Origin: Ilumatobacteraceae bacterium
GTDB taxonomy: Bacteria > Actinomycetota > Acidimicrobiia > Acidimicrobiales > Ilumatobacteraceae
Reading direction: 5' to 3'
NCBI GenBank assembly: GCA_025358075.1
Contig: JANYKU010000046.1
Location: 1 to 64,000 of the forward strand
Length of the DNA: 64,000 nt
In this document: positions 1-64,000 of the stretch, piece after piece
How positions within the stretch are numbered: position 1 is the stretch's first letter
Layout of the letters: each line of letters opens with the position of its first letter
The notes under the pieces: generated by a model
Told to the model about the DNA's origin: nothing
Seen by the model: only the letters and a program-made list of their open reading frames with translations
Database searches by the model: none
Program-made: the position numbers and the translations under genes

Positions 1-688
1 TCGCCGGAACGATCGTCATCACGAGGGCATCGATGTGGAACATCGGGAACGGGCAGTACAGCACGTCATCGCTGCGCAGCTCGAGGTTCTCGATCATCAA
101 CTGCGCCTGACGAACGGCGTACCGGTGCGACAGCACGCAACCCTTCGATGGCCCGGTAGTGCCCGACGTGAACAGGACCATCGACGGATCGATGACCTCG
201 TGAGCGGAGGGGATGATGGAAAAGTCGTCGGTGCAGAGCGCGGCATGATCGAGAACCGTTACGCCACTCAGCGCAGGCAACGCCGGCGCGGCGCCGACGA
301 CCACCAGCCGACGGAGGTGCACCAACCGGTCGGCCACCGCGGCGAGGTGTGGCACGAGCCCGGCTTCGACGACGAGCGTGTCGGCGCCGCTCGCGTTCAG
401 CGCGTGCACGAGCGATGGTCCCCGGAACGCCGTGTTCAACAACGTCGAGACCGCACCCAGCGTCGAGAGTGCCAGCCACGTGATCGCGAAGCTCGGACCA
501 TTCGACATCAGCACCGGCACGAGCTGACCTCGCCGAACCCCGAGATCTGCCAAGCCGTGAGCGAGACCGGTCGCCCGCCGACGCGCCTCCCCGTACGTCA
601 GGTCGCCCGATGAGAACCGCAGGAAGGTCGTTGCCGCACGGTCGTCGGCGCGGGCGTCGAGCAATCGATCGATGGTCGGCACATCCAT
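1..688 (-). CDS. AMP-dependent acyl-CoA ligase, CaiC-like (3' part beyond window)
   Basis: This gene is not in the ORF track because it runs off the left edge. Reading the minus strand from ATG at 688 gives MDVPTIDRLLDARADD and an open frame of 229 codons to the edge. It shows the ANL-superfamily phosphate-binding loop LFTSGTTGPSKGCVLSH near residue 170 and the following A-motif FPMFHID. The family activates a carboxylate with ATP and CoA through an acyl-adenylate. The FHID form and the loop context recall crotonobetaine/carnitine-CoA ligases (CaiC), which suits the CaiD-like and thioesterase genes nearby; that substrate is inferred. It diverges from the hydratase at 717 across only 28 bp. 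The C-terminal lid domain is not visible. Confidence 0.85.
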   Translation of the reverse strand, partial: MDVPTIDRLLDARADDRAATTFLRFSSGDLTYGEARRRATGLAHGLADLGVRRGQLVPVLMSNGPSFAITWLALSTLGAVSTLLNTAFRGPSLVHALNASGADTLVVEAGLVPHLAAVADRLVHLRRLVVVGAAPALPALSGVTVLDHAALCTDDFSIIPSAHEVIDPSMVLFTSGTTGPSKGCVLSHRYAVRQAQLMIENLELRSDDVLYCPFPMFHIDALVMTIVPA

Positions 689-716
689 GACGGTTCGTAT
701 TACTAGGTTGCGGACG

Positions 717-1484
717 ATGAATGACAACTTCGAGTACGACACGGTCCTCAGCGAGGTCGACGACGGCGGTGTTCGTACGATCACGCTCAATCGACCCGAG
801 CGGTTGAACGCGATGAACCGTCAGTTGATCGATGACGTGGCCCTCGCGTTCGGGGATGCTCAGCAGGATCCGTCGACGAAGGCGATCATCTTCACCGGCG
901 CCGGCCGGGCCTTCTGCGCCGGGGATGACCGCCGTGAACACGTGCAACCTGCAGACGAAGCCGAAGCCCGCGATCTCGTCGTTGCCATCCAACGGGCGAC
1001 CGAGGCGATCGTCTTCGGTCCGAAGCCCGTGGTTGGAGCGATCAATGGATGGGCCGTCGGCGGCGGCTTCGAGTGGGCGATCAACTGCGACTTCCCGATC
1101 TGGGCGGTCAGCGCCAAGGGGTTCTTCCCGGAGGTGTCGCTGAACATCTTCGTCACCGGCGCGGTCACGTCGTTGCTGCCGGCGATGGTGGGGCTGTTGA
1201 AGGCCCGCGAGATGCTGTTCCTCGGCGAGCGTTACGACGCCACCACGCTGTACACCTTGGGGGTGGCATGGCGAGTGGTGCCGGACGAGGAGCTGATGAC
1301 CGTCGCCCGTGACCTCGCCACTCGGCTGGCCGGGCTGCCTTCACTTGCCGCCGGCGCGATGAGGCGCGTGCTCAACCTCACGGCGTCGACCAACCTCGTC
1401 GAAGCACTGCGGCTCGAAACCGAGGCGACGGTCGCCGGCTTCCTCGACCCCGAGACCACCAGGCTCCTCAACGACTTCGGCTGA
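717..1484 (+). CDS. Enoyl-CoA hydratase/isomerase (crotonase family)
   Basis: A 255-residue crotonase, the normal family length. I start it at ATG 717 (MNDNFEYDTV) rather than at the track's 672, because the extra 15 residues would overlap the divergent ligase start. The oxyanion-hole segments are AFCAGDD (about 66-71) and GWAVGGGFEW (111-120). Glutamates sit at the two usual catalytic positions (GGGFE and FFPEV). The family adds water to, or isomerises, enoyl-CoA thioesters in the cytoplasm. The gene lies between the CaiC-like ligase and the TetR regulator and overlaps the 3' end of the latter by 17 bp. The exact substrate is unknown; a role in the neighbouring acyl-CoA pathway is inferred from position. 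Confidence 0.88.
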   Translation: MNDNFEYDTVLSEVDDGGVRTITLNRPERLNAMNRQLIDDVALAFGDAQQDPSTKAIIFTGAGRAFCAGDDRREHVQPADEAEARDLVVAIQRATEAIVFGPKPVVGAINGWAVGGGFEWAINCDFPIWAVSAKGFFPEVSLNIFVTGAVTSLLPAMVGLLKAREMLFLGERYDATTLYTLGVAWRVVPDEELMTVARDLATRLAGLPSLAAGAMRRVLNLTASTNLVEALRLETEATVAGFLDPETTRLLNDFG

Positions 1485-2079
1485 GCGGGCGGGAGTCGAA
1501 CCCTGGGCCGAGCAGCCGTGCTGCCTCGGCCAGCCAGGTGCGCTCGACCCGCTGCTTCGTGACGCCTCGTGCCTTCATCGCCAGCAACGGTGCCAACCCG
1601 TCGAGTAGCGCGGCAAGCACGAACATGGTCTCGTCGGCGTCACCGGCCGCGAACTCGCCGGCCTGCTGCCCATCGCGGATCACCTTGCGCAACATCGCCC
1701 GCCACCGACGATCCATGCGATCACGCTCGGCGGCTGCCGCGGAGTCGCGCAACGCCAGCACACAGAGCTCCATCCACAACGACCAGTCGTAGTGGTGCAG
1801 CATCGCTTCGATCAGGATGCGCAGTTGCTCCGATGCCGACGCTGCCCGCTCGATTCGAACGGTGTAGCGATCATGGAACTCGACCTCGCGCAACGACAAC
1901 GCCTCGGCGAGCAACCCGTCCTTGCCGTCGAACCAGTACAGGATCGCCGCCGGGCTCGTGCCGGCAGCTTTGGCGATGTCGACGACCCGGGCGTTCGCGT
2001 AGCCGCGCTCCGACAGCACTTCGGCAGCAGCGGTCACGATCTGCGCTTTGCGAACGTGGTCGAGTCGAGGTCTAGGCAT
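1468..2079 (-). CDS. TetR-family transcriptional regulator
   Basis: A 203-residue TetR-type repressor. The N-terminal helix-turn-helix is clear: RKAQIVTAAAEVLSERGYANARVVDIAKAAGTSPAAILYWF, about residues 9-50, followed by an all-helical ligand domain. It starts at ATG 2079, two bases from a perfect inverted repeat that also abuts the start of the divergent thioesterase operon. It therefore probably represses itself and the 2108-6633 operon and responds to a pathway acyl-CoA. The ligand is inferred from the neighbouring acyl-CoA genes. Its 3' end overlaps the convergent hydratase by 17 bp. Confidence 0.9.
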   Translation of the reverse strand: MPRPRLDHVRKAQIVTAAAEVLSERGYANARVVDIAKAAGTSPAAILYWFDGKDGLLAEALSLREVEFHDRYTVRIERAASASEQLRILIEAMLHHYDWSLWMELCVLALRDSAAAAERDRMDRRWRAMLRKVIRDGQQAGEFAAGDADETMFVLAALLDGLAPLLAMKARGVTKQRVERTWLAEAARLLGPGFDSRPLSRSR

Positions 2080-2080
2080 G

Positions 2081-2105
2081 GCTGAATCCTGAGTGTATAT
2101 TCAGC
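2081..2105. promoter_or_regulatory. Inverted-repeat operator between tetR and thioesterase operon
   Basis: GCTGAAT, 11 bases, then ATTCAGC: perfect 7-bp arms. The element fills nearly the whole 28-bp gap between the TetR start (2079) and the thioesterase ATG (2108). A TATATT box within the right half would suit a leaderless start at 2108. TetR autoregulation from such a site is typical of the family; binding here is inferred. Confidence 0.7.
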
Positions 2106-2107
2106 TT

Positions 2108-2686
2108 ATGGGCGCGCAGAACACGCTGATCGACGACGAGGGTCGCATGCTGCAGCTTCCGGCGCGCTGGACGCCCGGCGATGTCGTGGCCGCGCCCCTC
2201 GACTTCTACCGAGGTGAAGTTCTGCGGGCCTGGGTCGACTACAACCACCACATGACCGAGGCGGCGTACATCACCGCCTTCGGTTGGGCAAGCGATGCAC
2301 TCTTTTCGTACATCGGCGACGACGAGGCGTACCGCGCCGGCGGGCACAGCTTCTACACGGTCGAGACGCACATCGCCTATCTCCGCGAAGCGGCGGAAGG
2401 CGCCCGGCTGCGGATCACCACGCGGGTCCTCGGAGTCGACCGCAAGCGGCTGCACATCTATCACGAGATGTTCCGCGGCAACAACGCTTCGCTGTTGGCC
2501 ACGACCGAGCAGATGCTGGTGCACGTCGACATGAACGCGGCGCGGTCGGCGGCAATCCTCCCCGAGGTGCGCGACGCACTCGATGCCATCGCGACCGCTC
2601 ATTCCCACCTTCCTCCGGCCGCACGCGCCGGCCACTTCAAACTGAACCCAATTCCCGGAAACCCAAATCACGGAGAAACGGAGTAA
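2108..2686 (+). CDS. Hot-dog acyl-CoA thioesterase, betainyl-CoA thioesterase-like
   Basis: I prefer ATG 2108 (MGAQNTLIDDEG, 192 aa) to the track's 2093, which lies inside the operator. The protein is a single hot-dog fold with the helix motif WVDYNHHMTEAAYITAFGWASDALF and the segment GGHSFYTVETHIAYL...RLHIYHEM. That pattern matches the thioesterases of carnitine catabolism (the domain fused to some L-carnitine dehydrogenases), which release glycine betaine from betainyl-CoA. The substrate is inferred from motif resemblance and the CaiD-like operon partner. It is the first gene of a four-gene operon and is followed after 3 bp by the acyl-CoA dehydrogenase. Confidence 0.78.
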   Translation: MGAQNTLIDDEGRMLQLPARWTPGDVVAAPLDFYRGEVLRAWVDYNHHMTEAAYITAFGWASDALFSYIGDDEAYRAGGHSFYTVETHIAYLREAAEGARLRITTRVLGVDRKRLHIYHEMFRGNNASLLATTEQMLVHVDMNAARSAAILPEVRDALDAIATAHSHLPPAARAGHFKLNPIPGNPNHGETE

Positions 2687-2689
2687 CCC

Positions 2690-3850
2690 TTGGACTTCAC
2701 ACTCTCCGACGAGCAGCAGATGATCGTCGACACCGTTCGGTCGTTCACCGAGCGCGAGTTGTTCCCCCACGAGGCCCTCGTCGACAAGCTCGGCAAGGTG
2801 CCACCGGAGATCGCCGAGCAGATCAAGAAGCGCTCGATCGATGCCGGACTGTACGCCGCGAACATGCCCGCCGAACTGGGCGGTGGTGGACTCGACACCT
2901 TCGACGTGACCCTGGTCGACCGCGAGTTCGGCGCTGCCTCGTACGCGCTGCACTACATCGTTGCCCGACCGTCGAACATCCTGCGCGCCTGCACGGGTGA
3001 TCAGATCGACGAGTACCTCGTGCCGACGATCACGGGTGCCCGCGTCGACTGCCTGGCGATGAGCGAGCCCGACGCCGGCAGCGACGTGCGCGGCATGAAG
3101 TGCAGCGCGGTGCGCGACGGCGACGACTACGTGATCAACGGCACGAAGCACTTCATCAGCCATGCCGACATCGCCGACTACGTGATCCTGTTTGCGGCCA
3201 GTGGCGAAGAGCAGACCAGCCGCGGGCCGAAGAAGCTGATCACCGGCTTCCTCGTCGACTTCGACACGGCTGGTTGTGACGTGATCGATGGCTACAACTG
3301 CGTCTCCAACCGCGGCTACCACAACATGATCATCAACTTCGACGACTGCCGCGTGCCGGCATCGAAGATCCTCGGTGAGGAGCACCATGGCTTCGACGCC
3401 GCCAACGAATGGCTCGGCTCGACACGGTTGCAAGTCGCCGCGGTGTGCGTGGGCAGGGCCCGTCGAGCGCTCGGCATCGCCACGGAGTGGGCCGCCACCC
3501 GGGTGCAGTTCGGTCAGCAGATCGGCAAGTTCCAAGGTGTGTCGTTCAAACTGGCAGACATGCAAGCACGCCTCGACGCCGCTGAGCTCCTCACCTTGCG
3601 CGCTGCGTGGAACGACACGCAGGGAATCGCCACCGATTCCGACATGGCGATCGCCAAGGTGTTCTCCAGCGAGATGTGCCAGTTCGTCACCGACGAGGCC
3701 ATTCAGATCCTCGGTGGCATGGGGCTGATGGACGAACTGCCCCTTGAGCGGCTGTGGCGCGACACCCGCGTCGACCGCATCTGGGACGGCACCTCCGAGA
3801 TCCAACGGCACATCATCTCGCGCGCCATGCTCCGTCCGTTCGGAGGCTGA
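2690..3850 (+). CDS. Acyl-CoA dehydrogenase
   Basis: A 386-residue FAD-dependent acyl-CoA dehydrogenase starting at TTG 2690, with GGAGAAACGGAG just upstream. The three ACAD domains are complete: an N-terminal helical domain, the middle beta domain with CLAMSEPDAGSDV (about 122-134), and a C-terminal helical domain with QILGGMGLMDELPLERLWRD. In the last signature, RIWDGTSEIQR, the residue that is usually the catalytic Glu of short- and medium-chain enzymes (YEGT/WEGT) is Asp. The family oxidises acyl-CoA to enoyl-CoA and passes electrons to ETF. In this operon it could act on gamma-butyrobetainyl-CoA or a similar thioester (inference). Confidence 0.9.
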   Translation: MDFTLSDEQQMIVDTVRSFTERELFPHEALVDKLGKVPPEIAEQIKKRSIDAGLYAANMPAELGGGGLDTFDVTLVDREFGAASYALHYIVARPSNILRACTGDQIDEYLVPTITGARVDCLAMSEPDAGSDVRGMKCSAVRDGDDYVINGTKHFISHADIADYVILFAASGEEQTSRGPKKLITGFLVDFDTAGCDVIDGYNCVSNRGYHNMIINFDDCRVPASKILGEEHHGFDAANEWLGSTRLQVAAVCVGRARRALGIATEWAATRVQFGQQIGKFQGVSFKLADMQARLDAAELLTLRAAWNDTQGIATDSDMAIAKVFSSEMCQFVTDEAIQILGGMGLMDELPLERLWRDTRVDRIWDGTSEIQRHIISRAMLRPFGG

Positions 3851-3853
3851 TCC

Positions 3854-5872
3854 GTGACGAAACCTCCTCATGACCTGCACCGCCTACTCGCGCCGCGCTC
3901 GATCGCCGTCGTCGGCGGCGCACCCGCCGAGCGCGTCGTCAGCCAGTGCCTGAAGCTCGGATTCGGCGGGCCGATCTGGCCAGTGAACCCGAAGCGCGCA
4001 GAGCTCGCCGGTGTTGCCTGCGTGCCGAGCCTCGATGCGCTTCCCGCCGTTCCCGATGCGGTCTTCCTCGGGGTGAACCGGCACGCCACGGTCGAGGCGA
4101 TGGCGACGCTGCGATCGATCGGCGCCGGCGGTGCCGTGTGCTACGGGTCAGGGTTTGCCGAGACGGGAGACGCCGATCTGCAGCGGGATCTGCTCGATGC
4201 GGCCGGCGATCTGCCGTTCTTCGGACCGAACTGCTACGGCTTCGTCAACACCTTCGATCGTGTGGCGCTGTGGCCCGACGAGCACGGCATGGCCGCCCTC
4301 GACCGCGGCGTCGCCATCGTGTCCCAGAGCGGAAACGTCGCCGTCAATCTCACCTTCCAGCAACGCGGGGTACGGCTGGCAACGATCATCTCGGTCGGCA
4401 ACCAGGCGAGTGTCGGCATGGAGGATTGCGTCGAAGCATTTCTCGATGATCCACGAGTGACCGCGATCGGCTTGTTCCTCGAAGCGGTGCGCGACCCGCA
4501 ACACTTCGCAACGGTCGCGGCGCGGGCCCACGACCAAGGTGTCGCGATCGTGGCGCTGCAGACCGGCCGCTCGGCCACCGGGGCGGCGATCGCGGCGTCG
4601 CACACCGGGTCGATGTCGGGACGAGCTGCGGCCTACGACGCGTTGTTCGCCCGCTATGGCGTCGCCTCCGTCACGACTCCCGCAGAGATGCTGGAGACGT
4701 TGAAGCTGCTCGACAACGGTGGCCGGCTCGGCGGGCCGCGTGTTGTGTCGATGAGCTGCTCGGGTGGTGAGGCGTCGCTGGTCGCAGACCTGTCCGAGGG
4801 CAGTGCGTTGCGCTTCGAGCCGTTCAGCCCCGAGCAACAGCATCGCATCGAGTCGACCGTGACCGAGCTGGTCACCGTCAGCAACCCGTTCGACTACCAC
4901 ACGTTCATGTGGGGTGACCGGGCGGGCATGGCGAAGTGCTTCTCCGCTGTCATGGACGGGCCACAAGACATCACCATGCTCGTGCTCGACGCGCCACCGG
5001 GTCCCGACAACGACCCATCGTCGTGGGTCGACGCCGCCGATGCCTTGGCCGACGCGGCAGAGGTCACCGGTCGCCGGGCGGTGGTGGTGGCGACGATGGC
5101 CGAATGCCTCAACGAGCAGATGCGCAGCCACATGCTCGAACGCGGGTTGACCCCGTTGCTCGGGCTCGGTGAAGGTCTCGCCGCGCTCGAAGCGGCAAGC
5201 CGCGTCGGCGACCGCTGTGACGCACGCCATGCACCTGTCACCGAGCCGGGCGAGACCAGACTGATCGACGAAGCACAGGCCAAGGCGCGGCTGGCGGCAA
5301 TCACCATTCCGGTGCCGGCCGGAACGGTGACGACACGCGAGCAAGTCGTGTCGGTCGCCGCCGAGATCGGCTACCCGGTCACACTGAAGGCGCTGGGGCA
5401 GGAACACAAGAGCGAGACCGGCGCGGTACGGGTCGGGCTGGCCGACGGCGACGCCGTGATCGACGCGCTCAGTGCGATGCCGGCGTCCAACGCCTACCTC
5501 GTCGAAGCGACCGTGACCGACGTGGTCGCCGAGGTGCTCGTCGCCGTTCGCCGCGATCCGCCGATCGGGTGGCTGGTCACACTCGGCTTCGGCGGTGTGC
5601 TGACCGAGTTGTGGAGCGACGTGACTCACCTGCTGGCACCAGTGACCGCCGATCAGGTTCGCCAGGCGCTGTCGACGTTGCGCAGCTACCCGCTGCTCAC
5701 CGGCTTCCGTGGGCGCCCGACCGCCGACGTCGACGCCCTCGTCGCGCTCGTCGTCAGGCTGACCGACGAGCTCGTCGGCACCTCCGTCGTCGAAGTCGAG
5801 CTCAACCCGGTGCTGGTCGGGCGGCACGGAGCCGTCGCCGTCGATGCCCTGTGGTCGGAGGAGGCCAAGTGA
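3854..5872 (+). CDS. ADP-forming acyl-CoA synthetase (acetate-CoA ligase-like)
   Basis: A 672-residue single-chain NDP-forming acyl-CoA synthetase from GTG 3854, three bases after the dehydrogenase stop. The N-terminal CoA-binding domain (LLAPRSIAVVGG...KLGFGGPIWPVNPKR, about 10-135) is followed by succinyl-CoA-ligase-like flavodoxin domains (IVSQSGNVAVNLTF; ASHTGSMSG). A C-terminal ATP-grasp domain occupies about 470-672 (YPVTLKALGQEHKSETGAVRVGL; GWLVTLGFGGVLTELW). The family interconverts acyl-CoA plus ADP and Pi with acid plus ATP through a phosphohistidine. Here it may activate the betaine substrate or recover energy from a product thioester; the direction is unknown. It overlaps the CaiD-like gene by GTGA. 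Confidence 0.88.
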   Translation: MTKPPHDLHRLLAPRSIAVVGGAPAERVVSQCLKLGFGGPIWPVNPKRAELAGVACVPSLDALPAVPDAVFLGVNRHATVEAMATLRSIGAGGAVCYGSGFAETGDADLQRDLLDAAGDLPFFGPNCYGFVNTFDRVALWPDEHGMAALDRGVAIVSQSGNVAVNLTFQQRGVRLATIISVGNQASVGMEDCVEAFLDDPRVTAIGLFLEAVRDPQHFATVAARAHDQGVAIVALQTGRSATGAAIAASHTGSMSGRAAAYDALFARYGVASVTTPAEMLETLKLLDNGGRLGGPRVVSMSCSGGEASLVADLSEGSALRFEPFSPEQQHRIESTVTELVTVSNPFDYHTFMWGDRAGMAKCFSAVMDGPQDITMLVLDAPPGPDNDPSSWVDAADALADAAEVTGRRAVVVATMAECLNEQMRSHMLERGLTPLLGLGEGLAALEAASRVGDRCDARHAPVTEPGETRLIDEAQAKARLAAITIPVPAGTVTTREQVVSVAAEIGYPVTLKALGQEHKSETGAVRVGLADGDAVIDALSAMPASNAYLVEATVTDVVAEVLVAVRRDPPIGWLVTLGFGGVLTELWSDVTHLLAPVTADQVRQALSTLRSYPLLTGFRGRPTADVDALVALVVRLTDELVGTSVVEVELNPVLVGRHGAVAVDALWSEEAK

Positions 5873-6633
5873 CTGGATTCCGAGTCGAACTGCACGGTCA
5901 CACCGCCGTCGTCACCATCGATCGCCCGAAGGCCAACGCCATCGATGCCGCGACGAGCAAGGCGATGGGCGATGCCTTCGCCGAGCTCGACAACGATGCG
6001 GGCGTGCGGGCGATCATCCTGACCGGCGCCGGACCGAAGTTCTTCTCCGCGGGATGGGATCTCTCCGCCGATGAGGAGTTCGACAGCGACTACGGCGTCG
6101 GCGGGTTCGGAGGGTTTCCCGAATTGCCGAACCGCTGCACCCCGGTGATCGCCGCGGTCAATGGCATGGCTGTGGGGGGCGGGTTCGAAATCGCCGTTGC
6201 GGCCGACCTGATCGTCGCTGCCGATCACGCTCAGTTCTGGTTGCCCGAGCCGGCGATCGGAATCCTTCCCGATGCCGGCGCGGTCAAGTTGCCGCGTCTC
6301 CTGCCGTCGCACCTTGCCAGAGAGCTGCTGCTGACGGGGCGGCGAATGGATGCGGCGGAAGGTGCGCGATGGGGTCTCATCGCCCGCGTGACCGAGCCCG
6401 AGCAGTTGCTGCCGGCAGCGCACGAGCTCGCCGACGCGATCGCCAAGTCGGCGCCGCTCAGCATCGCTGCCCTCCTCGACATCGAACGACGGACGATGAA
6501 CCTGTCGACCAACGAAGCCATGGCCGCGCTGAAGTCGTTGGCCAGCTATCGACGGGCAATCGATTCAGAAGACGCAGCAGAAGGTCAGGTGGCGTTCGCC
6601 GAACGCCGCCCGCCTACCTGGCAGGGTCGCTGA
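5869..6633 (+). CDS. caiD: CaiD-like crotonobetainyl-CoA hydratase / carnitinyl-CoA dehydratase
   Basis: A crotonase of 254 residues, started at GTG 5869, which overlaps the upstream stop (GTGA). The track's longer ORF from 5569 is antiparallel noise. Many segments match what I recall of E. coli CaiD: DRPKANAIDAATSKAMGDAF near the N-terminus, ILTGAGPKFFSAGWDLS, GVGGFGGFPEL, VNGMAVGGGFEIAVAADLIV, LPEPAIGILPDAGAVKLPRLLP, and the C-terminal EDAAEGQVAFAERRPPTWQGR. CaiD interconverts crotonobetainyl-CoA and carnitinyl-CoA. That makes the 2108-6633 operon a good candidate for carnitine or gamma-butyrobetaine breakdown. The identity comes from remembered motifs, not an alignment. Its 3' end overlaps the convergent MFS gene by 20 bp. 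Confidence 0.8.
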   Translation: MTGFRVELHGHTAVVTIDRPKANAIDAATSKAMGDAFAELDNDAGVRAIILTGAGPKFFSAGWDLSADEEFDSDYGVGGFGGFPELPNRCTPVIAAVNGMAVGGGFEIAVAADLIVAADHAQFWLPEPAIGILPDAGAVKLPRLLPSHLARELLLTGRRMDAAEGARWGLIARVTEPEQLLPAAHELADAIAKSAPLSIAALLDIERRTMNLSTNEAMAALKSLASYRRAIDSEDAAEGQVAFAERRPPTWQGR

Positions 6634-7855
6634 CAGCGGGCAGCGACACCGGGACGATCGCCCCCGCCCGCCGCTGCCACGGAGCCATCACAGCCAGCCC
6701 GGTAGCGAGCAGGATTCCGGAGCCGGCTGTCGTCCAGCGCAACCCGATGGCATCGGCGATCTGCCCCTGGATCAACGAACCGACCGGGAACATGAGGCCG
6801 AGCACCAAGAAGTTGACGGCCAGGACCCGGCCGCGCATCGCGTCGGGCGCCGCCTGCTGCGTGGTGCTGGCGAACGACGTGAACGCGTAGCCGTAGCAGA
6901 GCCCGATCAACATCAACGTCACCGCCGACAGCCACACACGCGGCGCGACCGCATAGGCGACCAACGCCGGGCACAAGGCCGTGACCGCAGCGAACATCAC
7001 GGTGCTGACACCAAACCGCTTGGTGATCGAACCCAACGTGAATGCGGCCGTGACCGCGCCCACGCCTTGCGCAGTGACGAGCACCGAGGTAGTCGTTGCG
7101 CCGCCATGCAAGACGGTGGTCGCCATCTGTGACACGAAGGCGATGAACGGCGAGGCGATCCCAATGGTCAGCAGCATCACGACCAACATGCGCCGCATCG
7201 CCGCGTTGGCTCGGGCGAAACGCAGTCCGTCGGCGAGGGCGCGGAAGACCTTCCGCCGATCACCGACGCGACGCGGCACCTTGACGAGCATCACCGCAAC
7301 GATCACGGCGAAGAAGCTGATGGCGTTGCACCACAGTGCGGTGCCGATGCCACCGATCGAGATCGCCACCGCTGCCAGCGCCGGCCCGACGATCCTGCCC
7401 AGGTTCCATTGGGCGTTGGAGAGACCGATCGCGGCGACGAGATGCTCACGCGGAACCAGATCGGGCAGCGTCGACTGGAACGAGGGGAAGGTGAATGCGC
7501 CGATGCAACCGGCGACGAAGCTCAGCCCGGCAATGCCGAGTGGCGTCGACGTTCCGCCGCCGACCCAGACCGCCAGGATCGCGGCGACGATCGCCGACAG
7601 TGCGCTGCCGATCGCCAGGATTCTTCGCCTGCTCCAACGGTCGGCCATCGCCGAACCGATCGGGCCGAGAATACCGTTCGGGAGGAAGCTGGCGGCACCG
7701 ACCAACGCCGACCACGACGGCTTTCCCGTCGTGTGGGCGACGTAGTAGCTCAGGGCGACGGCCTCCATCCACGTGCCGATGTTGGAGAGCAGTGCCCCCG
7801 TCCACATCAACCTGAAGTTGCGCGCCCGGAATGGAGCGAGAGACGCCGAGGCCAT
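6614..7855 (-). CDS. MFS transporter (EntS/enterobactin-exporter-like)
   Basis: A 413-residue major facilitator with about 12 membrane segments. The start region ASLAPFRARNFRLMWTGALLSNIGTWMEAVALSYYVAHTTG is typical of the MFS_3/EntS group of exporters. The loop 2-3 motif appears as GPIGSAMADRWSRRRILA. The substrate cannot be told from sequence. It starts at ATG 7855, 11 bp from a perfect 12-bp palindrome that could be its operator. It is divergent from the desaturase and convergent with the CaiD-like gene, so it is probably not part of the carnitine-type operon. Confidence 0.88.
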   Translation of the reverse strand: MASASLAPFRARNFRLMWTGALLSNIGTWMEAVALSYYVAHTTGKPSWSALVGAASFLPNGILGPIGSAMADRWSRRRILAIGSALSAIVAAILAVWVGGGTSTPLGIAGLSFVAGCIGAFTFPSFQSTLPDLVPREHLVAAIGLSNAQWNLGRIVGPALAAVAISIGGIGTALWCNAISFFAVIVAVMLVKVPRRVGDRRKVFRALADGLRFARANAAMRRMLVVMLLTIGIASPFIAFVSQMATTVLHGGATTTSVLVTAQGVGAVTAAFTLGSITKRFGVSTVMFAAVTALCPALVAYAVAPRVWLSAVTLMLIGLCYGYAFTSFASTTQQAAPDAMRGRVLAVNFLVLGLMFPVGSLIQGQIADAIGLRWTTAGSGILLATGLAVMAPWQRRAGAIVPVSLPAVSDPAR

Positions 7856-7866
7856 GCTGGACCGAC

Positions 7867-7878
7867 GTTACCGGTAAC
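7867..7878. promoter_or_regulatory. Perfect 12-bp palindrome upstream of MFS gene
   Basis: GTTACCGGTAAC is fully self-complementary and lies 11 bp before the MFS start in the 90-bp gap between the MFS and desaturase genes. It is likely an operator for one or both; the regulator is not encoded next to it. Twelve-bp perfect palindromes do occur by chance in 64 kb, so the call rests on position. Confidence 0.45.
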
Positions 7879-7945
7879 ATGGCAGACGGCGAGGCGGCCC
7901 GACGCAAAGGCCTGCCTTCGTGTCGGTTGAGCAGTCTGGAAACGC

Positions 7946-8974
7946 ATGCCGACAGAACTGGCCGATTCGATCGCCGACGACAGCACCTTGCCGCTGTTCG
8001 CCGTGCCCGCCGAAATCCGCCAATGGGGTGCGCGCCTACGACTTGCCGACCGCAACGCAGTACGAGCAACGATGATGCTGATCGAGACGGTCGTGCTGTA
8101 CGTCGCCCTGATCGTGGTTGGTGAGACGATCGACCGTTGGTGGGGTTGGGTCATCGCCTGGATCGGGCTGATGATCTGCATGATGCGCGTCGACGCCGTT
8201 CACCACGAGGCCGTGCACCGCAGCCTCTACGTACACCGCCTGCCGAACGACATCATCGGCTGCCTCGCGGGAGCCATCGAAGGCTTTCACGGACCCACCT
8301 ATCGATGCTTCCACCTCACCCACCATGCGCTCACCCGACGCGACGACGCCCTTGCCGACCCGGAGGGTTTCTACGACGAAGTGCTCACTCGCCCGCATTC
8401 GATCGGTCGGCTGCGAGTCGGGGCCCGGGGTGTGCTGATCGTCGGGATGCTGATCGGCGGAGTGTCCTTCGCTTTGCAACTCGTCGCCAGTGCGGTGTCG
8501 ACGCTGCTCGGAAGGCCGCCCAAGTTCGTGGGCGGTGCATCTCTCGAACGTCACGTGCGGCGATGGGGATTCCTGCCATTCGCGATCTGGACGTTTGCCA
8601 TCGCCGCGGCGATCGTCACCGGACACCTCGACCATCTGCTGCGCTGGTGGCTGGTGCCGATGGCATTGTTTCTGTGCGGCCCCTACACCTTCTTCGCGCT
8701 GCCCGAGCACTACGCCGCGCCACACAACGACCCGATGGTGACCTCGACCGGGTCCGTGCGTTCGAACCCCTTTTACCGATGGTTGACCCTCGACGGCAAC
8801 TTCCATCTCGCCCACCACGTGTTCCCCAACGCGTCATGGTGGCGACTCAACGACGCCGACGCGCAGCTGCGTAGGGTCACCAATCTTCGGTACACGGGAT
8901 ACATCGCCTTCTACCGATCGGTGTGGCGCGACCTGACGCCCAAAACCCTGATGGCCAAAACCCCTGGCGGCTAG
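7946..8974 (+). CDS. Membrane fatty acid desaturase
   Basis: A 342-residue membrane di-iron desaturase. All three histidine boxes are present: HHEAVH (about 91-96), HLTHH (about 128-132) and, after the last membrane pair, HLAHH in FHLAHHVFPNASWW. Hydrophobic pairs flank them (MMLIETVVLYVALIVV; FAIWTFAIAAAIVTG). The family introduces double bonds into acyl chains, or hydroxylates or oxidises lipids and carotenoids, using O2 and electrons from ferredoxin or rubredoxin. The substrate is unknown. The stop codon is shared with the convergent Eis-like gene through a CTAG tetranucleotide. Confidence 0.88.
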   Translation: MPTELADSIADDSTLPLFAVPAEIRQWGARLRLADRNAVRATMMLIETVVLYVALIVVGETIDRWWGWVIAWIGLMICMMRVDAVHHEAVHRSLYVHRLPNDIIGCLAGAIEGFHGPTYRCFHLTHHALTRRDDALADPEGFYDEVLTRPHSIGRLRVGARGVLIVGMLIGGVSFALQLVASAVSTLLGRPPKFVGGASLERHVRRWGFLPFAIWTFAIAAAIVTGHLDHLLRWWLVPMALFLCGPYTFFALPEHYAAPHNDPMVTSTGSVRSNPFYRWLTLDGNFHLAHHVFPNASWWRLNDADAQLRRVTNLRYTGYIAFYRSVWRDLTPKTLMAKTPGG

Positions 8975-10164
8975 TACATCGTCTGACAATGCGGCACCGG
9001 CGATGTGAGGAAGAAGGCGTCGGCGCGGCGTAGTGCGTCGCGGTTGCGAGCATCGAGCCGACGCCCGGCGGCGAGCGCCGAAGGCCGAACCCCGCCGAGC
9101 AGCAGTGAACCCAGTGACGCCCGATCCGTGACGAGATCCGGGCGAGTCCTCACTCGGCGGCACGCCGCGCCGTCGGGCCCACCTTCGATTGCCCACCGCT
9201 CGCCATCTACGTCGACAACCATGCGATCAGCCACGCCGTAGCGGCGAGCCGACATGCACGCGGCGACATCGCGCACGTTGACCCACACGCCGTCGTACAA
9301 CGCCGTGGTCTGCAAGGCACGAGGGTCGGTCAGCAAGTAGGGCAACGGGTCGTCGATCGGCACCAGACGTGAGGTGATAACACCGACCAAGTCGATGCCC
9401 AGCAACGTGTGCCACAGCGCGGCATGCGCATCGCTGGTGATTGCCACCAGCTCGAGGACGCGCAGGTTGTGTGCCGGTCTGCCTTCGTTCCACTGCTCTT
9501 CGATTCGATAGACCGCGAAGCCGTCGCGATGTGCGAGATAGAACGACGAGCTCATCGTGCCCTGCGGTGACGCGCGCTGTTCGAGCAGAAAGCGGTGCCA
9601 CGCATCGCTGCGATCGACCTCGCCGGCGCGGAGTCGGTGGAACCGCGACCACACCTCGCCCACGTGCCGCAGCGCGTCGTCGCCGTTGACGAACCGCACG
9701 GTGCCCCGCCTCGGCTGGAACTCGGGTCGCAACTGCACCAGGCGGCGGTCGATCGCGGTGCCACGAACCTGCGTGGCCACACCGAACCCGAAGCGCTCGT
9801 AGATCCCACCCTCGCTTGCCCCCAGCATGGCGACCGGCTCGCCGCGACGGTCGATGTCGTCGATCGAGCGGGCCATCAGCCGCGTGAGCAGCCCCTGTCG
9901 TCGGTGCGTTGCCGCAGTCGACACCCAGGTGAGGCCACCCATCGGCAACTGACCGCCGCCGGGGACCGTGACGTTCAGCGAGTAGGCGCCGACGATCGCG
10001 ACGATCTCCTTGCCGTCGAAGGCGAGCTCGAAACGGCTGACATCATGGATCGGGCGCGCTCGCTCGACCTGCTCCGGCGTGTATGCGAAGCCGAAGCCGC
10101 GACCGTCGGCGTAGCAGATCGCCGCCCAGTCACTCTCCTCGGCAGTTCGGAACGTGATCGGCAT
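8971..10164 (-). CDS. Eis-like GNAT N-acetyltransferase
   Basis: A 397-residue protein with the Eis layout. The N-terminal GNAT domain has the acetyl-CoA loop STAATHRRQGLLTRLMARSID (about 88-108) and ASEGGIYERFGFG. A second degenerate GNAT region follows, and then an SCP2-like C-terminal domain (about 300-397). Eis proteins acetylate amines of aminoglycosides or peptides and use the C-terminal carboxylate of an aromatic residue as a general base; this one ends in Tyr (CQTMY), which fits. The physiological substrate is unknown. It is divergent from the M20 hydrolase at 10215 and shares its stop with the desaturase through CTAG. Confidence 0.85.
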   Translation of the reverse strand: MPITFRTAEESDWAAICYADGRGFGFAYTPEQVERARPIHDVSRFELAFDGKEIVAIVGAYSLNVTVPGGGQLPMGGLTWVSTAATHRRQGLLTRLMARSIDDIDRRGEPVAMLGASEGGIYERFGFGVATQVRGTAIDRRLVQLRPEFQPRRGTVRFVNGDDALRHVGEVWSRFHRLRAGEVDRSDAWHRFLLEQRASPQGTMSSSFYLAHRDGFAVYRIEEQWNEGRPAHNLRVLELVAITSDAHAALWHTLLGIDLVGVITSRLVPIDDPLPYLLTDPRALQTTALYDGVWVNVRDVAACMSARRYGVADRMVVDVDGERWAIEGGPDGAACRRVRTRPDLVTDRASLGSLLLGGVRPSALAAGRRLDARNRDALRRADAFFLTSPVPHCQTMY

Positions 10165-10214
10165 CGGGTGAGTCTGGCCCGACAGCGGCGGCCCGAGCCA
10201 GTAATTTCCTCGGC

Positions 10215-11453
10215 ATGGCCACCTACCTTCCCGAACGAGTCGTCACCGACCTCCGTGCCCTTGCCGAGCGGACGGGTGGCCCCGAGGGCAGTCGCCGGTT
10301 GGCGTGGACGCCCGAATGGTTGGAGGCGCGGGCGATGCTGCGCGAGTCACTCACCACCCTGCCCGTCGAGGTCGACGTCGACGAAGCCGGAAATCTGTGG
10401 GCCGTCCTGCGCGGCGAGCGCGACGAGATGTTGGTCGTCGGAAGCCACCTCGACAGCGTGCCGAAGGGCGGCTGGCTCGACGGCGCGCTGGGTGTGATGG
10501 CCGGGTTGGAGCTGCTCCGTTCGCTCGCCGCCGACGGCACGCCGCCGATCACCGTCGCCCTGATCGACTGGGCCGACGAAGAAGGTGCACGGTTCAGTCG
10601 CAGCCTGTTCGGCTCGGCGGCCAGCGTTGGCACCCTCGACATCGATGTGCTCCGCGGCCTCACCGACAGGGAGGGCAACAAGTTGCCGGATGTGCTCGCC
10701 GCACATGGTGTCGACATCGAGAACCTCGATGGAGCTCGCACACGCATGGCCGACGTGAAGGCCTACGTCGAGGTGCACATCGAGCAGGGCCCGGTGCTCG
10801 AGTCGATGGGCCGCGGGATCTGCGCCGTCACCGGCACCAAAGGCATCGAGCGCGAGCGGTTGATCTTTCGCGGCCAGGCTGCCCACGCCGGAACGATGCC
10901 GATGGAGATGCGCCGTGACAGCTTTCGCGCGGCCTCGCGCTTTGCGCTCGAGATCGCCGACATCGCCCGTCGTCACGACGGCGTCACGACAGTCGGGTTT
11001 GTTCAGTGTTGGCCCGGAGTCGTCACGGCCGTTGCCGGAGAGACGCGCATCACGATGGACATGCGCCACATCGACGCTCAGGCCCTCGCCGCGATGTACG
11101 CCGATGCGCACGAGGCAGCAGATCGTGCCGCTGTCGCGGAAGGATGCACGATCGAGTGGGAGCACATCTTCCGCATCCCGCCGATGCCGTTCCATCCGGA
11201 GCTGCTCGATGCTGCGCGGCAGAGCGTGCGAGAGGTCGAGGGCCACGACATCGAGCTCCCCAGCGGGGCATTGCACGACGCCAGCGAGATGGCCCGCGAG
11301 GTGCCGACCGTGATGATCTTCTCATCGTCGACGAACGGTCTCAGTCACACGAAGGAGGAGGACACGCCGGTCGAGCACCTGCACATGGCCGCTGACGCCT
11401 TCAACCGCACCTGCCGCCGAGTGATTGATCTGGTGGTGGCCGGTCAGCTCTGA
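10215..11453 (+). CDS. M20 amidohydrolase (N-carbamoyl-L-amino acid hydrolase / allantoate amidohydrolase type)
   Basis: A 412-residue binuclear-metal hydrolase of the M20 carbamoylase subgroup. Metal-site motifs are GSHLDSVPKGGWLDGALGV (about 75-93) and DWADEEGARF (about 118-127). The subgroup hallmark HIEQGPVLE occurs near residue 190, the dimerisation-domain FRGQAAHAGTMPM near 220 and the final metal His region SGALHDASEMA near 355. Such enzymes split the carbamoyl group of N-carbamoyl amino acids, ureidopropionate or allantoate. The substrate is undecided because no purine or pyrimidine genes adjoin it. A second ureido-type locus (urease-like plus deiminase) lies about 40 kb away. Confidence 0.87.
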   Translation: MATYLPERVVTDLRALAERTGGPEGSRRLAWTPEWLEARAMLRESLTTLPVEVDVDEAGNLWAVLRGERDEMLVVGSHLDSVPKGGWLDGALGVMAGLELLRSLAADGTPPITVALIDWADEEGARFSRSLFGSAASVGTLDIDVLRGLTDREGNKLPDVLAAHGVDIENLDGARTRMADVKAYVEVHIEQGPVLESMGRGICAVTGTKGIERERLIFRGQAAHAGTMPMEMRRDSFRAASRFALEIADIARRHDGVTTVGFVQCWPGVVTAVAGETRITMDMRHIDAQALAAMYADAHEAADRAAVAEGCTIEWEHIFRIPPMPFHPELLDAARQSVREVEGHDIELPSGALHDASEMAREVPTVMIFSSSTNGLSHTKEEDTPVEHLHMAADAFNRTCRRVIDLVVAGQL

Positions 11454-11486
11454 CCACGACAACCAAAGCGCAGATAGAACGGTCCG

Positions 11487-12153
11487 ATGGAACTCGACCT
11501 TCACGTCTGGCGTTTCGATTGGGCCGGCGCGCCCGACCACATCGGCCCAGGAATCAAAGATCGACGTCGTCTCCGGCGGTCGTGCCGAGCTCGGCATCGG
11601 CGCCGCCTGGAACGACCGCGAGCACCACGGTCTCGGCGTGCCTTTTCCGCCGACCGCCGAACGATTCGAGCGCTTGGAAGAGGCCATCCAGATCTGCCTG
11701 CAGATGTGGAGCGACAACGATGGGGCCTACGCGGGCAAGCACTATCAACTCGACGAGACGTTGTGTCGACCACAGCCGATCAGCTCACCTAGGCCGCGAA
11801 TCCTCATCGGCGGCGGAGGCGAGCGGAAGACACTTCGCCTCGTGGCCCAGTACGCCGACGCCTGCAACGTCAATGGCGATGCGGCGGAAGTAGCGCACAA
11901 GATCGATGTCCTGCGCCGCCATTGTGAAGCGGTCGGCCGAGACCCGAACGACATCGAGGTCACCACCATGTTCCGCGACCTGCGTCCGACACCGACCGTC
12001 GACGACATCGTCCGCAGCGCTGAAGCACTCGCCGCGATCGGCGTGTCGACGTTGATCACTGGCGCAACAGGCGACGACCCCGCCGGCTGGCTCGAATCCA
12101 CGTTCGCGCCGGCCATCGACCGCCTGGCAAGCATCGAGCCGGCACGCCTGTAA
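11487..12153 (+). pseudogene. LLM-class F420-dependent oxidoreductase, internally deleted pseudogene
   Basis: Two pieces of one LLM-family gene lie in different frames. ATG 11487 opens MELDLHVWRFDWAGAPDHIGP, the standard N-terminus of this subgroup, which then runs into a nonsense frame. From about 11563 the frame used by the track ORF 11425 continues with KIDVVSGGRAELGIGAAWNDREHHGLGVPFPP and the rest of the domain through SRPRPRILIGGGGERKTLRLVAQYADACN to the stop at 12153. The roughly 80-90 residues normally between these parts (the DHFFQ and TYRHP regions) are missing and the frame changes at the join. I therefore read it as an out-of-frame internal deletion. Family members reduce or oxidise substrates with F420; no activity is expected. 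Confidence 0.8.
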
Positions 12154-12157
12154 GCGG

Positions 12158-13588
12158 TCAGCCCTTCTTCTGGTTGAACAGCGCCGTGACTGCCTTGCCA
12201 TCTGCTTTGCCGTGGCTGAGCTTCATGACGGCGCCGACCAGCGCACCCATCGCCTTGCCTTCGCCGGCGCAGAACTTCGACCAGGCCTCGGCGTTCTCGG
12301 CGATGGCTTGATCGACGAGCGATCCGAGCGCGTCAGTCTCCATCGCCTCGAAGCCCTTGGCAGCCGCGATCTGCGCCGCGTCGCCGCCACCATTGGCGAT
12401 CAGTTCGGCAACGACGGCTTTGGCCTGCGTCGCCGTCAGCTTGCCGCTGACCTCCATCGTGGTCAGCTTGGCGAGGTCGGCTGCCGGCACAGAGGGTGAA
12501 TCAGCGAACGCTTCCTTCACGTGCACCAGGGCGCGAGCAGCGTCGCCGCCGGCCGCGGCAACGGCGAGCACGTAGTCGTCTTGGCCGCGCTCGACCACGA
12601 CCATTGCCGCCTCGCTGTTGGACGCCGTCGCGGTCACCTCGGCCAGCCGGGCCCGACGCGCCGCAGGCAACATCGGCATCGCCGCACGCACCGCGTCGAT
12701 CCACTGTTGCGACGGCGCCAGCGGCACGAGGTCGGGCTCCAGGAAGTAGCGATAGTCGTCGGCATCTTCCTTGGTGCGCAGGGTGTGCGTGCGGCCGTCG
12801 CCTTCATCCCAGTGGCGCGTCTCTTGACGAATGCGCTCGCCGCTCTCCAGCAGATCGATCTGACGTCGGGCCTCGTAGTCGATCGCCCGGCCGAGGGAGC
12901 GCACGCTGTTGACGTTCTTGATCTCGCAGCGGGTGCCCAGTGGCGTCGCCGGCTTGTGCACGCTGACGTTGGCGTCGACGCGCATGCTGCCCTCCTCCAT
13001 CTTGGCGTCGGAGGCGCCGACGGCCAGGAGGATGCCGCGCAACTCGTTGACGTACTGGCGGGCCTCGTCGACCGTACGGATGTCGGGGCGGCTGACGATC
13101 TCGACGAGCGGGACACCGGCGCGGTTGAAGTCGATCAACGAGTAGTCGCTGCCATGGATGCGCCCACCAGAACCACCGAAGTGGGTGCTCTTGCCGGTGT
13201 CTTCTTCGAGATGGGCGCGCTCGACGCCGATGCGCGTGCCATCGGGAAGCTCCAGATGACCGTCGATGTTGAGCGGCTGGTCGTACTGGCTGATCTGGTA
13301 CGCCTTCGGCATGTCTGGATAGAAGTAGTTCTTGCGGTGGAACGCGCACGGCTGGATGGTGCAGTTCAGCGCCAGGCCGACGCGCATCGCCAACTCGACC
13401 GCTTGCCGGTTGAGCACGGGCAGCGCACCGGGAAGCCCAAGGGTGACCGGGTCGATGTTGGTGTTCGGTTCGTCGCCGAAGCGATTGGGGCTGGCCGAGA
13501 ACAACTTGGTCACGGTGGCGAGCTCGACATGCACTTCGAGACCGACCACGAGCTGCCACTCGCCCGGCAGACCGTCGCGCCCGCTCAT
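12158..13588 (-). CDS. gatB: Asp-tRNA(Asn)/Glu-tRNA(Gln) amidotransferase subunit B
   Basis: A 476-residue GatB. The N-terminus WQLVVGLEVHVELATVTKLFSASPN and the catalytic-cradle segment PCAFHRKNYFYPDMPKAYQISQYDQPL are diagnostic. The C-terminal tRNA-binding YqeY-like region is about 330-476. GatB kinases the misacylated Glu/Asp-tRNA and receives ammonia from GatA. It is the last gene of gatC-gatA-gatB, 10 bp after the gatA stop, with GAGGGAGCGGCT before its ATG. Confidence 0.97.
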   Translation of the reverse strand: MSGRDGLPGEWQLVVGLEVHVELATVTKLFSASPNRFGDEPNTNIDPVTLGLPGALPVLNRQAVELAMRVGLALNCTIQPCAFHRKNYFYPDMPKAYQISQYDQPLNIDGHLELPDGTRIGVERAHLEEDTGKSTHFGGSGGRIHGSDYSLIDFNRAGVPLVEIVSRPDIRTVDEARQYVNELRGILLAVGASDAKMEEGSMRVDANVSVHKPATPLGTRCEIKNVNSVRSLGRAIDYEARRQIDLLESGERIRQETRHWDEGDGRTHTLRTKEDADDYRYFLEPDLVPLAPSQQWIDAVRAAMPMLPAARRARLAEVTATASNSEAAMVVVERGQDDYVLAVAAAGGDAARALVHVKEAFADSPSVPAADLAKLTTMEVSGKLTATQAKAVVAELIANGGGDAAQIAAAKGFEAMETDALGSLVDQAIAENAEAWSKFCAGEGKAMGALVGAVMKLSHGKADGKAVTALFNQKKG

Positions 13589-13598
13589 AGCCGCTCCC

Positions 13599-15017
13599 TC
13601 ATGACAGCGCTCTTTCGAGTGCCGCAGCGGCTCTGAACATCTGCGGTTCGCACAGTGTTCCGGCCAGGACCTGCACGCCGACGGGAAGGTCGGCGGCGCC
13701 AGTGCCGAACGGCACGCTCATGCCAGGGTGCCCAGTGAGGTTGGCAGGAATCGTGTACACGTCGCAGAGGTACATCGCCAACGGGTTGTCGCCCTTCGCG
13801 CCGAACGGGAACGCGACGCTGGGCGACGTGGGGGTCAACAACACGTCGGCTCGCTGATAGGCACGCTCGAACTCGTCGTGGATCAACCGACGCACCTTCA
13901 GCGCCTTGCCGTAGTACGCGTCGTAGTAACCGGCGCTGAGCGCGTAGGTGCCGAGCATGATCCGTCGCTTGACCTCGTCGCCGAACCCGGCGGCGCGGGT
14001 GACGCCGTACATCGCGTTGGTGTCGGCGGCATCGACACGCAAGCCGTATCGCACGCCGTCGTAGCGAGCCAGGTTGCTACTGGCCTCGGCCGGACCGATC
14101 AGGTAGTAGGCGGTGAGGCCGAACTCGAACGCCGGAACCTGAACGTCGACGATGGTCGCGCCGGCAGCGCGCAGCGCGTCGAAGGCCAGCTCGAGCCGTT
14201 CGGTGACATCGGGGTCGGCGCCATCCGGGAGGTCGGTGATTCGCCCGACGCGCAGGCCCTCTGCGCCCTGACCCACTACATCCAGAAGTGCCGGATGCGT
14301 CAACGGGATCGACGTGGAGTCCATCGGGTCGTGCCCGCCGATGACGTCGAGGAGCAGAGCTGCATCGGCCACCGAGTTGGCGAACGGGCCGATCTGATCG
14401 AGGCTGCTGGCGAATGCGATCAATCCATAACGGCTGACGTAGCCGTAGGTCGGCTTGACGCCGACGACACCGCACAGCGCCGCGGGTTGCCGGATCGACC
14501 CACCGGTGTCGCTGCCGAGGCCGAGGGAGGCGAAGCCCGCAGAAACTGCCGCAGCACTTCCACCGCTGCTCCCGCCCGGCACACGAGTGATGTCGTGAGG
14601 GTTGCGAGTCGGGCCGAACGCCGAGTTCTCGGTGCTGGATCCCATGGCGAACTCGTCGAGATTGGTCTTGCCGATGACGACGGCGCCGGCGGCGGCCAGC
14701 TTGGAGACGACGGTCGCGTCGTACGGCGGCTTCCACCCGGCGAGGATCTTCGACGAGCAGGTCGTGGGCACGCCGCGCGTGCACATGTTGTCTTTGAGGG
14801 CGATCGGAACGCCGGCCAACGGGCCCGGGTCGCGACCGGCAGCGACCATCGCGTCGACCTCGTGTGCCCTGGCCCGGGCCTGCTCGGCCAGCACCAGGTT
14901 GAAGGCATGGATCTCGGGCTCGCGCTTAGCGATGGCGGCGAGATGCTGCTCGACGATGTCGACTGCAGTGACCGAGCCCGAACGTACCCGAGCAGCGATC
15001 TCGATCGCGTCGGCCAT
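13599..15017 (-). CDS. gatA: Amidotransferase subunit A (glutamine amidase)
   Basis: A 472-residue amidase-signature enzyme. The Ser-cisSer-Lys triad is visible: Lys in GVPIALKDNMCTRG (about 73), the cis-Ser/Ser region in VPGGSSGGSAAAVSAG (about 147-160), and SDTGGSIRQPAALCGVVGVKPTYG. GatA hydrolyses glutamine and channels ammonia to GatB, forming Gln-tRNA(Gln) and/or Asn-tRNA(Asn). Its ATG overlaps the gatC stop by one base (TGATG), so translation is coupled. Confidence 0.97.
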   Translation of the reverse strand: MADAIEIAARVRSGSVTAVDIVEQHLAAIAKREPEIHAFNLVLAEQARARAHEVDAMVAAGRDPGPLAGVPIALKDNMCTRGVPTTCSSKILAGWKPPYDATVVSKLAAAGAVVIGKTNLDEFAMGSSTENSAFGPTRNPHDITRVPGGSSGGSAAAVSAGFASLGLGSDTGGSIRQPAALCGVVGVKPTYGYVSRYGLIAFASSLDQIGPFANSVADAALLLDVIGGHDPMDSTSIPLTHPALLDVVGQGAEGLRVGRITDLPDGADPDVTERLELAFDALRAAGATIVDVQVPAFEFGLTAYYLIGPAEASSNLARYDGVRYGLRVDAADTNAMYGVTRAAGFGDEVKRRIMLGTYALSAGYYDAYYGKALKVRRLIHDEFERAYQRADVLLTPTSPSVAFPFGAKGDNPLAMYLCDVYTIPANLTGHPGMSVPFGTGAADLPVGVQVLAGTLCEPQMFRAAAALERALS

Positions 15018-15319
15018 CAGGCGTCCAGACCGATGATCGGCGGGACTCGGAATCGGCCGTCTTCCACTGCAGGCGCCACGGCAAGTACCTCGTCGCGATC
15101 GAGCCCGGGGACGATCACATCGTCACGAAAAACGTTCTCCAGCGGGTACGGCTGCGTCATCGGAACGACGTCGTCGAGTTGCAGCGTGTCGATGTCGGCG
15201 AAGTGTTCGAGCATGCCGTCGAGCTCCGCCGTGGTGCGCTCGATCTCTTCGGGCGTGAGATCGAGCCTGGCGAGCCGGGCAACCTTGGTAACTGTCTCGG
15301 CAGAGATGCGGTCGGACAC
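15017..15319 (-). CDS. gatC: Amidotransferase subunit C
   Basis: A 100-residue GatC, the small belt subunit that clasps GatA and GatB. Typical features are VTKVARLARLDLTPEEIERTTAELDGMLEHFADIDTLQLDDVVPMTQP and the C-terminal PLENVFRDDVI. It is first in the gat operon and lies 97 bp downstream of lacZ on the same strand, with a stem-loop between them, so it probably has its own promoter. Confidence 0.96.
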   Translation of the reverse strand: MSDRISAETVTKVARLARLDLTPEEIERTTAELDGMLEHFADIDTLQLDDVVPMTQPYPLENVFRDDVIVPGLDRDEVLAVAPAVEDGRFRVPPIIGLDA

Positions 15320-15369
15320 AGCTGTCGATGCTAGAGGCCAAGCTCAACGATTGGCCCGCCCGATTCCCT

Positions 15370-15414
15370 TGTGGAGTGTTTCGGCGCACCCGGGTGGGCG
15401 TACGGCACTCCACA
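15370..15414 (-). terminator. Stem-loop between lacZ and gatC
   Basis: Perfect 9-bp arms TGTGGAGTG and CACTCCACA enclose 27 bases that contain a second small palindrome, CACCCGGGTG. It begins three bases after the lacZ stop, the right place for a terminator. There is no U-tract on the minus-strand 3' side, so it may instead be a Rho-assisted end or an mRNA-stabilising structure. Confidence 0.5.
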
Positions 15415-15416
15415 CG

Positions 15417-19262
<3,846 letters not shown>

Positions 19263-19266
<4 letters not shown>

Positions 19267-20252
19267 GTCTCGTTCTCGCGGTAGTTGTTGATCAAGAACC
19301 AGATGATGAACCCAAGGCACAGCATCAACAGCACGACGCCATAGGTGGAGCCGAGACCGACCTGACCGCCACCCTCGCCGACCAGGTTGTCGCGCACCAA
19401 GATGCCCAGCACCTGGGTGCCGGGCGGCTTCTTGAGGGCGAAGATGATGTCGAAGGCGCGCAGCGCCTCGATGACCGTGATCACGAACACCACGACATTG
19501 ATCGGCTTCATCACCGGGAAGACCACGCGGCGGAAGCTCTGCCATTCGTTGCAGCCATCGATTGCCGCGGCCTCACGCAACGACGGATCGACGCTCTTCA
19601 GGCCGGCGAGGTACAGCACCATCACGTAGCCGATGTGCCGCCAGGCCATGGCGATCAGCAGTGCGGCAAAGTTCTTCGACAACCCCAGCGGAGTGTCGAG
19701 ACCGGGCACGTGCACCGTGAAGATCTTCTGGGCATTGCCGACCCAGTCGATCTGATCGCCCTGGGCGGTGCGCCCGAGGATCACGTTGAACATGCCCTGG
19801 CGCGGCGAGTACATCACGCCCTTCCAGATGAAGCCGACGACAGCGAGCGACAGCACCACAGGCATGTAGAAGATGCTCTGGTAGACCGGTGAGCCGCGGA
19901 TGTTCTTGTCGAGCAGATAGGCAAACAGCACACCCACTGCACTGCAGATCGACAGGAACACCAACAGCACCAGGTTGTTGAACAGCGCCGGGAAGAACTT
20001 GTCGTCGAAGACCGTGAACACCAGCCAGTAGTTGTGCAGGCCGACGAGCTTCCAGGTTCCGAGCTTCAGCCCGTTCCACTTGGTGAACGACAACAACACC
20101 GTGCTGATGGCCGGCACCCACACGAACACGATGTGGATGACCGTTGGCACGCCCGCCATCAGCGTGAGCGCGATCTTGTCGCGTCGCGACAGCTGCGAAT
20201 AGCGACGACGACGGCGCCTCTTGCGGGGCGCCGCCGTCACATCCGTTGACAC
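19263..20252 (-). CDS. Carbohydrate ABC transporter permease, MalF type
   Basis: A 329-residue permease. After a very basic N-terminus (RKRRRRRRYSQLSRRDK) come six membrane segments. The first is IALTLMAGVPTVIHIVFVWVPAISTVLLSF and includes the family's SFTKWNG element. The EAA loop is SLREAAAIDGCNEWQSFRRVVFPVMKPINV. It is translationally coupled to the MalG-type partner through ATGA and starts 13 bp after the binding-protein stop. Confidence 0.92.
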
Positions 20253-20265
20253 GGTCGGAGCCTAG

Positions 20266-21675
20266 TCAGCCGAGATAGGTCGACTTTTGGGCTTCGATGT
20301 TGGCGAGAATCGAGTCGATCTGCGTCGGGTCGGCGTGGAAGTTGGCGAAGGCGTCAGCGATCACGTTCGATACGAAGTCGGGGCTGGTGTCGCGGTCGAA
20401 GAACTGCGTCACGAACTTCGCCGACTGCACCAGTTCTGCCGACTTGGTCTGGATCTTGTTGAACTTGGAGGTGTCGGCCTTCTTGTTCGCCGGCACGGAG
20501 GCCGGGTTGACGGCCAGATACGCATCGATGTACTTGGCCGAACCAATACCCGTCAGCAGCGCCTTGGCTCCGGCGCTGTTCTTCGGCTTGGCCGCCATCA
20601 TCCACCCGTCGATGGGGGCGTCGATCGCCGTGGCGCCGATGGCCGGATCGAACTCGGGATAGTTGAAGAAGTCGAGATCGTCGAGATAGGTCTGATCGGT
20701 CGAGTTCTGGGCCACGAACGTACCGAGGAGGAACATTCCGGCTTCCTTGTTCTCGAGTGCCGCTGCGGCTTCCTGCCACGTGCGACCGTTCGGGTTCTCT
20801 TGGTGGAACGGCAGCAGTTCGGTCCAGGCCTTGAACACGTTCTTGACCTCTGGGCCGGTCCAGTCCTTCTTGCCGGCCAGCAGATCGACGTGGAACTGGT
20901 AGCCGTTGATCCGCAGGTTCAAGATGTCGAAGGTGCCTTGCACCGGCCACTTGCCGCTGTTGGCGTAGGCGAAGGGCACGAGCCCGTCGGCCTTCATCTT
21001 CGTGGCCAGGGCGATCATCTCGGCCTTGGTGGTCGGGATCGTGTAGCCCTTGTCGGCGAACAAGCTCTTGCGGTAGTGCACCGCCCATGGGTAGTAGCTG
21101 GTGGGCACGAGGTACTGCTTGCCGTCGTTGCCGGTCGATGCCGCTTTGAAGCTGTCGGAGAAGTCGGGCAGCTTGGCCCACACATCGGAGATGTCGCCGG
21201 TGAGACCTTTGTCGGCGAAGAAGCGCATGCGATACCCGGAGAACCACGTGAAGACATCGTCGGGCTGCTGCAAGTAGGCGGTGATGTTGTCTTGGAAGCT
21301 GTTGTGGTCGACGAAGTTGCCCTTGCACGGCACTCCGGTGGCGTCGAGCCCGGCAGCGAACGCGTCTTTGTTCTTGCCAGTCGCTTCGTACACGCCGACC
21401 GTCACGGACTGGCCGCCGGTAGCGGGTGCGGAGGTACCGGCCGGAGCAGTCGTACCCGCTGGCGCTGTGGTACCGGCCGGAGCGGTCGTACCCGCAGGGC
21501 CGGTCGTACCGGCAGGGGCGTTGGTAGCGGCTGGGGTCGCCTTGCTGCTGCTGCCACACGCCGCCAGGAAGGCGGCGCCGGCGACACCGGCTGCGCTGGC
21601 CAGCAAGGTACGTCGCGAGACGATCTGGAACCCGACGTCACGCGGATTTGGTGAAAATTCGTAGCCCTCTGACAC
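20266..21675 (-). CDS. ABC sugar-binding lipoprotein (family 1 extracellular solute-binding)
   Basis: A 469-residue binding protein from GTG 21675, with GAGGGGGA about 6 bases upstream. The leader has a twin-arginine pair (SRRTLLASAAG, residues 20-30) and a lipobox LAAC with Cys40, so it is probably a Tat-exported lipoprotein. Residues 54-82 are five tandem PAGTTA-type hexapeptides forming a flexible tether, then the sugar-binding domain begins (VTVGVYEATGKNKDAF). It should capture a galactoside for the two permeases downstream; the sugar is inferred from lacZ and galT. The lipid-modifying enzyme Lgt is encoded about 3 kb away. Confidence 0.9.
   Translation of the reverse strand: MSEGYEFSPNPRDVGFQIVSRRTLLASAAGVAGAAFLAACGSSSKATPAATNAPAGTTGPAGTTAPAGTTAPAGTTAPAGTSAPATGGQSVTVGVYEATGKNKDAFAAGLDATGVPCKGNFVDHNSFQDNITAYLQQPDDVFTWFSGYRMRFFADKGLTGDISDVWAKLPDFSDSFKAASTGNDGKQYLVPTSYYPWAVHYRKSLFADKGYTIPTTKAEMIALATKMKADGLVPFAYANSGKWPVQGTFDILNLRINGYQFHVDLLAGKKDWTGPEVKNVFKAWTELLPFHQENPNGRTWQEAAAALENKEAGMFLLGTFVAQNSTDQTYLDDLDFFNYPEFDPAIGATAIDAPIDGWMMAAKPKNSAGAKALLTGIGSAKYIDAYLAVNPASVPANKKADTSKFNKIQTKSAELVQSAKFVTQFFDRDTSPDFVSNVIADAFANFHADPTQIDSILANIEAQKSTYLG
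21430..21516 (-). repeat. 18-bp tandem repeat coding the PAGTTA linker
   Basis: Five imperfect 18-bp units encode PAGTTG-PAGTTA-PAGTTA-PAGTTA-PAGTSA of the binding lipoprotein. Units differ at wobble positions, so they are not fresh duplications, but the tract could still vary in copy number between strains. Confidence 0.8.
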
Positions 21676-21738
21676 GGGTCCCCCTCATGGATGTGTGATC
21701 GGTAGCAGTCCCGCCTGAATGACGGACGAGCAGACGTG

Positions 21739-21767
21739 AACATGTCATGAACAAATGGCCCCGTCAA
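21739..21767 (-). promoter_or_regulatory. Candidate promoter of the ABC-lacZ operon
   Basis: On the minus strand, TTGACG and CATGTT are separated by 17 bases, about 64 bp before the binding-protein GTG. The -35 box is close to consensus and the -10 is weak, as expected for a regulated promoter. The TTTCGCACA inverted repeat lies 14 bp upstream of the -35. Confidence 0.45.
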
Positions 21768-21781
21768 GACTTCTGTTTGGA

Positions 21782-21804
21782 TTTCGCACAAGAAATGTGC
21801 GAAA
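21782..21804. promoter_or_regulatory. Inverted repeat TTTCGCACA-N5-TGTGCGAAA in the lac divergent region
   Basis: Perfect 9-bp arms with a 5-base spacer, in the middle of the 219-bp region between the binding-protein operon and the DeoR regulator. It is a strong candidate operator for the adjacent DeoR protein, able to act on both transcription units. Confidence 0.6.
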
Positions 21805-21856
21805 GGCCGCAGAATCGATCAATCCGGACACATTACCGTTCAATTTCTGTTCGATA

Positions 21857-21881
21857 CTGTTGACTTTCTCGACATCAACAG
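21857..21881. promoter_or_regulatory. Inverted repeat CTGTTGA-N11-TCAACAG before deoR-type gene
   Basis: Perfect 7-bp arms with an 11-base spacer, ending 13 bp before the DeoR ATG. It overlaps a possible -35 (TTGACT), so a protein bound here would block the regulator's own promoter. Its sequence differs from the other repeat, so two regulators may act. Confidence 0.5.
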
Positions 21882-21894
21882 GCAGGCTACGCAC

Positions 21895-22751
21895 ATGGTC
21901 AAGGGGCCCACAGACAGCATTTCGGCGCGCGTGCTGGCACGTCAGCGCCACGAAGTCATCGTCGCCGAAGTTCGCCGTCGCGGCGCCGTTCGCGTCAGCG
22001 AGTTGGCCACGCTGCTCGGCGTCAGCGACATGACCGTTCGCCGCGATCTCGACTTGCTCGACGACGCCGGCTTGCTGCTCAAAGTGCACGGCGGCGCAAC
22101 GCTGCGAGACGAGCGCACGACCGACGAACCAGGCTTCGAAGCCAAGTCACTTCGCAACATGGGCGAGAAGCACGCGATTGCCATGGCCGCCGCGGCGATC
22201 GTTCGACCGGGCGGTGCGATCGGCATCACCGCCGGCACCACGACGTGGCAGTTGGCGTACCACATCGTCGACATCGCCGACCTCACGGTGGTCACCAACT
22301 CGGTCCGCGTCGCCGAGGTTCTCCACCAGTCGCAGCGCCCCGACCGAACCGTCGTGCTCACCGGAGGCATCCGCACGCCGTCCGACGCGCTCGTCGGTCC
22401 GGTCGCCACCGGTGCGCTGCATTCGTTGCATCTCGACGCGGTGTACATGGGCGTCCACGGCATCAGCGAGCGAGCCGGTTTCAGTACACCGAACCTCATG
22501 GAAGCGGAGACCAATCGGGCCTTCGTCGCCGCGACCGATCGGTTGATCGTGCTCGCCGATCACACCAAGTGGAACGTGACCGGTCTCAGCAGCATCGCCC
22601 AACTCACCGACGCCGAGACCCTGATCACCGACACCGGGATCCCAGCGTCGGCCAAGGCCGTGTTGAGCGAACACATCGGTCACGTGGTCGCTGCCGATCC
22701 GATGTTCAACGACAATGATGCGACCATGACGGAACTGAGGAGGAGGGCGTA

Positions 22752-22752
<1 letters not shown>
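21895..22752 (+). CDS. DeoR-family sugar-phosphate-responsive regulator
   Basis: A 285-residue DeoR/GlpR-type regulator. The N-terminal winged HTH is RQRHEVIVAEVRRRGAVRVSELATLLGVSDMTVRRDLDLLDDAGLL (about 17-62), followed by the DeoR sensor domain with GITAGTTTWQLAYHI and VLTGGIRTPSDALVGP. DeoR proteins usually bind a sugar phosphate made from the pathway substrate. Here it probably controls both the ABC-lacZ operon and its own operon with the ATPase and galT. It is coupled to the ATPase by a one-base stop/start overlap (TAGTG). Confidence 0.92.
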
Positions 22753-23825
<1,073 letters not shown>

Positions 23826-23830
23826 CGATC

Positions 23831-24712
23831 GTGACCGCGCCCACCGATCAGCGGATCGATCCGTATCTCGGCACCGTCGTGCACGTGGTCGGCACCCGCC
23901 AGGCCCGTCCGAACCTTCCGTCGACCGGATGTCCGTTCTGCGTCGGTGGTCTCGAGGCACCCGAGCCCTACGAAGTGCGCTGGTTCCGCAATCGCTGGCC
24001 GGCGATGGAGGGCGACCGTTGCGAAGTCGTGCTGTACACGTCACACCACGACGCCACGCTGCCGTCGCTGGGGGTGCCCGGCGTACGTAAGGTGATCGAC
24101 CTGTGGGCCGAGCGTACGTTGGCGCTCGGTGCACGCGACGACGTCGACTTCGTGCTGGTCTTCGAGAACCGTGGCGCCGAGGTCGGCGCAACGATCTCTC
24201 ATCCGCACGGACAGATCTACGCCTACGACCACGTTCCACAACGCCCGGCATCGCTGTTGAGCGCCGGCTGGAAACCCGAGGCCGACTGTGGCGATCGATT
24301 CGTAGCGGGAACCGAGGGGTGGAGCGCGTGCGTGCCGGTCGCCTCGACGTTTCCCATTGCGATCACGATCGCCCCGACGGAGTGTGTGCCGGATCTTCCC
24401 TCCGTCGACAGCGCAGGTCGCGATGCGCTGGCAGCGCTGTTGGTCGACGTGTACGCCCGACTCGATCGGCTCTACGACCAACCGCTGCCGTACATGATGT
24501 GGCTCAACCAGCAACCGACCGATGGTCAGGATTGGCCACAGGCATGGTTCAACATCGAGATCGTCTCACCATGGCGAAGTGCCGGAGTCGCTCGGTTCAT
24601 AGCCGCCGCCGAGGTGGGCGGCGGCGAGTACTTCAATCCAGTGATTCCAGAGGGTCTGGCTCGGCAGCTTCTGGCTCTGGCTCTGACTCCGGCTCCAGTG
24701 CCTCTGGAGTGA
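23831..24712 (+). CDS. galT: Galactose-1-phosphate uridylyltransferase
   Basis: A 293-residue GalT from GTG 23831. The zinc-site CPFC (34-37) and the active-site segment FENRGAEVGATISHPHGQIYAY (His nucleophile in HPHGQ, 124-128) are present, as are the second-domain MMWLNQQPTDG and FNIEIVSPWRS. It is shorter than the usual ~340 residues, mainly at the N-terminus. The enzyme swaps UMP between UDP-glucose and galactose-1-phosphate in the Leloir pathway and so handles the galactose released by LacZ. galK and galE are not in the window. Its last 80 bp overlap the convergent lgt gene. Confidence 0.9.
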   Translation: MTAPTDQRIDPYLGTVVHVVGTRQARPNLPSTGCPFCVGGLEAPEPYEVRWFRNRWPAMEGDRCEVVLYTSHHDATLPSLGVPGVRKVIDLWAERTLALGARDDVDFVLVFENRGAEVGATISHPHGQIYAYDHVPQRPASLLSAGWKPEADCGDRFVAGTEGWSACVPVASTFPIAITIAPTECVPDLPSVDSAGRDALAALLVDVYARLDRLYDQPLPYMMWLNQQPTDGQDWPQAWFNIEIVSPWRSAGVARFIAAAEVGGGEYFNPVIPEGLARQLLALALTPAPVPLE

Positions 24713-25526
24713 CCGAGCCTCGGTGCCGGGCCCAGTCGATCACGAGGTACGCAATCGCCGACAGCCCGACCGCCAACGCCACCCACTGGTTGAGGCGCAA
24801 TCCGCCGGTGGTGTGGGCGAAGTCGATTCGCAAGCCCTCGACCCAGAACCGGCCCGTGGCGTAGCCGACGACATAGATCGCAAAGAGCCGGCCCGGCCGA
24901 AGCTTGAATCGTCGATCGATCCGCAGCAAGATCACGCACAACGCCAAGTTCCACAGCGACTCGTACAGGAACGTCGGGTGGAAGGTGGTGCCGGGTGTAT
25001 AACCGGGGGGGATCTTGTCGGCGTCGATCCGTAGCGCCCACGGCAAGGTGGTGGGCTTGCCGAACAGTTCCTGGTTCCACCAGTTGCCCCAGCGACCGAT
25101 GGCCTGGGCCAGCGGCAGGGAGGGCGCCGCCAAGCCGACGCCGACCGCCGGAGCGATGCCTCGCCGCTTGAACGCCCACGCGGCCGCCAACGTTCCGAAG
25201 AGGATCCCACCGGGGATGCCGAGGCCGCCTCGCCAGATCTGCGGGATGCGGATGAGGTCGTGCTTGAACAACTCCCAATCGGTGACGACGTGGTAGAGCC
25301 GCGACCCGATCACCCCGGCGATCACCGCCCACACGGCGATCGAGCTGGCATCTTCGCGGATGCCGGCACCACTCATCTCCAGCCGGCGACCGAGCAACCA
25401 GACAGCGGCGATGACCCCGAGGGCGATCATCAGCCCGTAGGCGTGGATCGACAACGGTCCGATCGTCAACGCCCCGCTGGACGGGCTCGGGATGCTGGCC
25501 AACACGGTGGTGATGTCGGTGGTCAT
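24633..25526 (-). CDS. lgt: Prolipoprotein diacylglyceryl transferase
   Basis: A 297-residue, seven-segment membrane enzyme with the Lgt signature GRWGNWWNQELFG (about 145-157), the HAYGLMIALGVI segment near residue 28, and the conserved FHPTFLYESLWN. It transfers diacylglyceryl from phosphatidylglycerol to the lipobox Cys of lipoproteins, such as the binding protein in this window. The acidic tail (EPESEPEPEAAEPDPLE) is the part antisense to galT. Its ATG overlaps the esterase stop by 4 bp. Confidence 0.95.
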   Translation of the reverse strand: MTTDITTVLASIPSPSSGALTIGPLSIHAYGLMIALGVIAAVWLLGRRLEMSGAGIREDASSIAVWAVIAGVIGSRLYHVVTDWELFKHDLIRIPQIWRGGLGIPGGILFGTLAAAWAFKRRGIAPAVGVGLAAPSLPLAQAIGRWGNWWNQELFGKPTTLPWALRIDADKIPPGYTPGTTFHPTFLYESLWNLALCVILLRIDRRFKLRPGRLFAIYVVGYATGRFWVEGLRIDFAHTTGGLRLNQWVALAVGLSAIAYLVIDWARHRGSVTPEALEPESEPEPEAAEPDPLESLD

Positions 25527-26287
25527 GACGGAGCGACGACGCGGCTGGCGAACTCGGCGGTCGATTCCACGATCAGTTCTTTGTCGTAGTCCACCGTGGC
25601 GACGTGGTAGCTGCGCTCCAACGCGATGCGTTCGACCGGACCGCCGTAGCGATCGGCGAGGTACTCGGCCTGCACCGGCTCGACCACGTGATCGTGCGGG
25701 GAGTTCATCAGCAGCAGCGGCATCCGCATCTCGGCGTACTCGCGGCTGAGCGGTTCGATCCCGTCGAGCAACAACGACAGCAGCGGCTCGATCGGGGTGC
25801 CGTCGTACGCGTTCTGTTTGGCGTCGGGGTCAGCGATGTCGCTGTCGATCCCGGGAAGCACGGGCGTTCCACCATCGGCCAGCCCGCGCAGCATCTCGAT
25901 GATCTCGGCGATCTGCGGCTGGGTGACCGGGTTGATGCACACCAGCCCGACGATGTCGGCATGGTCGGCACCGACGCGGATTGTCAAGGCGCCTCCCATG
26001 CTGAGGCCGACCACGACCACGTTGGCGACGCGCTGCGAGAGACGCTGGTAGGCGGCCTCGGCCTCGCCGGCCCAGTCGGCCCACCGAGTGGGCAGCATGT
26101 CGTCGATCGTCGTCCCATGACCCGGCAGCAACGGCATCTCGATGTGGAAGCCCTTGGCGGCAAGCGCCGTGGCGATACCGCGCATCGACGACGGATTGCC
26201 GGTGAAGCCGTGCAGCACGACGGCACCGTGGTCGGTATCGCCGACATGCGACCACGGCTCGGCACCGGGAAGGATCGGAGAGGTCAT
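25523..26287 (-). CDS. Alpha/beta hydrolase, carboxylesterase (Est30/monoacylglycerol lipase-like)
   Basis: A 254-residue alpha/beta hydrolase. The oxyanion segment is VLHGFTGNPSSM (about 24-35), the nucleophile elbow GLSMGG (about 96-101), the acid in SPHDHVVEP and the catalytic His in ERSYHVATVDYD. The layout matches small bacterial carboxylesterases that cleave short- to medium-chain esters. It is upstream of and coupled to lgt through ATGA; a link to lipid turnover is only suggested by position. Confidence 0.88.
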   Translation of the reverse strand: MTSPILPGAEPWSHVGDTDHGAVVLHGFTGNPSSMRGIATALAAKGFHIEMPLLPGHGTTIDDMLPTRWADWAGEAEAAYQRLSQRVANVVVVGLSMGGALTIRVGADHADIVGLVCINPVTQPQIAEIIEMLRGLADGGTPVLPGIDSDIADPDAKQNAYDGTPIEPLLSLLLDGIEPLSREYAEMRMPLLLMNSPHDHVVEPVQAEYLADRYGGPVERIALERSYHVATVDYDKELIVESTAEFASRVVAPS

Positions 26288-26317
26288 GCCGGTGATTATG
26301 CCAGCACAGGTTCGGCG

Positions 26318-26629
26318 TCAGACGTACGGATCATCAGAGCCGAGTGGTTCGTCCCACCAGTCGCTCGGCACTTCGCTGGTTGCCCATTCCGGGAACGGAT
26401 AGATGCAGTTCACCGGGCACGCCGGCAGGCACTTGTCGCATCCGCTGCACAGTTCGGGGAGGATGATGACGTCGGCACCGTGGTTGAAGATCGCCCCGAA
26501 CTGCGGTGGGCAAGCACGCAGGCAGGCATCGCAGTTGATGCATTCGAGCATCTCGATGCGCAGCGGCACCTGCTGCCACTTGGGGTTCCGAGCGCGCGTG
26601 GCGATGCGTTGCGAACGGGCCGCCGACAT
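26318..26629 (-). CDS. Two-cluster 4Fe-4S ferredoxin-like protein
   Basis: A 103-residue protein with two complete 4Fe-4S ligand sets: CINCDACLRACP (about 30-41) and CSGCDKCLPACP (about 61-72). The first set is followed by PQFGAIF and the second by VNCIYPFPEWA. The last 20 residues are acidic and tryptophan-rich (SDWWDEPLGSDD). It likely carries low-potential electrons; the partner is not evident, since neither neighbour is a redox enzyme. Spacing to the upstream HD-GYP stop is 15 bp, so they may be co-transcribed. Confidence 0.85.
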   Translation of the reverse strand: MSAARSQRIATRARNPKWQQVPLRIEMLECINCDACLRACPPQFGAIFNHGADVIILPELCSGCDKCLPACPVNCIYPFPEWATSEVPSDWWDEPLGSDDPYV

Positions 26630-26644
26630 GGCGTGAGTGTACGA

Positions 26645-28459
26645 CTAACCCTCGATCGCCTGGCTGCTCGACAGTGCCCTTGCCTGACGAGCGGCAATCA
26701 CCGCGACGAGGGCGTCGACCACGCGCGGTTCGAACTGCGTACCTCTGCCGGCGACGACGTGATCGACCGCGTCAGTCGACGACCAGGCCTGCTTGTAGCG
26801 ATGGGCCGTGACCAACGCGTCGTAGACGTCGGCGACGGCGACGAGGCGCCCGCAGAGTGGAATCGCGTCGCCCTTCAACCCGACCGGGTAACCGTTTCCA
26901 TCCCACCGCTCGTGATGCGAGATGGCGACTTCGGCGGCCAGTTGGATCAGTGTGGATTTGCTGCCGGAGAAGACCGTGGCCCCGATGGTCGTGTGCGTCT
27001 TCATGACCTCGAACTCTGCATCGGTCAACGGGCCTGGCTTCTGGAGGATGTCGTCGGGTACGCCCACCTTGCCGACATCGTGCAGCCTGCCTGCCAGCCG
27101 GAGCACCTCGGCCCATTCGCGATCTTCGCCGAGCTCGATCGCCAGTTCGGCAGCGAGCTCGCCGACTCGCGAGGAGTGCTCGCCAGAATCCGGGTCGCGA
27201 TACTCGGCAATCACCGCCAGGCGCTCGAAGGCCTCGTAGTGATGCTCTTCGAGATCTTGTGTTCGCGCCGTGACCAGATCTTCCAGTTCTGTGGTGCGCA
27301 CTCGCAACAGCTCCGCCTGATCGCGGGCTGCAAGGGTGTCGTGCGAGATCTGCAGCGTCTTGATTCGCAGGTCGGTGTCGCGATTGAAGATCTGCTCGTG
27401 GATCCGGGTCGAGGCCTCGCGATGGAACAACGCCTCCTCGAACCGGCCGAGCCCCTTGAAGGTCTCGGCGAGCAAGCCATGGGCGACGAGCTCCATGTCG
27501 GCGAACTCATTCAGTTCGGCAACGTTGATCGAGTTCTCGAGGGTCGCGATCGCTTGGGTCGTGTCGCCGTTGGCGATGCACACCCGCCCGCGCGCCAGCT
27601 GCACAGAGACGAGCGCCATCGGCGACGACCGGGTGAATTGCGGGCCCATTCGGATGAGCGATTCGTCGGCTTCGTCGAGGCAGGCATTGGCCCTCGGCAA
27701 CATCTGCAACGAGGCGTAGGCCTCGGCGAGGTTGGCCAGGATCTCGGCGACGTACTCGGGAAGATGCTCGCGGGCGATCTCCAGGGCGGCCTCGCCCAGG
27801 CTGACGGCGAGCAGGTTCTCGTTGCGCTCCGAGCGGACCTTGGCCATGTTGGCCAGCGTGATTGCGTCGAAGCCACGCCGCGGGCTCTTTCGATTGGCCT
27901 CGAGCGCAGCTTCGTAGGTGACGATCGCACGGTCGGTGTCGCGCAGGCTGTGGTGAACGGTGGCCACCGTGTTGAGCAGGTTGCCGAGATGATCGAGATC
28001 CCCGATCGAACGGCAGATCTCCACCGCCTGCAGCAAGCTCTCGAGGGCCTGCGAGAAGTTGCCCGCTTGATGATGGACGATGCCGACCAGGTTCAGCGCC
28101 CAGACCTCGACCAAGGGAGCCGCGCAACGTCTGGCCAGGTCTCGAGCCTCGAGGGCGAGACCGAACGCCTCGTCGAGCTCGCCGAGCTGATACGTCACAC
28201 TGGCCAGGCGATACAGGGCCTCCGCCTCGCCCTGCTGATCGGAGTTGGAGCGAGCGAGCACACGTGCCTGCTGCACCAGCGACCGCGAATGGGCCAGGTC
28301 TTCGCTCTCGGTGGCGCGCGCCTCATCGAGGAGGTCTCGGACGGATTTTCCTGCTCCGGCCCCTTCCCTCAGAGATGTTGCGGACATCGCCAACTTGTCG
28401 ACCAACCCTCCCGTCCTCGCCGGAACAACCGATGAGGTTTCGACGCCACTCGACGTCAT
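26645..28459 (-). CDS. TPR-repeat protein with C-terminal HD-GYP phosphodiesterase domain
   Basis: I favour ATG 28459 (MTSSGVETSS, 604 aa); the track's GTG 28549 adds 30 residues of low-complexity sequence. About residues 50-380 form six to eight tetratricopeptide-like repeats (EALYRLASVTYQLGELDEAFGLALEARDLA and so on). A coiled coil follows (LLRVRTTELEDLVTARTQDLEEHHYEAFERL), then an HD-GYP domain: RLHDVGKVGVPDDILQKPGPL, HTTIGA, HHERWDGNGYPVGLKGDAIPLCGRLVAVADVYDALV. HD-GYP domains linearise cyclic di-GMP or related dinucleotides. The protein is cytosolic, so the TPR region is presumably its sensory or partner-binding part. Confidence 0.85.
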   Translation of the reverse strand: MTSSGVETSSVVPARTGGLVDKLAMSATSLREGAGAGKSVRDLLDEARATESEDLAHSRSLVQQARVLARSNSDQQGEAEALYRLASVTYQLGELDEAFGLALEARDLARRCAAPLVEVWALNLVGIVHHQAGNFSQALESLLQAVEICRSIGDLDHLGNLLNTVATVHHSLRDTDRAIVTYEAALEANRKSPRRGFDAITLANMAKVRSERNENLLAVSLGEAALEIAREHLPEYVAEILANLAEAYASLQMLPRANACLDEADESLIRMGPQFTRSSPMALVSVQLARGRVCIANGDTTQAIATLENSINVAELNEFADMELVAHGLLAETFKGLGRFEEALFHREASTRIHEQIFNRDTDLRIKTLQISHDTLAARDQAELLRVRTTELEDLVTARTQDLEEHHYEAFERLAVIAEYRDPDSGEHSSRVGELAAELAIELGEDREWAEVLRLAGRLHDVGKVGVPDDILQKPGPLTDAEFEVMKTHTTIGATVFSGSKSTLIQLAAEVAISHHERWDGNGYPVGLKGDAIPLCGRLVAVADVYDALVTAHRYKQAWSSTDAVDHVVAGRGTQFEPRVVDALVAVIAARQARALSSSQAIEG

Positions 28460-28558
28460 TCGTGCTATCGGCAGAATGTGACCAAAGCTTGACTGTTGCT
28501 CACAGTGGGCCGTGACCACCCGTAGTGTAGGTATGGGGGTCCCGGTCACCGCCGTATC

Positions 28559-29476
28559 GTGGTGCGCAATGCGGGGCGAACGACGTTGACCAGCACTCGG
28601 CGGCGAGTCGACAGCTCGGCAGTGTCGGCGTTCCTTCCGGTGATCGCCGTCATTCCGCTGTGGCTGCTGGCGCTCGCTGTCGTCTGGCTACCACTACGCG
28701 TGGTCTGGCACGTCTCCTTCGTAACGCTGGCACTCGGGTACCTGGCCGCCGTGCTGCTGCTGTTTCTCCGCCCGGTGCAAGTTGCGATCCTCGCCCCCCT
28801 CTTGGGGGCCCGCCGGCCCACCCGGCAGGAGCGGGCAACGCTCGACATCGCCTGGAGATCGGTGCTGCAGGCCAATCGCCTCCCGGCCCGGCGGTTCGTG
28901 ATCGCCGTGCTGCCGATCGACGAGTTGAACGCCTTCGCCTGCGGGGGCCACCTGGTCGTGGTGACGTCGTACGCCATCGACACCTTGCCTCGCGACGAAT
29001 TGAGCGGCGTGCTCGCCCACGAGCTCAGTCACCACCTCGGATATCACACCGTGGCCCTGACGATCGGCCAATGGCTGAGCCTGCCGGTCTTCGCCCTCGC
29101 CCGAATCGGGTTCTTCCTGCAGAACGTGGCAACGGCGGCGACACGCACCTTCGCCCGACGTTCGTCGTCGCTCACCGTCATCGGCCAACTCGCCGCGGCG
29201 CTGCTCATGGCGGCCTCGTGGGTCTTCCTCAGTGGGCTGTTGGTCAGCAACGCCATCGCCAACCTCGTCGGGCGCAACGCCGAGCTCCAGGCTGATCGAC
29301 GGGCGGTCAGCATGGGCTTCGGCAGACCGCTGGCGAGCGCCCTGCGACGGGTCATCAACGAACGCCGCGGCGACCGCCCGACGACGGCGCGCGAGCGCCT
29401 CGCGGCCACGCATCCACCGGCACGCACTCGCGTCGCCCAGATCGAAGCCCTCCTGCGGTCGCGACGCGCCAACTAG
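28559..29476 (+). CDS. M48-family membrane zinc metalloprotease (HtpX-like)
   Basis: A 305-residue protein from GTG 28559. Two N-terminal membrane segments (AFLPVIAVIPLWLLALAVVWLPLRVVW; VTLALGYLAAVLLLFL) precede the zinc motif HELSHH (HExxH, 154-158). Two further hydrophobic stretches follow, then the third ligand Glu in GRNAELQADRRAVSMG. HtpX-type proteases clip misfolded membrane proteins. The following ABC operon begins 10 bp downstream on the same strand. Confidence 0.88.
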   Translation: MVRNAGRTTLTSTRRRVDSSAVSAFLPVIAVIPLWLLALAVVWLPLRVVWHVSFVTLALGYLAAVLLLFLRPVQVAILAPLLGARRPTRQERATLDIAWRSVLQANRLPARRFVIAVLPIDELNAFACGGHLVVVTSYAIDTLPRDELSGVLAHELSHHLGYHTVALTIGQWLSLPVFALARIGFFLQNVATAATRTFARRSSSLTVIGQLAAALLMAASWVFLSGLLVSNAIANLVGRNAELQADRRAVSMGFGRPLASALRRVINERRGDRPTTARERLAATHPPARTRVAQIEALLRSRRAN

Positions 29477-29485
29477 CTTCCACAT

Positions 29486-30436
29486 GTGAACCCGGCGCTG
29501 GAGACGCGAGACCTCACCCGTCGCTTCGGCGACACGGTGGCGGTCGATGCGATCAACCTGCGAGTCGCGACTGGCGAGATCTATGGGTTCCTAGGCCCCC
29601 ACGGAGCCGGCAAGAGCCCCATGGTGCGCATGCTCACGACCCTGCTTCTGCCGTCGTCCGGGTCGGCCACAGTCGCCGGGTTCGACGTTCGCAAACACGC
29701 CGACATGATCCGCCTGCGCATCGGCGTCGCGCTCCAAGACGCAGCGCTCGATCCGAAGCAGACCGGTCGCGAGTTGCTCGACCTTCAGTGCCGCCTCTAT
29801 GGGCTGCGACCCAGAGAACGCCGCGACCGGCTCGCTGAGCTGCTCGTGCTCGTCGACATCGGCGATGCCATCGACCGCCGGATCGGTACGTACTCCGGTG
29901 GGATGAAACGGCGCCTCGACCTGGCCGCCGCGCTCGTACACGAGCCCGAGGTCTTGTTCCTCGACGAGCCGACGACCGGTCTCGACCCATCGAGCCGCGC
30001 AACGGTGTGGGAGGAGGTTCGCCGGCTCAACGAGCAGCGCGGCACGACGATCTTCCTCACCACGCAATATCTGGAGGAAGCCGATTCGCTCGCCGGTCGC
30101 GTGGCGATCATCAACAAGGGGCGCATCGTTGCCGAGGGCACGCCTGCGGATCTCAAGCAGTCCGTCGGATCCGACGTGATCGTCGCCAAGGGTCAACCCG
30201 GTGACGCCGAACGGATCATCAAGGCACTTGCCACGATCGAGGATCTCGGCTCGGTGGAGTCGGCGGGCGACGAGGTCGTGATCTCCGTCGTCAACGGCGC
30301 CAAGGCGATCAGCCCTGTCGCCGTTGCGTTGTCGGAGCAGGGAATCGTCGTGGAAGGGCTGACGCTGCGCACGCCGACGCTCGACGACGTGTTCCTGCGG
30401 CTCACCGGCGAACGGATGAACGAAGAGTCGCCATGA
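29486..30436 (+). CDS. ABC exporter ATPase, DrrA-like, with atypical Walker A
   Basis: A 316-residue drug-export-type ATPase from GTG 29486. The signature YSGGMKRRLDLAAAL, Walker B VLFLDEPTTGLDP, switch residue region TIFLTTQYLEEAD and the DrrA-type C-terminal domain ending TPTLDDVFLRLTG are normal. The Walker A loop is unusual: GPHGAGKSPMV instead of GPNGAGKSTTV, so Asn is His and Thr-Thr is Pro-Met. The P-loop Lys and Ser remain, so it may still bind ATP. It overlaps its permease by ATGA. Confidence 0.9.
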   Translation: MNPALETRDLTRRFGDTVAVDAINLRVATGEIYGFLGPHGAGKSPMVRMLTTLLLPSSGSATVAGFDVRKHADMIRLRIGVALQDAALDPKQTGRELLDLQCRLYGLRPRERRDRLAELLVLVDIGDAIDRRIGTYSGGMKRRLDLAAALVHEPEVLFLDEPTTGLDPSSRATVWEEVRRLNEQRGTTIFLTTQYLEEADSLAGRVAIINKGRIVAEGTPADLKQSVGSDVIVAKGQPGDAERIIKALATIEDLGSVESAGDEVVISVVNGAKAISPVAVALSEQGIVVEGLTLRTPTLDDVFLRLTGERMNEESP

Positions 30437-31239
30437 TCGAGCCATCGGCGAGCCCACGCATCACGGCCCGCAGCGCCGGGTTCGTCGAGGATCTGCGCAG
30501 CGTGGCGCTGCGCGCCATCCGCCTCACGTGGCGCGATCCCGAAACCTTTCTTCCGGCGTTGGTCATCCCAGTGTTCTTCTTCGTCGTCAACGTCGGCGCG
30601 CTGCAGAAGTTCGTCGAAGGCAGCTTCCCGGCCGGCTTCGACTACAAGGCGTTCCAACTTCCGGTCGCCGTCGTCTTCTCGGTCACGGGCGTCAGCCGCG
30701 CCAGTTCGCTCGTGCTCGACATCCAAGACGGCTACTTCGACCGGCTACTGCTCACACCCGTGAAGCGAGGCACCTTGCTGCTCGGCCTGATGACCGCCGA
30801 CGTCGTGTTGATCATCGCCTTGGCCACACCGGTCGCAATCCTCGGACTGATCGTCGGCATCGATCCTGCGACCGGACCGCTCGGAGTAGTCGCCTTCGTG
30901 TTGATGGCCGGGTTGTGGGGTCTGGCGTTCACCGGGTTTCCCTACTCGATCGCGCTTCGCACCGGCAGCCCGACCGCGGTCAACAACGCGTTCCTACTGT
31001 TCTTCCCGTTCGCGTTCCTGACGACCGCCTATCTGCCGCAGGCCAGCATGACCGGATGGTTGGCGACGGCCACTCGGTTCAACCCGACGACGTACCTGTT
31101 GGAGGGGATGCGCGCCTTGCTGCAGGACGGCTGGAAGTGGCGCCCCATCGGGCGGGCCCTGCTGGCCATCATCGGGGTCGGCACGGTTTCGTTCAGCTTG
31201 GCCTTCGCCTCGCTGCGCGGCAGGCTCGACCGCAACTAG
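30433..31239 (+). CDS. ABC-2 type permease, DrrB-like
   Basis: A 268-residue ABC-2 permease with six membrane segments, from ATG 30433 overlapping the ATPase stop. Family features are a short cytosolic N-terminus with AIRLTWRDPETFLPALVIPVFFFVV, the DGYFDRLLLTPVKRGTLLLG loop, and the late segment FLTTAYLPQASMTGWLATATRFNPTTYLLEGMRAL. With the DrrA-like ATPase it forms an exporter for an unknown hydrophobic compound. Its stop codon is shared with ybaK through CTAG. Confidence 0.92.
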   Translation: MIEPSASPRITARSAGFVEDLRSVALRAIRLTWRDPETFLPALVIPVFFFVVNVGALQKFVEGSFPAGFDYKAFQLPVAVVFSVTGVSRASSLVLDIQDGYFDRLLLTPVKRGTLLLGLMTADVVLIIALATPVAILGLIVGIDPATGPLGVVAFVLMAGLWGLAFTGFPYSIALRTGSPTAVNNAFLLFFPFAFLTTAYLPQASMTGWLATATRFNPTTYLLEGMRALLQDGWKWRPIGRALLAIIGVGTVSFSLAFASLRGRLDRN

Positions 31240-31721
31240 TCGTCGCTGGCGATCGGCGCAGTCACCGCGCCGAGGACTCTGATCAGGTCATCGGGGGCGA
31301 TCTCGATGTCGAGGCCGCGACGGCCTCCGCTGACGAAGATCGAGTCGAACAACACACACGTCTCGTCGATGACGACGGGCAACGCTCGCTTCTGACCGAA
31401 CGGGCTGATTCCGCCGACCACGTATCCGGTCAGCCGCTCGGCGGTTTCCGGCGGGCACATCTCGGCACGCTTGCCACGCACGGCGGCGGCTAACTCCTTC
31501 AACGACAGCTGTCCGCTGACCGGCACGATCGCAACAACGTGGTCGTGGTCGTCGACCGTCGCGAGCAGGGTCTTGAACACACGCTCGGGCTCGACATCCA
31601 ATGCCGACGCGGCAGCCCGACCGAACCCTCGCTTCGTCGGATCGGCCTCGAACTCGTGAACGCGATACGGCACCGCGGCGGCATCGAGCACCACGATTGC
31701 CGGCGTTCCTCCTCTGGCCAT
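31236..31721 (-). CDS. ybaK: YbaK-type aminoacyl-tRNA deacylase
   Basis: A 161-residue YbaK/ProX-family protein. It has the catalytic Lys segment RVFKTLLA (about 47-54), SGQLSLKELAAAVRGKRAEMC, and the loop VGGISPFGQKRALPVVID. YbaK hydrolyses mischarged Cys-tRNA(Pro) in trans; related clades clear other mischarged tRNAs, and the clade here was not resolved. It shares a CTAG stop with the convergent ABC permease. Confidence 0.93.
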   Translation of the reverse strand: MARGGTPAIVVLDAAAVPYRVHEFEADPTKRGFGRAAASALDVEPERVFKTLLATVDDHDHVVAIVPVSGQLSLKELAAAVRGKRAEMCPPETAERLTGYVVGGISPFGQKRALPVVIDETCVLFDSIFVSGGRRGLDIEIAPDDLIRVLGAVTAPIASDD

Positions 31722-31733
31722 CGCGTCGCGTGC

Positions 31734-32603
31734 TCAGCCGGCCGTCGCCCCGTTGAACTCCTCGACGAGCGGGGCGAACGAGTCCATCGCTGTCAATGCA
31801 GCGTCGCGGTCGAGCGGTGGGATGATCACGGTCGCCATGCTGGCGCCGAGGTCGCGAAGTCGGGCGAGGTTGTCGGCGTCGGGCTTGGCGCCGTAGATGC
31901 CGAGGCTCAACGACGACGGATCGCGGCCTGCTGCCTCGCAGGCGTGTTGCAGCTTCAGCCACGACTCGTCGATCGGCCATCGACCTTGAATCGGCATCCA
32001 GACGTCGCCGTACTCGATGATGTGACGGAAGTGCAGATCGCTGGGCGAGGCACCGATGACGATCGGTGGATGCGGCTTCTGCATCGGCTTCGGCCACGCC
32101 CACGACGGCTCGAAGTCGACGTACTGACCATGGAACTCGGCGACGTCTTGCGACCACAGGGCCTTGCAGGCGAGCACTTTTTCGCGCACGACGGCTCGCC
32201 GGTGACCGAGGTCGACGCCGTGCGATTCCATCTCCTCGTGGTTCCAGCCGTAACCAATTCCGAACAGCAACCGGCCGTTGGAGATCACGTCGAGCGAGGC
32301 GACCTCTTTGGCCAACCACAGCGGATCACGTTGGGCGACCAGGGTGATCCCGGTCGCCAGCCGCAGCGTCGTCGTGACTGCTGCCGCTGCGGCAAGGGCA
32401 ACGAACTGATCGTGAGTGCGCCAGTACTCGTCGGGAAGCGGCGGCGCACCGGCGATGCCACCCCAGGGCGTGCGCCGGCTGATCGGGATGTGCGAGTGCT
32501 CCGGGAACCACAGCGAATCGAACCCACGAGCTTCGGCCTGTTGGGCCACCTCGATCGGTTGGATGCCGCGATCGGTGGGAAACATCAGCACTCCGAGACG
32601 CAT
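31734..32603 (-). CDS. LLM-class F420-dependent oxidoreductase
   Basis: A luciferase-like monooxygenase-fold protein, 289 aa from ATG 32603 (MRLGVLMFPTDRG); the track's GTG start adds two residues. Characteristic parts are IQPIEVAQQAEARGFDSLWFPEHSHIP near the N-terminus, LATGITLVAQRDPLWLAKEVASLDVISNGRLLFGIGYGWN (about 80-120) and HPPIVIGASPSDLHFRHIIEYGDVWMPI. Actinobacterial members mostly use F420. The substrate is unknown. Unlike the copy at 11487, it is intact. Confidence 0.88.
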   Translation of the reverse strand: MRLGVLMFPTDRGIQPIEVAQQAEARGFDSLWFPEHSHIPISRRTPWGGIAGAPPLPDEYWRTHDQFVALAAAAAVTTTLRLATGITLVAQRDPLWLAKEVASLDVISNGRLLFGIGYGWNHEEMESHGVDLGHRRAVVREKVLACKALWSQDVAEFHGQYVDFEPSWAWPKPMQKPHPPIVIGASPSDLHFRHIIEYGDVWMPIQGRWPIDESWLKLQHACEAAGRDPSSLSLGIYGAKPDADNLARLRDLGASMATVIIPPLDRDAALTAMDSFAPLVEEFNGATAG

Positions 32604-32631
32604 TGCCACAGGCTACGTGGCGAGCAGAAAT

Positions 32632-33417
32632 TCAGCCGAGACGTACGGCGATTCCCGACAACGCCGGATCCGCCGGTGGATGACGTTCGAACACCATGGG
32701 ATCATGACCGGGCACGATCACGCCACCCGGTGCGACGAGTGCGCGCAAGAGGTCGTAGCCCGCGACCATTGCCGGCACATCGAACACGATCGAGAACGGC
32801 CGGGTCGCTTCCATGTTCTCGTAGTAGTGGGTGGCGTCGGAGGCCAGCACCAACCACCCGGCGGCAGTGTTGACCCTGACGGCCTGCAGCCCATCCGTGT
32901 GACCGCCAATGTGGTGCACCGAGACGCCGGGCGCAATCTCGGCATCGCCATTGTGGAAGTGCACGCGCTTGGCGTGCACCGCCATCACCATCTCGGCCAC
33001 ATGGCGCGCGGTGAACGGATGACTGAACTCGCTGTCCATCATGTGGCGACCGGTGGCGAACGACATCTCACGATCCTGGAGATGGAACGACGCGTTGGGG
33101 AACTGGTCGAAGCCGCCGACGTGGTCGTAGTGGAGATGGGTGAGCACCACGGTCGGCGCCGCGGCCGCGTCGACACCGATCAGGCTCAACCCCTGAGACG
33201 CCGTCCGCAGCAGTCGGCGGTGGCGGCTCTCGGCATCGAGTGCGTCGAAGCCAGTGTCGACCACGATGGTGCGGTCGCGGCCGACGATCGCCCAGACGAA
33301 GTAATCCATCGGCATCGGCACGTCGTGTGGATCTCCGCCGAGGAAGTGTTCTGGACGTCGGGCGTCGCGCTCGGCGTACTTCACGGCGAACACTTCGTAC
33401 GTGTCTGAATCGGTCAC
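32632..33417 (-). CDS. Metallo-beta-lactamase-fold hydrolase (N-acyl-homoserine lactonase-like)
   Basis: A 261-residue MBL-fold enzyme from GTG 33417. The dinuclear metal motif is HLHYDHVGG (about 95-103). Later ligands appear as GGHTDGLQ, ASDATHYYENM and a C-terminal PGHDP. The arrangement resembles the AttM/AiiA lactonase branch. A lactone substrate is plausible but unproven. It diverges, with only 18 bp between, from the carboxymuconolactone-decarboxylase-like gene, so the two probably share a control region. Confidence 0.85.
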   Translation of the reverse strand: MTDSDTYEVFAVKYAERDARRPEHFLGGDPHDVPMPMDYFVWAIVGRDRTIVVDTGFDALDAESRHRRLLRTASQGLSLIGVDAAAAPTVVLTHLHYDHVGGFDQFPNASFHLQDREMSFATGRHMMDSEFSHPFTARHVAEMVMAVHAKRVHFHNGDAEIAPGVSVHHIGGHTDGLQAVRVNTAAGWLVLASDATHYYENMEATRPFSIVFDVPAMVAGYDLLRALVAPGGVIVPGHDPMVFERHPPADPALSGIAVRLG

Positions 33418-33435
33418 CGTCGTAGGGTACCGAAC

Positions 33436-33882
33436 ATGGATGATTCATTGTTTCAAGCCGGGATCGACGCTCGATCGCGGGTTCTCGGCCCGGAGTTCGT
33501 CACCAAGGCCTTCTCCACGGCAGACAGCTTCAATCGCGATTTCCAAGAGATCGTCACCGAGTACTGCTGGGGTGGCGTGTGGGGACGCAGCACGCTCGAC
33601 GACCGCCAGCGAAGCCTCAACAACCTGTGCATCCTCGCCTCGCTGAACCGCTCGCACGAGTTCAAGCTGCACTTCCGGGGTGCATTGCGCAACGGCTGCA
33701 CGCTCGACCAACTGCGCGACACCCTGATCCAGGTGATGGTCTACGCGGGTGTGCCGGCAGGCGTCGAGGCCTTCCGGTTGGCACGCGAGGTGCTCGACGC
33801 CGAAGGCGTTGTGCCGCCGCCGACCGACAAGCCGATGCCCGACATCCCGGGTACTGACCGAAGCACAGCAGCACAGGGCTGA
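33436..33882 (+). CDS. Carboxymuconolactone decarboxylase-family protein (PcaC-like)
   Basis: A 148-residue single-domain CMD protein. The core GVWGRSTLDDRQRSLNNLCILASLNRSHEFKLHFRGALRNGCTLDQLRDTLIQVMVYAGVPAGVEAFRLA matches gamma-carboxymuconolactone decarboxylases (PcaC), without the CxxC of AhpD-type members. PcaC decarboxylates a lactone of the protocatechuate branch. No other pca gene is present, so the substrate may differ. The dehydrogenase follows 3 bp downstream. Confidence 0.88.
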   Translation: MDDSLFQAGIDARSRVLGPEFVTKAFSTADSFNRDFQEIVTEYCWGGVWGRSTLDDRQRSLNNLCILASLNRSHEFKLHFRGALRNGCTLDQLRDTLIQVMVYAGVPAGVEAFRLAREVLDAEGVVPPPTDKPMPDIPGTDRSTAAQG

Positions 33883-33885
33883 GCG

Positions 33886-34746
33886 ATGACTGTTGGTTTC
33901 ATCGGGTTGGGCAAGATGGGCGGGCCGATGGCCGCCAACGTCGCCGCCGCCACTCCGGGTCTGGTGTGCTTCGACATGGCCGGCACCGACGACCGGCTGC
34001 CTGCGGGCGGGGTCGCGGCGACATCGGTCGCCGACGTCGCCGCCCGGTGCACGACCGTCTTGATCAGCGTGCCGGATGGCGCGGCGACACAGGCGGTCGC
34101 CGAGGCGATCCTCGCCACCGATCAGCCAGTTGTCGAGACGCTCATCGACCTGTCGACGATCGGACCGCAAGCTGCCGTGCGCGCCGCCGAGTTGCTGGCC
34201 CCTGCCGGCATCACCTACTGCGACGGCCCGGTGTCGGGCGGCGCCGCAGGGGCACGCGCGGCGACGATCTCACTGATGTTCTCCGGGCCCACCGCGGTGC
34301 TCGACGGGCAGCGAGCGCTGCTGGAGTCGTTCACGGGCAACATCTTCCACGTCGGCGAGCACGCCGGCCAGGGGCAGGCGATGAAGTTGGCCAACAACTA
34401 CCTGTCGGCAACCGCGCTCGCGGCGACGTCCGAGGCGGTCGCATTCGGCGCAGCGCACGGTCTCGACATGGCGACGATGATCGACGTGCTCAACGTGTCG
34501 ACCGGGCGTAACTCGGCGACGGTCGACAAGTTCCCCAACCGGGTCCTCACCGGCAGCTACGACGCCGGCTTCTCCACCGCGCACATGACCAAGGATGTCG
34601 GGCTGTTCGTCGACAGCGCGGCGGCGATCGACACGGCCGATGTCGTCGCCAACGCGGTCGCCACGACCTGGCGCGGTTGCGATGCGGCCTTGCCGGGCAG
34701 CGACTTCACCGAGATCTGGCGGTACGTGTCGACGCCCAAAACCTGA
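33886..34746 (+). CDS. 3-hydroxyisobutyrate dehydrogenase-family oxidoreductase
   Basis: A 286-residue beta-hydroxyacid dehydrogenase. It has the N-terminal Rossmann motif GFIGLGKMGGPMAANV (4-19), the substrate loop DGPVSGGAAGARAATISLMFSG (about 112-133), and the catalytic Lys helix GQGQAMKLANNYLSATALAATSEAV (about 162-186). Such enzymes oxidise small 3-hydroxyacids or tartronate-type compounds with NAD(P). It is cotranscribed with the PcaC-like gene. Confidence 0.88.
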   Translation: MTVGFIGLGKMGGPMAANVAAATPGLVCFDMAGTDDRLPAGGVAATSVADVAARCTTVLISVPDGAATQAVAEAILATDQPVVETLIDLSTIGPQAAVRAAELLAPAGITYCDGPVSGGAAGARAATISLMFSGPTAVLDGQRALLESFTGNIFHVGEHAGQGQAMKLANNYLSATALAATSEAVAFGAAHGLDMATMIDVLNVSTGRNSATVDKFPNRVLTGSYDAGFSTAHMTKDVGLFVDSAAAIDTADVVANAVATTWRGCDAALPGSDFTEIWRYVSTPKT

Positions 34747-34766
34747 GTGGCGAGCCGGCGCCGGCG

Positions 34767-35459
34767 TCAGTCGAGTTGTTCGTGCAGGAAGGTAGTCACT
34801 TGCGGCCACACCGCGGCGGCAACTGCCTCGTCCAACGTGCCGAGCGCGTTGTGCGGGGCCATGAATGCGTGGCCCGTGTCGGGGTGCACGGTGAGGGTCA
34901 CGTCTTTGCCCATGCCGCGCAGCTTTGCCTCCAACGCGGCTGCGGCCTCGGGTGGGAAGTAGTCGTCGTGGGCGGCCATGTGCCCGCTGATCGCTGCGGT
35001 CAACTTCGACCAATCGGGTTCCATGTCGCCCTGCGGAAAGCCGTAGAACGGCACGGCAGCCTTGACCTTGTCGGGGCGGCCGGCGGCGATGAGGAACGAC
35101 AACATCCCACCCATGCAAAAGCCGACGACACCGATACCGCTGCCGGTGACGCCTTCCAGATCCGAGAGGTAGTCGATGGCTCCGCTCATGTCGCGGGCGG
35201 CACGGTCGGGCGGCATCGACTGCATCAGCGCGCCGGCCTTGTCCATCTCGTCGTGGCCGGCCAGCTCGCCGTGGTACAGGTCGGGCGCAAGGGCGACGAA
35301 CCCGGCAAGGGCGAGGCGCGACGCCATCTCCTTGATCCCCCAGTCGAGGCCCCACCACTCCTGGATGACCAGGACGCCGGGACCGGATCCGCCTTCCGGT
35401 CTGACGAGGAACCCGGATGCTGCGGAGCCGTTGCTGGGGAAGGAGATCGTTTCAGCCAT
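34767..35459 (-). CDS. Dienelactone hydrolase-family protein
   Basis: A 230-residue alpha/beta hydrolase of the dienelactone hydrolase family. It has VLVIQEWWGLDWGIKEMASRLALAGFVALAPDLYHG, the Cys nucleophile in GVVGFCMGGML (about 115-125) and the C-terminal catalytic His in HPDTGHAFMAP. The Cys nucleophile rather than Ser supports a true dienelactone-type enzyme, which opens lactones in halocatechol or related pathways. The nearby lactonase-like and PcaC-like genes fit a lactone or aromatic degradation theme, but the genes are not one operon. Confidence 0.88.
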   Translation of the reverse strand: MAETISFPSNGSAASGFLVRPEGGSGPGVLVIQEWWGLDWGIKEMASRLALAGFVALAPDLYHGELAGHDEMDKAGALMQSMPPDRAARDMSGAIDYLSDLEGVTGSGIGVVGFCMGGMLSFLIAAGRPDKVKAAVPFYGFPQGDMEPDWSKLTAAISGHMAAHDDYFPPEAAAALEAKLRGMGKDVTLTVHPDTGHAFMAPHNALGTLDEAVAAAVWPQVTTFLHEQLD

Positions 35460-35475
35460 GGGGCGAACCGTAGTC

Positions 35476-36822
35476 TCAGCCCAACAGGTCGCGCACCACG
35501 TCGAGCCACAGCTGGGTCGTCAATCGCAGCGACTCCACATCGATGCGCTCGTCGTTGCCGTGGAATCGCCGACCGAACTCTGCCGGCTCCACCTCCGGGC
35601 TGAACAGACCGGATCCGTAGGCGATCGCGCCCATCTGACGGTAGATGCGCGAATCGGTGAACCCGACGACGAGTTGTGGCGTCGGCCGGGCGGTCGGGAA
35701 CGGCTTGGCGATGGCCCGCTCGAGGCTGCTCCACAACGGGCTGTCGACTCGGCTCATCGAGGCCGGGTCATCCATGATCACCTCGACATCGACCTTGTCG
35801 TAGAGGTCGCCGAGCGCGGCCTTGAGGTGAGCGGTGACGTCGTCGTGCCCCTCGCCGGGAAGGGTGCGCACATCCACGCCGATCTCGACGCAGTCGGGGA
35901 TGATGTTGGTCTTCATTCTTGCCGGCCCGCCCGTGACCGTGTTGCACGAGAACGTGGTGTGCGTGCAGGAATGCAGCAGCGTGCCAAGGCCGGGAGCCGG
36001 CAGCGCGTCGAGGAAGTCGTCGATGTGCCCTTCGTCGAGCAGGCTGCGCTTCGTCGCCTCGTCGACGCCGAGCGAGTCGACGGTCGACGCCCACAGCTCG
36101 TGGAAGCGCGGCGCCGGGCGGTAGTCGCCGATTCGTTGGATGACTGCGGCCGCGGTCATCAACGCGTTGTCGGACTTGTACGGCATCGAGCCATGGCCCG
36201 GTGTGCCCCGAACGCGCAGGCGGCGCCAGGCGACACCCTTCTCACCGACGTTGATCGAAATGTACGGCTGGTCCTTGGGACCGCTGTGCAGGCCGCCCTC
36301 CTCGGTCAGCACGTAGTCGGCGCGGATCGCATCGGCCTCGTGGTCGGCCATCCACTGCATGCCGTGCGCGCTCCCCGACTCCTCGTCGGCGACGGCGAAG
36401 TAGATCAGGTCGCCGCGGGGGCGGAACCCACCGGAGGCGAGGTGGCGAAAGGCGACCGCCATCGACGCAGTGAGGTTGAGCATGTCGACCGCGCCGCGGC
36501 CCCAGACCTCGCCATCGACCAGTTCGCCACCGAACGGATCCCGCGACCATCCGCCCTCGTTGACCGGAACGACATCGGTGTGGCCCATCAAGCACAGGCT
36601 CGGAGCGGACGGGTCGCTGCCCTCGATGCGGGCGACCAGCGAGGCGCGCCCGGCCGTGGGCTCGAACTGCTGGAAGTCGAGCCCGGTCGAGCCGAGGAAC
36701 GACCGCAGCAGATCGGCGTTGCGGGTCTCGTAGCCCGACTCGGCCGTTCCGTCGTTGACGCAACGATTGCGGATCATCTGCTGCAGCAACTCAATCGTCT
36801 CTGCGGTCAATGCATCGGTCAC
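35476..36822 (-). CDS. M20-family metallopeptidase/deacylase
   Basis: A 448-residue M20/M25/M40 peptidase from GTG 36822. Metal motifs are CLMGHTDVVPV (about 76-86), GELVDGEVWGRGAVDM (Asp bridging ligand), AVADEESGSAHG (catalytic Glu pair) and the C-terminal SGLFSPEVEPAEFGRRFHGNDERIDVESL. The dimerisation domain contains VRGTPGHGSMPY. Likely substrates are dipeptides or N-acyl amino acids. Its start overlaps the MmcQ/YjbR stop as GTGA. Confidence 0.88.
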   Translation of the reverse strand: MTDALTAETIELLQQMIRNRCVNDGTAESGYETRNADLLRSFLGSTGLDFQQFEPTAGRASLVARIEGSDPSAPSLCLMGHTDVVPVNEGGWSRDPFGGELVDGEVWGRGAVDMLNLTASMAVAFRHLASGGFRPRGDLIYFAVADEESGSAHGMQWMADHEADAIRADYVLTEEGGLHSGPKDQPYISINVGEKGVAWRRLRVRGTPGHGSMPYKSDNALMTAAAVIQRIGDYRPAPRFHELWASTVDSLGVDEATKRSLLDEGHIDDFLDALPAPGLGTLLHSCTHTTFSCNTVTGGPARMKTNIIPDCVEIGVDVRTLPGEGHDDVTAHLKAALGDLYDKVDVEVIMDDPASMSRVDSPLWSSLERAIAKPFPTARPTPQLVVGFTDSRIYRQMGAIAYGSGLFSPEVEPAEFGRRFHGNDERIDVESLRLTTQLWLDVVRDLLG

Positions 36823-37181
36823 TGGTCCACCTTGTGTTGGTAGGCGTTGAACACCTTCTTCGGTACCACCATCCGCCAGGCATCGACGACGAGCTCGGTC
36901 ATCTCGGCGTGATCGATCTCGGCGAGGCGAACCACGACCCAGTTGTAGCGCATGTCGCCCGCCTTGGGCAGCATGAACTTGTGCGGCTCCGAGTCGACGA
37001 GGGCCTGGCGCTCTTCCTTCGGGAAGGCAAAGCCCATCAACGAATCGTCGCGACTGAAGGCGAGGTAGACGATCTGTCCGACCCTGAACTTGACCCGGTC
37101 GCGCACCAGCACCTCGTACGAACGCTCGAGCGTCGAAGCCAGATCGCGCACGTCATCGATAGTCACCCCAGCGCGGCCCAT
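36819..37181 (-). CDS. MmcQ/YjbR-family DNA-binding-fold protein
   Basis: I start at ATG 37181 (MGRAGVTIDDVRDLA, 120 aa); the track's 37301 adds 40 unrelated residues. The family core is clear: FRVGQIVYLAFSRDDSLMGFAFPKEERQALV and KFMLPKAGDMRYNWVVVRLAEIDHAEMTELVVDAWRMVVPKKV. These proteins have a CyaY-like or MmcQ fold; their function is unsettled. It is coupled to the M20 peptidase. Confidence 0.83.
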   Translation of the reverse strand: MGRAGVTIDDVRDLASTLERSYEVLVRDRVKFRVGQIVYLAFSRDDSLMGFAFPKEERQALVDSEPHKFMLPKAGDMRYNWVVVRLAEIDHAEMTELVVDAWRMVVPKKVFNAYQHKVDQ

Positions 37182-37282
37182 GCCGGGATCGTAGGCGTCG
37201 GATGGAAGAATTCGCGGCGACGCGTCGAAACCGGGATCCTTTGTTCGTCGATGCAGTACGTCCACGCGAAAGGAACAGCAAC

Positions 37283-37654
37283 ATGCCCAGGTATGCAGCA
37301 CTCATCTACGGCGCCGAGCCATCTGGCGAGTCCGACCCCGAGTTGTGGGGCAAGATCATGGCCGAGTACATGCACTTCGGCGAGGTCGGCGGGGCCGCCG
37401 GCGTGATCGGCGGTGGCGAGGCGCTCCACCCGACCACCATGGCCACGACCGTTCACGTCACCGGCGGGGCAAAGGGCGGCGATGTGATCGCCACCGATGG
37501 TCCCTTCGCCGAGACCAAGGAAGTGCTCGGTGGCTTCTACCTGCTCGATTGCAAGGATCTCGATGAGGCCCTCAGTTGGGCAGCTCAGATCCCGGGCGCT
37601 TGGTACGGCAGGGTCGAAGTGCGCCCGGTCATCGACATGAGCGAGATGGGCTGA
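37283..37654 (+). CDS. YCII/DGPF-domain protein
   Basis: From ATG 37283 behind AAAGGAAC, 123 residues. The protein is a single DGPF domain with MPRYAALIYGAEPSGESDP and the family motif ATDGPFAETKEVLGGFYLLDC (about 73-93). DGPF proteins are the standard partners of ECF42 sigma factors, with unknown biochemical function and a ferredoxin-like YCII fold. The sigma gene follows and overlaps this stop codon. Confidence 0.9.
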   Translation: MPRYAALIYGAEPSGESDPELWGKIMAEYMHFGEVGGAAGVIGGGEALHPTTMATTVHVTGGAKGGDVIATDGPFAETKEVLGGFYLLDCKDLDEALSWAAQIPGAWYGRVEVRPVIDMSEMG

Positions 37655-38877
37655 TCGATCCACTCGACGAGATCATTCGAATCGAGGGTGGCCAGGTCCT
37701 GGCCACCCTCATTCGGCTGACCGGCGACATCGACCGCGCCGAGGATGCGTTGCACGATGCGATCGTCGTCGCCGCCGACGCCTGGCGACGCGATGGTGTC
37801 CCCGACCGGCCGGGTGCATGGCTGACGACGGTCGCTCGCAACAAGGAGCTCGATCGCATTCGTCGCGAGGCTCGCAGGGCACCGAAGGAAGTCGAGGCGT
37901 TCCGCCTGCTCACCGAAGGTTCGGGATCAGACGTGATCGACGAGCGCGACGACCGGCTGCGACTGCTGTTCACTTGCTGCCACCCGGCGTTGTCTCCGGA
38001 GTCACAGGTTGCCCTGGCACTGCGCACGATCTGCGGCTTCACCACGGTCGACATCGCTCGGGTGTTCCTGGTTCCGGAGCCCACCATCGGCCAGCGGATC
38101 AGCCGCGCCAAGGCCAAGATCACCAAGGCCCGGATCCCGTATCGGGTTCCCGACGCGCACGAGTTGCCCGACCGTCTGCGCCCAGTGCTGGCCACCGTGT
38201 ACGCGGTGTTCACGGCCGGTCACCACGCGCCGGTCGGAGAGCTGGGCGGGCGAGTCGACTTCGCCGACGAAGCGATTCGCCTGGCCAGACTGCTCGTCGA
38301 GTTGATGCCCGACGAAGCGGAATGTGTCGGCTTGCTGGCCTTGATGCTGGCGACCAACGCCCGTCGCCGCGCTAGGACGGACGCAGCCGGTGAGATGGTG
38401 TTGCTCGCCGATCAGGACCGCTCGCTGTGGGACGGCGCGGCGATCGCCGAGGCCGCCGCGCTGGTCGACTCCGTGTTGCGTCGGGGACGGCCCGGCGCCT
38501 ATCAGATGCAGGCGGCGATCGCCTGCCTGCACGGCGCGGCGCCCACCTATGCCGACACCGACTGGCCGCAGATCGCCGAGCTGTACTTGCTGCTCGAACA
38601 CCGCTGGCCAACCCCGGTCGTGCGGGTGAACCGGGCAGTCGCCGTTGCCGAGGTCGCCGGACCGCAGTCCGGGCTCGCCCTGCTCGACGATCTCGTCGGC
38701 AGCCCGACGGAACGTTGGCACCTGTACTGGTCGGCGCGCGCCGACTTCCAACGCCGACTTGGTGAGATCGACGCGGCTGCCGACTCATACCGCCAGGCAC
38801 TCGGCTGCCCCTGCAACGACAGTGATCGGCGCTTCCTGGAGCGACGCCTGGCATCGCTCGGACGTGAGCATCTCTGA
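37651..38877 (+). CDS. ECF42-type RNA polymerase sigma factor with C-terminal TPR-like extension
   Basis: Homology begins at DPLDEIIRIEGGQVLATLIRLTGDIDRAEDALHDA, so the start should lie near 37651. There the only candidate is CTG overlapping the DGPF stop as CTGA; the track's ATG 37576 or a TTG at 37600 would read antiparallel-like sequence over the DGPF gene. Sigma region 2 spans about 10-75 (GVPDRPGAWLTTVARNKELDRIRRE). Region 4 is about 110-160 (FTTVDIARVFLVPEPTIGQRISRAKAKI). A long helical extension then carries HHAPVGELGGRVDFADEAIRLARLL and RPGAYQMQAAIACLHG. In this family the extension replaces an anti-sigma factor. Confidence 0.85.
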   Translation: MIDPLDEIIRIEGGQVLATLIRLTGDIDRAEDALHDAIVVAADAWRRDGVPDRPGAWLTTVARNKELDRIRREARRAPKEVEAFRLLTEGSGSDVIDERDDRLRLLFTCCHPALSPESQVALALRTICGFTTVDIARVFLVPEPTIGQRISRAKAKITKARIPYRVPDAHELPDRLRPVLATVYAVFTAGHHAPVGELGGRVDFADEAIRLARLLVELMPDEAECVGLLALMLATNARRRARTDAAGEMVLLADQDRSLWDGAAIAEAAALVDSVLRRGRPGAYQMQAAIACLHGAAPTYADTDWPQIAELYLLLEHRWPTPVVRVNRAVAVAEVAGPQSGLALLDDLVGSPTERWHLYWSARADFQRRLGEIDAAADSYRQALGCPCNDSDRRFLERRLASLGREHL

Positions 38878-38900
38878 CGATTGGGTGGCATACTCCGGAG

Positions 38901-39089
38901 GTGACCCAGCGCAGTGGCGTCCGCTCGATGGCAGCGACGATGGTCGGCTACCTCATCGTCATCATCGTCGTGCTCATCCTGTTCAAGTTCATCGTCGGCA
39001 CGATTCTCTGGGTGCTGCGTGCCGTCCTTGTCGTCGTGGTACTTGGTGCCCTGTTGACGATCTATCTGAGGCTGAAGTCGCCGGACTGA
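38901..39089 (+). CDS. Small membrane protein, 62 aa
   Basis: A 62-codon ORF from GTG 38901 (or ATG 38928, giving 53 residues). It is almost entirely hydrophobic: MVGYLIVIIVVLILFKFIVGTILWVLRAVLVVVVLGALLTIYLRLKSPD, one long or two closely spaced membrane helices. GGAG directly abuts the GTG, which is too close for a good Shine-Dalgarno, so the start is uncertain. I do not recognise the family. It sits between the sigma factor and the PLP enzyme on the same strand. Confidence 0.6.
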   Translation: MTQRSGVRSMAATMVGYLIVIIVVLILFKFIVGTILWVLRAVLVVVVLGALLTIYLRLKSPD

Positions 39090-39109
39090 AGCGATACGGT
39101 GAGACGGCC

Positions 39110-40111
39110 ATGTCCACCACGCAGGTCGAAGCTCCCACGATCGAAGCAATCCGCGCCAACCGAGCCCGCCTCGGCGATTTGATTGTCACCACGCCGATTC
39201 GCCTCCTCGTCGACGACGCGGTCGGCGCTGCCGTCGGCGATTCGACATTGGTCTGGTTGAAGGAGGAGCTGTTCCAGCGCACCGGCAGCTTCAAGCCCCG
39301 CGGCGCGCTGTCGGTCATGCTCGACCTCGATCCGCCGGCGCTGGCACGCGGCGTCACCGGGGTGTCGGCCGGCAATCACGCGATCTCCTTGGGGTACTGC
39401 GCGCGAATCCTCGGTTCCACGGCAACGGTGGTGATGCCGAAGAACGCCAATCCGTTCCGCGTGCAGGTGTGCCGCGAGCTCGGTGCGACGGTCGTGCTGG
39501 TCGACAACGTTCACGACGCCTTCGATCGTGTCAAAGAGATCGAAGCGACCGAGGGACGTACGTTCGTCCATCCATACGAGGGCCCGAAGACCGCGCTGGG
39601 CACCGCGTCGGTGGGGCTGGAATTCATCGATCAGGTCACCGCTGCGGGCGGTTCGCTCGATGCGGTCATCGTCGCCGCCGGCGGAGGCGGTCTCACCGCG
39701 GGTGTTGCGTGTGCCGTCAAGCAGATGAGCCCCGGCACCGAGGTGTTCGTGGTCGAGCCCGAAGGCGCCGACAGCCTCACTCGCAGCTTCAAGGCAGGTT
39801 CACCGCAGTCGATCGAGGCCGTGCGTACGATCGCCGACTCGCTCGGTGCACCGCGCTGCGAGCCGTATTCGTTCGCGCTCAACCGCCAGTTCGTCGACGA
39901 GGTCGTGCTCGTCGACGACGATCAGATCCGCGACGCGATGCGTCTGCTGTTCCGCGCCGCCAAGTTGGCAGTCGAGCCCGCCGGCGCTGCAGCACTGGCA
40001 GCCCTGATGTACCCGCTGCGCAACCGGCTCGAAGGCAAGAGCGTGGGCGTGGTCGTGTGCGGGGCCAACATCGACCCGGAGACCTTCTCGAAGCACATCA
40101 CCCAGGTCTGA
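39110..40111 (+). CDS. PLP-dependent threonine/serine dehydratase-like enzyme
   Basis: From ATG 39110 (MSTTQVEAPTIEAI), 333 aa; the track's 38645 reads through other genes. The fold-type II PLP motif is QRTGSFKPRGAL (Lys about residue 61). SAGNHAISLGYCARILG, the phosphate loop VAAGGGGLTAGVA and KLAVEPAGAAALAAL follow. There is no C-terminal ACT domain, so it resembles catabolic threonine/serine dehydratases or serine racemases that release ammonia and a 2-oxoacid. The exact substrate is undetermined. Confidence 0.88.
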   Translation: MSTTQVEAPTIEAIRANRARLGDLIVTTPIRLLVDDAVGAAVGDSTLVWLKEELFQRTGSFKPRGALSVMLDLDPPALARGVTGVSAGNHAISLGYCARILGSTATVVMPKNANPFRVQVCRELGATVVLVDNVHDAFDRVKEIEATEGRTFVHPYEGPKTALGTASVGLEFIDQVTAAGGSLDAVIVAAGGGGLTAGVACAVKQMSPGTEVFVVEPEGADSLTRSFKAGSPQSIEAVRTIADSLGAPRCEPYSFALNRQFVDEVVLVDDDQIRDAMRLLFRAAKLAVEPAGAAALAALMYPLRNRLEGKSVGVVVCGANIDPETFSKHITQV

Positions 40112-40116
40112 CTGCG

Positions 40117-42180
40117 ATGAGCGCGAACGCGGCAGACCCCCACGGCATCGAAGCGCACGTCTACGAACGCCGTTGGCTCATTCTCGGGGTGTTGTGCTTG
40201 AGCCTGGTGCTGGTTGTGGCGGCCGTCAGCTCGATCAACGTCGCCATCCCATCGATTCGCGCGCAGCTGCATCCGACCGACACCCAGCTGCTGTGGATCG
40301 TCGACATCTATGCAGTGGTGTTCTCCGGTCTCTTGCTGCCGGCCGGGGCGCTCGGCGACAAGTTCGGCCGCAAGGGCGCACTGCAGTGCGGGTTGTCGAT
40401 CTTCGGTGTCGCCGCCGTGTTGTCGAGCCAGGCGGGAAGCCCCAACGTGCTGTTGATCTTCCGTTTCGTGATGGGCATCGGCGCTGCACTGATCATGCCG
40501 TCGACGCTGTCGCTGCTGACCAGCGTCTTCCCCCCGCACGAGCGTCCGAAGGCGATCGCCGTCTGGGCCGGGTTCGCCGGTGCCGGCGGCGTGATCGGCA
40601 CGCTGCTCGGCGGGTTCGTTCTCACTCACTTCTGGTTCGGCTCGGTCTTCTTCGTGTCCGTGGTGATCGCGGTCGTCGCCTTGGTGATGGTCACGATCGT
40701 GTGTCCGTCATCGAAGGAGCAGCACGAGATTCCGCTCGACCCGTTGGGCGCGTTGCTCTCGATGGTCGGATTCGGTTCGCTGCTGTACGGCATCATCGAA
40801 GGCCCGGAAAAGGGTTGGGGCACGATCCAAAGCGTCGGAGCATTCTCATTGTGCGTGGTTGCGTTCGTCGGCTTCGTGGTCTGGGAACGACGCCAGGAAC
40901 ATCCGATGCTGAACATCGGCTTCTTCTCGATCGGACGGTTCCGGGCTGGGTCGATCGGTGTGACCTTCACGTTCTTCACGATGTTCGCGATGTTCTTCGT
41001 GATCTCGCAGTACTTGCAGTCGGTTCGCGACTACTCCCCGCTGAGGGCCGGCTTCGCGGTGTTGCCGTTCGCCGTCACGAGTGTGGTGGTCTCACCTCGC
41101 GGCGCCGCCCTATCCGCCCGGTTCGAGCCGCGCCGGGTCGTGTTGACCGGTCTGTGCATCGTCCCGGTCGGGATCCTGTTGCTGTCGTTCATGAGCCAGT
41201 CGACTCCCTACGTGTTCATCGGCGCGGCGCTGGTGATCATGGCCGGTGGTTCGTCGCTCGCCCTCCCCACGCTGTCGACCGGGATCGTGCTCTCGCTTCC
41301 GATGGACAAGGCCGGCGTCGGGTCGGCCGTCAACGACACCACACGCGAGGTCGGCGGCGCCGTCGGGATCGCAGTCATCGGCAGCATCCTCGCCGCGCAG
41401 TACCGCAGTGGCATTGCCGCGCAGCTCGCCGGCGTGCAGCCGCAGGTCGCCGCGATCGCCAGCGACGGTGTCAGCGCGCTCTCCGCCTTCGCCAAGAGCG
41501 CGCCCACCACGTCCGGCTTGCCGCAGCTGCTGGCCATCGCCCGCTCGTCGTTCGTCGACGGCATGCAGATCGGCCTGAGGGTGTCGGCGGCGATCGCGTT
41601 GGCCGTGGCGATCGTGGTGTGGCGCTCGTACCCGAGCGGCCACTTGCGTCCGGTTGGAGCGGAAGCCCACCTGCGATTCACGCACACCGTTCGTCGTCTG
41701 GAGCCCGCGCAACACGAACTGCTTCGAACGATCCGGCTGCGGTCGCTCTCCCTCGAGCCGACAGCGTTCGGATCGACGTTCGAACGAGAGGTTGCCTTCT
41801 CCGACGACGACTGGCGCGGCCGCCTGCACCCCGACGCAAGCCCGACCTTCGTGGCATACGACGACTCGGGCGAGGCAGTCGGCAGCATTGTGGGAGCTAC
41901 CGACCTGAGCGACAGCCAGATCGCACTCTTGCTGGCGATGTGGGTGGAGCCGCAGGCGAGAGGAACCGGCGCCGCAGATGTGCTCGTCGGGGCGGTCGTC
42001 CGGTGGGCGGCTGCCGAGCATCACGTGGCAATTCAGCTGCACGTCACCGAGGGCAACACCCGTGCCGAGCGGGTGTACCAACGAAATGGGTTCGAGCGCA
42101 CCGGACGATCGCAGCTACGAGAACGAGACGGCGTCGCCGAGATCGAAATGGAACGTCGGCTGGAGCAGAACGAGATCTAG
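40117..42180 (+). CDS. DHA2-type MFS transporter fused to a GNAT acetyltransferase
   Basis: One uninterrupted frame of 687 residues from ATG 40117, six bases after the dehydratase stop. Residues about 20-500 form a 14-segment DHA2 exporter: [79 protein letters not shown]. Residues about 510-687 are a complete GNAT domain: [51 protein letters not shown] (acetyl-CoA loop), [19 protein letters not shown]. No stop or restart separates them, so the acetyltransferase is tethered to the cytosolic C-terminus of an exporter. An acetylate-and-export detoxification role is inferred. It shares a CTAG stop with the convergent ligase. Confidence 0.88.
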
Positions 42181-43796
42181 GCGAGGCCGAGTACGTCGAT
42201 CGAGATCTCGCGCATTCGGTACTTCTGGATCTTGCCGGTGACGGTCATCGGGAAGTCGTCGGTCACGTGCACGTAGCGGGGGATCTTGAAGTGGGCGATG
42301 CGACCGGCGCAGAACGCGGCGAGGTCGTCGCGTGTCATCGTGGTTCCATCGCGAAGGTGCACCCAGGCGACGAGCTCCTCGCCGTACTTCTGGTCGGGTA
42401 CGCCGACCACTTGCACGTCGACGATGTCGGGATGGGTGTAGAGGAACTCCTCGACCTCGCGTGGATAGATGTTCTCGCCACCGCGGATGATCATGTCCTT
42501 GATGCGTCCGACGATGCTGACGTACCCCTGGTCGTCCATCACTGCCAGGTCACCGCTGTGCATCCAGCCATCCGCATCGATGGCTTCGGCAGTCATCTGC
42601 GGTTCGTTCCAGTAGCCGAGCATCACCGAGTACCCCTTGGTGCAGAGCTCACCCGGTGCGTTGCGGGCGACCGTGGCACCGCTGGCGGCATCGATGACTT
42701 TGATCTGCACGTGCGGGTGCACTCGCCCGACGCTGCCGACGCGCTTCTCCAGCGGATCGTCGGGTGAGGTTTGCGTCGACACAGGTGAGGTCTCGGTCAT
42801 GCCGTACCCGATGGTGACCTCGTGCATGTGCATCTCGTCGACGCATTGCTTCATGACCTCGGTCGGGCACGGCGAACCGGCCATCATCCCGGTGCGCAGC
42901 GACGACAGATCGAAGTTGTTGAACTCGGGATGACCGAGCATGGCGATGAACATGGTCGGCACGCCGAGCACGCTGGTGCAGCGTTCGGCCTCGATCGCCT
43001 GCAATGTGCTGAGCGCGTCGAACGAGGGTGCCGGCAACACCGTCGTGGTGGCGTGCGTGAGGCAGGCGAGGTTGCCGATCACCATTCCGAAGCAGTGGTA
43101 GAACGGAACCGGGATGCACACCCGGTCGGCGTCGGTGTACCGGAATCCCTCACCCAGGAACTGGCCGTTGTTGAGCAGGTTGCGATGGCTGAGGGTCGCG
43201 CCCTTCGGAAAGCCGGTGGTGCCGCTGGTGTATTGGATGTTGATCGGGTCGAGGTTGGTCAGCGAAGCGGCGCGGGCGGCAAGCTCGGCGGACGAGATGT
43301 GATCACCGCCGGCGAGCAAAGCATCCCAGTCGGGCGTACCGAGGAACACGACGTGCTCGAGATCGGGCAGCGAGCCACGAACGCTGCCGACCATCGCAGC
43401 GTAGTCACTGGTCTTGAAGCCGGTTGCCGACACCAACGCCCGGCAGCCCGACTGGGCGAGGGCGAATCGCAGCTCTTCGGTTTGATAGGCGGGATTGATG
43501 TTGACCAGGATCACGCCGACCTTGGCCGCAGCGAACTGGAGGTACACCCACTCGGCGTTGTTGGGGCTCCACATTCCGACGCGGTCGCCCTTGTCGAGAC
43601 CGAGACCGAGCAGACCTCGGGCAAGTCGATCGACGTGTTCGGCGAGCTGGCGATAGGTGTGCCGGATCCCCTGGAACGGAACTATCAATGCCTCGCGGTC
43701 GGCGTTGCCGGCGACGATTCGGTCGAACGCCGAGCCAATCGTCTCTTCCAACAGCGGCAGATCGGTGTTGCCGATCGCATGCGCAATGGTCGTCAT
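42177..43796 (-). CDS. AMP-dependent fatty acyl-CoA ligase
   Basis: A full-length 539-residue ANL ligase. The phosphate loop is [16 protein letters not shown] (about 189-204), then [52 protein letters not shown] and the catalytic Lys in [14 protein letters not shown] near the C-terminus. The motif set is that of medium- to long-chain acyl-CoA synthetases. No beta-oxidation genes are adjacent, so its chain length and role are open. Divergent from the GNAT at 43894. Confidence 0.92.
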
Positions 43797-43893
43797 CGGC
43801 CCCCGATCGTCGGATGCTGCGGAAACAACGACTGTATATGCTTCGCCGCGCAGGGGGTAGGCGCAGGGGCTTGGCGAGGAGAGGGTAGGCGAC

Positions 43894-44757
43894 TTGGGAG
43901 AGCACGAGGCGACGGGACTGCACTACCTGGCTCTGGTCGCCGACTTGCTGCAGCGAGCAAGACTGGCATCGGCAGAGGGTGGGGTTTGGGAGGCAGGGGA
44001 CCTGCAGTGGTCGTGGCGGCGCGACCAGCACCTCGACCCTGCAAATGCGAGGTTCTGGATGGACGATGACGGTCGTCCGATCGGAGCCGTGATCGTCACC
44101 GAACACCCCGACGCCACGGGCCTCGACGTCATTGCCATGCCCGACGAGACCGAGCTTGCTCGCAACGAGATGTGGCCGCACGCGCTCGACCGAATGGCTG
44201 GCCTTCGCGATGTACCGATCGAGGTCGAGGTGCGCGACGACGATGTCGCTACGGCCACGTTGCTGCGAGAGGCTGGATTTGTCGTCGTCGAGCCGATGGC
44301 GATGTCGTGCTGGATGCCCGCCGCCGAGCGCGCCGCGATCCCGACGATCGTTTCGGGATTCCGGCTCCGCTCGACCGCGGATCGTGCGACGGATCCGCAC
44401 CACATGGCAACCCGCAGCGGACCGCATGTCGGGGCGCGGTTGCAGGAGTGCTCGCTCTACCGACCGGAGCTCGATCTGTACATCGAGGCACCCGATGGAG
44501 ATGTGGCGGGCTACGCGCTGTTCTGGGCCGACCCGATCACGCGGGTCGGGCTCCTCGAGCCGATGAGAATCGAAGACCGGCATCAGCACAAGGGACTAGG
44601 CACGCACCTCGTCCGCGCCGGTCTCGAACTGCTCGCCCATCATGGTTGCACGAGGCTGAAGGTGACCTACCTCGACGGCAATGAGCCGGCCCGGCTGCTC
44701 TACATCGGCAGCGGGTTCCACCCACGCACTCCGAGCCGGACGTACCGACGTACGTGA
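43894..44757 (+). CDS. Two-domain GNAT acetyltransferase
   Basis: A 287-residue protein from TTG 43894, with GAGGAGAGGG upstream. The C-terminal half is a clear [60 protein letters not shown]. The N-terminal half (about 10-140) looks like a degenerate second GNAT ([33 protein letters not shown]). Tandem-GNAT layout resembles MshD, but MshD-specific residues were not verified. The substrate is unknown. Confidence 0.8.
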
Positions 44758-44773
44758 CCGTAAGGTTGCCCCC

Positions 44774-45712
44774 ATGAGGGTGATCGGTGTTGTTGAGTAC
44801 GGCGGCCCAGAAGCACTTCGGATCTTCGACGTCCCGGAGCCGCACGCCGGCCCGGGGCAGTTGCGCATCCGGGTCCGCGCCGCAACCGTCAACCCCACCG
44901 ACACTGCGGTTCGCAATGGTGCGCGGGCCGACGCTCAGAAGGAGTTTTCGCCACCGTTCGTACCCGGCATGGAGGTGGCCGGCGTGCTCGACGAGTTCGG
45001 CGAAGGGGTCGGCATCGACTTGGTGCGCGGCGAGCAGGTGATGGCGATCGTGGTGCCTCGCGGCTCGCACGGCGGTTACGCCGAGTTCGTCGTGGTGCCG
45101 GTCGAGTCGGTGGTACGCATCCCCGCCCGGGCCAGCCTGGCCGAAGCGGCGACTCTACCGATGAACGGGCTCACGGCTCGCCTGGCCCTCGACCTCCTCG
45201 CCCTTCGGCCCGGCCAGACGTTGGCCGTTACGGGCGCGGCGGGTGCCTTCGGTGGGTATGTCGTGCAACTCGCCAAGGCGGAGGGCTTGCGGGTGATCGG
45301 CGATGCCTCGCCCACCGACACCGATCTCGTGCGTGCGCTTGGGGCCGACGAGGTCGTCGCCCGTGGCGATGATGTAGCCGACCGCATCCGCGCCATCGTC
45401 CCGCAGGGTGTCGACGGGCTCGCCGATGGCGCGTTGCTCCACGCCAAGGCACTGCCCGCGGTGCGCGATGGCGGTGGGCTGGCCGCGGTGCGTACGTTCT
45501 CCGACGACACCGAGCGGGGCATCACGGTTCATCCGGTGTGGGTGCGCGAGTACGTGCGCGAGCACGCCAAGCTCGACCAACTTCGTCGACAGGTCGAGGA
45601 CGGCGTCATCACGCTGCGGGTGGCCCGAACCTTTGCGCCGGAGGACGCCACCGAGGCTCACCGCGTGCTCGAACGCGGAGGCACGCGGGGCCGCCTCGTC
45701 ATCACGTTCTAG
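44774..45712 (+). CDS. MDR-family quinone oxidoreductase-like dehydrogenase
   Basis: From ATG 44774 (MRVIGVVEYGGPEAL), 312 aa; the track's 44681 is too far upstream. It is a zinc-free medium-chain dehydrogenase: GroES-like N-terminus with VRAATVNPTDTAVRNG and PFVPGMEVAGVLDEFGEGV, NADP-binding motif VTGAAGAFGGYVVQLAKAEGLRVIG (about 152-176), and ending HRVLERGGTRGRLVITF. Such proteins reduce quinones or enones with NADPH. Confidence 0.87.
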   Translation: MRVIGVVEYGGPEALRIFDVPEPHAGPGQLRIRVRAATVNPTDTAVRNGARADAQKEFSPPFVPGMEVAGVLDEFGEGVGIDLVRGEQVMAIVVPRGSHGGYAEFVVVPVESVVRIPARASLAEAATLPMNGLTARLALDLLALRPGQTLAVTGAAGAFGGYVVQLAKAEGLRVIGDASPTDTDLVRALGADEVVARGDDVADRIRAIVPQGVDGLADGALLHAKALPAVRDGGGLAAVRTFSDDTERGITVHPVWVREYVREHAKLDQLRRQVEDGVITLRVARTFAPEDATEAHRVLERGGTRGRLVITF

Positions 45713-45739
45713 GTCGTCGACGCGACGTGGCAGACTCTC

Positions 45740-46663
45740 GTGGTCGTGCTTGCCAGTCCCCTTCTCCGTATCGATCGACTCACCAAGCGATATCCGGGGG
45801 TGACGGCGCTCGATGGCCTCACCATCGAACTGCCACGCGGGCTCGTCGGGCTGGTCGGTGCCAACGGTGCCGGCAAAACGACGATGTTTCGTATGCTCCT
45901 CGGGATCTCGAAGCCGACGGAGGGCAGCATCGAGGTCTGCGGGATCGACGTGGCGAAGGATCCGATCGGCGTGCGGTCGCGGCTCGGCTACATGCCGGAG
46001 CACGACTGCCTGCCGCTCGATCAGACCGCGGCCGACGTGGTGTCGACGTTCGGCGAGCTGAGCGGGCTTCCGGCTCGGGCGGCACGGCAGCGAGCCTCCG
46101 ACATCCTCGATCTGGTCGGACTCGACGAAGCACGCTTCCGGCCGATCGGCGGGTTCAGTACCGGCATGCGCCAGCGCACCAAGCTCGCCCAGGCCCTCGT
46201 CGGCGATCCTGAGTTGGTGCTGCTCGACGAGCCCACCGCCGGGCTCGATCCACTCGGACGTGAAGAGATGCTGGCACTCGTCGCCCGTCTCGGTACGTTC
46301 GGGATCTCGGTGATCATGGCCACACATCTCCTCGACGACGTCCAGCAGGTGTGCGACCACGTCGTGATGATCGACGCCGGTCGCCTGGTGGTTTCCGGTG
46401 GCACCGACTCACTGCTCGAGCGCACCGGGCTCGTCACGGTCGACGTCGGCGTACGCGGCGACGAGCTCGTGGCCGGTCTGGTTCTGGTTGGCCTCGCCGC
46501 GGTGGCCGAAGACGGTCTGGTCGAAGTCACCGTCGAGGGCAACCATCAGATGGACCTGCTGCGAGATGTGATCGCAGAGCGCGGGCTGCCGCTGTATCGA
46601 TTGTCGACGCGATTGACCTCGCTCGACGAAGTGTTCCTGCGTCTCGCGGGGACCCAGTCATGA
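45740..46663 (+). CDS. ABC exporter ATPase (first of two in operon)
   Basis: A 307-residue ATPase from GTG 45740 or the in-frame GTG 45746. It has Walker A GANGAGKTT, signature FSTGMRQRTKLAQAL, Walker B LVLLDEPTAGLDP and switch His in ATHLLDDVQQVCDH. The signature FSTGM replaces the usual LSGGQ, as in several ABC-2 exporters. The C-terminal tail LTSLDEVFLRLAG is typical of ABC-2 ATPases. It is first in a four-gene operon (ATPase, permease, ATPase, permease) with ATGA-type overlaps. Confidence 0.9.
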   Translation: MVVLASPLLRIDRLTKRYPGVTALDGLTIELPRGLVGLVGANGAGKTTMFRMLLGISKPTEGSIEVCGIDVAKDPIGVRSRLGYMPEHDCLPLDQTAADVVSTFGELSGLPARAARQRASDILDLVGLDEARFRPIGGFSTGMRQRTKLAQALVGDPELVLLDEPTAGLDPLGREEMLALVARLGTFGISVIMATHLLDDVQQVCDHVVMIDAGRLVVSGGTDSLLERTGLVTVDVGVRGDELVAGLVLVGLAAVAEDGLVEVTVEGNHQMDLLRDVIAERGLPLYRLSTRLTSLDEVFLRLAGTQS

Positions 46664-47553
46664 GCATGGCCGGCGCCGGTGCGGTCTACGACCGCGGCTA
46701 CCGGCCGTACGACGGGTCGCGTGGTCGGCGTGGGGCGGCGACGTTCGCGTTGTACAAGGCATCGATACGGCGAGCCCTCGGCCTCAGGCGAACGTGGCGG
46801 CAGAAGTTCGCCCCGTTCGTCCTCCTCGGCATCGTCACGATCCCGGCAGTCGTCAACGTCGGGATCGGCTACGTGACGCGAGACCGGCTCGACAACAAGA
46901 TCGAGATCATCACGTATCGCAACTACGTCGGGGTGTCGTCGGCACTCCTGTTGTTCGTCGCCCTCGTCGCCCCCGACGTGATGTGTCCCGATCGGCGGCA
47001 GAAGGTGCTCCCGTTGATGTTCGCCCGGCCCCTGACCGGAGTCGACTATGTGATTGCGAAGGTCGGCGCGATCGGCTCGATCCTGTTCGCGTTCTCGTTC
47101 CTGCCGCAGGTCGTGCTGTTCGTTGGCAACATGCTCGTCAGCGACAGCGCCGGGAAGTACTTCACCGGCCATCTCGACATCTTGTGGAGGGTGCCGGTCA
47201 CGGTGTTGATGTTGGCCGCCTTCTACGCGGTCGTCGGTGTCGCCATCGGGTCCTTGACCGATCGCCGCATCGTCGCCGGTTCTGCGGTGATCGGATTGCT
47301 GCTGATCACCTCGATTGCGTCAAGCGTCATGGTCGGCGAAATCGTCAACGGTCACGGCTCCATCGCCGCACTCGTCAATGTGCTGTCGTTGCCGCTGTAC
47401 CTACGCGACCTCGTGTTCCTCGGGCACATCGATCCCACCTCACCACTGGCGGGGGTGAGCAATGGCGGGCTGTTCGCCGTCGCTACCTACGTCGCCATTC
47501 TGCTCGTCGGGGTCGGCGTGCTGCTGCAACGGTATCGCTGGGTCGAGCACTGA
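46660..47553 (+). CDS. ABC-2 type permease (first of two in operon)
   Basis: From ATG 46660, overlapping the ATPase stop by 4 bp, 297 aa. The N-terminus VYDRGYRPYDGSRGRRGAATFALYKASIRRALGLRRTWRQKFAPFVLL is the cytosolic lead of an ABC-2 subgroup. About six hydrophobic segments follow, with the loop DRRQKVLPLMFARPLTGVDYVIAKV. The exported compound is unknown. The next gene's ATG shares one base with this stop (TGATG). Confidence 0.87.
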   Translation: MSMAGAGAVYDRGYRPYDGSRGRRGAATFALYKASIRRALGLRRTWRQKFAPFVLLGIVTIPAVVNVGIGYVTRDRLDNKIEIITYRNYVGVSSALLLFVALVAPDVMCPDRRQKVLPLMFARPLTGVDYVIAKVGAIGSILFAFSFLPQVVLFVGNMLVSDSAGKYFTGHLDILWRVPVTVLMLAAFYAVVGVAIGSLTDRRIVAGSAVIGLLLITSIASSVMVGEIVNGHGSIAALVNVLSLPLYLRDLVFLGHIDPTSPLAGVSNGGLFAVATYVAILLVGVGVLLQRYRWVEH

Positions 47554-48518
47554 TGACTGCCATTGGAGGTGGTTCTGGCATCGTCAACGACCCGGCATTC
47601 GCCGACGACGCCACCGTCGAGGTTGCCGACGTGTCGGTGTGGTTCGGCCCGAAGGTGGCGCTTTCCGAGTTGAGCTGCTCGTTCGGGCCCGGCGTCACGG
47701 GCCTGCTCGGACCCAACGGTGCCGGGAAGACGACGCTGATGCGGGCGATGACCGGGCTGGTCGGCGTCAACCAGGGCACGGTGCGAATCGAAGGCCGTGA
47801 CCCACGGCGTGATCGGCAGGTGCACGGTCGCATGGCGCTGGTCCCTGAGGACGAAGCGGTGCCGGCCGGACTCACCGCTCGTCAACTCGTGCGGTACACG
47901 GCCGACCTGTTTGGCGTCACCGATCCCGAAGCGCCCGACAAGGCCCTTCACAGCGTTGCCATGCTCGACGTCGCGGACCGGCGGGTCGACGGCTTCAGCA
48001 AGGGGATGCGGCAACGAACCAAGGTCGCCGCGGCATTGGTCACCGATCCGCAAGTGCTTGTGCTCGACGAGCCGTTGAACGGCGCCGACCCCGTGCAGCG
48101 ACTGCACCTGATCGACCTCTTCAAGCAGCTCGGCGCCAGCGGGCGCACGGTCATCGTCAGCTCGCACGTCCTCAACGAGGTGGAGCGCATGGCCGAGCGG
48201 GTGATCGTGCTGATGCACGGGCGCCTGGCCGCGGCAGGTGGACGCCACGCGATACGCGATGCGATGGACGATCGCCCTCGGCACGTGCTGGTGCGCAGCG
48301 ATGACGGCAGGCGGCTGGCGGCGGCGCTGATCGCCCTGCAATCGGTGGCCGGAGTCACCTTCGATTCGTCACGCGACGGGCTCGTGATCCAGACCGTGCA
48401 GGCACGCGAACTGGCGATCGCGCTCCCTCGCCTGGCACGCGACGCGTCGATCCGCCTCCTCGAGGTACGTGCGCTCGACGACTCGCTCGAGAGCCTGTTC
48501 CGGGAGCTCGTTCGATGA
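47553..48518 (+). CDS. ABC exporter ATPase (second in operon)
   Basis: From ATG 47553, 321 aa. It has Walker A GPNGAGKTT (about 49-57), signature FSKGMRQRTKVAAAL, Walker B VLVLDEPLNGADP and switch His in VSSHVLNEVERMAER. Compared with the first ATPase it has NGADP rather than AGLDP after Walker B. The two ATPases may form a heterodimer, or each may serve its own permease. It overlaps the second permease as ATGA. Confidence 0.9.
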   Translation: MTAIGGGSGIVNDPAFADDATVEVADVSVWFGPKVALSELSCSFGPGVTGLLGPNGAGKTTLMRAMTGLVGVNQGTVRIEGRDPRRDRQVHGRMALVPEDEAVPAGLTARQLVRYTADLFGVTDPEAPDKALHSVAMLDVADRRVDGFSKGMRQRTKVAAALVTDPQVLVLDEPLNGADPVQRLHLIDLFKQLGASGRTVIVSSHVLNEVERMAERVIVLMHGRLAAAGGRHAIRDAMDDRPRHVLVRSDDGRRLAAALIALQSVAGVTFDSSRDGLVIQTVQARELAIALPRLARDASIRLLEVRALDDSLESLFRELVR

Positions 48519-49291
48519 CCGACCAGTTGCAGCTCACGTCGCCGCGTCGACGATCGCGATTCGCCGCAATCGTCATCTACACACTGCAATCCTGCATTCC
48601 GCCGAAACGGTGGTTCGCCCTCTTGCTGCCATGCGTCGGGGCGCTGTTGTTCGGGTTGCTCGCACTCGCCGTCGACAACCACTTTCCGACCGCCGAGCGT
48701 GCGTTCGCCAACGTCGCCGCCGAAGGGATCTTCGCCCTCGTCATGCCGATCGCCGCACTCGTGATCGGTGACGCCGTGCTCGGCGCCGAGGTGCGCGCCG
48801 GCACGTTCCACTTCACCTGGCTGTCGCCGACGCCGACCTGGCAGATCGTGCTCGGCCGCTGGCTCGCCGGATCATTCGTCGCCTTGGTGACCATTGCTCC
48901 AGCCAGCGCGCTTGCTGCGGTCATCGCCGGCGCGGGGTCGAGCGCCGGCGCAGCGTTCCTCGCCGCCGCCGTCGGCAGCATGTCGTACGTTGCCCTGTTC
49001 ATCGCCATCGGCTGCATCACCCGCCGCACCGCGGTGTGGTCGCTGGCGATCGTCTTTCTCGTCGAACGACTCCTCGGCGCGGCACTCACAGGTATCGCCC
49101 AGCTGTCACCAACATGGGAATCACGGGCGATCTTCCTCGGCTACCTCGACGATCCGCCTGCCCGGCTCATACGCAGTGGCATCCCACAGGGCGGCGCCGC
49201 GGTCGTGCGGCTGCTGATCGTCACGGTCGTCGCCCTCGTTGTCGCCAACTGGCGGATGGCGCGCCTGCGACTGTCTGGCGCAGCGGACTGA
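48515..49291 (+). CDS. ABC-2 type permease (second in operon)
   Basis: A 258-residue permease with about six membrane segments (FALLLPCVGALLFGLLALAV; GIFALVMPIAALVIGDAVLG). The ABC-2 loop reads EVRAGTFHFTWLSPTPTWQIVLGRWLAG. It ends the four-gene export operon; the universal stress protein follows 24 bp later on the same strand. Confidence 0.88.
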   Translation: MTDQLQLTSPRRRSRFAAIVIYTLQSCIPPKRWFALLLPCVGALLFGLLALAVDNHFPTAERAFANVAAEGIFALVMPIAALVIGDAVLGAEVRAGTFHFTWLSPTPTWQIVLGRWLAGSFVALVTIAPASALAAVIAGAGSSAGAAFLAAAVGSMSYVALFIAIGCITRRTAVWSLAIVFLVERLLGAALTGIAQLSPTWESRAIFLGYLDDPPARLIRSGIPQGGAAVVRLLIVTVVALVVANWRMARLRLSGAAD

Positions 49292-49315
49292 CCGCTTCTG
49301 TTAGCGTCGAGCGCC

Positions 49316-49738
49316 GTGAATGAGATCATCGTCGGAGTCGATGGCAGTGCTACCGCTCGTATGGCCGCCGACGAGGCTGCCCTGCTTGCCCACAACTACA
49401 GCAGGCCGCTGCACATCGTGCTGTCGATGACCCGCAACACCAGCCAGCAGGTGCGTGGCGGCGGGTCGGAAACCTGGCACTTCGATTCGGTCGGCATCGC
49501 CGAAGAGTCGTTGAAGGCGCTGGTCGGCGAGTTGCGGGCCACGGTCCCCGACACTACGTATGCCGTGGTGTTGGCCGACCCAGCGACGGCGTTGTGCGAC
49601 GAAGCCGTGCGCCTCGATGCGTCGATGATCGTCGTCGGCAACAAGCGGGTGCAGGGTGCTGCACGGGTGCTCGGCTCGATCGCCGGAGACGTCGCCAAGC
49701 GCGCTCCATGCAACGTGCTCATCGTCCACACCCACTGA
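49316..49738 (+). CDS. Universal stress protein (UspA family)
   Basis: A 140-residue single Usp domain from GTG 49316. It begins EIIVGVDGSATARMAADEAALLA and carries the ATP-binding motif of the nucleotide-binding subgroup (G-2x-G-9x-G-S/T type) in IVVGNKRVQGAARVLGSIAGDVAKRAPCNVLIV. It probably binds ATP and responds to stress or energy status. It is convergent with the agmatine deiminase gene, 24 bp apart. Confidence 0.92.
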   Translation: MNEIIVGVDGSATARMAADEAALLAHNYSRPLHIVLSMTRNTSQQVRGGGSETWHFDSVGIAEESLKALVGELRATVPDTTYAVVLADPATALCDEAVRLDASMIVVGNKRVQGAARVLGSIAGDVAKRAPCNVLIVHTH

Positions 49739-49762
49739 CCGACGTCTCCGCGCCTCTGAACT

Positions 49763-50806
49763 TCACACGGCGGGTTGCTGCTGGGTGATGCAGTGGATGC
49801 CGCCGCCCGCTTCGAAGATCGTGCGGGCATCGACCAAAACGACCTCGCGGCCCGCGTACAAACGACTCAGGGTTGCCACCGCGTCGTCGTCACGGGTGTC
49901 ATCGAACGCACACAGGATGACGGCGCCGTTGCACACGTAGTGGTTGATGTACGACCAGTCGACGATGCCGTTGTCGGTGTGCGTGACGGTCGGCGCCTCG
50001 ATCTCGATGACCTCCAGCGATCGGTCGCGTGCGTCGGTGAACGAACGCAGCAGCGCGATGTTCTCGCGGCTGACCTCGTGGTCGGGATGCGTGGGATCCG
50101 GCTGTGAGTGCGCCACCACGACCCCCGGACGAACGAATGCGGCGACGATGTCGATGTGCCCCCGGGTGCCGAAGCGTTGGTAGTCCTTGGTGAGGCCACG
50201 CGGCAGCCACAGCACCTTGTGCACACCCAGCCGCGCCCGCAGTTCGGTCTCGACGTCGTCGGCATCCCAGCCGGGGTTGCGGTCGGGGTCGAGTTGCACC
50301 GTGCGCGTGATCATCACGGTGCCGTCGCCATCGACGTGGATGCCGCCGCCTTCGTTGACCATCGCCGACTCGAACAGTTCGGCGCCGGCCAGACCGGCCG
50401 CGTACCCGCCGACGTGCTGCTCGTCGTCCCACCTGGAGAACGCCTGTTGCCCCCAGCCATTGAACCGCCAATGAACGGCGCCAAGCCGGCCGTCGGGGTG
50501 TGTGACGAACGTGGGTCCACTGTCGCGGAACCAGCATTCGTCGAGCGCCGTTTCATGGATGCTGACGGACGGATCGACGAGCGCTCGGGCAGCCTGGGCA
50601 TCGCCGATCTTGCAGATCAGCGAGACCGGCTCGAATCGGGCAATGGCGTTGACCACCGCTGCCCACGCCTGGCGCGAGCGGCCGAGCTCGCCCTCGGTGT
50701 CGTCGCCGAACGTGATGCATTCGGGCGGGAACTCCATCCACGTGCGCTCGTGGCGCGCCCATTCCGGCGGCATCGAGAACCCAGCGCTGTCGGAACGTGC
50801 CGTCAC
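49763..50806 (-). CDS. aguA: Agmatine deiminase-family protein
   Basis: From GTG 50806, overlapping the urease-alpha stop as GTGA (347 aa); the track's start at 51199 is antisense noise. Guanidine-modifying motifs are complete: ECWFRDSGPTFV (about 90-101), NEGGGIHVDGDGT, RGHIDIVAAFV, HTDNGIVDWSYINHYVCNG, and the catalytic Cys in GGGIHCITQQQPA (about 339). Agmatine deiminase converts agmatine to N-carbamoylputrescine and ammonia. Coupling to urease-like subunits is unusual and suggests that the two act on linked guanidino or ureido compounds (inference). Confidence 0.88.
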   Translation of the reverse strand: MTARSDSAGFSMPPEWARHERTWMEFPPECITFGDDTEGELGRSRQAWAAVVNAIARFEPVSLICKIGDAQAARALVDPSVSIHETALDECWFRDSGPTFVTHPDGRLGAVHWRFNGWGQQAFSRWDDEQHVGGYAAGLAGAELFESAMVNEGGGIHVDGDGTVMITRTVQLDPDRNPGWDADDVETELRARLGVHKVLWLPRGLTKDYQRFGTRGHIDIVAAFVRPGVVVAHSQPDPTHPDHEVSRENIALLRSFTDARDRSLEVIEIEAPTVTHTDNGIVDWSYINHYVCNGAVILCAFDDTRDDDAVATLSRLYAGREVVLVDARTIFEAGGGIHCITQQQPAV

Positions 50807-52578
50807 AGGAAGTACAGCCGGCTCAGCGATACCGACTCGGCCGGTTCGGAGTACACGGTGTTGCCCTCGAACGACACCCTCCCGCTCTTCGGGTCGACAT
50901 CGACGTGCCCGAGCCGATTGTTGAACACGAGGTCGGCGGGCCCGATGTTGCGCGTGCCGCGCACTGCGACGCGGCGGCGACGCGTGGTCATGTGGTCGTC
51001 GCCGGCATCGACGGCCGCTTGGCTGACGAAGGCCACCGACAGGTCTGCCGCAGTGGATCCGAACGAGCCGAACTGCGGGCCGAGCACCAGTGGCTCGGAT
51101 GAGTCGGTGGCGGCGTTGGGGTCGCCGGTGACGCCGTAGGCCGGAAAGCCACTCTTCAGAACCAGTTGCGGCTTTGCCCCGAAATGATCGGGTCGCCACA
51201 GCACGATGTCGGCCAACTTGCCGATGTCGAGTGAACCGATCTCGTGGTTGAGCCCGTGGGCGATCGCTGGGTTGATCGTGAGCTTGGCGACGTATCGCCG
51301 CACGCGCTCGTTGTCATGGACCGTCGGGCCGTCACCCACACCTTGCTCGATCTGTTGACGCTTCATGTGAGCCGCGAGTTGGAACGTACGCCTCACGGTC
51401 TCCCCTGCCCTGCCCATGCCCTGCGCGTCACTGGAGGTGATGCCGATCACGCCGAGATCGTGCAACACACCCTCGGCTCCCATCGTCGCCCCGCGAATCC
51501 GATCGGTGACGAGGTGGTGGTCGCTGGCCGAGTGATGGTTGAGGCCATGCGCGGCGAAGATCATCTCGTAGTGCTCGTCGAGCGCATCGCGCCCGAACGG
51601 CAGCGTGGGATTGGTGCTCGAGCCGATCACGTTGGGTACGCCGGCCAGCTTCAACACGTTGGGCACGTGACCACCGCCGCAGCCCTCGATGTGAAAGGCG
51701 TGGATGGTGCGGCCGGCGAGCACGCTGAGCGTGTCTTCCACCGACAAGCACTCGTTGAGGCCGTCGGTGTGCAACGCAACCTGCACGTCGAACTGCTCGG
51801 CCACGTTGAGCGCGGTGTCGAGGGCGCGGGTGTGCGCGCCCATGTCTTCGTGCACCTTGAAACCGCATGCTCCGCCTTCGACCAAGGCCTCGATGAGCGG
51901 CGCCTCGCTCGACGATGAGCCACGACCGAGGAAGCCGATGTTGACCGGCCACTGGTCGAAGCTGTTGAACGCATGGCGCAACGCCCACGGCGAGTTGACG
52001 CCGACGCCCCACACCGGGCCGAACTCCTGGCCGATGATCGTGGTCACACCGGAGGCCAGTGACGCTTCCATGATCCGCGGCGACAACAGGTGGACATGCG
52101 TGTCGATCGCCCCGGCCGTGGCGATCAACCCCTCGCCCGAGATGATCGTCGTGCCGGTGCCAACGACCACATCGACGTCGTCCATCATGTCGGGGTTGCC
52201 CGCACGCCCGATCCCGCAGATCCGACCGGCGCGGATGCCGATCGACACCTTGCCGATCTGTCGCGTGGCGTCGATCACCACGACGTTGGAGATCACCACG
52301 TCGCACGTCTCGCTGACTGCGGCGGCCTTGAGCATGAGGCCGTCGCGTGCGGTCTTGCCGAACCCAGCAAGGAACTCGTTGCCTCGCTCCTGGGCGTCGT
52401 ACTCGATCTCGACGACCAACCCCGTGTCGCCGAGACGGACACGATCGCCGACCGTGGGGCCGTGAATGGCCGCATAGTCGTCGGGCAGGATCTCATCAGG
52501 ATGCAGATGGTCGTGAGGCACCTGGCCATCGGCGTGGTCGTGCTCGAATTGGCCGTGCGAATGCCGCTCGTCGGTCAC
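50803..52578 (-). CDS. ureC: Urease alpha subunit-like amidohydrolase, divergent
   Basis: A 591-residue UreC homologue. The nickel and active-site residues map well: HVH (161, 163), carbamylated Lys in GFKVHED (K241, H243), LHTDGLNE (H270), [10 protein letters not shown] (H296), flap His in AAHGLN (H344), R360 and [10 protein letters not shown] (D384). The flap differs from classical ureases: AHG replaces CHH, so the flap Cys is Ala. The N-terminus has seven His in the first 26 residues ([22 protein letters not shown]). No ureD, E, F or G is in the window. It is coupled on both sides: ATGA with the gamma-beta gene and GTGA with the deiminase. Confidence 0.87.
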
Positions 52579-53264
52579 GAATGTGCTCCGAGGTAGCCCT
52601 GCGCGGCGGCGCGAGCAAGCGCCGCCTCCTTGGCCCCCGGCGCATCGAGCGGCCCATCGACCAGACCGGCGAACCCGATTGCCACCCTTGCCCCGGCGAT
52701 GGGCACCAGCGGCACATCGGTGGGCACGTTCGGCTCGAAGCGCAACGCAGACCCTGCCGGAATCGCCAGTCGCCTGCCGTATGCGGCCGCACGATCGAAC
52801 GAGAGTCGCGGATTGACCTCGAAGAAATGGAAGTGCGAGGTGATGCTGACGGGCACGTCTGACGTGTTGGTTGCGACGAGATGAACGAGATCCGGCGGAG
52901 TCGACGATTGCCGCGCCGCAGTGATCACCGCCCCCGGAGCATCGGAACCGAGACTGCCGCCACTACCGAACGGGTTGCGCACCACGACCATGCGCGTGCC
53001 ATCATCGAACACGGCCTCGACCTTGACCTCGCGAACGATGTCGACGACCCCCGGCAAGACGTCGTCGGCCGTGAGCACACTCGCTCCTGCGGCTGCGGAC
53101 TCCATCAACCGAGCACCATCGCGCGCCGACTCGCAGACGGTGTCGGCGATCAACGCTGTCGCCTCCGGCACGTTCAGCCGCAGGCCGCGTGCCCGTCGGG
53201 CACGAGCCAATTCGGCCGCGGTGAATATGAGCAACCGATCGCGCTCGGTTGGTGTGAGGCGCAT
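52575..53264 (-). CDS. Urease gamma-beta fusion subunit-like protein
   Basis: From ATG 53264 ([31 protein letters not shown], 229 aa); the track's 53492 lies in the divergent gene. Residues 1-100 are UreA (gamma): [45 protein letters not shown]. Residues about 125-229 are UreB (beta): [46 protein letters not shown]. Fused gamma-beta chains occur in known ureases such as Helicobacter. It is first in the three-gene operon with ureC and the deiminase. Confidence 0.88.
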
Positions 53265-53279
53265 GGACCCCACGCTAAT

Positions 53280-54959
53280 GTCGGCGAGATCAAGCGGTCT
53301 GCGCTCGACAACAAGGTCCTCGTCCGCTTCACGCTCGCGCTCTTCCTCACTGCGCTGGCCGAATGGGCGTTCTTCGTCGCCACACTCGTCTACGCCTTCG
53401 ACCGTGGTGGCTCGCGCTCCGCAGGGTTCGCCTCGATGGCCCTCCTCGCTCCGATTGCCCTGGCGGCCCCCGCCGCGGGCAAGGCCGCGCAATACCAGCG
53501 TCCAGAACGAGTGCGTCTCTTCGCCTACTCAGTACAGACGCTTGCCCTTGGCGTGGCGGCCATCGCCGCGTTCGCCGAGGCTCCTGCAGCGCTGGTGGTC
53601 GGGTGCTGCGCAATCGCGTCGGGTGTGTTCACGTTCCTCGGGCCCGCGTGCGCCGTGCTGTTGCCCTCAATCGTGCGCTCGGCGCGCGAACTGACCGTGG
53701 CCAACCTGTGGGTCGGCTCCTGCGAAAGCGTCAGCACGCTCGCCGGTTCGGCGCTGGCAACACTGCTCCTCGCAATCCACGGACCCGCCCTGGTGCTGGC
53801 GGGCTGTGCCGCGCTCAACCTGGTGAGCACATTGGTCACCGTCCGGCGCAGCGATGCAGGCGGCGCGCCGGCTCCTGCTCCCGACCGAAACGCAACCGAG
53901 TCCGTCGGCGCCGTACGACTGGTCTTCCGCAACATCAGAGCCTTGCGCGAGCGCAAGGGCGCCACCGGAGTGCTCGCCATCACCGCCGGTCAATACGTGC
54001 TCGTGGGCGCATTCGATCTGATCATCGTCGTGCTCGCCAAGGATCAGCTCAGCCTGGGCGAATCGGGTCCGGGCTTGCTGGCAACGAGCGTCGGAGTTGG
54101 CGCGCTGTTCTGCGCACTCACCTCGACGTTCCTGGTTCGGCGCGACCGACTGGGACCGCTGTTGGTCGGTGCGCTTGCCAGCGTCACGGTCGTGTCACTC
54201 GTGCTGGGGATCGCCCCGGCCCTGGCGACGGCACTGGTCCTGCTGCCCGTTGTCGGGTTCAGCCGGGCTCTGCTCGATCTCACCAGCCGCATGTTGCTGC
54301 AGCGAGCCACGCCACCCAACTCGGTCGGCGGGATCTTTGCGGCGATCGAACTGTGTGCCGGCGTCGGGATGCTCACCGGCTCGATCATCACCCAAGTTCT
54401 CATCGCGGCCGACGGCGTCGACGCCGCCTTGATCGGCCTCGGGATCTTCTTCGCCGCGTTGCTGCTGCTGACGATGCGATCGCTGCGTGTCGCCGACGAC
54501 AGCGCCGACATCCCCATCGTGGCGATCAGCCTGCTGCGCCGGATCCCCGCGTTCGCGCTGCTCCCACCGCTGGCGCTCGAGACCGTGGCGCGAGCCGCCA
54601 CCGAGATATCGGTCGTGGCCGGCGAGGTGGTGGTGACCGAAGGCGAGCAAGGAGATCGCTTCTATGCGGTCGCCGATGGGTCGTTCGACGTTGTCACCGG
54701 CGGACGACACGTCGCCACGTCCGAGCGCGGAGCAGGCTTTGGTGAGGTCGCCTTGCTCGCCAACGTGGCCCGCACGGCGACGGTCACAGCGACTCGAGCC
54801 GGCTCGCTCCTGGTCATCCATCGTGTGCCGTTCCTCACGGCCGTCACCGGCTTCGAGCCCTCTCGCCAAGCGGCGTGGGGCACCATCCACACGCTCGAGT
54901 TCGATGGCGAATTCGATAGCGAATTCGAGGTTGACGTCGACGATCCAGGGTCACCTTGA
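53280..54959 (+). CDS. MFS transporter fused to a cyclic-nucleotide-binding domain; start codon unresolved
   Basis: Coding sequence is clear from about 53290: [35 protein letters not shown] opens a 12-segment MFS. After a linker, [55 protein letters not shown] and [21 protein letters not shown] form a cNMP-binding domain (about residues 425-545). The frame has no ATG, GTG or TTG between at least 53163 and the internal Met near 53434, which lies inside a membrane segment. ATG 53278 is out of frame by one base, so a one-base loss after it, or a rare start, is likely. I give 53280 as a nominal boundary. It is divergent from the urease-like operon. Confidence 0.8.
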
Positions 54960-54991
54960 CAGCTTCGCAACTCGGGTGATCTGATCGCCGG

Positions 54992-55987
54992 GTGCGCCGC
55001 CGTGGGACTGCCGATGGACGAGCGCCAGTCGTTCTGATCACGTTCCCCGACTACGACACCGAGCACCCACAACTCGGTGGCGCACTGGCCGCAGCGGGAT
55101 GCGCCATGCGCGTCGCTCCGAAGCGTGGAGCACGATCGCCCGACGAACTGCTTGCGCTTTGTGCCGACGCAGCCGGGGCGATCGTGAGCACCGACCCGTT
55201 CACGGCCGCAGTGCTGCGCGACAGTCCCGGTCTGCAGGTGATCGCCCGCGTCGGTGTGGGCGTCGACTCGATCGATATGAACGCGGCGACCGAGCTCGGC
55301 GTCGCCATCGCAACGACACCCGGTGCGAACGAGGCCACCGTCGCCGATCATGCGGTGGCGTTGATGCTCGCGCTGTTACGGCGCATACCCGCCAACGATG
55401 CAGAGGTGCGTAGGGGCGAGTGGAATCGCACGGGCGTGTACACGCCGACGCTGTTGACGGGCACGACGGTCGGTCTGGTCGGCTACGGCAACATCGGCCG
55501 CCGCGTCGCCCAACGACTGGCCGGCTTCGACGTCGAACTGCTCGTCGCCGACCCGGCGATGGCCGGGTCGGAGGCGCCGCGCGCTGTCGAGCTCGCCGAG
55601 CTGTTGTCACGTGCCGACATCGTTTCGCTGCACTGCCCACTGATCCCGGCGACTCGCCACCTCATCGACGAGGAGGCGCTGCGGCGCATGCAGCCGCACG
55701 CCCTCTTGGTCAACACCTCACGGGGCGAGGTGGTCGACGAGGGTGCGCTGTTCCGTGCCCTGCGCGACGGAGTGATCGCCGGCGCTGCACTCGACGTGTT
55801 CGAGATCGAACCGCCGAACGACTCGCCGATCATGGACCTTCCGAACGTCGTCGTCAGCCCGCACGTCGGAGGCATCAGCACGACCTCGCTCGCCGAGATG
55901 ACGCGCCGGGCGACCGAGTCGGTGCTCGATGTGCTCGCCGGTCGGGTCCCGCAAGGCCTGGCCAACCCATGGGGGGACGATGCCTGA
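54992..55987 (+). CDS. D-isomer 2-hydroxyacid dehydrogenase (SerA-like)
   Basis: A 331-residue enzyme from GTG 54992. It has the catalytic-domain motif VIARVGVGVDSIDMNAATELGVAIATTPGANEATVADHAV, NAD motif GTTVGLVGYGNIGRRVAQRLAGF (about 155-177), catalytic Arg in LVNTSRGEVVDEGAL, Glu in LDVFEIEPP and His in VVSPHVGGIS. There is no ACT/ASB regulatory domain, so it is probably not the main serine-pathway enzyme. It overlaps the following SDR by 8 bp. Confidence 0.9.
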   Translation: MRRRGTADGRAPVVLITFPDYDTEHPQLGGALAAAGCAMRVAPKRGARSPDELLALCADAAGAIVSTDPFTAAVLRDSPGLQVIARVGVGVDSIDMNAATELGVAIATTPGANEATVADHAVALMLALLRRIPANDAEVRRGEWNRTGVYTPTLLTGTTVGLVGYGNIGRRVAQRLAGFDVELLVADPAMAGSEAPRAVELAELLSRADIVSLHCPLIPATRHLIDEEALRRMQPHALLVNTSRGEVVDEGALFRALRDGVIAGAALDVFEIEPPNDSPIMDLPNVVVSPHVGGISTTSLAEMTRRATESVLDVLAGRVPQGLANPWGDDA

Positions 55988-56753
55988 CCATTCATCGCTC
56001 GAGGGCGAGATCGCCGTCGTCACCGGAGGTGCCCGCGGCATCGGCAAGGCCGTCGCCGAGCTGTTCGTCGCCGAGGGCGCGTCGGTGGTTCTCTGCGATC
56101 TCCACCCTGCGCTCGGCACCGAGGTCGAGCAGCAGCTCGGCAACCGCGCCAAGTTCGCCACCGCCGATGTCAGCGTCGAAGCTGATGTGGCCTCGGTCGT
56201 GGCGACCTGCGTCGAGACGTATGGGCCACCATCGATCCTCGTCAGCAACGCCGGCATCAACGCCAACTTCGACGCCACCACGATGACCACCGACGACTGG
56301 GACCACTTCATGGGCGTCGATCTCAAGGCCGCCTGGCTGTTCGCCAAGTACGTGCTGCCGCACATGCGCGACGCCGGACGAGGCGCGATCGTCAACGTCG
56401 CCTCGATGCACGCCCTCGTCACGCTGGAGGGCTTCTTTCCCTACGCTGCCGCAAAGTCAGGGCTGATCGGCCTCACCCGCAGCCTGGCGTTGGACTACGG
56501 GCCCCACGGCATTCGCGTCAATGCCGTCGCGCCGGGCTTCATCCGCACGCGCCTCGTGCAAGACAGCATCAACCGCAACCCCGATCCGGCGGCTGCAGAA
56601 CGCAACATGGTCAGCGGGATTGCGCTACGCCGCATCGGCGAGGCCGCCGAAGTTGCCGCGGCGATCCGCTTCTTGGCATCCGATGATGCGAGCTACATCA
56701 CGGGGACGACGCTCCACATCGACGGAGGAGTGACCGCGCGCCGCGCCGGTTGA
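55980..56753 (+). CDS. Short-chain dehydrogenase/reductase (classical SDR)
   Basis: From ATG 55980 (MPDHSSLEGEIAVVTGG), 257 aa. It has the NAD motif TGGARGIGKAVAE (about 15-27), NNAG equivalent SNAGINANFD, catalytic Ser in VNVASMHA, YxxxK in YAAAKSGLIGLTRSLALDYGPHGIRVNAVAPGFIRT, and the SDR C-terminus ITGTTLHIDGGVTARR. It likely interconverts a hydroxy and a keto compound in step with the upstream 2-hydroxyacid dehydrogenase. Confidence 0.9.
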   Translation: MPDHSSLEGEIAVVTGGARGIGKAVAELFVAEGASVVLCDLHPALGTEVEQQLGNRAKFATADVSVEADVASVVATCVETYGPPSILVSNAGINANFDATTMTTDDWDHFMGVDLKAAWLFAKYVLPHMRDAGRGAIVNVASMHALVTLEGFFPYAAAKSGLIGLTRSLALDYGPHGIRVNAVAPGFIRTRLVQDSINRNPDPAAAERNMVSGIALRRIGEAAEVAAAIRFLASDDASYITGTTLHIDGGVTARRAG

Positions 56754-56825
56754 GCAGCTGCAAAGCATTTGGTATCTCGATGGTCGGGTTGGAGCTCTTC
56801 GTGAGGCGCGACCAAGGAGCCTGCC

Positions 56826-58421
56826 ATGCACGTCAACCTCGACCTGTTCGATTCGGAGATCGCCCGCGACCTGAACGATTTGATCCGTCGGTGGTGGCAG
56901 ATCGACATCCTGGTCGTCACCGACACCATCGTGTCGTTCGGGCCCGAGCACAATCCGAACAACCTCAATGAGTCGTTCTTCGGCATGAGCCACTTGATGG
57001 GAGTGCTCGAGGGGGTCGGTTCGGTGACCAAGGCACACCGATCAGTGGATCCATTCGGAACTGCCGGGGTCATCCCGAACTTCCACTTCGATGCCCACGA
57101 CCTGTCGATCTACGACCAGATCTGGCTGATCGGCTGGGACAGCAGCGCGACGTTGTCACCGACCGAGCATGATGCGATGTGCGTGTTCATGAACAACGGC
57201 GGCGGTGTGTTCGCTACCGGAGATCATGCCGCGCTCGGCTCATCGCTGGCCGGCTCGCTCCCCCGCGTGCGCTCGATGCGTCACTGGAGCGCGCCGCCTC
57301 CGCCGCTCGGCGCGACCCGAGTCGACACGACGATGCCCGATCACCAGGGGGTCGTCGTCTTCGAAAACCAATCTGACGACATTCCGCAGAAGTTGCGACT
57401 CAAGTGGTATGTGTGGAGCGATTGGTACCTGTCCCGCCAGGTGTATCCGCACCCGCTGCTGTGCAGCTCCTCTGGGGCGATCACGGAGTTTCCCGATCAC
57501 ATGCACGAAGGGGAAGTCATCGAACCGGCCGTCCTCGACGCGGTGATGACTGCCAACGGGCAGAACTTCGACGAGTACCCGGTCGACGCCTATGGCAACC
57601 GCGTGTCGCCGGAGATCGTCGCGTGGGGTTGGAGTGAGGGGTTCGCAGATCCGGAGGTGATGCACGGGATCCACGTCGGCGACCCCGGCACCTCCAACAA
57701 GCGCTGGACCGGCACCGTCGGGGCGTACGACGGCAAGCGAGCCGGAGTCGGGCGCGTTGTCGTCGACTCGACGTGGCACCACTTGTTCGACATCAACCTC
57801 ATTGGAGACAACGCGGCCAACCGCCCCTCGTTCACCGATCCTCGCAAGGCGCTGTGGAGCCAGGGTTTCACGTACTCGGCGGATGGGCAACGGATCCTCG
57901 GCCAGATCGACCAGTACTACCGCAACATCGTCCACTGGCTGTCGCCCGGTGTCGGGCTCCGATTCGTGGCGGTGGCCACCGAACTGGCCCTGGCGAAGCA
58001 GATCTCGGAGCTGCTCGATGACAAGAAGCTCAGCCCATTCGACATCGGGCGCCACGCATGGGAGGTGGCGATCCGCCGCTACCCGCCGTGCCTGGTGATC
58101 GAGCTGAATCGTGCGTTCCTCGACAACATTCCGCGGCTCAAGCCGGTGCCGTTCGGGCCCTGGGATTGGCCGTACCCAGGTCCCGACGACGGGCCGCCGC
58201 ATCCGCCGATTCCGCCCGTCGCGCTTGCTCAGGCCGCCCTTGGGGCAGCGATCGTCGCGATCCACGAAATGGGTCCCGAGTCGGTGATGTCGAAGGCTGC
58301 CGTCGACCGCATCACCGAGGCGGGGTTCGCCGGCATGCGTCGCCTGCTCGCCGGGCAGATCAGCTCGAGCCGCGAGGCCCTGAGGGAGTTGGAGCGCACG
58401 GCCGAGTTGTTCGAGTCCTGA
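56826..58421 (+). CDS. Unrecognised 531-aa protein with ThuA/class I amidotransferase-like segment
   Basis: From ATG 56826 behind AAGGAG. I do not recognise the family. The N-terminal half reads like a flavodoxin-type alternation: QIDILVVTDTIVSFG, YDQIWLIGWDSSATLSPTEHDAMCVFMNNGGGVFATGDHAALGSSLAG. This recalls ThuA or class I glutamine-amidotransferase-like folds, but no GxCxG nucleophile elbow is present. A later segment, RAGVGRVVVDSTWHHLFDINLIGDNAANRPSF, adds two histidines of possible functional value. The last 110 residues are a proline-rich hinge (PFGPWDWPYPGPDDGPPHPPIPP) and a helical tail. No signal peptide or membrane segment is seen. An inverted repeat and the P450 gene follow. Confidence 0.75.
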   Translation: MHVNLDLFDSEIARDLNDLIRRWWQIDILVVTDTIVSFGPEHNPNNLNESFFGMSHLMGVLEGVGSVTKAHRSVDPFGTAGVIPNFHFDAHDLSIYDQIWLIGWDSSATLSPTEHDAMCVFMNNGGGVFATGDHAALGSSLAGSLPRVRSMRHWSAPPPPLGATRVDTTMPDHQGVVVFENQSDDIPQKLRLKWYVWSDWYLSRQVYPHPLLCSSSGAITEFPDHMHEGEVIEPAVLDAVMTANGQNFDEYPVDAYGNRVSPEIVAWGWSEGFADPEVMHGIHVGDPGTSNKRWTGTVGAYDGKRAGVGRVVVDSTWHHLFDINLIGDNAANRPSFTDPRKALWSQGFTYSADGQRILGQIDQYYRNIVHWLSPGVGLRFVAVATELALAKQISELLDDKKLSPFDIGRHAWEVAIRRYPPCLVIELNRAFLDNIPRLKPVPFGPWDWPYPGPDDGPPHPPIPPVALAQAALGAAIVAIHEMGPESVMSKAAVDRITEAGFAGMRRLLAGQISSSREALRELERTAELFES

Positions 58422-58439
58422 CCCCCGGTCGGTCTCCGT

Positions 58440-58460
58440 GCCGTTCACGAACTGAACGGC
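58440..58460. promoter_or_regulatory. Inverted repeat GCCGTTCA-N5-TGAACGGC
   Basis: Perfect 8-bp arms with a 5-base spacer, 18 bp after the unknown gene's stop and 44 bp before the P450 ATG. With no T-tract after it, an operator is as likely as a terminator for the upstream gene. Confidence 0.5.
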
Positions 58461-58489
58461 CCCGAATCGAGACGCCGAGCCGTCGTGTG

Positions 58490-58499
58490 CGAACGTTCG
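58490..58499. promoter_or_regulatory. Palindrome CGAACGTTCG at P450 start
   Basis: A 10-bp perfect palindrome four bases before the P450 ATG. No Shine-Dalgarno is visible, so the mRNA may be leaderless, with this element covering the transcription start. Confidence 0.35.
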
Positions 58500-58503
58500 T
58501 CAC

Positions 58504-59625
58504 ATGACGTCAGCGCCAGTTACCGATCTCGACATGTTCAGCGCAGAAGCCATCCGCAATGCGCGGCAGATCGACGACGATCTCCGCGAGATGGCACCCG
58601 CGGTGAAGCTGAGCCGCGAAGACATCACCATCATCGGACGGCACGAACACGTCAAGCAAGGCCTCGCTGATTGGCGCACGTTCTCGTCGGCGTCGCGGCC
58701 GTTTCACGACCCGAACTCGCCACGACCCGAGATCCTGCTGACCGACGATCCTCCACGTCACACCGATGTGCGTCAGGTCGTTGCCAAGGCGATGTCGAAG
58801 CGGGCGATGGAAAGATGGGAGGCCCGCTTTCGCGACGATGCCAAGCGCATCGTCGACTCGTTGCTGCCGCGCAGCGGCGAGGTGATCAACGCCACCGCCG
58901 ACATCTCCCGTCCCTTCGTGTACAAGGCACTGCCCGATGTGATCGGGCTGCCGGAAGAGGGCCGCGAACACATGGAGGCCTTCGGTCACATGGTGTGGGC
59001 CACACTCGGGCCGACCAACGAGCTCTTCGAAGAGGCGATGACCGACGCCGAGACCGTCGGCGCGTGGATCAGCACGGCGACACTTCGCGACCGGCTTGCC
59101 CCGGACAGCCTCGGCATGTCGATGTTCGAAGCCGCCGATGCCGGGGAGATCACCGACGACGATGCGCTGCTGCTGGTGCAAACGATCGTTGCCGCATCTG
59201 CCGATACGACGGTGATGACCTTGTCGGCTGCCATCCGAGCCTTCTGCGAGTTTCCCGATCAGTGGGAGCTGTTGCGCTCGCGGATGGCAGGGCGGATCAC
59301 GACCACCGACGTCGACATCGACGGCATCACCATTCCGGCGGGCGAGCGGTGCGGGCTGCTGTTCGCCGCGGCCAATCGCGACCCGCGCCGGTGGGACGAA
59401 CCCGATCGCTTCATCGTCACCCGCGATCTCGCCGGTCAGCTCGGCTGGGGGTTCGGGGTGCATCTCTGTGTGGGTCGGCAACTGGCCGTGCTCGAGGCCG
59501 ACGCGCTGCTTTCCGCGCTGCTCGATGCCGTCGACCACTGGGAGTTGGCCGGGGAATCAGAGCCGTGGATGACCACGATCGGCCACGGCCCGGCATCGCT
59601 GCCGGTCAGGTTCCAAGCTGCCTAG
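58504..59625 (+). CDS. Cytochrome P450 lacking the K-helix ExxR motif
   Basis: A 373-residue P450, shorter than the usual ~400. The I-helix is IVAASADTTVM, with Ser where the oxygen-binding groove normally has Gly. The haem loop is WGFGVHLCVGRQLAVLEA (Cys about 322), and ILLTDDPPRHTDVRQVVAKAMS is the usual C-helix region. Between the J-helix (FPDQWELLR) and the following sheet (ITTTDVDIDGITIPAGERC), normal P450s carry about 25 residues including ExxR. Here there are only six or seven (SRMAGR), and no ExxR is present. The frame is intact, so this is an in-frame loss. ExxR is needed for haem-core folding in nearly all P450s, so it may be inactive or do other chemistry. Confidence 0.85.
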   Translation: MTSAPVTDLDMFSAEAIRNARQIDDDLREMAPAVKLSREDITIIGRHEHVKQGLADWRTFSSASRPFHDPNSPRPEILLTDDPPRHTDVRQVVAKAMSKRAMERWEARFRDDAKRIVDSLLPRSGEVINATADISRPFVYKALPDVIGLPEEGREHMEAFGHMVWATLGPTNELFEEAMTDAETVGAWISTATLRDRLAPDSLGMSMFEAADAGEITDDDALLLVQTIVAASADTTVMTLSAAIRAFCEFPDQWELLRSRMAGRITTTDVDIDGITIPAGERCGLLFAAANRDPRRWDEPDRFIVTRDLAGQLGWGFGVHLCVGRQLAVLEADALLSALLDAVDHWELAGESEPWMTTIGHGPASLPVRFQAA

Positions 59626-60148
59626 AGATCGATCGCACACTGCCGATCGCCAGGCTGGCCACACCGACCGCCGAACCGAACACGAGGTGCGCGCTGAGGT
59701 CCTTCCACAACGTCTTCGGGTCATACTCCGTGATCGGCTTGTAGACACCAAGCTTCGGGAGCACGGCGTAGCTCGTGGCCCACGCGGCGACACCCGACAA
59801 CACCCCGGACCTGACAGAGCCGACACCCGGCAGCGGTCGCAGGATCGCCGCGGCCACTCCCCACGACACTCCTGTGGACCAGTGGACCACGTTGTTCGCC
59901 AGCGGCGCGGCACTGTCGGGCAGATCGACATGAACCTGCTGGGCCAAGATCTTTCCAACTTTGGCGGGCGCCGGTGCATCGTCGAAGCCTTCGAAGCTCG
60001 GCTGGAACTCCCATGTCGCAAAGCCCGACGTGCCGCCGTCCGCCTTGTACCGCCTGAACCAGACCAGATCCATCGCCACCGTACCGGCCACCCCGGCCAG
60101 CACTCCGTTGCGAACGAGCCTGACGATCGACCATCGATGTGCTGTCAT
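59606..60148 (-). CDS. Conserved membrane protein of unknown function
   Basis: From ATG 60148 (MTAHRWSIVRLVRNGVLAGVAGTVAMDLVWFRRYKADGG, 180 aa); the track's 60262 would read into the NAT gene. Hydrophobic stretches are GVLAGVAGTVAMDLVWF, NVVHWSTGVSWGVAAAIL, GVLSGVAAWATSYAVL and AHLVFGSAVGVASLAI. The pattern is like DUF1440-type small membrane proteins, though I cannot confirm the family. It lies downstream of the NAT gene on the same strand and overlaps the P450 3' end by 20 bp. Confidence 0.7.
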   Translation of the reverse strand: MTAHRWSIVRLVRNGVLAGVAGTVAMDLVWFRRYKADGGTSGFATWEFQPSFEGFDDAPAPAKVGKILAQQVHVDLPDSAAPLANNVVHWSTGVSWGVAAAILRPLPGVGSVRSGVLSGVAAWATSYAVLPKLGVYKPITEYDPKTLWKDLSAHLVFGSAVGVASLAIGSVRSISRQLGT

Positions 60149-60191
60149 CGCCAACCTCCTCTTGCCGGATCGTCCAAGTCTGGCAGGCGGG

Positions 60192-61070
60192 TCAGTCCTG
60201 GGTCGCCCAGACCTCGTGAGACGCGCATGCGCTGGCCCACAGCCGGTCACGCGCGGCGACATCGACCCCGTCGAGCGGGAGGAGGAACTCGTCCGCCAGC
60301 AGCGCGAACCATTCGTCTCGCTTCGTCACGTACCGGGTCGACATGCCGTCGTGACATCGTTCGGTGAACGTCAGTGCCCGCAACGCGATGACGGCGTCGT
60401 GCGTTCGACGCTGCACCGTGACGGTTCGAACGAAGCCGGACTCGGGCGACGTCGAGAGGTGCCGATGGCGATCTTCGAACGCGTCCAGATCGGCGACGGC
60501 GGCGCGAAAGTTCATCCCGGGGAAAGCGCCATGCGAGTCGTGAACGAAGTGCCAGTCTGCGATGCCGTTCGGTGTCTCCTCGAGTACGAACGTCATCGGG
60601 CCCTGGCGGTACGTTCCTGCGCGCAGCGGCAGCGGGTCGTGCAGCGCGTCGCCGAGCCCGACGTCGACGTACCAATCGCCTTCGGGGTTGTCGATCGTCG
60701 GCAGGCCGGCGACGACGAGCACAAGATGGTTGGTCAGGTCATCGGCCGACGGCTCGGGGCCCTGCACGCCGCCGATGTGGTGCGACACGTCGTATCCCAA
60801 CGACGCCAGCAATCGCGCGAGCGATCCATTGAGGTGGAAGCAGTAGCCGCCGCGCCCGCGGAGGGCGATGCGCTCCATCGACGAGCCGTCATCGATGCCC
60901 CACTGCTCGCCCATGTGGATCCATGTCGTCTCGTACGGGATACGTTCGACGTGCGCACGGTGGATGCGAAACAGCGCGTCCACTGACGGTGGCCCGCCGT
61001 CTTCACCGAGCCGGTTGAGGTAGGCGTCGAGCACACACCTTGAGTTCTGTGATCGCGGTATCGAGTTCAT
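60192..61070 (-). CDS. Arylamine N-acetyltransferase
   Basis: From ATG 61070 (MNSIPRSQNSRCVLDAYLNRLG, 292 aa). The NAT catalytic Cys is in ALRGRGGYCFHLNGSLARLLASLGYDV (about residue 76). The partner His is in NHLVLVV and the Asp in WYVDVGLGD. The N-terminal LFRIHRAHVERIPYETTWIHMG fits the family. NATs move acetyl, or longer acyl groups from CoA, to arylamines or hydrazines. In some actinobacteria NAT sits with cholesterol catabolic genes, but none are seen here. Confidence 0.9.
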   Translation of the reverse strand: MNSIPRSQNSRCVLDAYLNRLGEDGGPPSVDALFRIHRAHVERIPYETTWIHMGEQWGIDDGSSMERIALRGRGGYCFHLNGSLARLLASLGYDVSHHIGGVQGPEPSADDLTNHLVLVVAGLPTIDNPEGDWYVDVGLGDALHDPLPLRAGTYRQGPMTFVLEETPNGIADWHFVHDSHGAFPGMNFRAAVADLDAFEDRHRHLSTSPESGFVRTVTVQRRTHDAVIALRALTFTERCHDGMSTRYVTKRDEWFALLADEFLLPLDGVDVAARDRLWASACASHEVWATQD

Positions 61071-61125
61071 CTGAGCTGGCGATTCTAGAGGTCGCGTCCG
61101 GCACGGGTCAGTCGAACGAGCAGTT

Positions 61126-63564
61126 CTACAGGCGTGTGCGCGCCGAGGTCGGGTCGTACAGCGCACGCAGTGAGGACCTAGCGCCGACGGCAGTGCCTGC
61201 CACCTCGATGGAGTAACTCCCCTCCTCGAACCAGGCCCGCGGGTGGTCGGACGACGGAGCATGTACGTAGCCCATCCCGATCGCCGACCCGATGGTGTGC
61301 CCGTACATCGCCGAGGTCAGGTGCCCGACGCAGCGTCCGTCGCGAAGGATGGGTTCGCCGTGCAGCAGCAGTGGCTCGGGGTCGTCGAGGGCGAATTGCA
61401 CCAGCCGTCGACTGAATCCCCGTTCGCGTTGTGCGACCAGTGACTCGCGTCCGATGAAGTCACTCGGCTTGTCCCACGCCACGGCGAATGCCAGCCCGGC
61501 CTCGAGCGGCGAGTCACCCGACGAGACGTCGTGTCCCCAACTGCGGTAGCCCTTCTCCAACCGCAGTGAGTTGAGCGCGTGATACCCGACCGGGCGGCCA
61601 CCGGCGTCGATGATCGTGTCGTAGATGTGGGCAGCGATGTCGTAGGGGACCAACAGCTCCCAACCGAGCTCGCCGACGTACGTGATGCGCGTGGCGCGGA
61701 CGAACCCAAGACCAAGATCGATCTCACGCGACGAACCGAACTCGAACGCTTCATTCGACAAGTCGCAATCGGTCAAGGGTTGCAGCAACTCCCGCGACTC
61801 GGGACCCATGACCGCGATCATCGCCATCGTCCCCGAGACGTCGGTGACGGTGACGAACTCGTCGTCGCCGATGTGCCGGCGCAGCCAAGCGAGATCTCGT
61901 GGCATGGTGGCCGGCGCCGACAGCACCAGGAACTCGGCTTCATCGAGGCGCGTCACGGTGATGTCGGCTTCGATGCCGCCGAACCGGTTGAGCCACTGGC
62001 TGTACACGATGCGACCCACAACGACATCGATGTCGGCCGCGCAGAGACGCTGCAAGAAGCCGAAAGCGTCGCGGCCTTGCACCAACAACTTCCCATAGGT
62101 GGAGATGTCGAACACGCCCACCGATTCACGGACGGCTCGATGCTCTGCAGCAGCGTGCTCGAACCAGTTCTGGCGGCCGTACGAGTACTCGTATCGGCGA
62201 TCGACACCATCGGGTGCATACCAATTGGGCCGCTCCCACCCGATCAGCTCGCCGAAGACCGCGCCACGAGCGGCCGTGCTGTCGTAGAGCGGGCTGCGGC
62301 GCAACGGCCGCGCACTCTGACGTTGATAGAACGGCCAATGCATGTCGTAGGCGACATCGAGCGTCTCTTTCACGCGCTGCTCGAGGAACCGGCGATTCGT
62401 CTCATGACGCATCACGCGCGCCGGGTTCGCCTCCGGTAAGTCGATCGACGGACGGCCATCGACGAGCCAATCCGCCAACACCGACCCGATGCCGGGACCG
62501 GTGAGGAAACCGGTCGAGTTGAACCCGGCGGCGACGTAGAAGTTCTGCAGGTTCGGAGCCTCGCCGAAGTGGTAGGCGCCATCGGGCGTGAAGCTCTCCG
62601 GACCACCGAAGAACAATCGGATGCCGGCGGTGGCCAACGCCGGTATCCGCCGCATCGCGATCTCGTAGAACTGCCCGAGGTGATCCCAATCGTCGGGGAG
62701 CTGCACGAAGGCGGCGTCGCCGGGAATCCCGTTCGACTGCCACGGGTAGCTACCGGGCTCGAAGAACCCGACCATCAGTCCGTCGCCCTCGTTCTTGACG
62801 TACATCCAGTCGTCGGAGCTCTTGATCGTCGGCAGACCACGAGCGAGGCCGGGAATCGCTTCGGTGACGACGTAGTAGTGAGCGAGGGCCTGCAGCGGCA
62901 CCTGTACCCCGGCCAGCGCGGCGAGCTCGCGGCCCCACATGCCCCCGCAGTTGATGACGTACTCGGCCTCGATCGAACCAACCGCGGTGTCGACGCCGGT
63001 GACCCGCCGGCCGTCGTGGCGAATGCCGACGACCGGAAGGTTCTCGAAGATGTGCACTCCACGCTGGCGAGCACCACGGGCCAGCGACATGGTCGTGTCA
63101 GTCGCGTTGCCGCGCCCATCCTCCGGGTAGAACAGCGACCCGACGAGCCCTTCCGAACTGAGCAGCGGGTACATCTCCAACGTCTGGTCGACATCGAGGA
63201 TGTCGACCGCGATGTCGTCGGGCTTGCTCACCGACGCCTGACGCAGGAGCTCGTGCCACCGATCGGCGTTCGAGGCCAGGTGCAGTGTGCCCGTCTGCTC
63301 CCAACCGGTCGACAGCCCGGTGTCGGCCTCGAGCGTCTTGAACACTTCGATGCTGCGCTTCACCACCTGACGCATCGCCGAGGTGGGCCGCGCCGTGGTG
63401 ATCAGGCCGGCGGCGTGCCACGTGGTGCCGGACGTGAGTTGGTTGCGCTCCAGCAACACCACCTCGTTCCAGCCTCGCCTGGCGAGGTGGTAGGCGACGC
63501 TGCAACCCACGACGCCACCGCCGACGATGACGACACGAGCGCGATCCGGCAATCGGGTTTCCAT
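61126..63564 (-). CDS. Dimethylglycine/sarcosine dehydrogenase-like flavoprotein with GcvT domain
   Basis: From ATG 63564 (METRLPDRARVVIVGGGVVGCSVAYHLARRG, 812 aa); the track's 63768 runs into the divergent gene. Residues about 8-380 are the FAD oxidoreductase domain; LTSGTTWHAAGLITTA contains the His that covalently holds FAD in dimethylglycine dehydrogenase. A FAO linker domain follows, then an aminomethyltransferase-like GcvT fold that takes the methyl carbon onto folate (GVFDISTYGKLLVQGRDAFGFLQRL; ITYVGELGWELLVPYDIAAHIYD; GYRSWGHDVSSGDSPLEAGL). It likely demethylates an N-methyl glycine derivative. A link to glycine betaine made by the carnitine-type operon is possible but distant (55 kb). 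Confidence 0.9.
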   Translation of the reverse strand: METRLPDRARVVIVGGGVVGCSVAYHLARRGWNEVVLLERNQLTSGTTWHAAGLITTARPTSAMRQVVKRSIEVFKTLEADTGLSTGWEQTGTLHLASNADRWHELLRQASVSKPDDIAVDILDVDQTLEMYPLLSSEGLVGSLFYPEDGRGNATDTTMSLARGARQRGVHIFENLPVVGIRHDGRRVTGVDTAVGSIEAEYVINCGGMWGRELAALAGVQVPLQALAHYYVVTEAIPGLARGLPTIKSSDDWMYVKNEGDGLMVGFFEPGSYPWQSNGIPGDAAFVQLPDDWDHLGQFYEIAMRRIPALATAGIRLFFGGPESFTPDGAYHFGEAPNLQNFYVAAGFNSTGFLTGPGIGSVLADWLVDGRPSIDLPEANPARVMRHETNRRFLEQRVKETLDVAYDMHWPFYQRQSARPLRRSPLYDSTAARGAVFGELIGWERPNWYAPDGVDRRYEYSYGRQNWFEHAAAEHRAVRESVGVFDISTYGKLLVQGRDAFGFLQRLCAADIDVVVGRIVYSQWLNRFGGIEADITVTRLDEAEFLVLSAPATMPRDLAWLRRHIGDDEFVTVTDVSGTMAMIAVMGPESRELLQPLTDCDLSNEAFEFGSSREIDLGLGFVRATRITYVGELGWELLVPYDIAAHIYDTIIDAGGRPVGYHALNSLRLEKGYRSWGHDVSSGDSPLEAGLAFAVAWDKPSDFIGRESLVAQRERGFSRRLVQFALDDPEPLLLHGEPILRDGRCVGHLTSAMYGHTIGSAIGMGYVHAPSSDHPRAWFEEGSYSIEVAGTAVGARSSLRALYDPTSARTRL

Positions 63565-63600
63565 GCGACGCATTCTGCTAGGTCGACCCATCCACACACC

Positions 63601-63658
63601 GATCTGGGTGCCAGTCTTTTCCCAAGAGCATCTGTGAGACGAGCGTGGAACCCAGATC
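63601..63658. promoter_or_regulatory. Spaced inverted repeat upstream of the 62-codon ORF
   Basis: GATCTGGGT (63601-63609) and ACCCAGATC (63650-63658) are perfect 9-bp complements 40 bp apart in the divergent gap. The right arm ends where a CTCC/GGAG mini-stem covers the next gene's Shine-Dalgarno. It could be a looped operator or a leader RNA stem; the evidence does not separate these. Confidence 0.4.
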
Positions 63659-63674
63659 TCCTGAGGAGGCGCCA

Positions 63675-63863
63675 GTGAAGAAGCCAGCTGCGACAGCGGT
63701 ACGGATCGCAGTACACGACCTATTGCGACGCCGTGCCGCGATGGCTGCCCCGCCGAACCGCCTGGCAACCCGAGAGCGAAAGTACGTGATCGCGCATCGC
63801 CACGGGGCTTTGGTCCCTAGCCGGGCGAGCGTCGACGTGCTTGCGTATGGAGAATTCGCCTAG
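63675..63863 (+). CDS. Small basic protein, 62 aa, unrecognised
   Basis: GTG 63675 lies five bases after a strong Shine-Dalgarno (GAGGAGG), which supports translation. The product begins VKKPAATAVRIAVHDLLRRRAAMAAPPNRLATRERKYVIAHRHG, basic and without membrane segments. I do not recognise it. It is followed 21 bp later by the VOC gene, probably in one transcript. Confidence 0.55.
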   Translation: MKKPAATAVRIAVHDLLRRRAAMAAPPNRLATRERKYVIAHRHGALVPSRASVDVLAYGEFA

Positions 63864-63884
63864 CTCTGCACGGGGAGATCGAAC

Positions 63885-64000
63885 ATGGCCCAAACGTCGT
63901 CATCCGGCCCGTCATTTCAGCACCTTGCACTGATGGTGCGCGACATCGACAAGTCGCATCGGTTCTACACCGAAGCCCTCGGGTTCGAGCAATGCGGAAC
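63885..64000 (+). CDS. VOC/glyoxalase-family protein, 5' fragment
   Basis: ATG 63885, preceded by GGGGAGAT, opens MAQTSSSGPSFQHLALMVRDIDKSHRFYTEALGFEQCG before the window ends. The first beta-alpha unit, HLALMVRDIDKSHRFYTEALGF, is the signature start of vicinal-oxygen-chelate proteins, with the first metal-ligand His in FQHLAL. Only 38 residues are visible, so the reaction cannot be told. Confidence 0.8.
   Translation, partial: MAQTSSSGPSFQHLALMVRDIDKSHRFYTEALGFEQCG

Follow-up and report, generated by a model that had tools for sequence, protein, structure and literature searches.

An Apparent In-Frame Loss of the ExxR Helix in a CYP199-Like Cytochrome P450 Gene of an Ilumatobacteraceae Bacterium

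Main Finding

A CYP199-like cytochrome P450 gene in the draft genome of an Ilumatobacteraceae bacterium lacks helix K together with the ExxR motif, a segment present in every relative that we examined, and the remainder of the gene shows ordinary constraint. We consider a recent loss-of-function deletion to be the best reading, with a chance slightly above even. An assembly or strain-level error ranks behind it as possible but rather unlikely, and a functional variant stands third as improbable. The window analyzed is a stretch of 64,000 nucleotides (contig JANYKU010000046.1, positions 1 to 64,000 of the forward strand), and the features discussed are as follows.

58504..59625, + strand: CYP199-like cytochrome P450 ORF, 373 aa plus stop (Pfam PF00067, best PDB matches, alignment to the nearest relative, L008)
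59194..59211, + strand: I-helix motif A-S-A-D-T-T (A231-T236), Ser232 replacing Gly (homologue comparison)
59266..59277, + strand: codons E255-L-L-R258, helix J end; apparently fortuitous E-x-x-R at the junction, off the ExxR position (spacing and homologue comparison)
59277..59278, + strand: putative deletion junction; 19 codons (57 bp) for the turn, ExxR-bearing helix K, and WDSP absent relative to L008
59446..59475, + strand: haem-thiolate loop W-G-F-G-V-H-L-C-V-G, residues 315-324; sequence intact, pLDDT <50 for 315-321

The Gene and the Position of the Gap

The ORF runs from an ATG at 58504 to a TAG stop at 59623-59625 and, as a preliminary description of this DNA had stated, is open to its end, with 373 aa and no internal stop. 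It matches the Pfam p450 profile (PF00067) with an E value of 4.1e-21 and 75.7 bits against a curated cut-off of 22.8. The haem loop, which had been called perfect, is indeed intact (FGVHLCVG), and the haem-ligand Cys322 lies in an FxxGxxxCxG-type sequence, WGFGVHLCVG. The meander Arg302 is retained, and the ExxR that characterizes helix K in the P450 superfamily is absent. A Ser in place of the I-helix Gly had also been pointed out; Ser232 is there, but it is not unusual, since the position is Ala in L008 and Ser in L093 and L096. These last two are distant CYP199-like homologues with an intact ExxR and the I-helix sequences PSLETT and PSLDTT, so the substitution recurs in the CYP199-like group.

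At the gap, FPDQWELLR is joined directly to SRMAGRITTTDVDIDG, and the alignment to L008 bears out the preliminary claim that the ExxR segment is missing from this place. Sizing the gap against the closest P450, as had been proposed, gave exactly 19 residues between R258 and S259, that is, 57 bp or 19 codons, and the loss is in frame as described. L008 has RDPSLARAAFEESLRWDSP here, comprising helix K with ExxR (ESLR), and the alignment contains no neighbouring indels around the gap after codon 258. An E-x-x-R string, ELLR (255-258), stands directly before the junction and had been overlooked. It lies 60 residues before the haem loop, as against 63-66 for a true ExxR, and the same FPDQWELLR occurs in two homologues (L012 and L043) that carry a real ExxR besides, for which reason ELLR reads, on sequence comparison, as an ordinary end of helix J and offers no sign of a replacement ExxR.

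ExxR Is Conserved among the Homologues

The closest relative was sought in a collection of 84,980 species genomes, and the nearest one found was L008 (JACPSH010000055.1), a P450 of the groundwater Gammaproteobacteria MAG NC_groundwater_700, with 60% identity in a local alignment over the whole length. In 91 of 98 homologues a pattern search located ExxR at its normal position, 63-66 residues ahead of the haem loop, and the seven that the pattern had missed proved on inspection to have it as well; it is therefore kept in all 98, including six paralogues of the same genome. Given this conservation, the gap is, at the level of sequence, far beyond chance variation, and because the segment is present in all other homologues we read the gap as a deletion in the window copy.

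None of the homologues searched showed the same gap. The best match in 222 genomes of the family (L094, 41% identity) has ExxR, as do all the matches in the samples of the order, class, and phylum, which are distant only. The best homologue on plasmids reaches 38%, and viral contigs and phages yielded none. The gene is carried by no sister genome, the genomes searched including no other member of the genus. Elsewhere in the same genome neither an intact second copy nor a displaced gene fragment was found, and the paralogues there are at most about 30% identical to the window P450.

Predicted Structures

Two AlphaFold (AF2) models, one of the window protein and one of the L008 protein, were built from the same 30 sequences. 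The L008 model is confident along its whole length (mean pLDDT 88.3, pTM 0.88, nothing below 50), and residues 253-261 form helix J and residues 263-276 helix K. In the model of the window protein (mean pLDDT 82.2, pTM 0.77) both helices are absent, and stretches of at least 3 residues with pLDDT <50 occur only at the junction (254-259) and in the haem loop (315-321); for most helices on the substrate side the confidence is good. CYP199 structures are matched by the L008 model with a TM of about 0.91 and an rmsd of 2.5-2.9, and by the window model with a TM of about 0.85 and an rmsd of 3.4-4.0. The models thus suggest that loss of helix K destabilizes the haem loop, with the reservation that AF2 confidence is no test of haem binding and that a deletion may by itself lower confidence when the alignment is gapped. 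ExxR serves to hold the meander and the haem loop in P450s, and the contrast between the two models fits this role. In most P450s, mutating the invariant Cys, or the E or R of ExxR, gives a misfolded, inactive protein (PMC3990721).

The preliminary description regarded absence of the helix as more extreme than substitution within ExxR, and it named orthologues with the helix as evidence that would speak against its view. The helix is indeed missing from the sequence, but L008 is such an orthologue, keeping helix K and ExxR, and the haem loop is predicted to be destabilized, which leaves a functional class of P450s of this kind without support.

Selection on the Remaining Sequence

Between the window copy and L008, dN is 0.30 and dS about 1.1, a dN/dS of about 0.27, and dN is alike before and after the gap. 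The two genes have equal relative rates against 15 outgroups (with L094 as outgroup, 24 vs 28 unique changes); relaxed selection on the window copy was rejected on this flat relative-rate test. If the whole branch had been neutral, about 16 in-frame stops would be expected, and none was observed, which would confine any neutral evolution to roughly the final fifth of the branch; the bound is approximate and takes no account of codon bias. For such a phase the relative rates give bounds that vary with the outgroup from 0.15 to 0.45. Changes at conserved sites found only in the window copy are P99K, V142A, D304I, H312Q, and P352S, compared with two for L008; they are not numerous enough to carry weight, and L087 and L094 likewise have Gln at 312. 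Normal constraint outside the gap implies that the deletion is recent, or is not real, or has not inactivated the gene.

Gene Neighbourhood

No redox partner lies beside the P450 gene. Upstream are an MFS/cNMP protein, a hydroxyacid dehydrogenase, a short-chain dehydrogenase, and an ORF without assignment; downstream, on the other strand, are an ORF without assignment, an arylamine N-acetyltransferase, and a dimethylglycine-dehydrogenase-like protein. The MFS/cNMP protein (52881-54959, +) has a major-facilitator transporter domain fused to a C-terminal cyclic-nucleotide-binding domain (PF07690, PF00027), and the first ATG of its ORF is probably too far upstream. The ORF directly upstream of the P450 (56826-58421, +) encodes 531 aa and has no Pfam match.

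Weighing the Explanations

The 57 bp might be missing from the assembly only, either because reads were wrongly joined or because the assembler picked the variant of a minority strain, the gene of the organism being intact. The draft state of the genome (193 contigs, 92.7% complete), the full constraint on the rest of the gene, as expected of an intact gene, and the existence of a single known sequence of the gapped gene all speak for such an error. It is nevertheless rather unlikely in our judgement: the window contains no N, the genome has neither another copy of the gene nor a detached piece of it, and the L008 segment, compared by eye, shares no more than a few bases with either flank. Collapse of a tandem or direct repeat was rejected, because it requires a repeat spanning 59277/59278 and none was found nearby; the assembly collapse at about 59275 that the preliminary description had offered as an alternative is accordingly improbable in its simple form.

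A functional P450-like protein, able to fold and to bind haem although helix K is missing, going beyond what is known of CYP157 and with the J-helix ELLR serving as ExxR, would agree with the open frame, the intact haem loop and Arg302, and the dN/dS over the branch. ELLR is merely four residues off the usual spacing, and the ExxR motif itself is substitutable, as CYP157 illustrates (PMC3990721). But ELLR would have to leave helix J, 15-19 core residues would still be missing, AF2 builds neither helix J nor K and its predicted haem loop is lost, the constraint signal may wholly predate the deletion, and the homologues searched provided no second gapped gene. We regard such a protein as doubtful, and an enzyme that not only binds haem but is also catalytically active with ELLR in place of ExxR as very improbable. 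Also very improbable is the loss of monooxygenase activity with another role kept, such as ligand binding: the confidently predicted substrate-side helices would suit it, but neither side of the gap shows a sign of altered selection and nothing in the gene neighbourhood points to such a role.

A recent loss-of-function deletion, which we favour by a narrow judgement, would have proceeded as follows. A CYP199-like P450 gene was probably under ordinary purifying selection until recently, since the constraint on the rest of the gene requires any inactivation to be recent. A single in-frame deletion of 57 bp would then have taken out the turn between helices J and K, helix K itself with its ExxR, and four residues after it. 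Lacking the ExxR Glu and Arg, the protein could not form the Glu-Arg-Arg network by which the meander, where Arg302 remains, and the haem loop are held in place, so that it would misfold or fail to hold haem. The gene would be an early-stage pseudogene whose frame is open by happenstance. Against this reading, the gene has no second inactivating change, and survival of the frame needs a one-in-three chance; for the latter reason the in-frame length of the deletion is weak evidence.

As a recent deletion, this is an ordinary loss-of-function event. A functional protein, in contrast, would contradict the idea that the P450 haem region needs helix K and its ExxR to hold together: CYP157 has so far shown only that the Arg of ExxR can change, and here the whole helix would be dispensable. 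The case also calls for caution with P450 counts made by Pfam match and Cys motif alone, as both would accept this ORF.

Comparison with Known P450s

The best solved-structure matches of the window protein, by sequence and by fold, are the CYP199 enzymes CYP199A2 and CYP199A4 and PbdA, P450s that oxidize para-substituted benzoates. In structural alignment they are 32-33% identical to it, for which reason we call it CYP199-like and not CYP199, and the CYP199 enzymes have helix K. L008 shares with the window protein an I helix without Gly and the C-terminal end PWMTTIGHGPA, and it differs in that the 19-residue segment, with helix K and ESLR, is present. It lies among trehalose synthesis genes and an aconitase, and thus has no neighbourhood in common with the window gene.

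A shallow search of the literature turned up no P450 that had cleanly lost helix K while keeping everything else. The Streptomyces CYP157 family likewise lacks a canonical ExxR, but it keeps helix K and replaces the Arg (EVLW, EQSLW; PMC3599690; Arg replacement also PMC5018878); with helix K gone, the window protein is not of this type. Svu002 of Streptomyces virginiae IBL14, a CYP105L-like P450 ORF, was reported without an identified K helix (PMC3599690). Unlike the window gene, Svu002 also has no recognizable I helix and no haem motif of the standard kind (PMC3599690), and it is probably the more degenerate ORF of the two.
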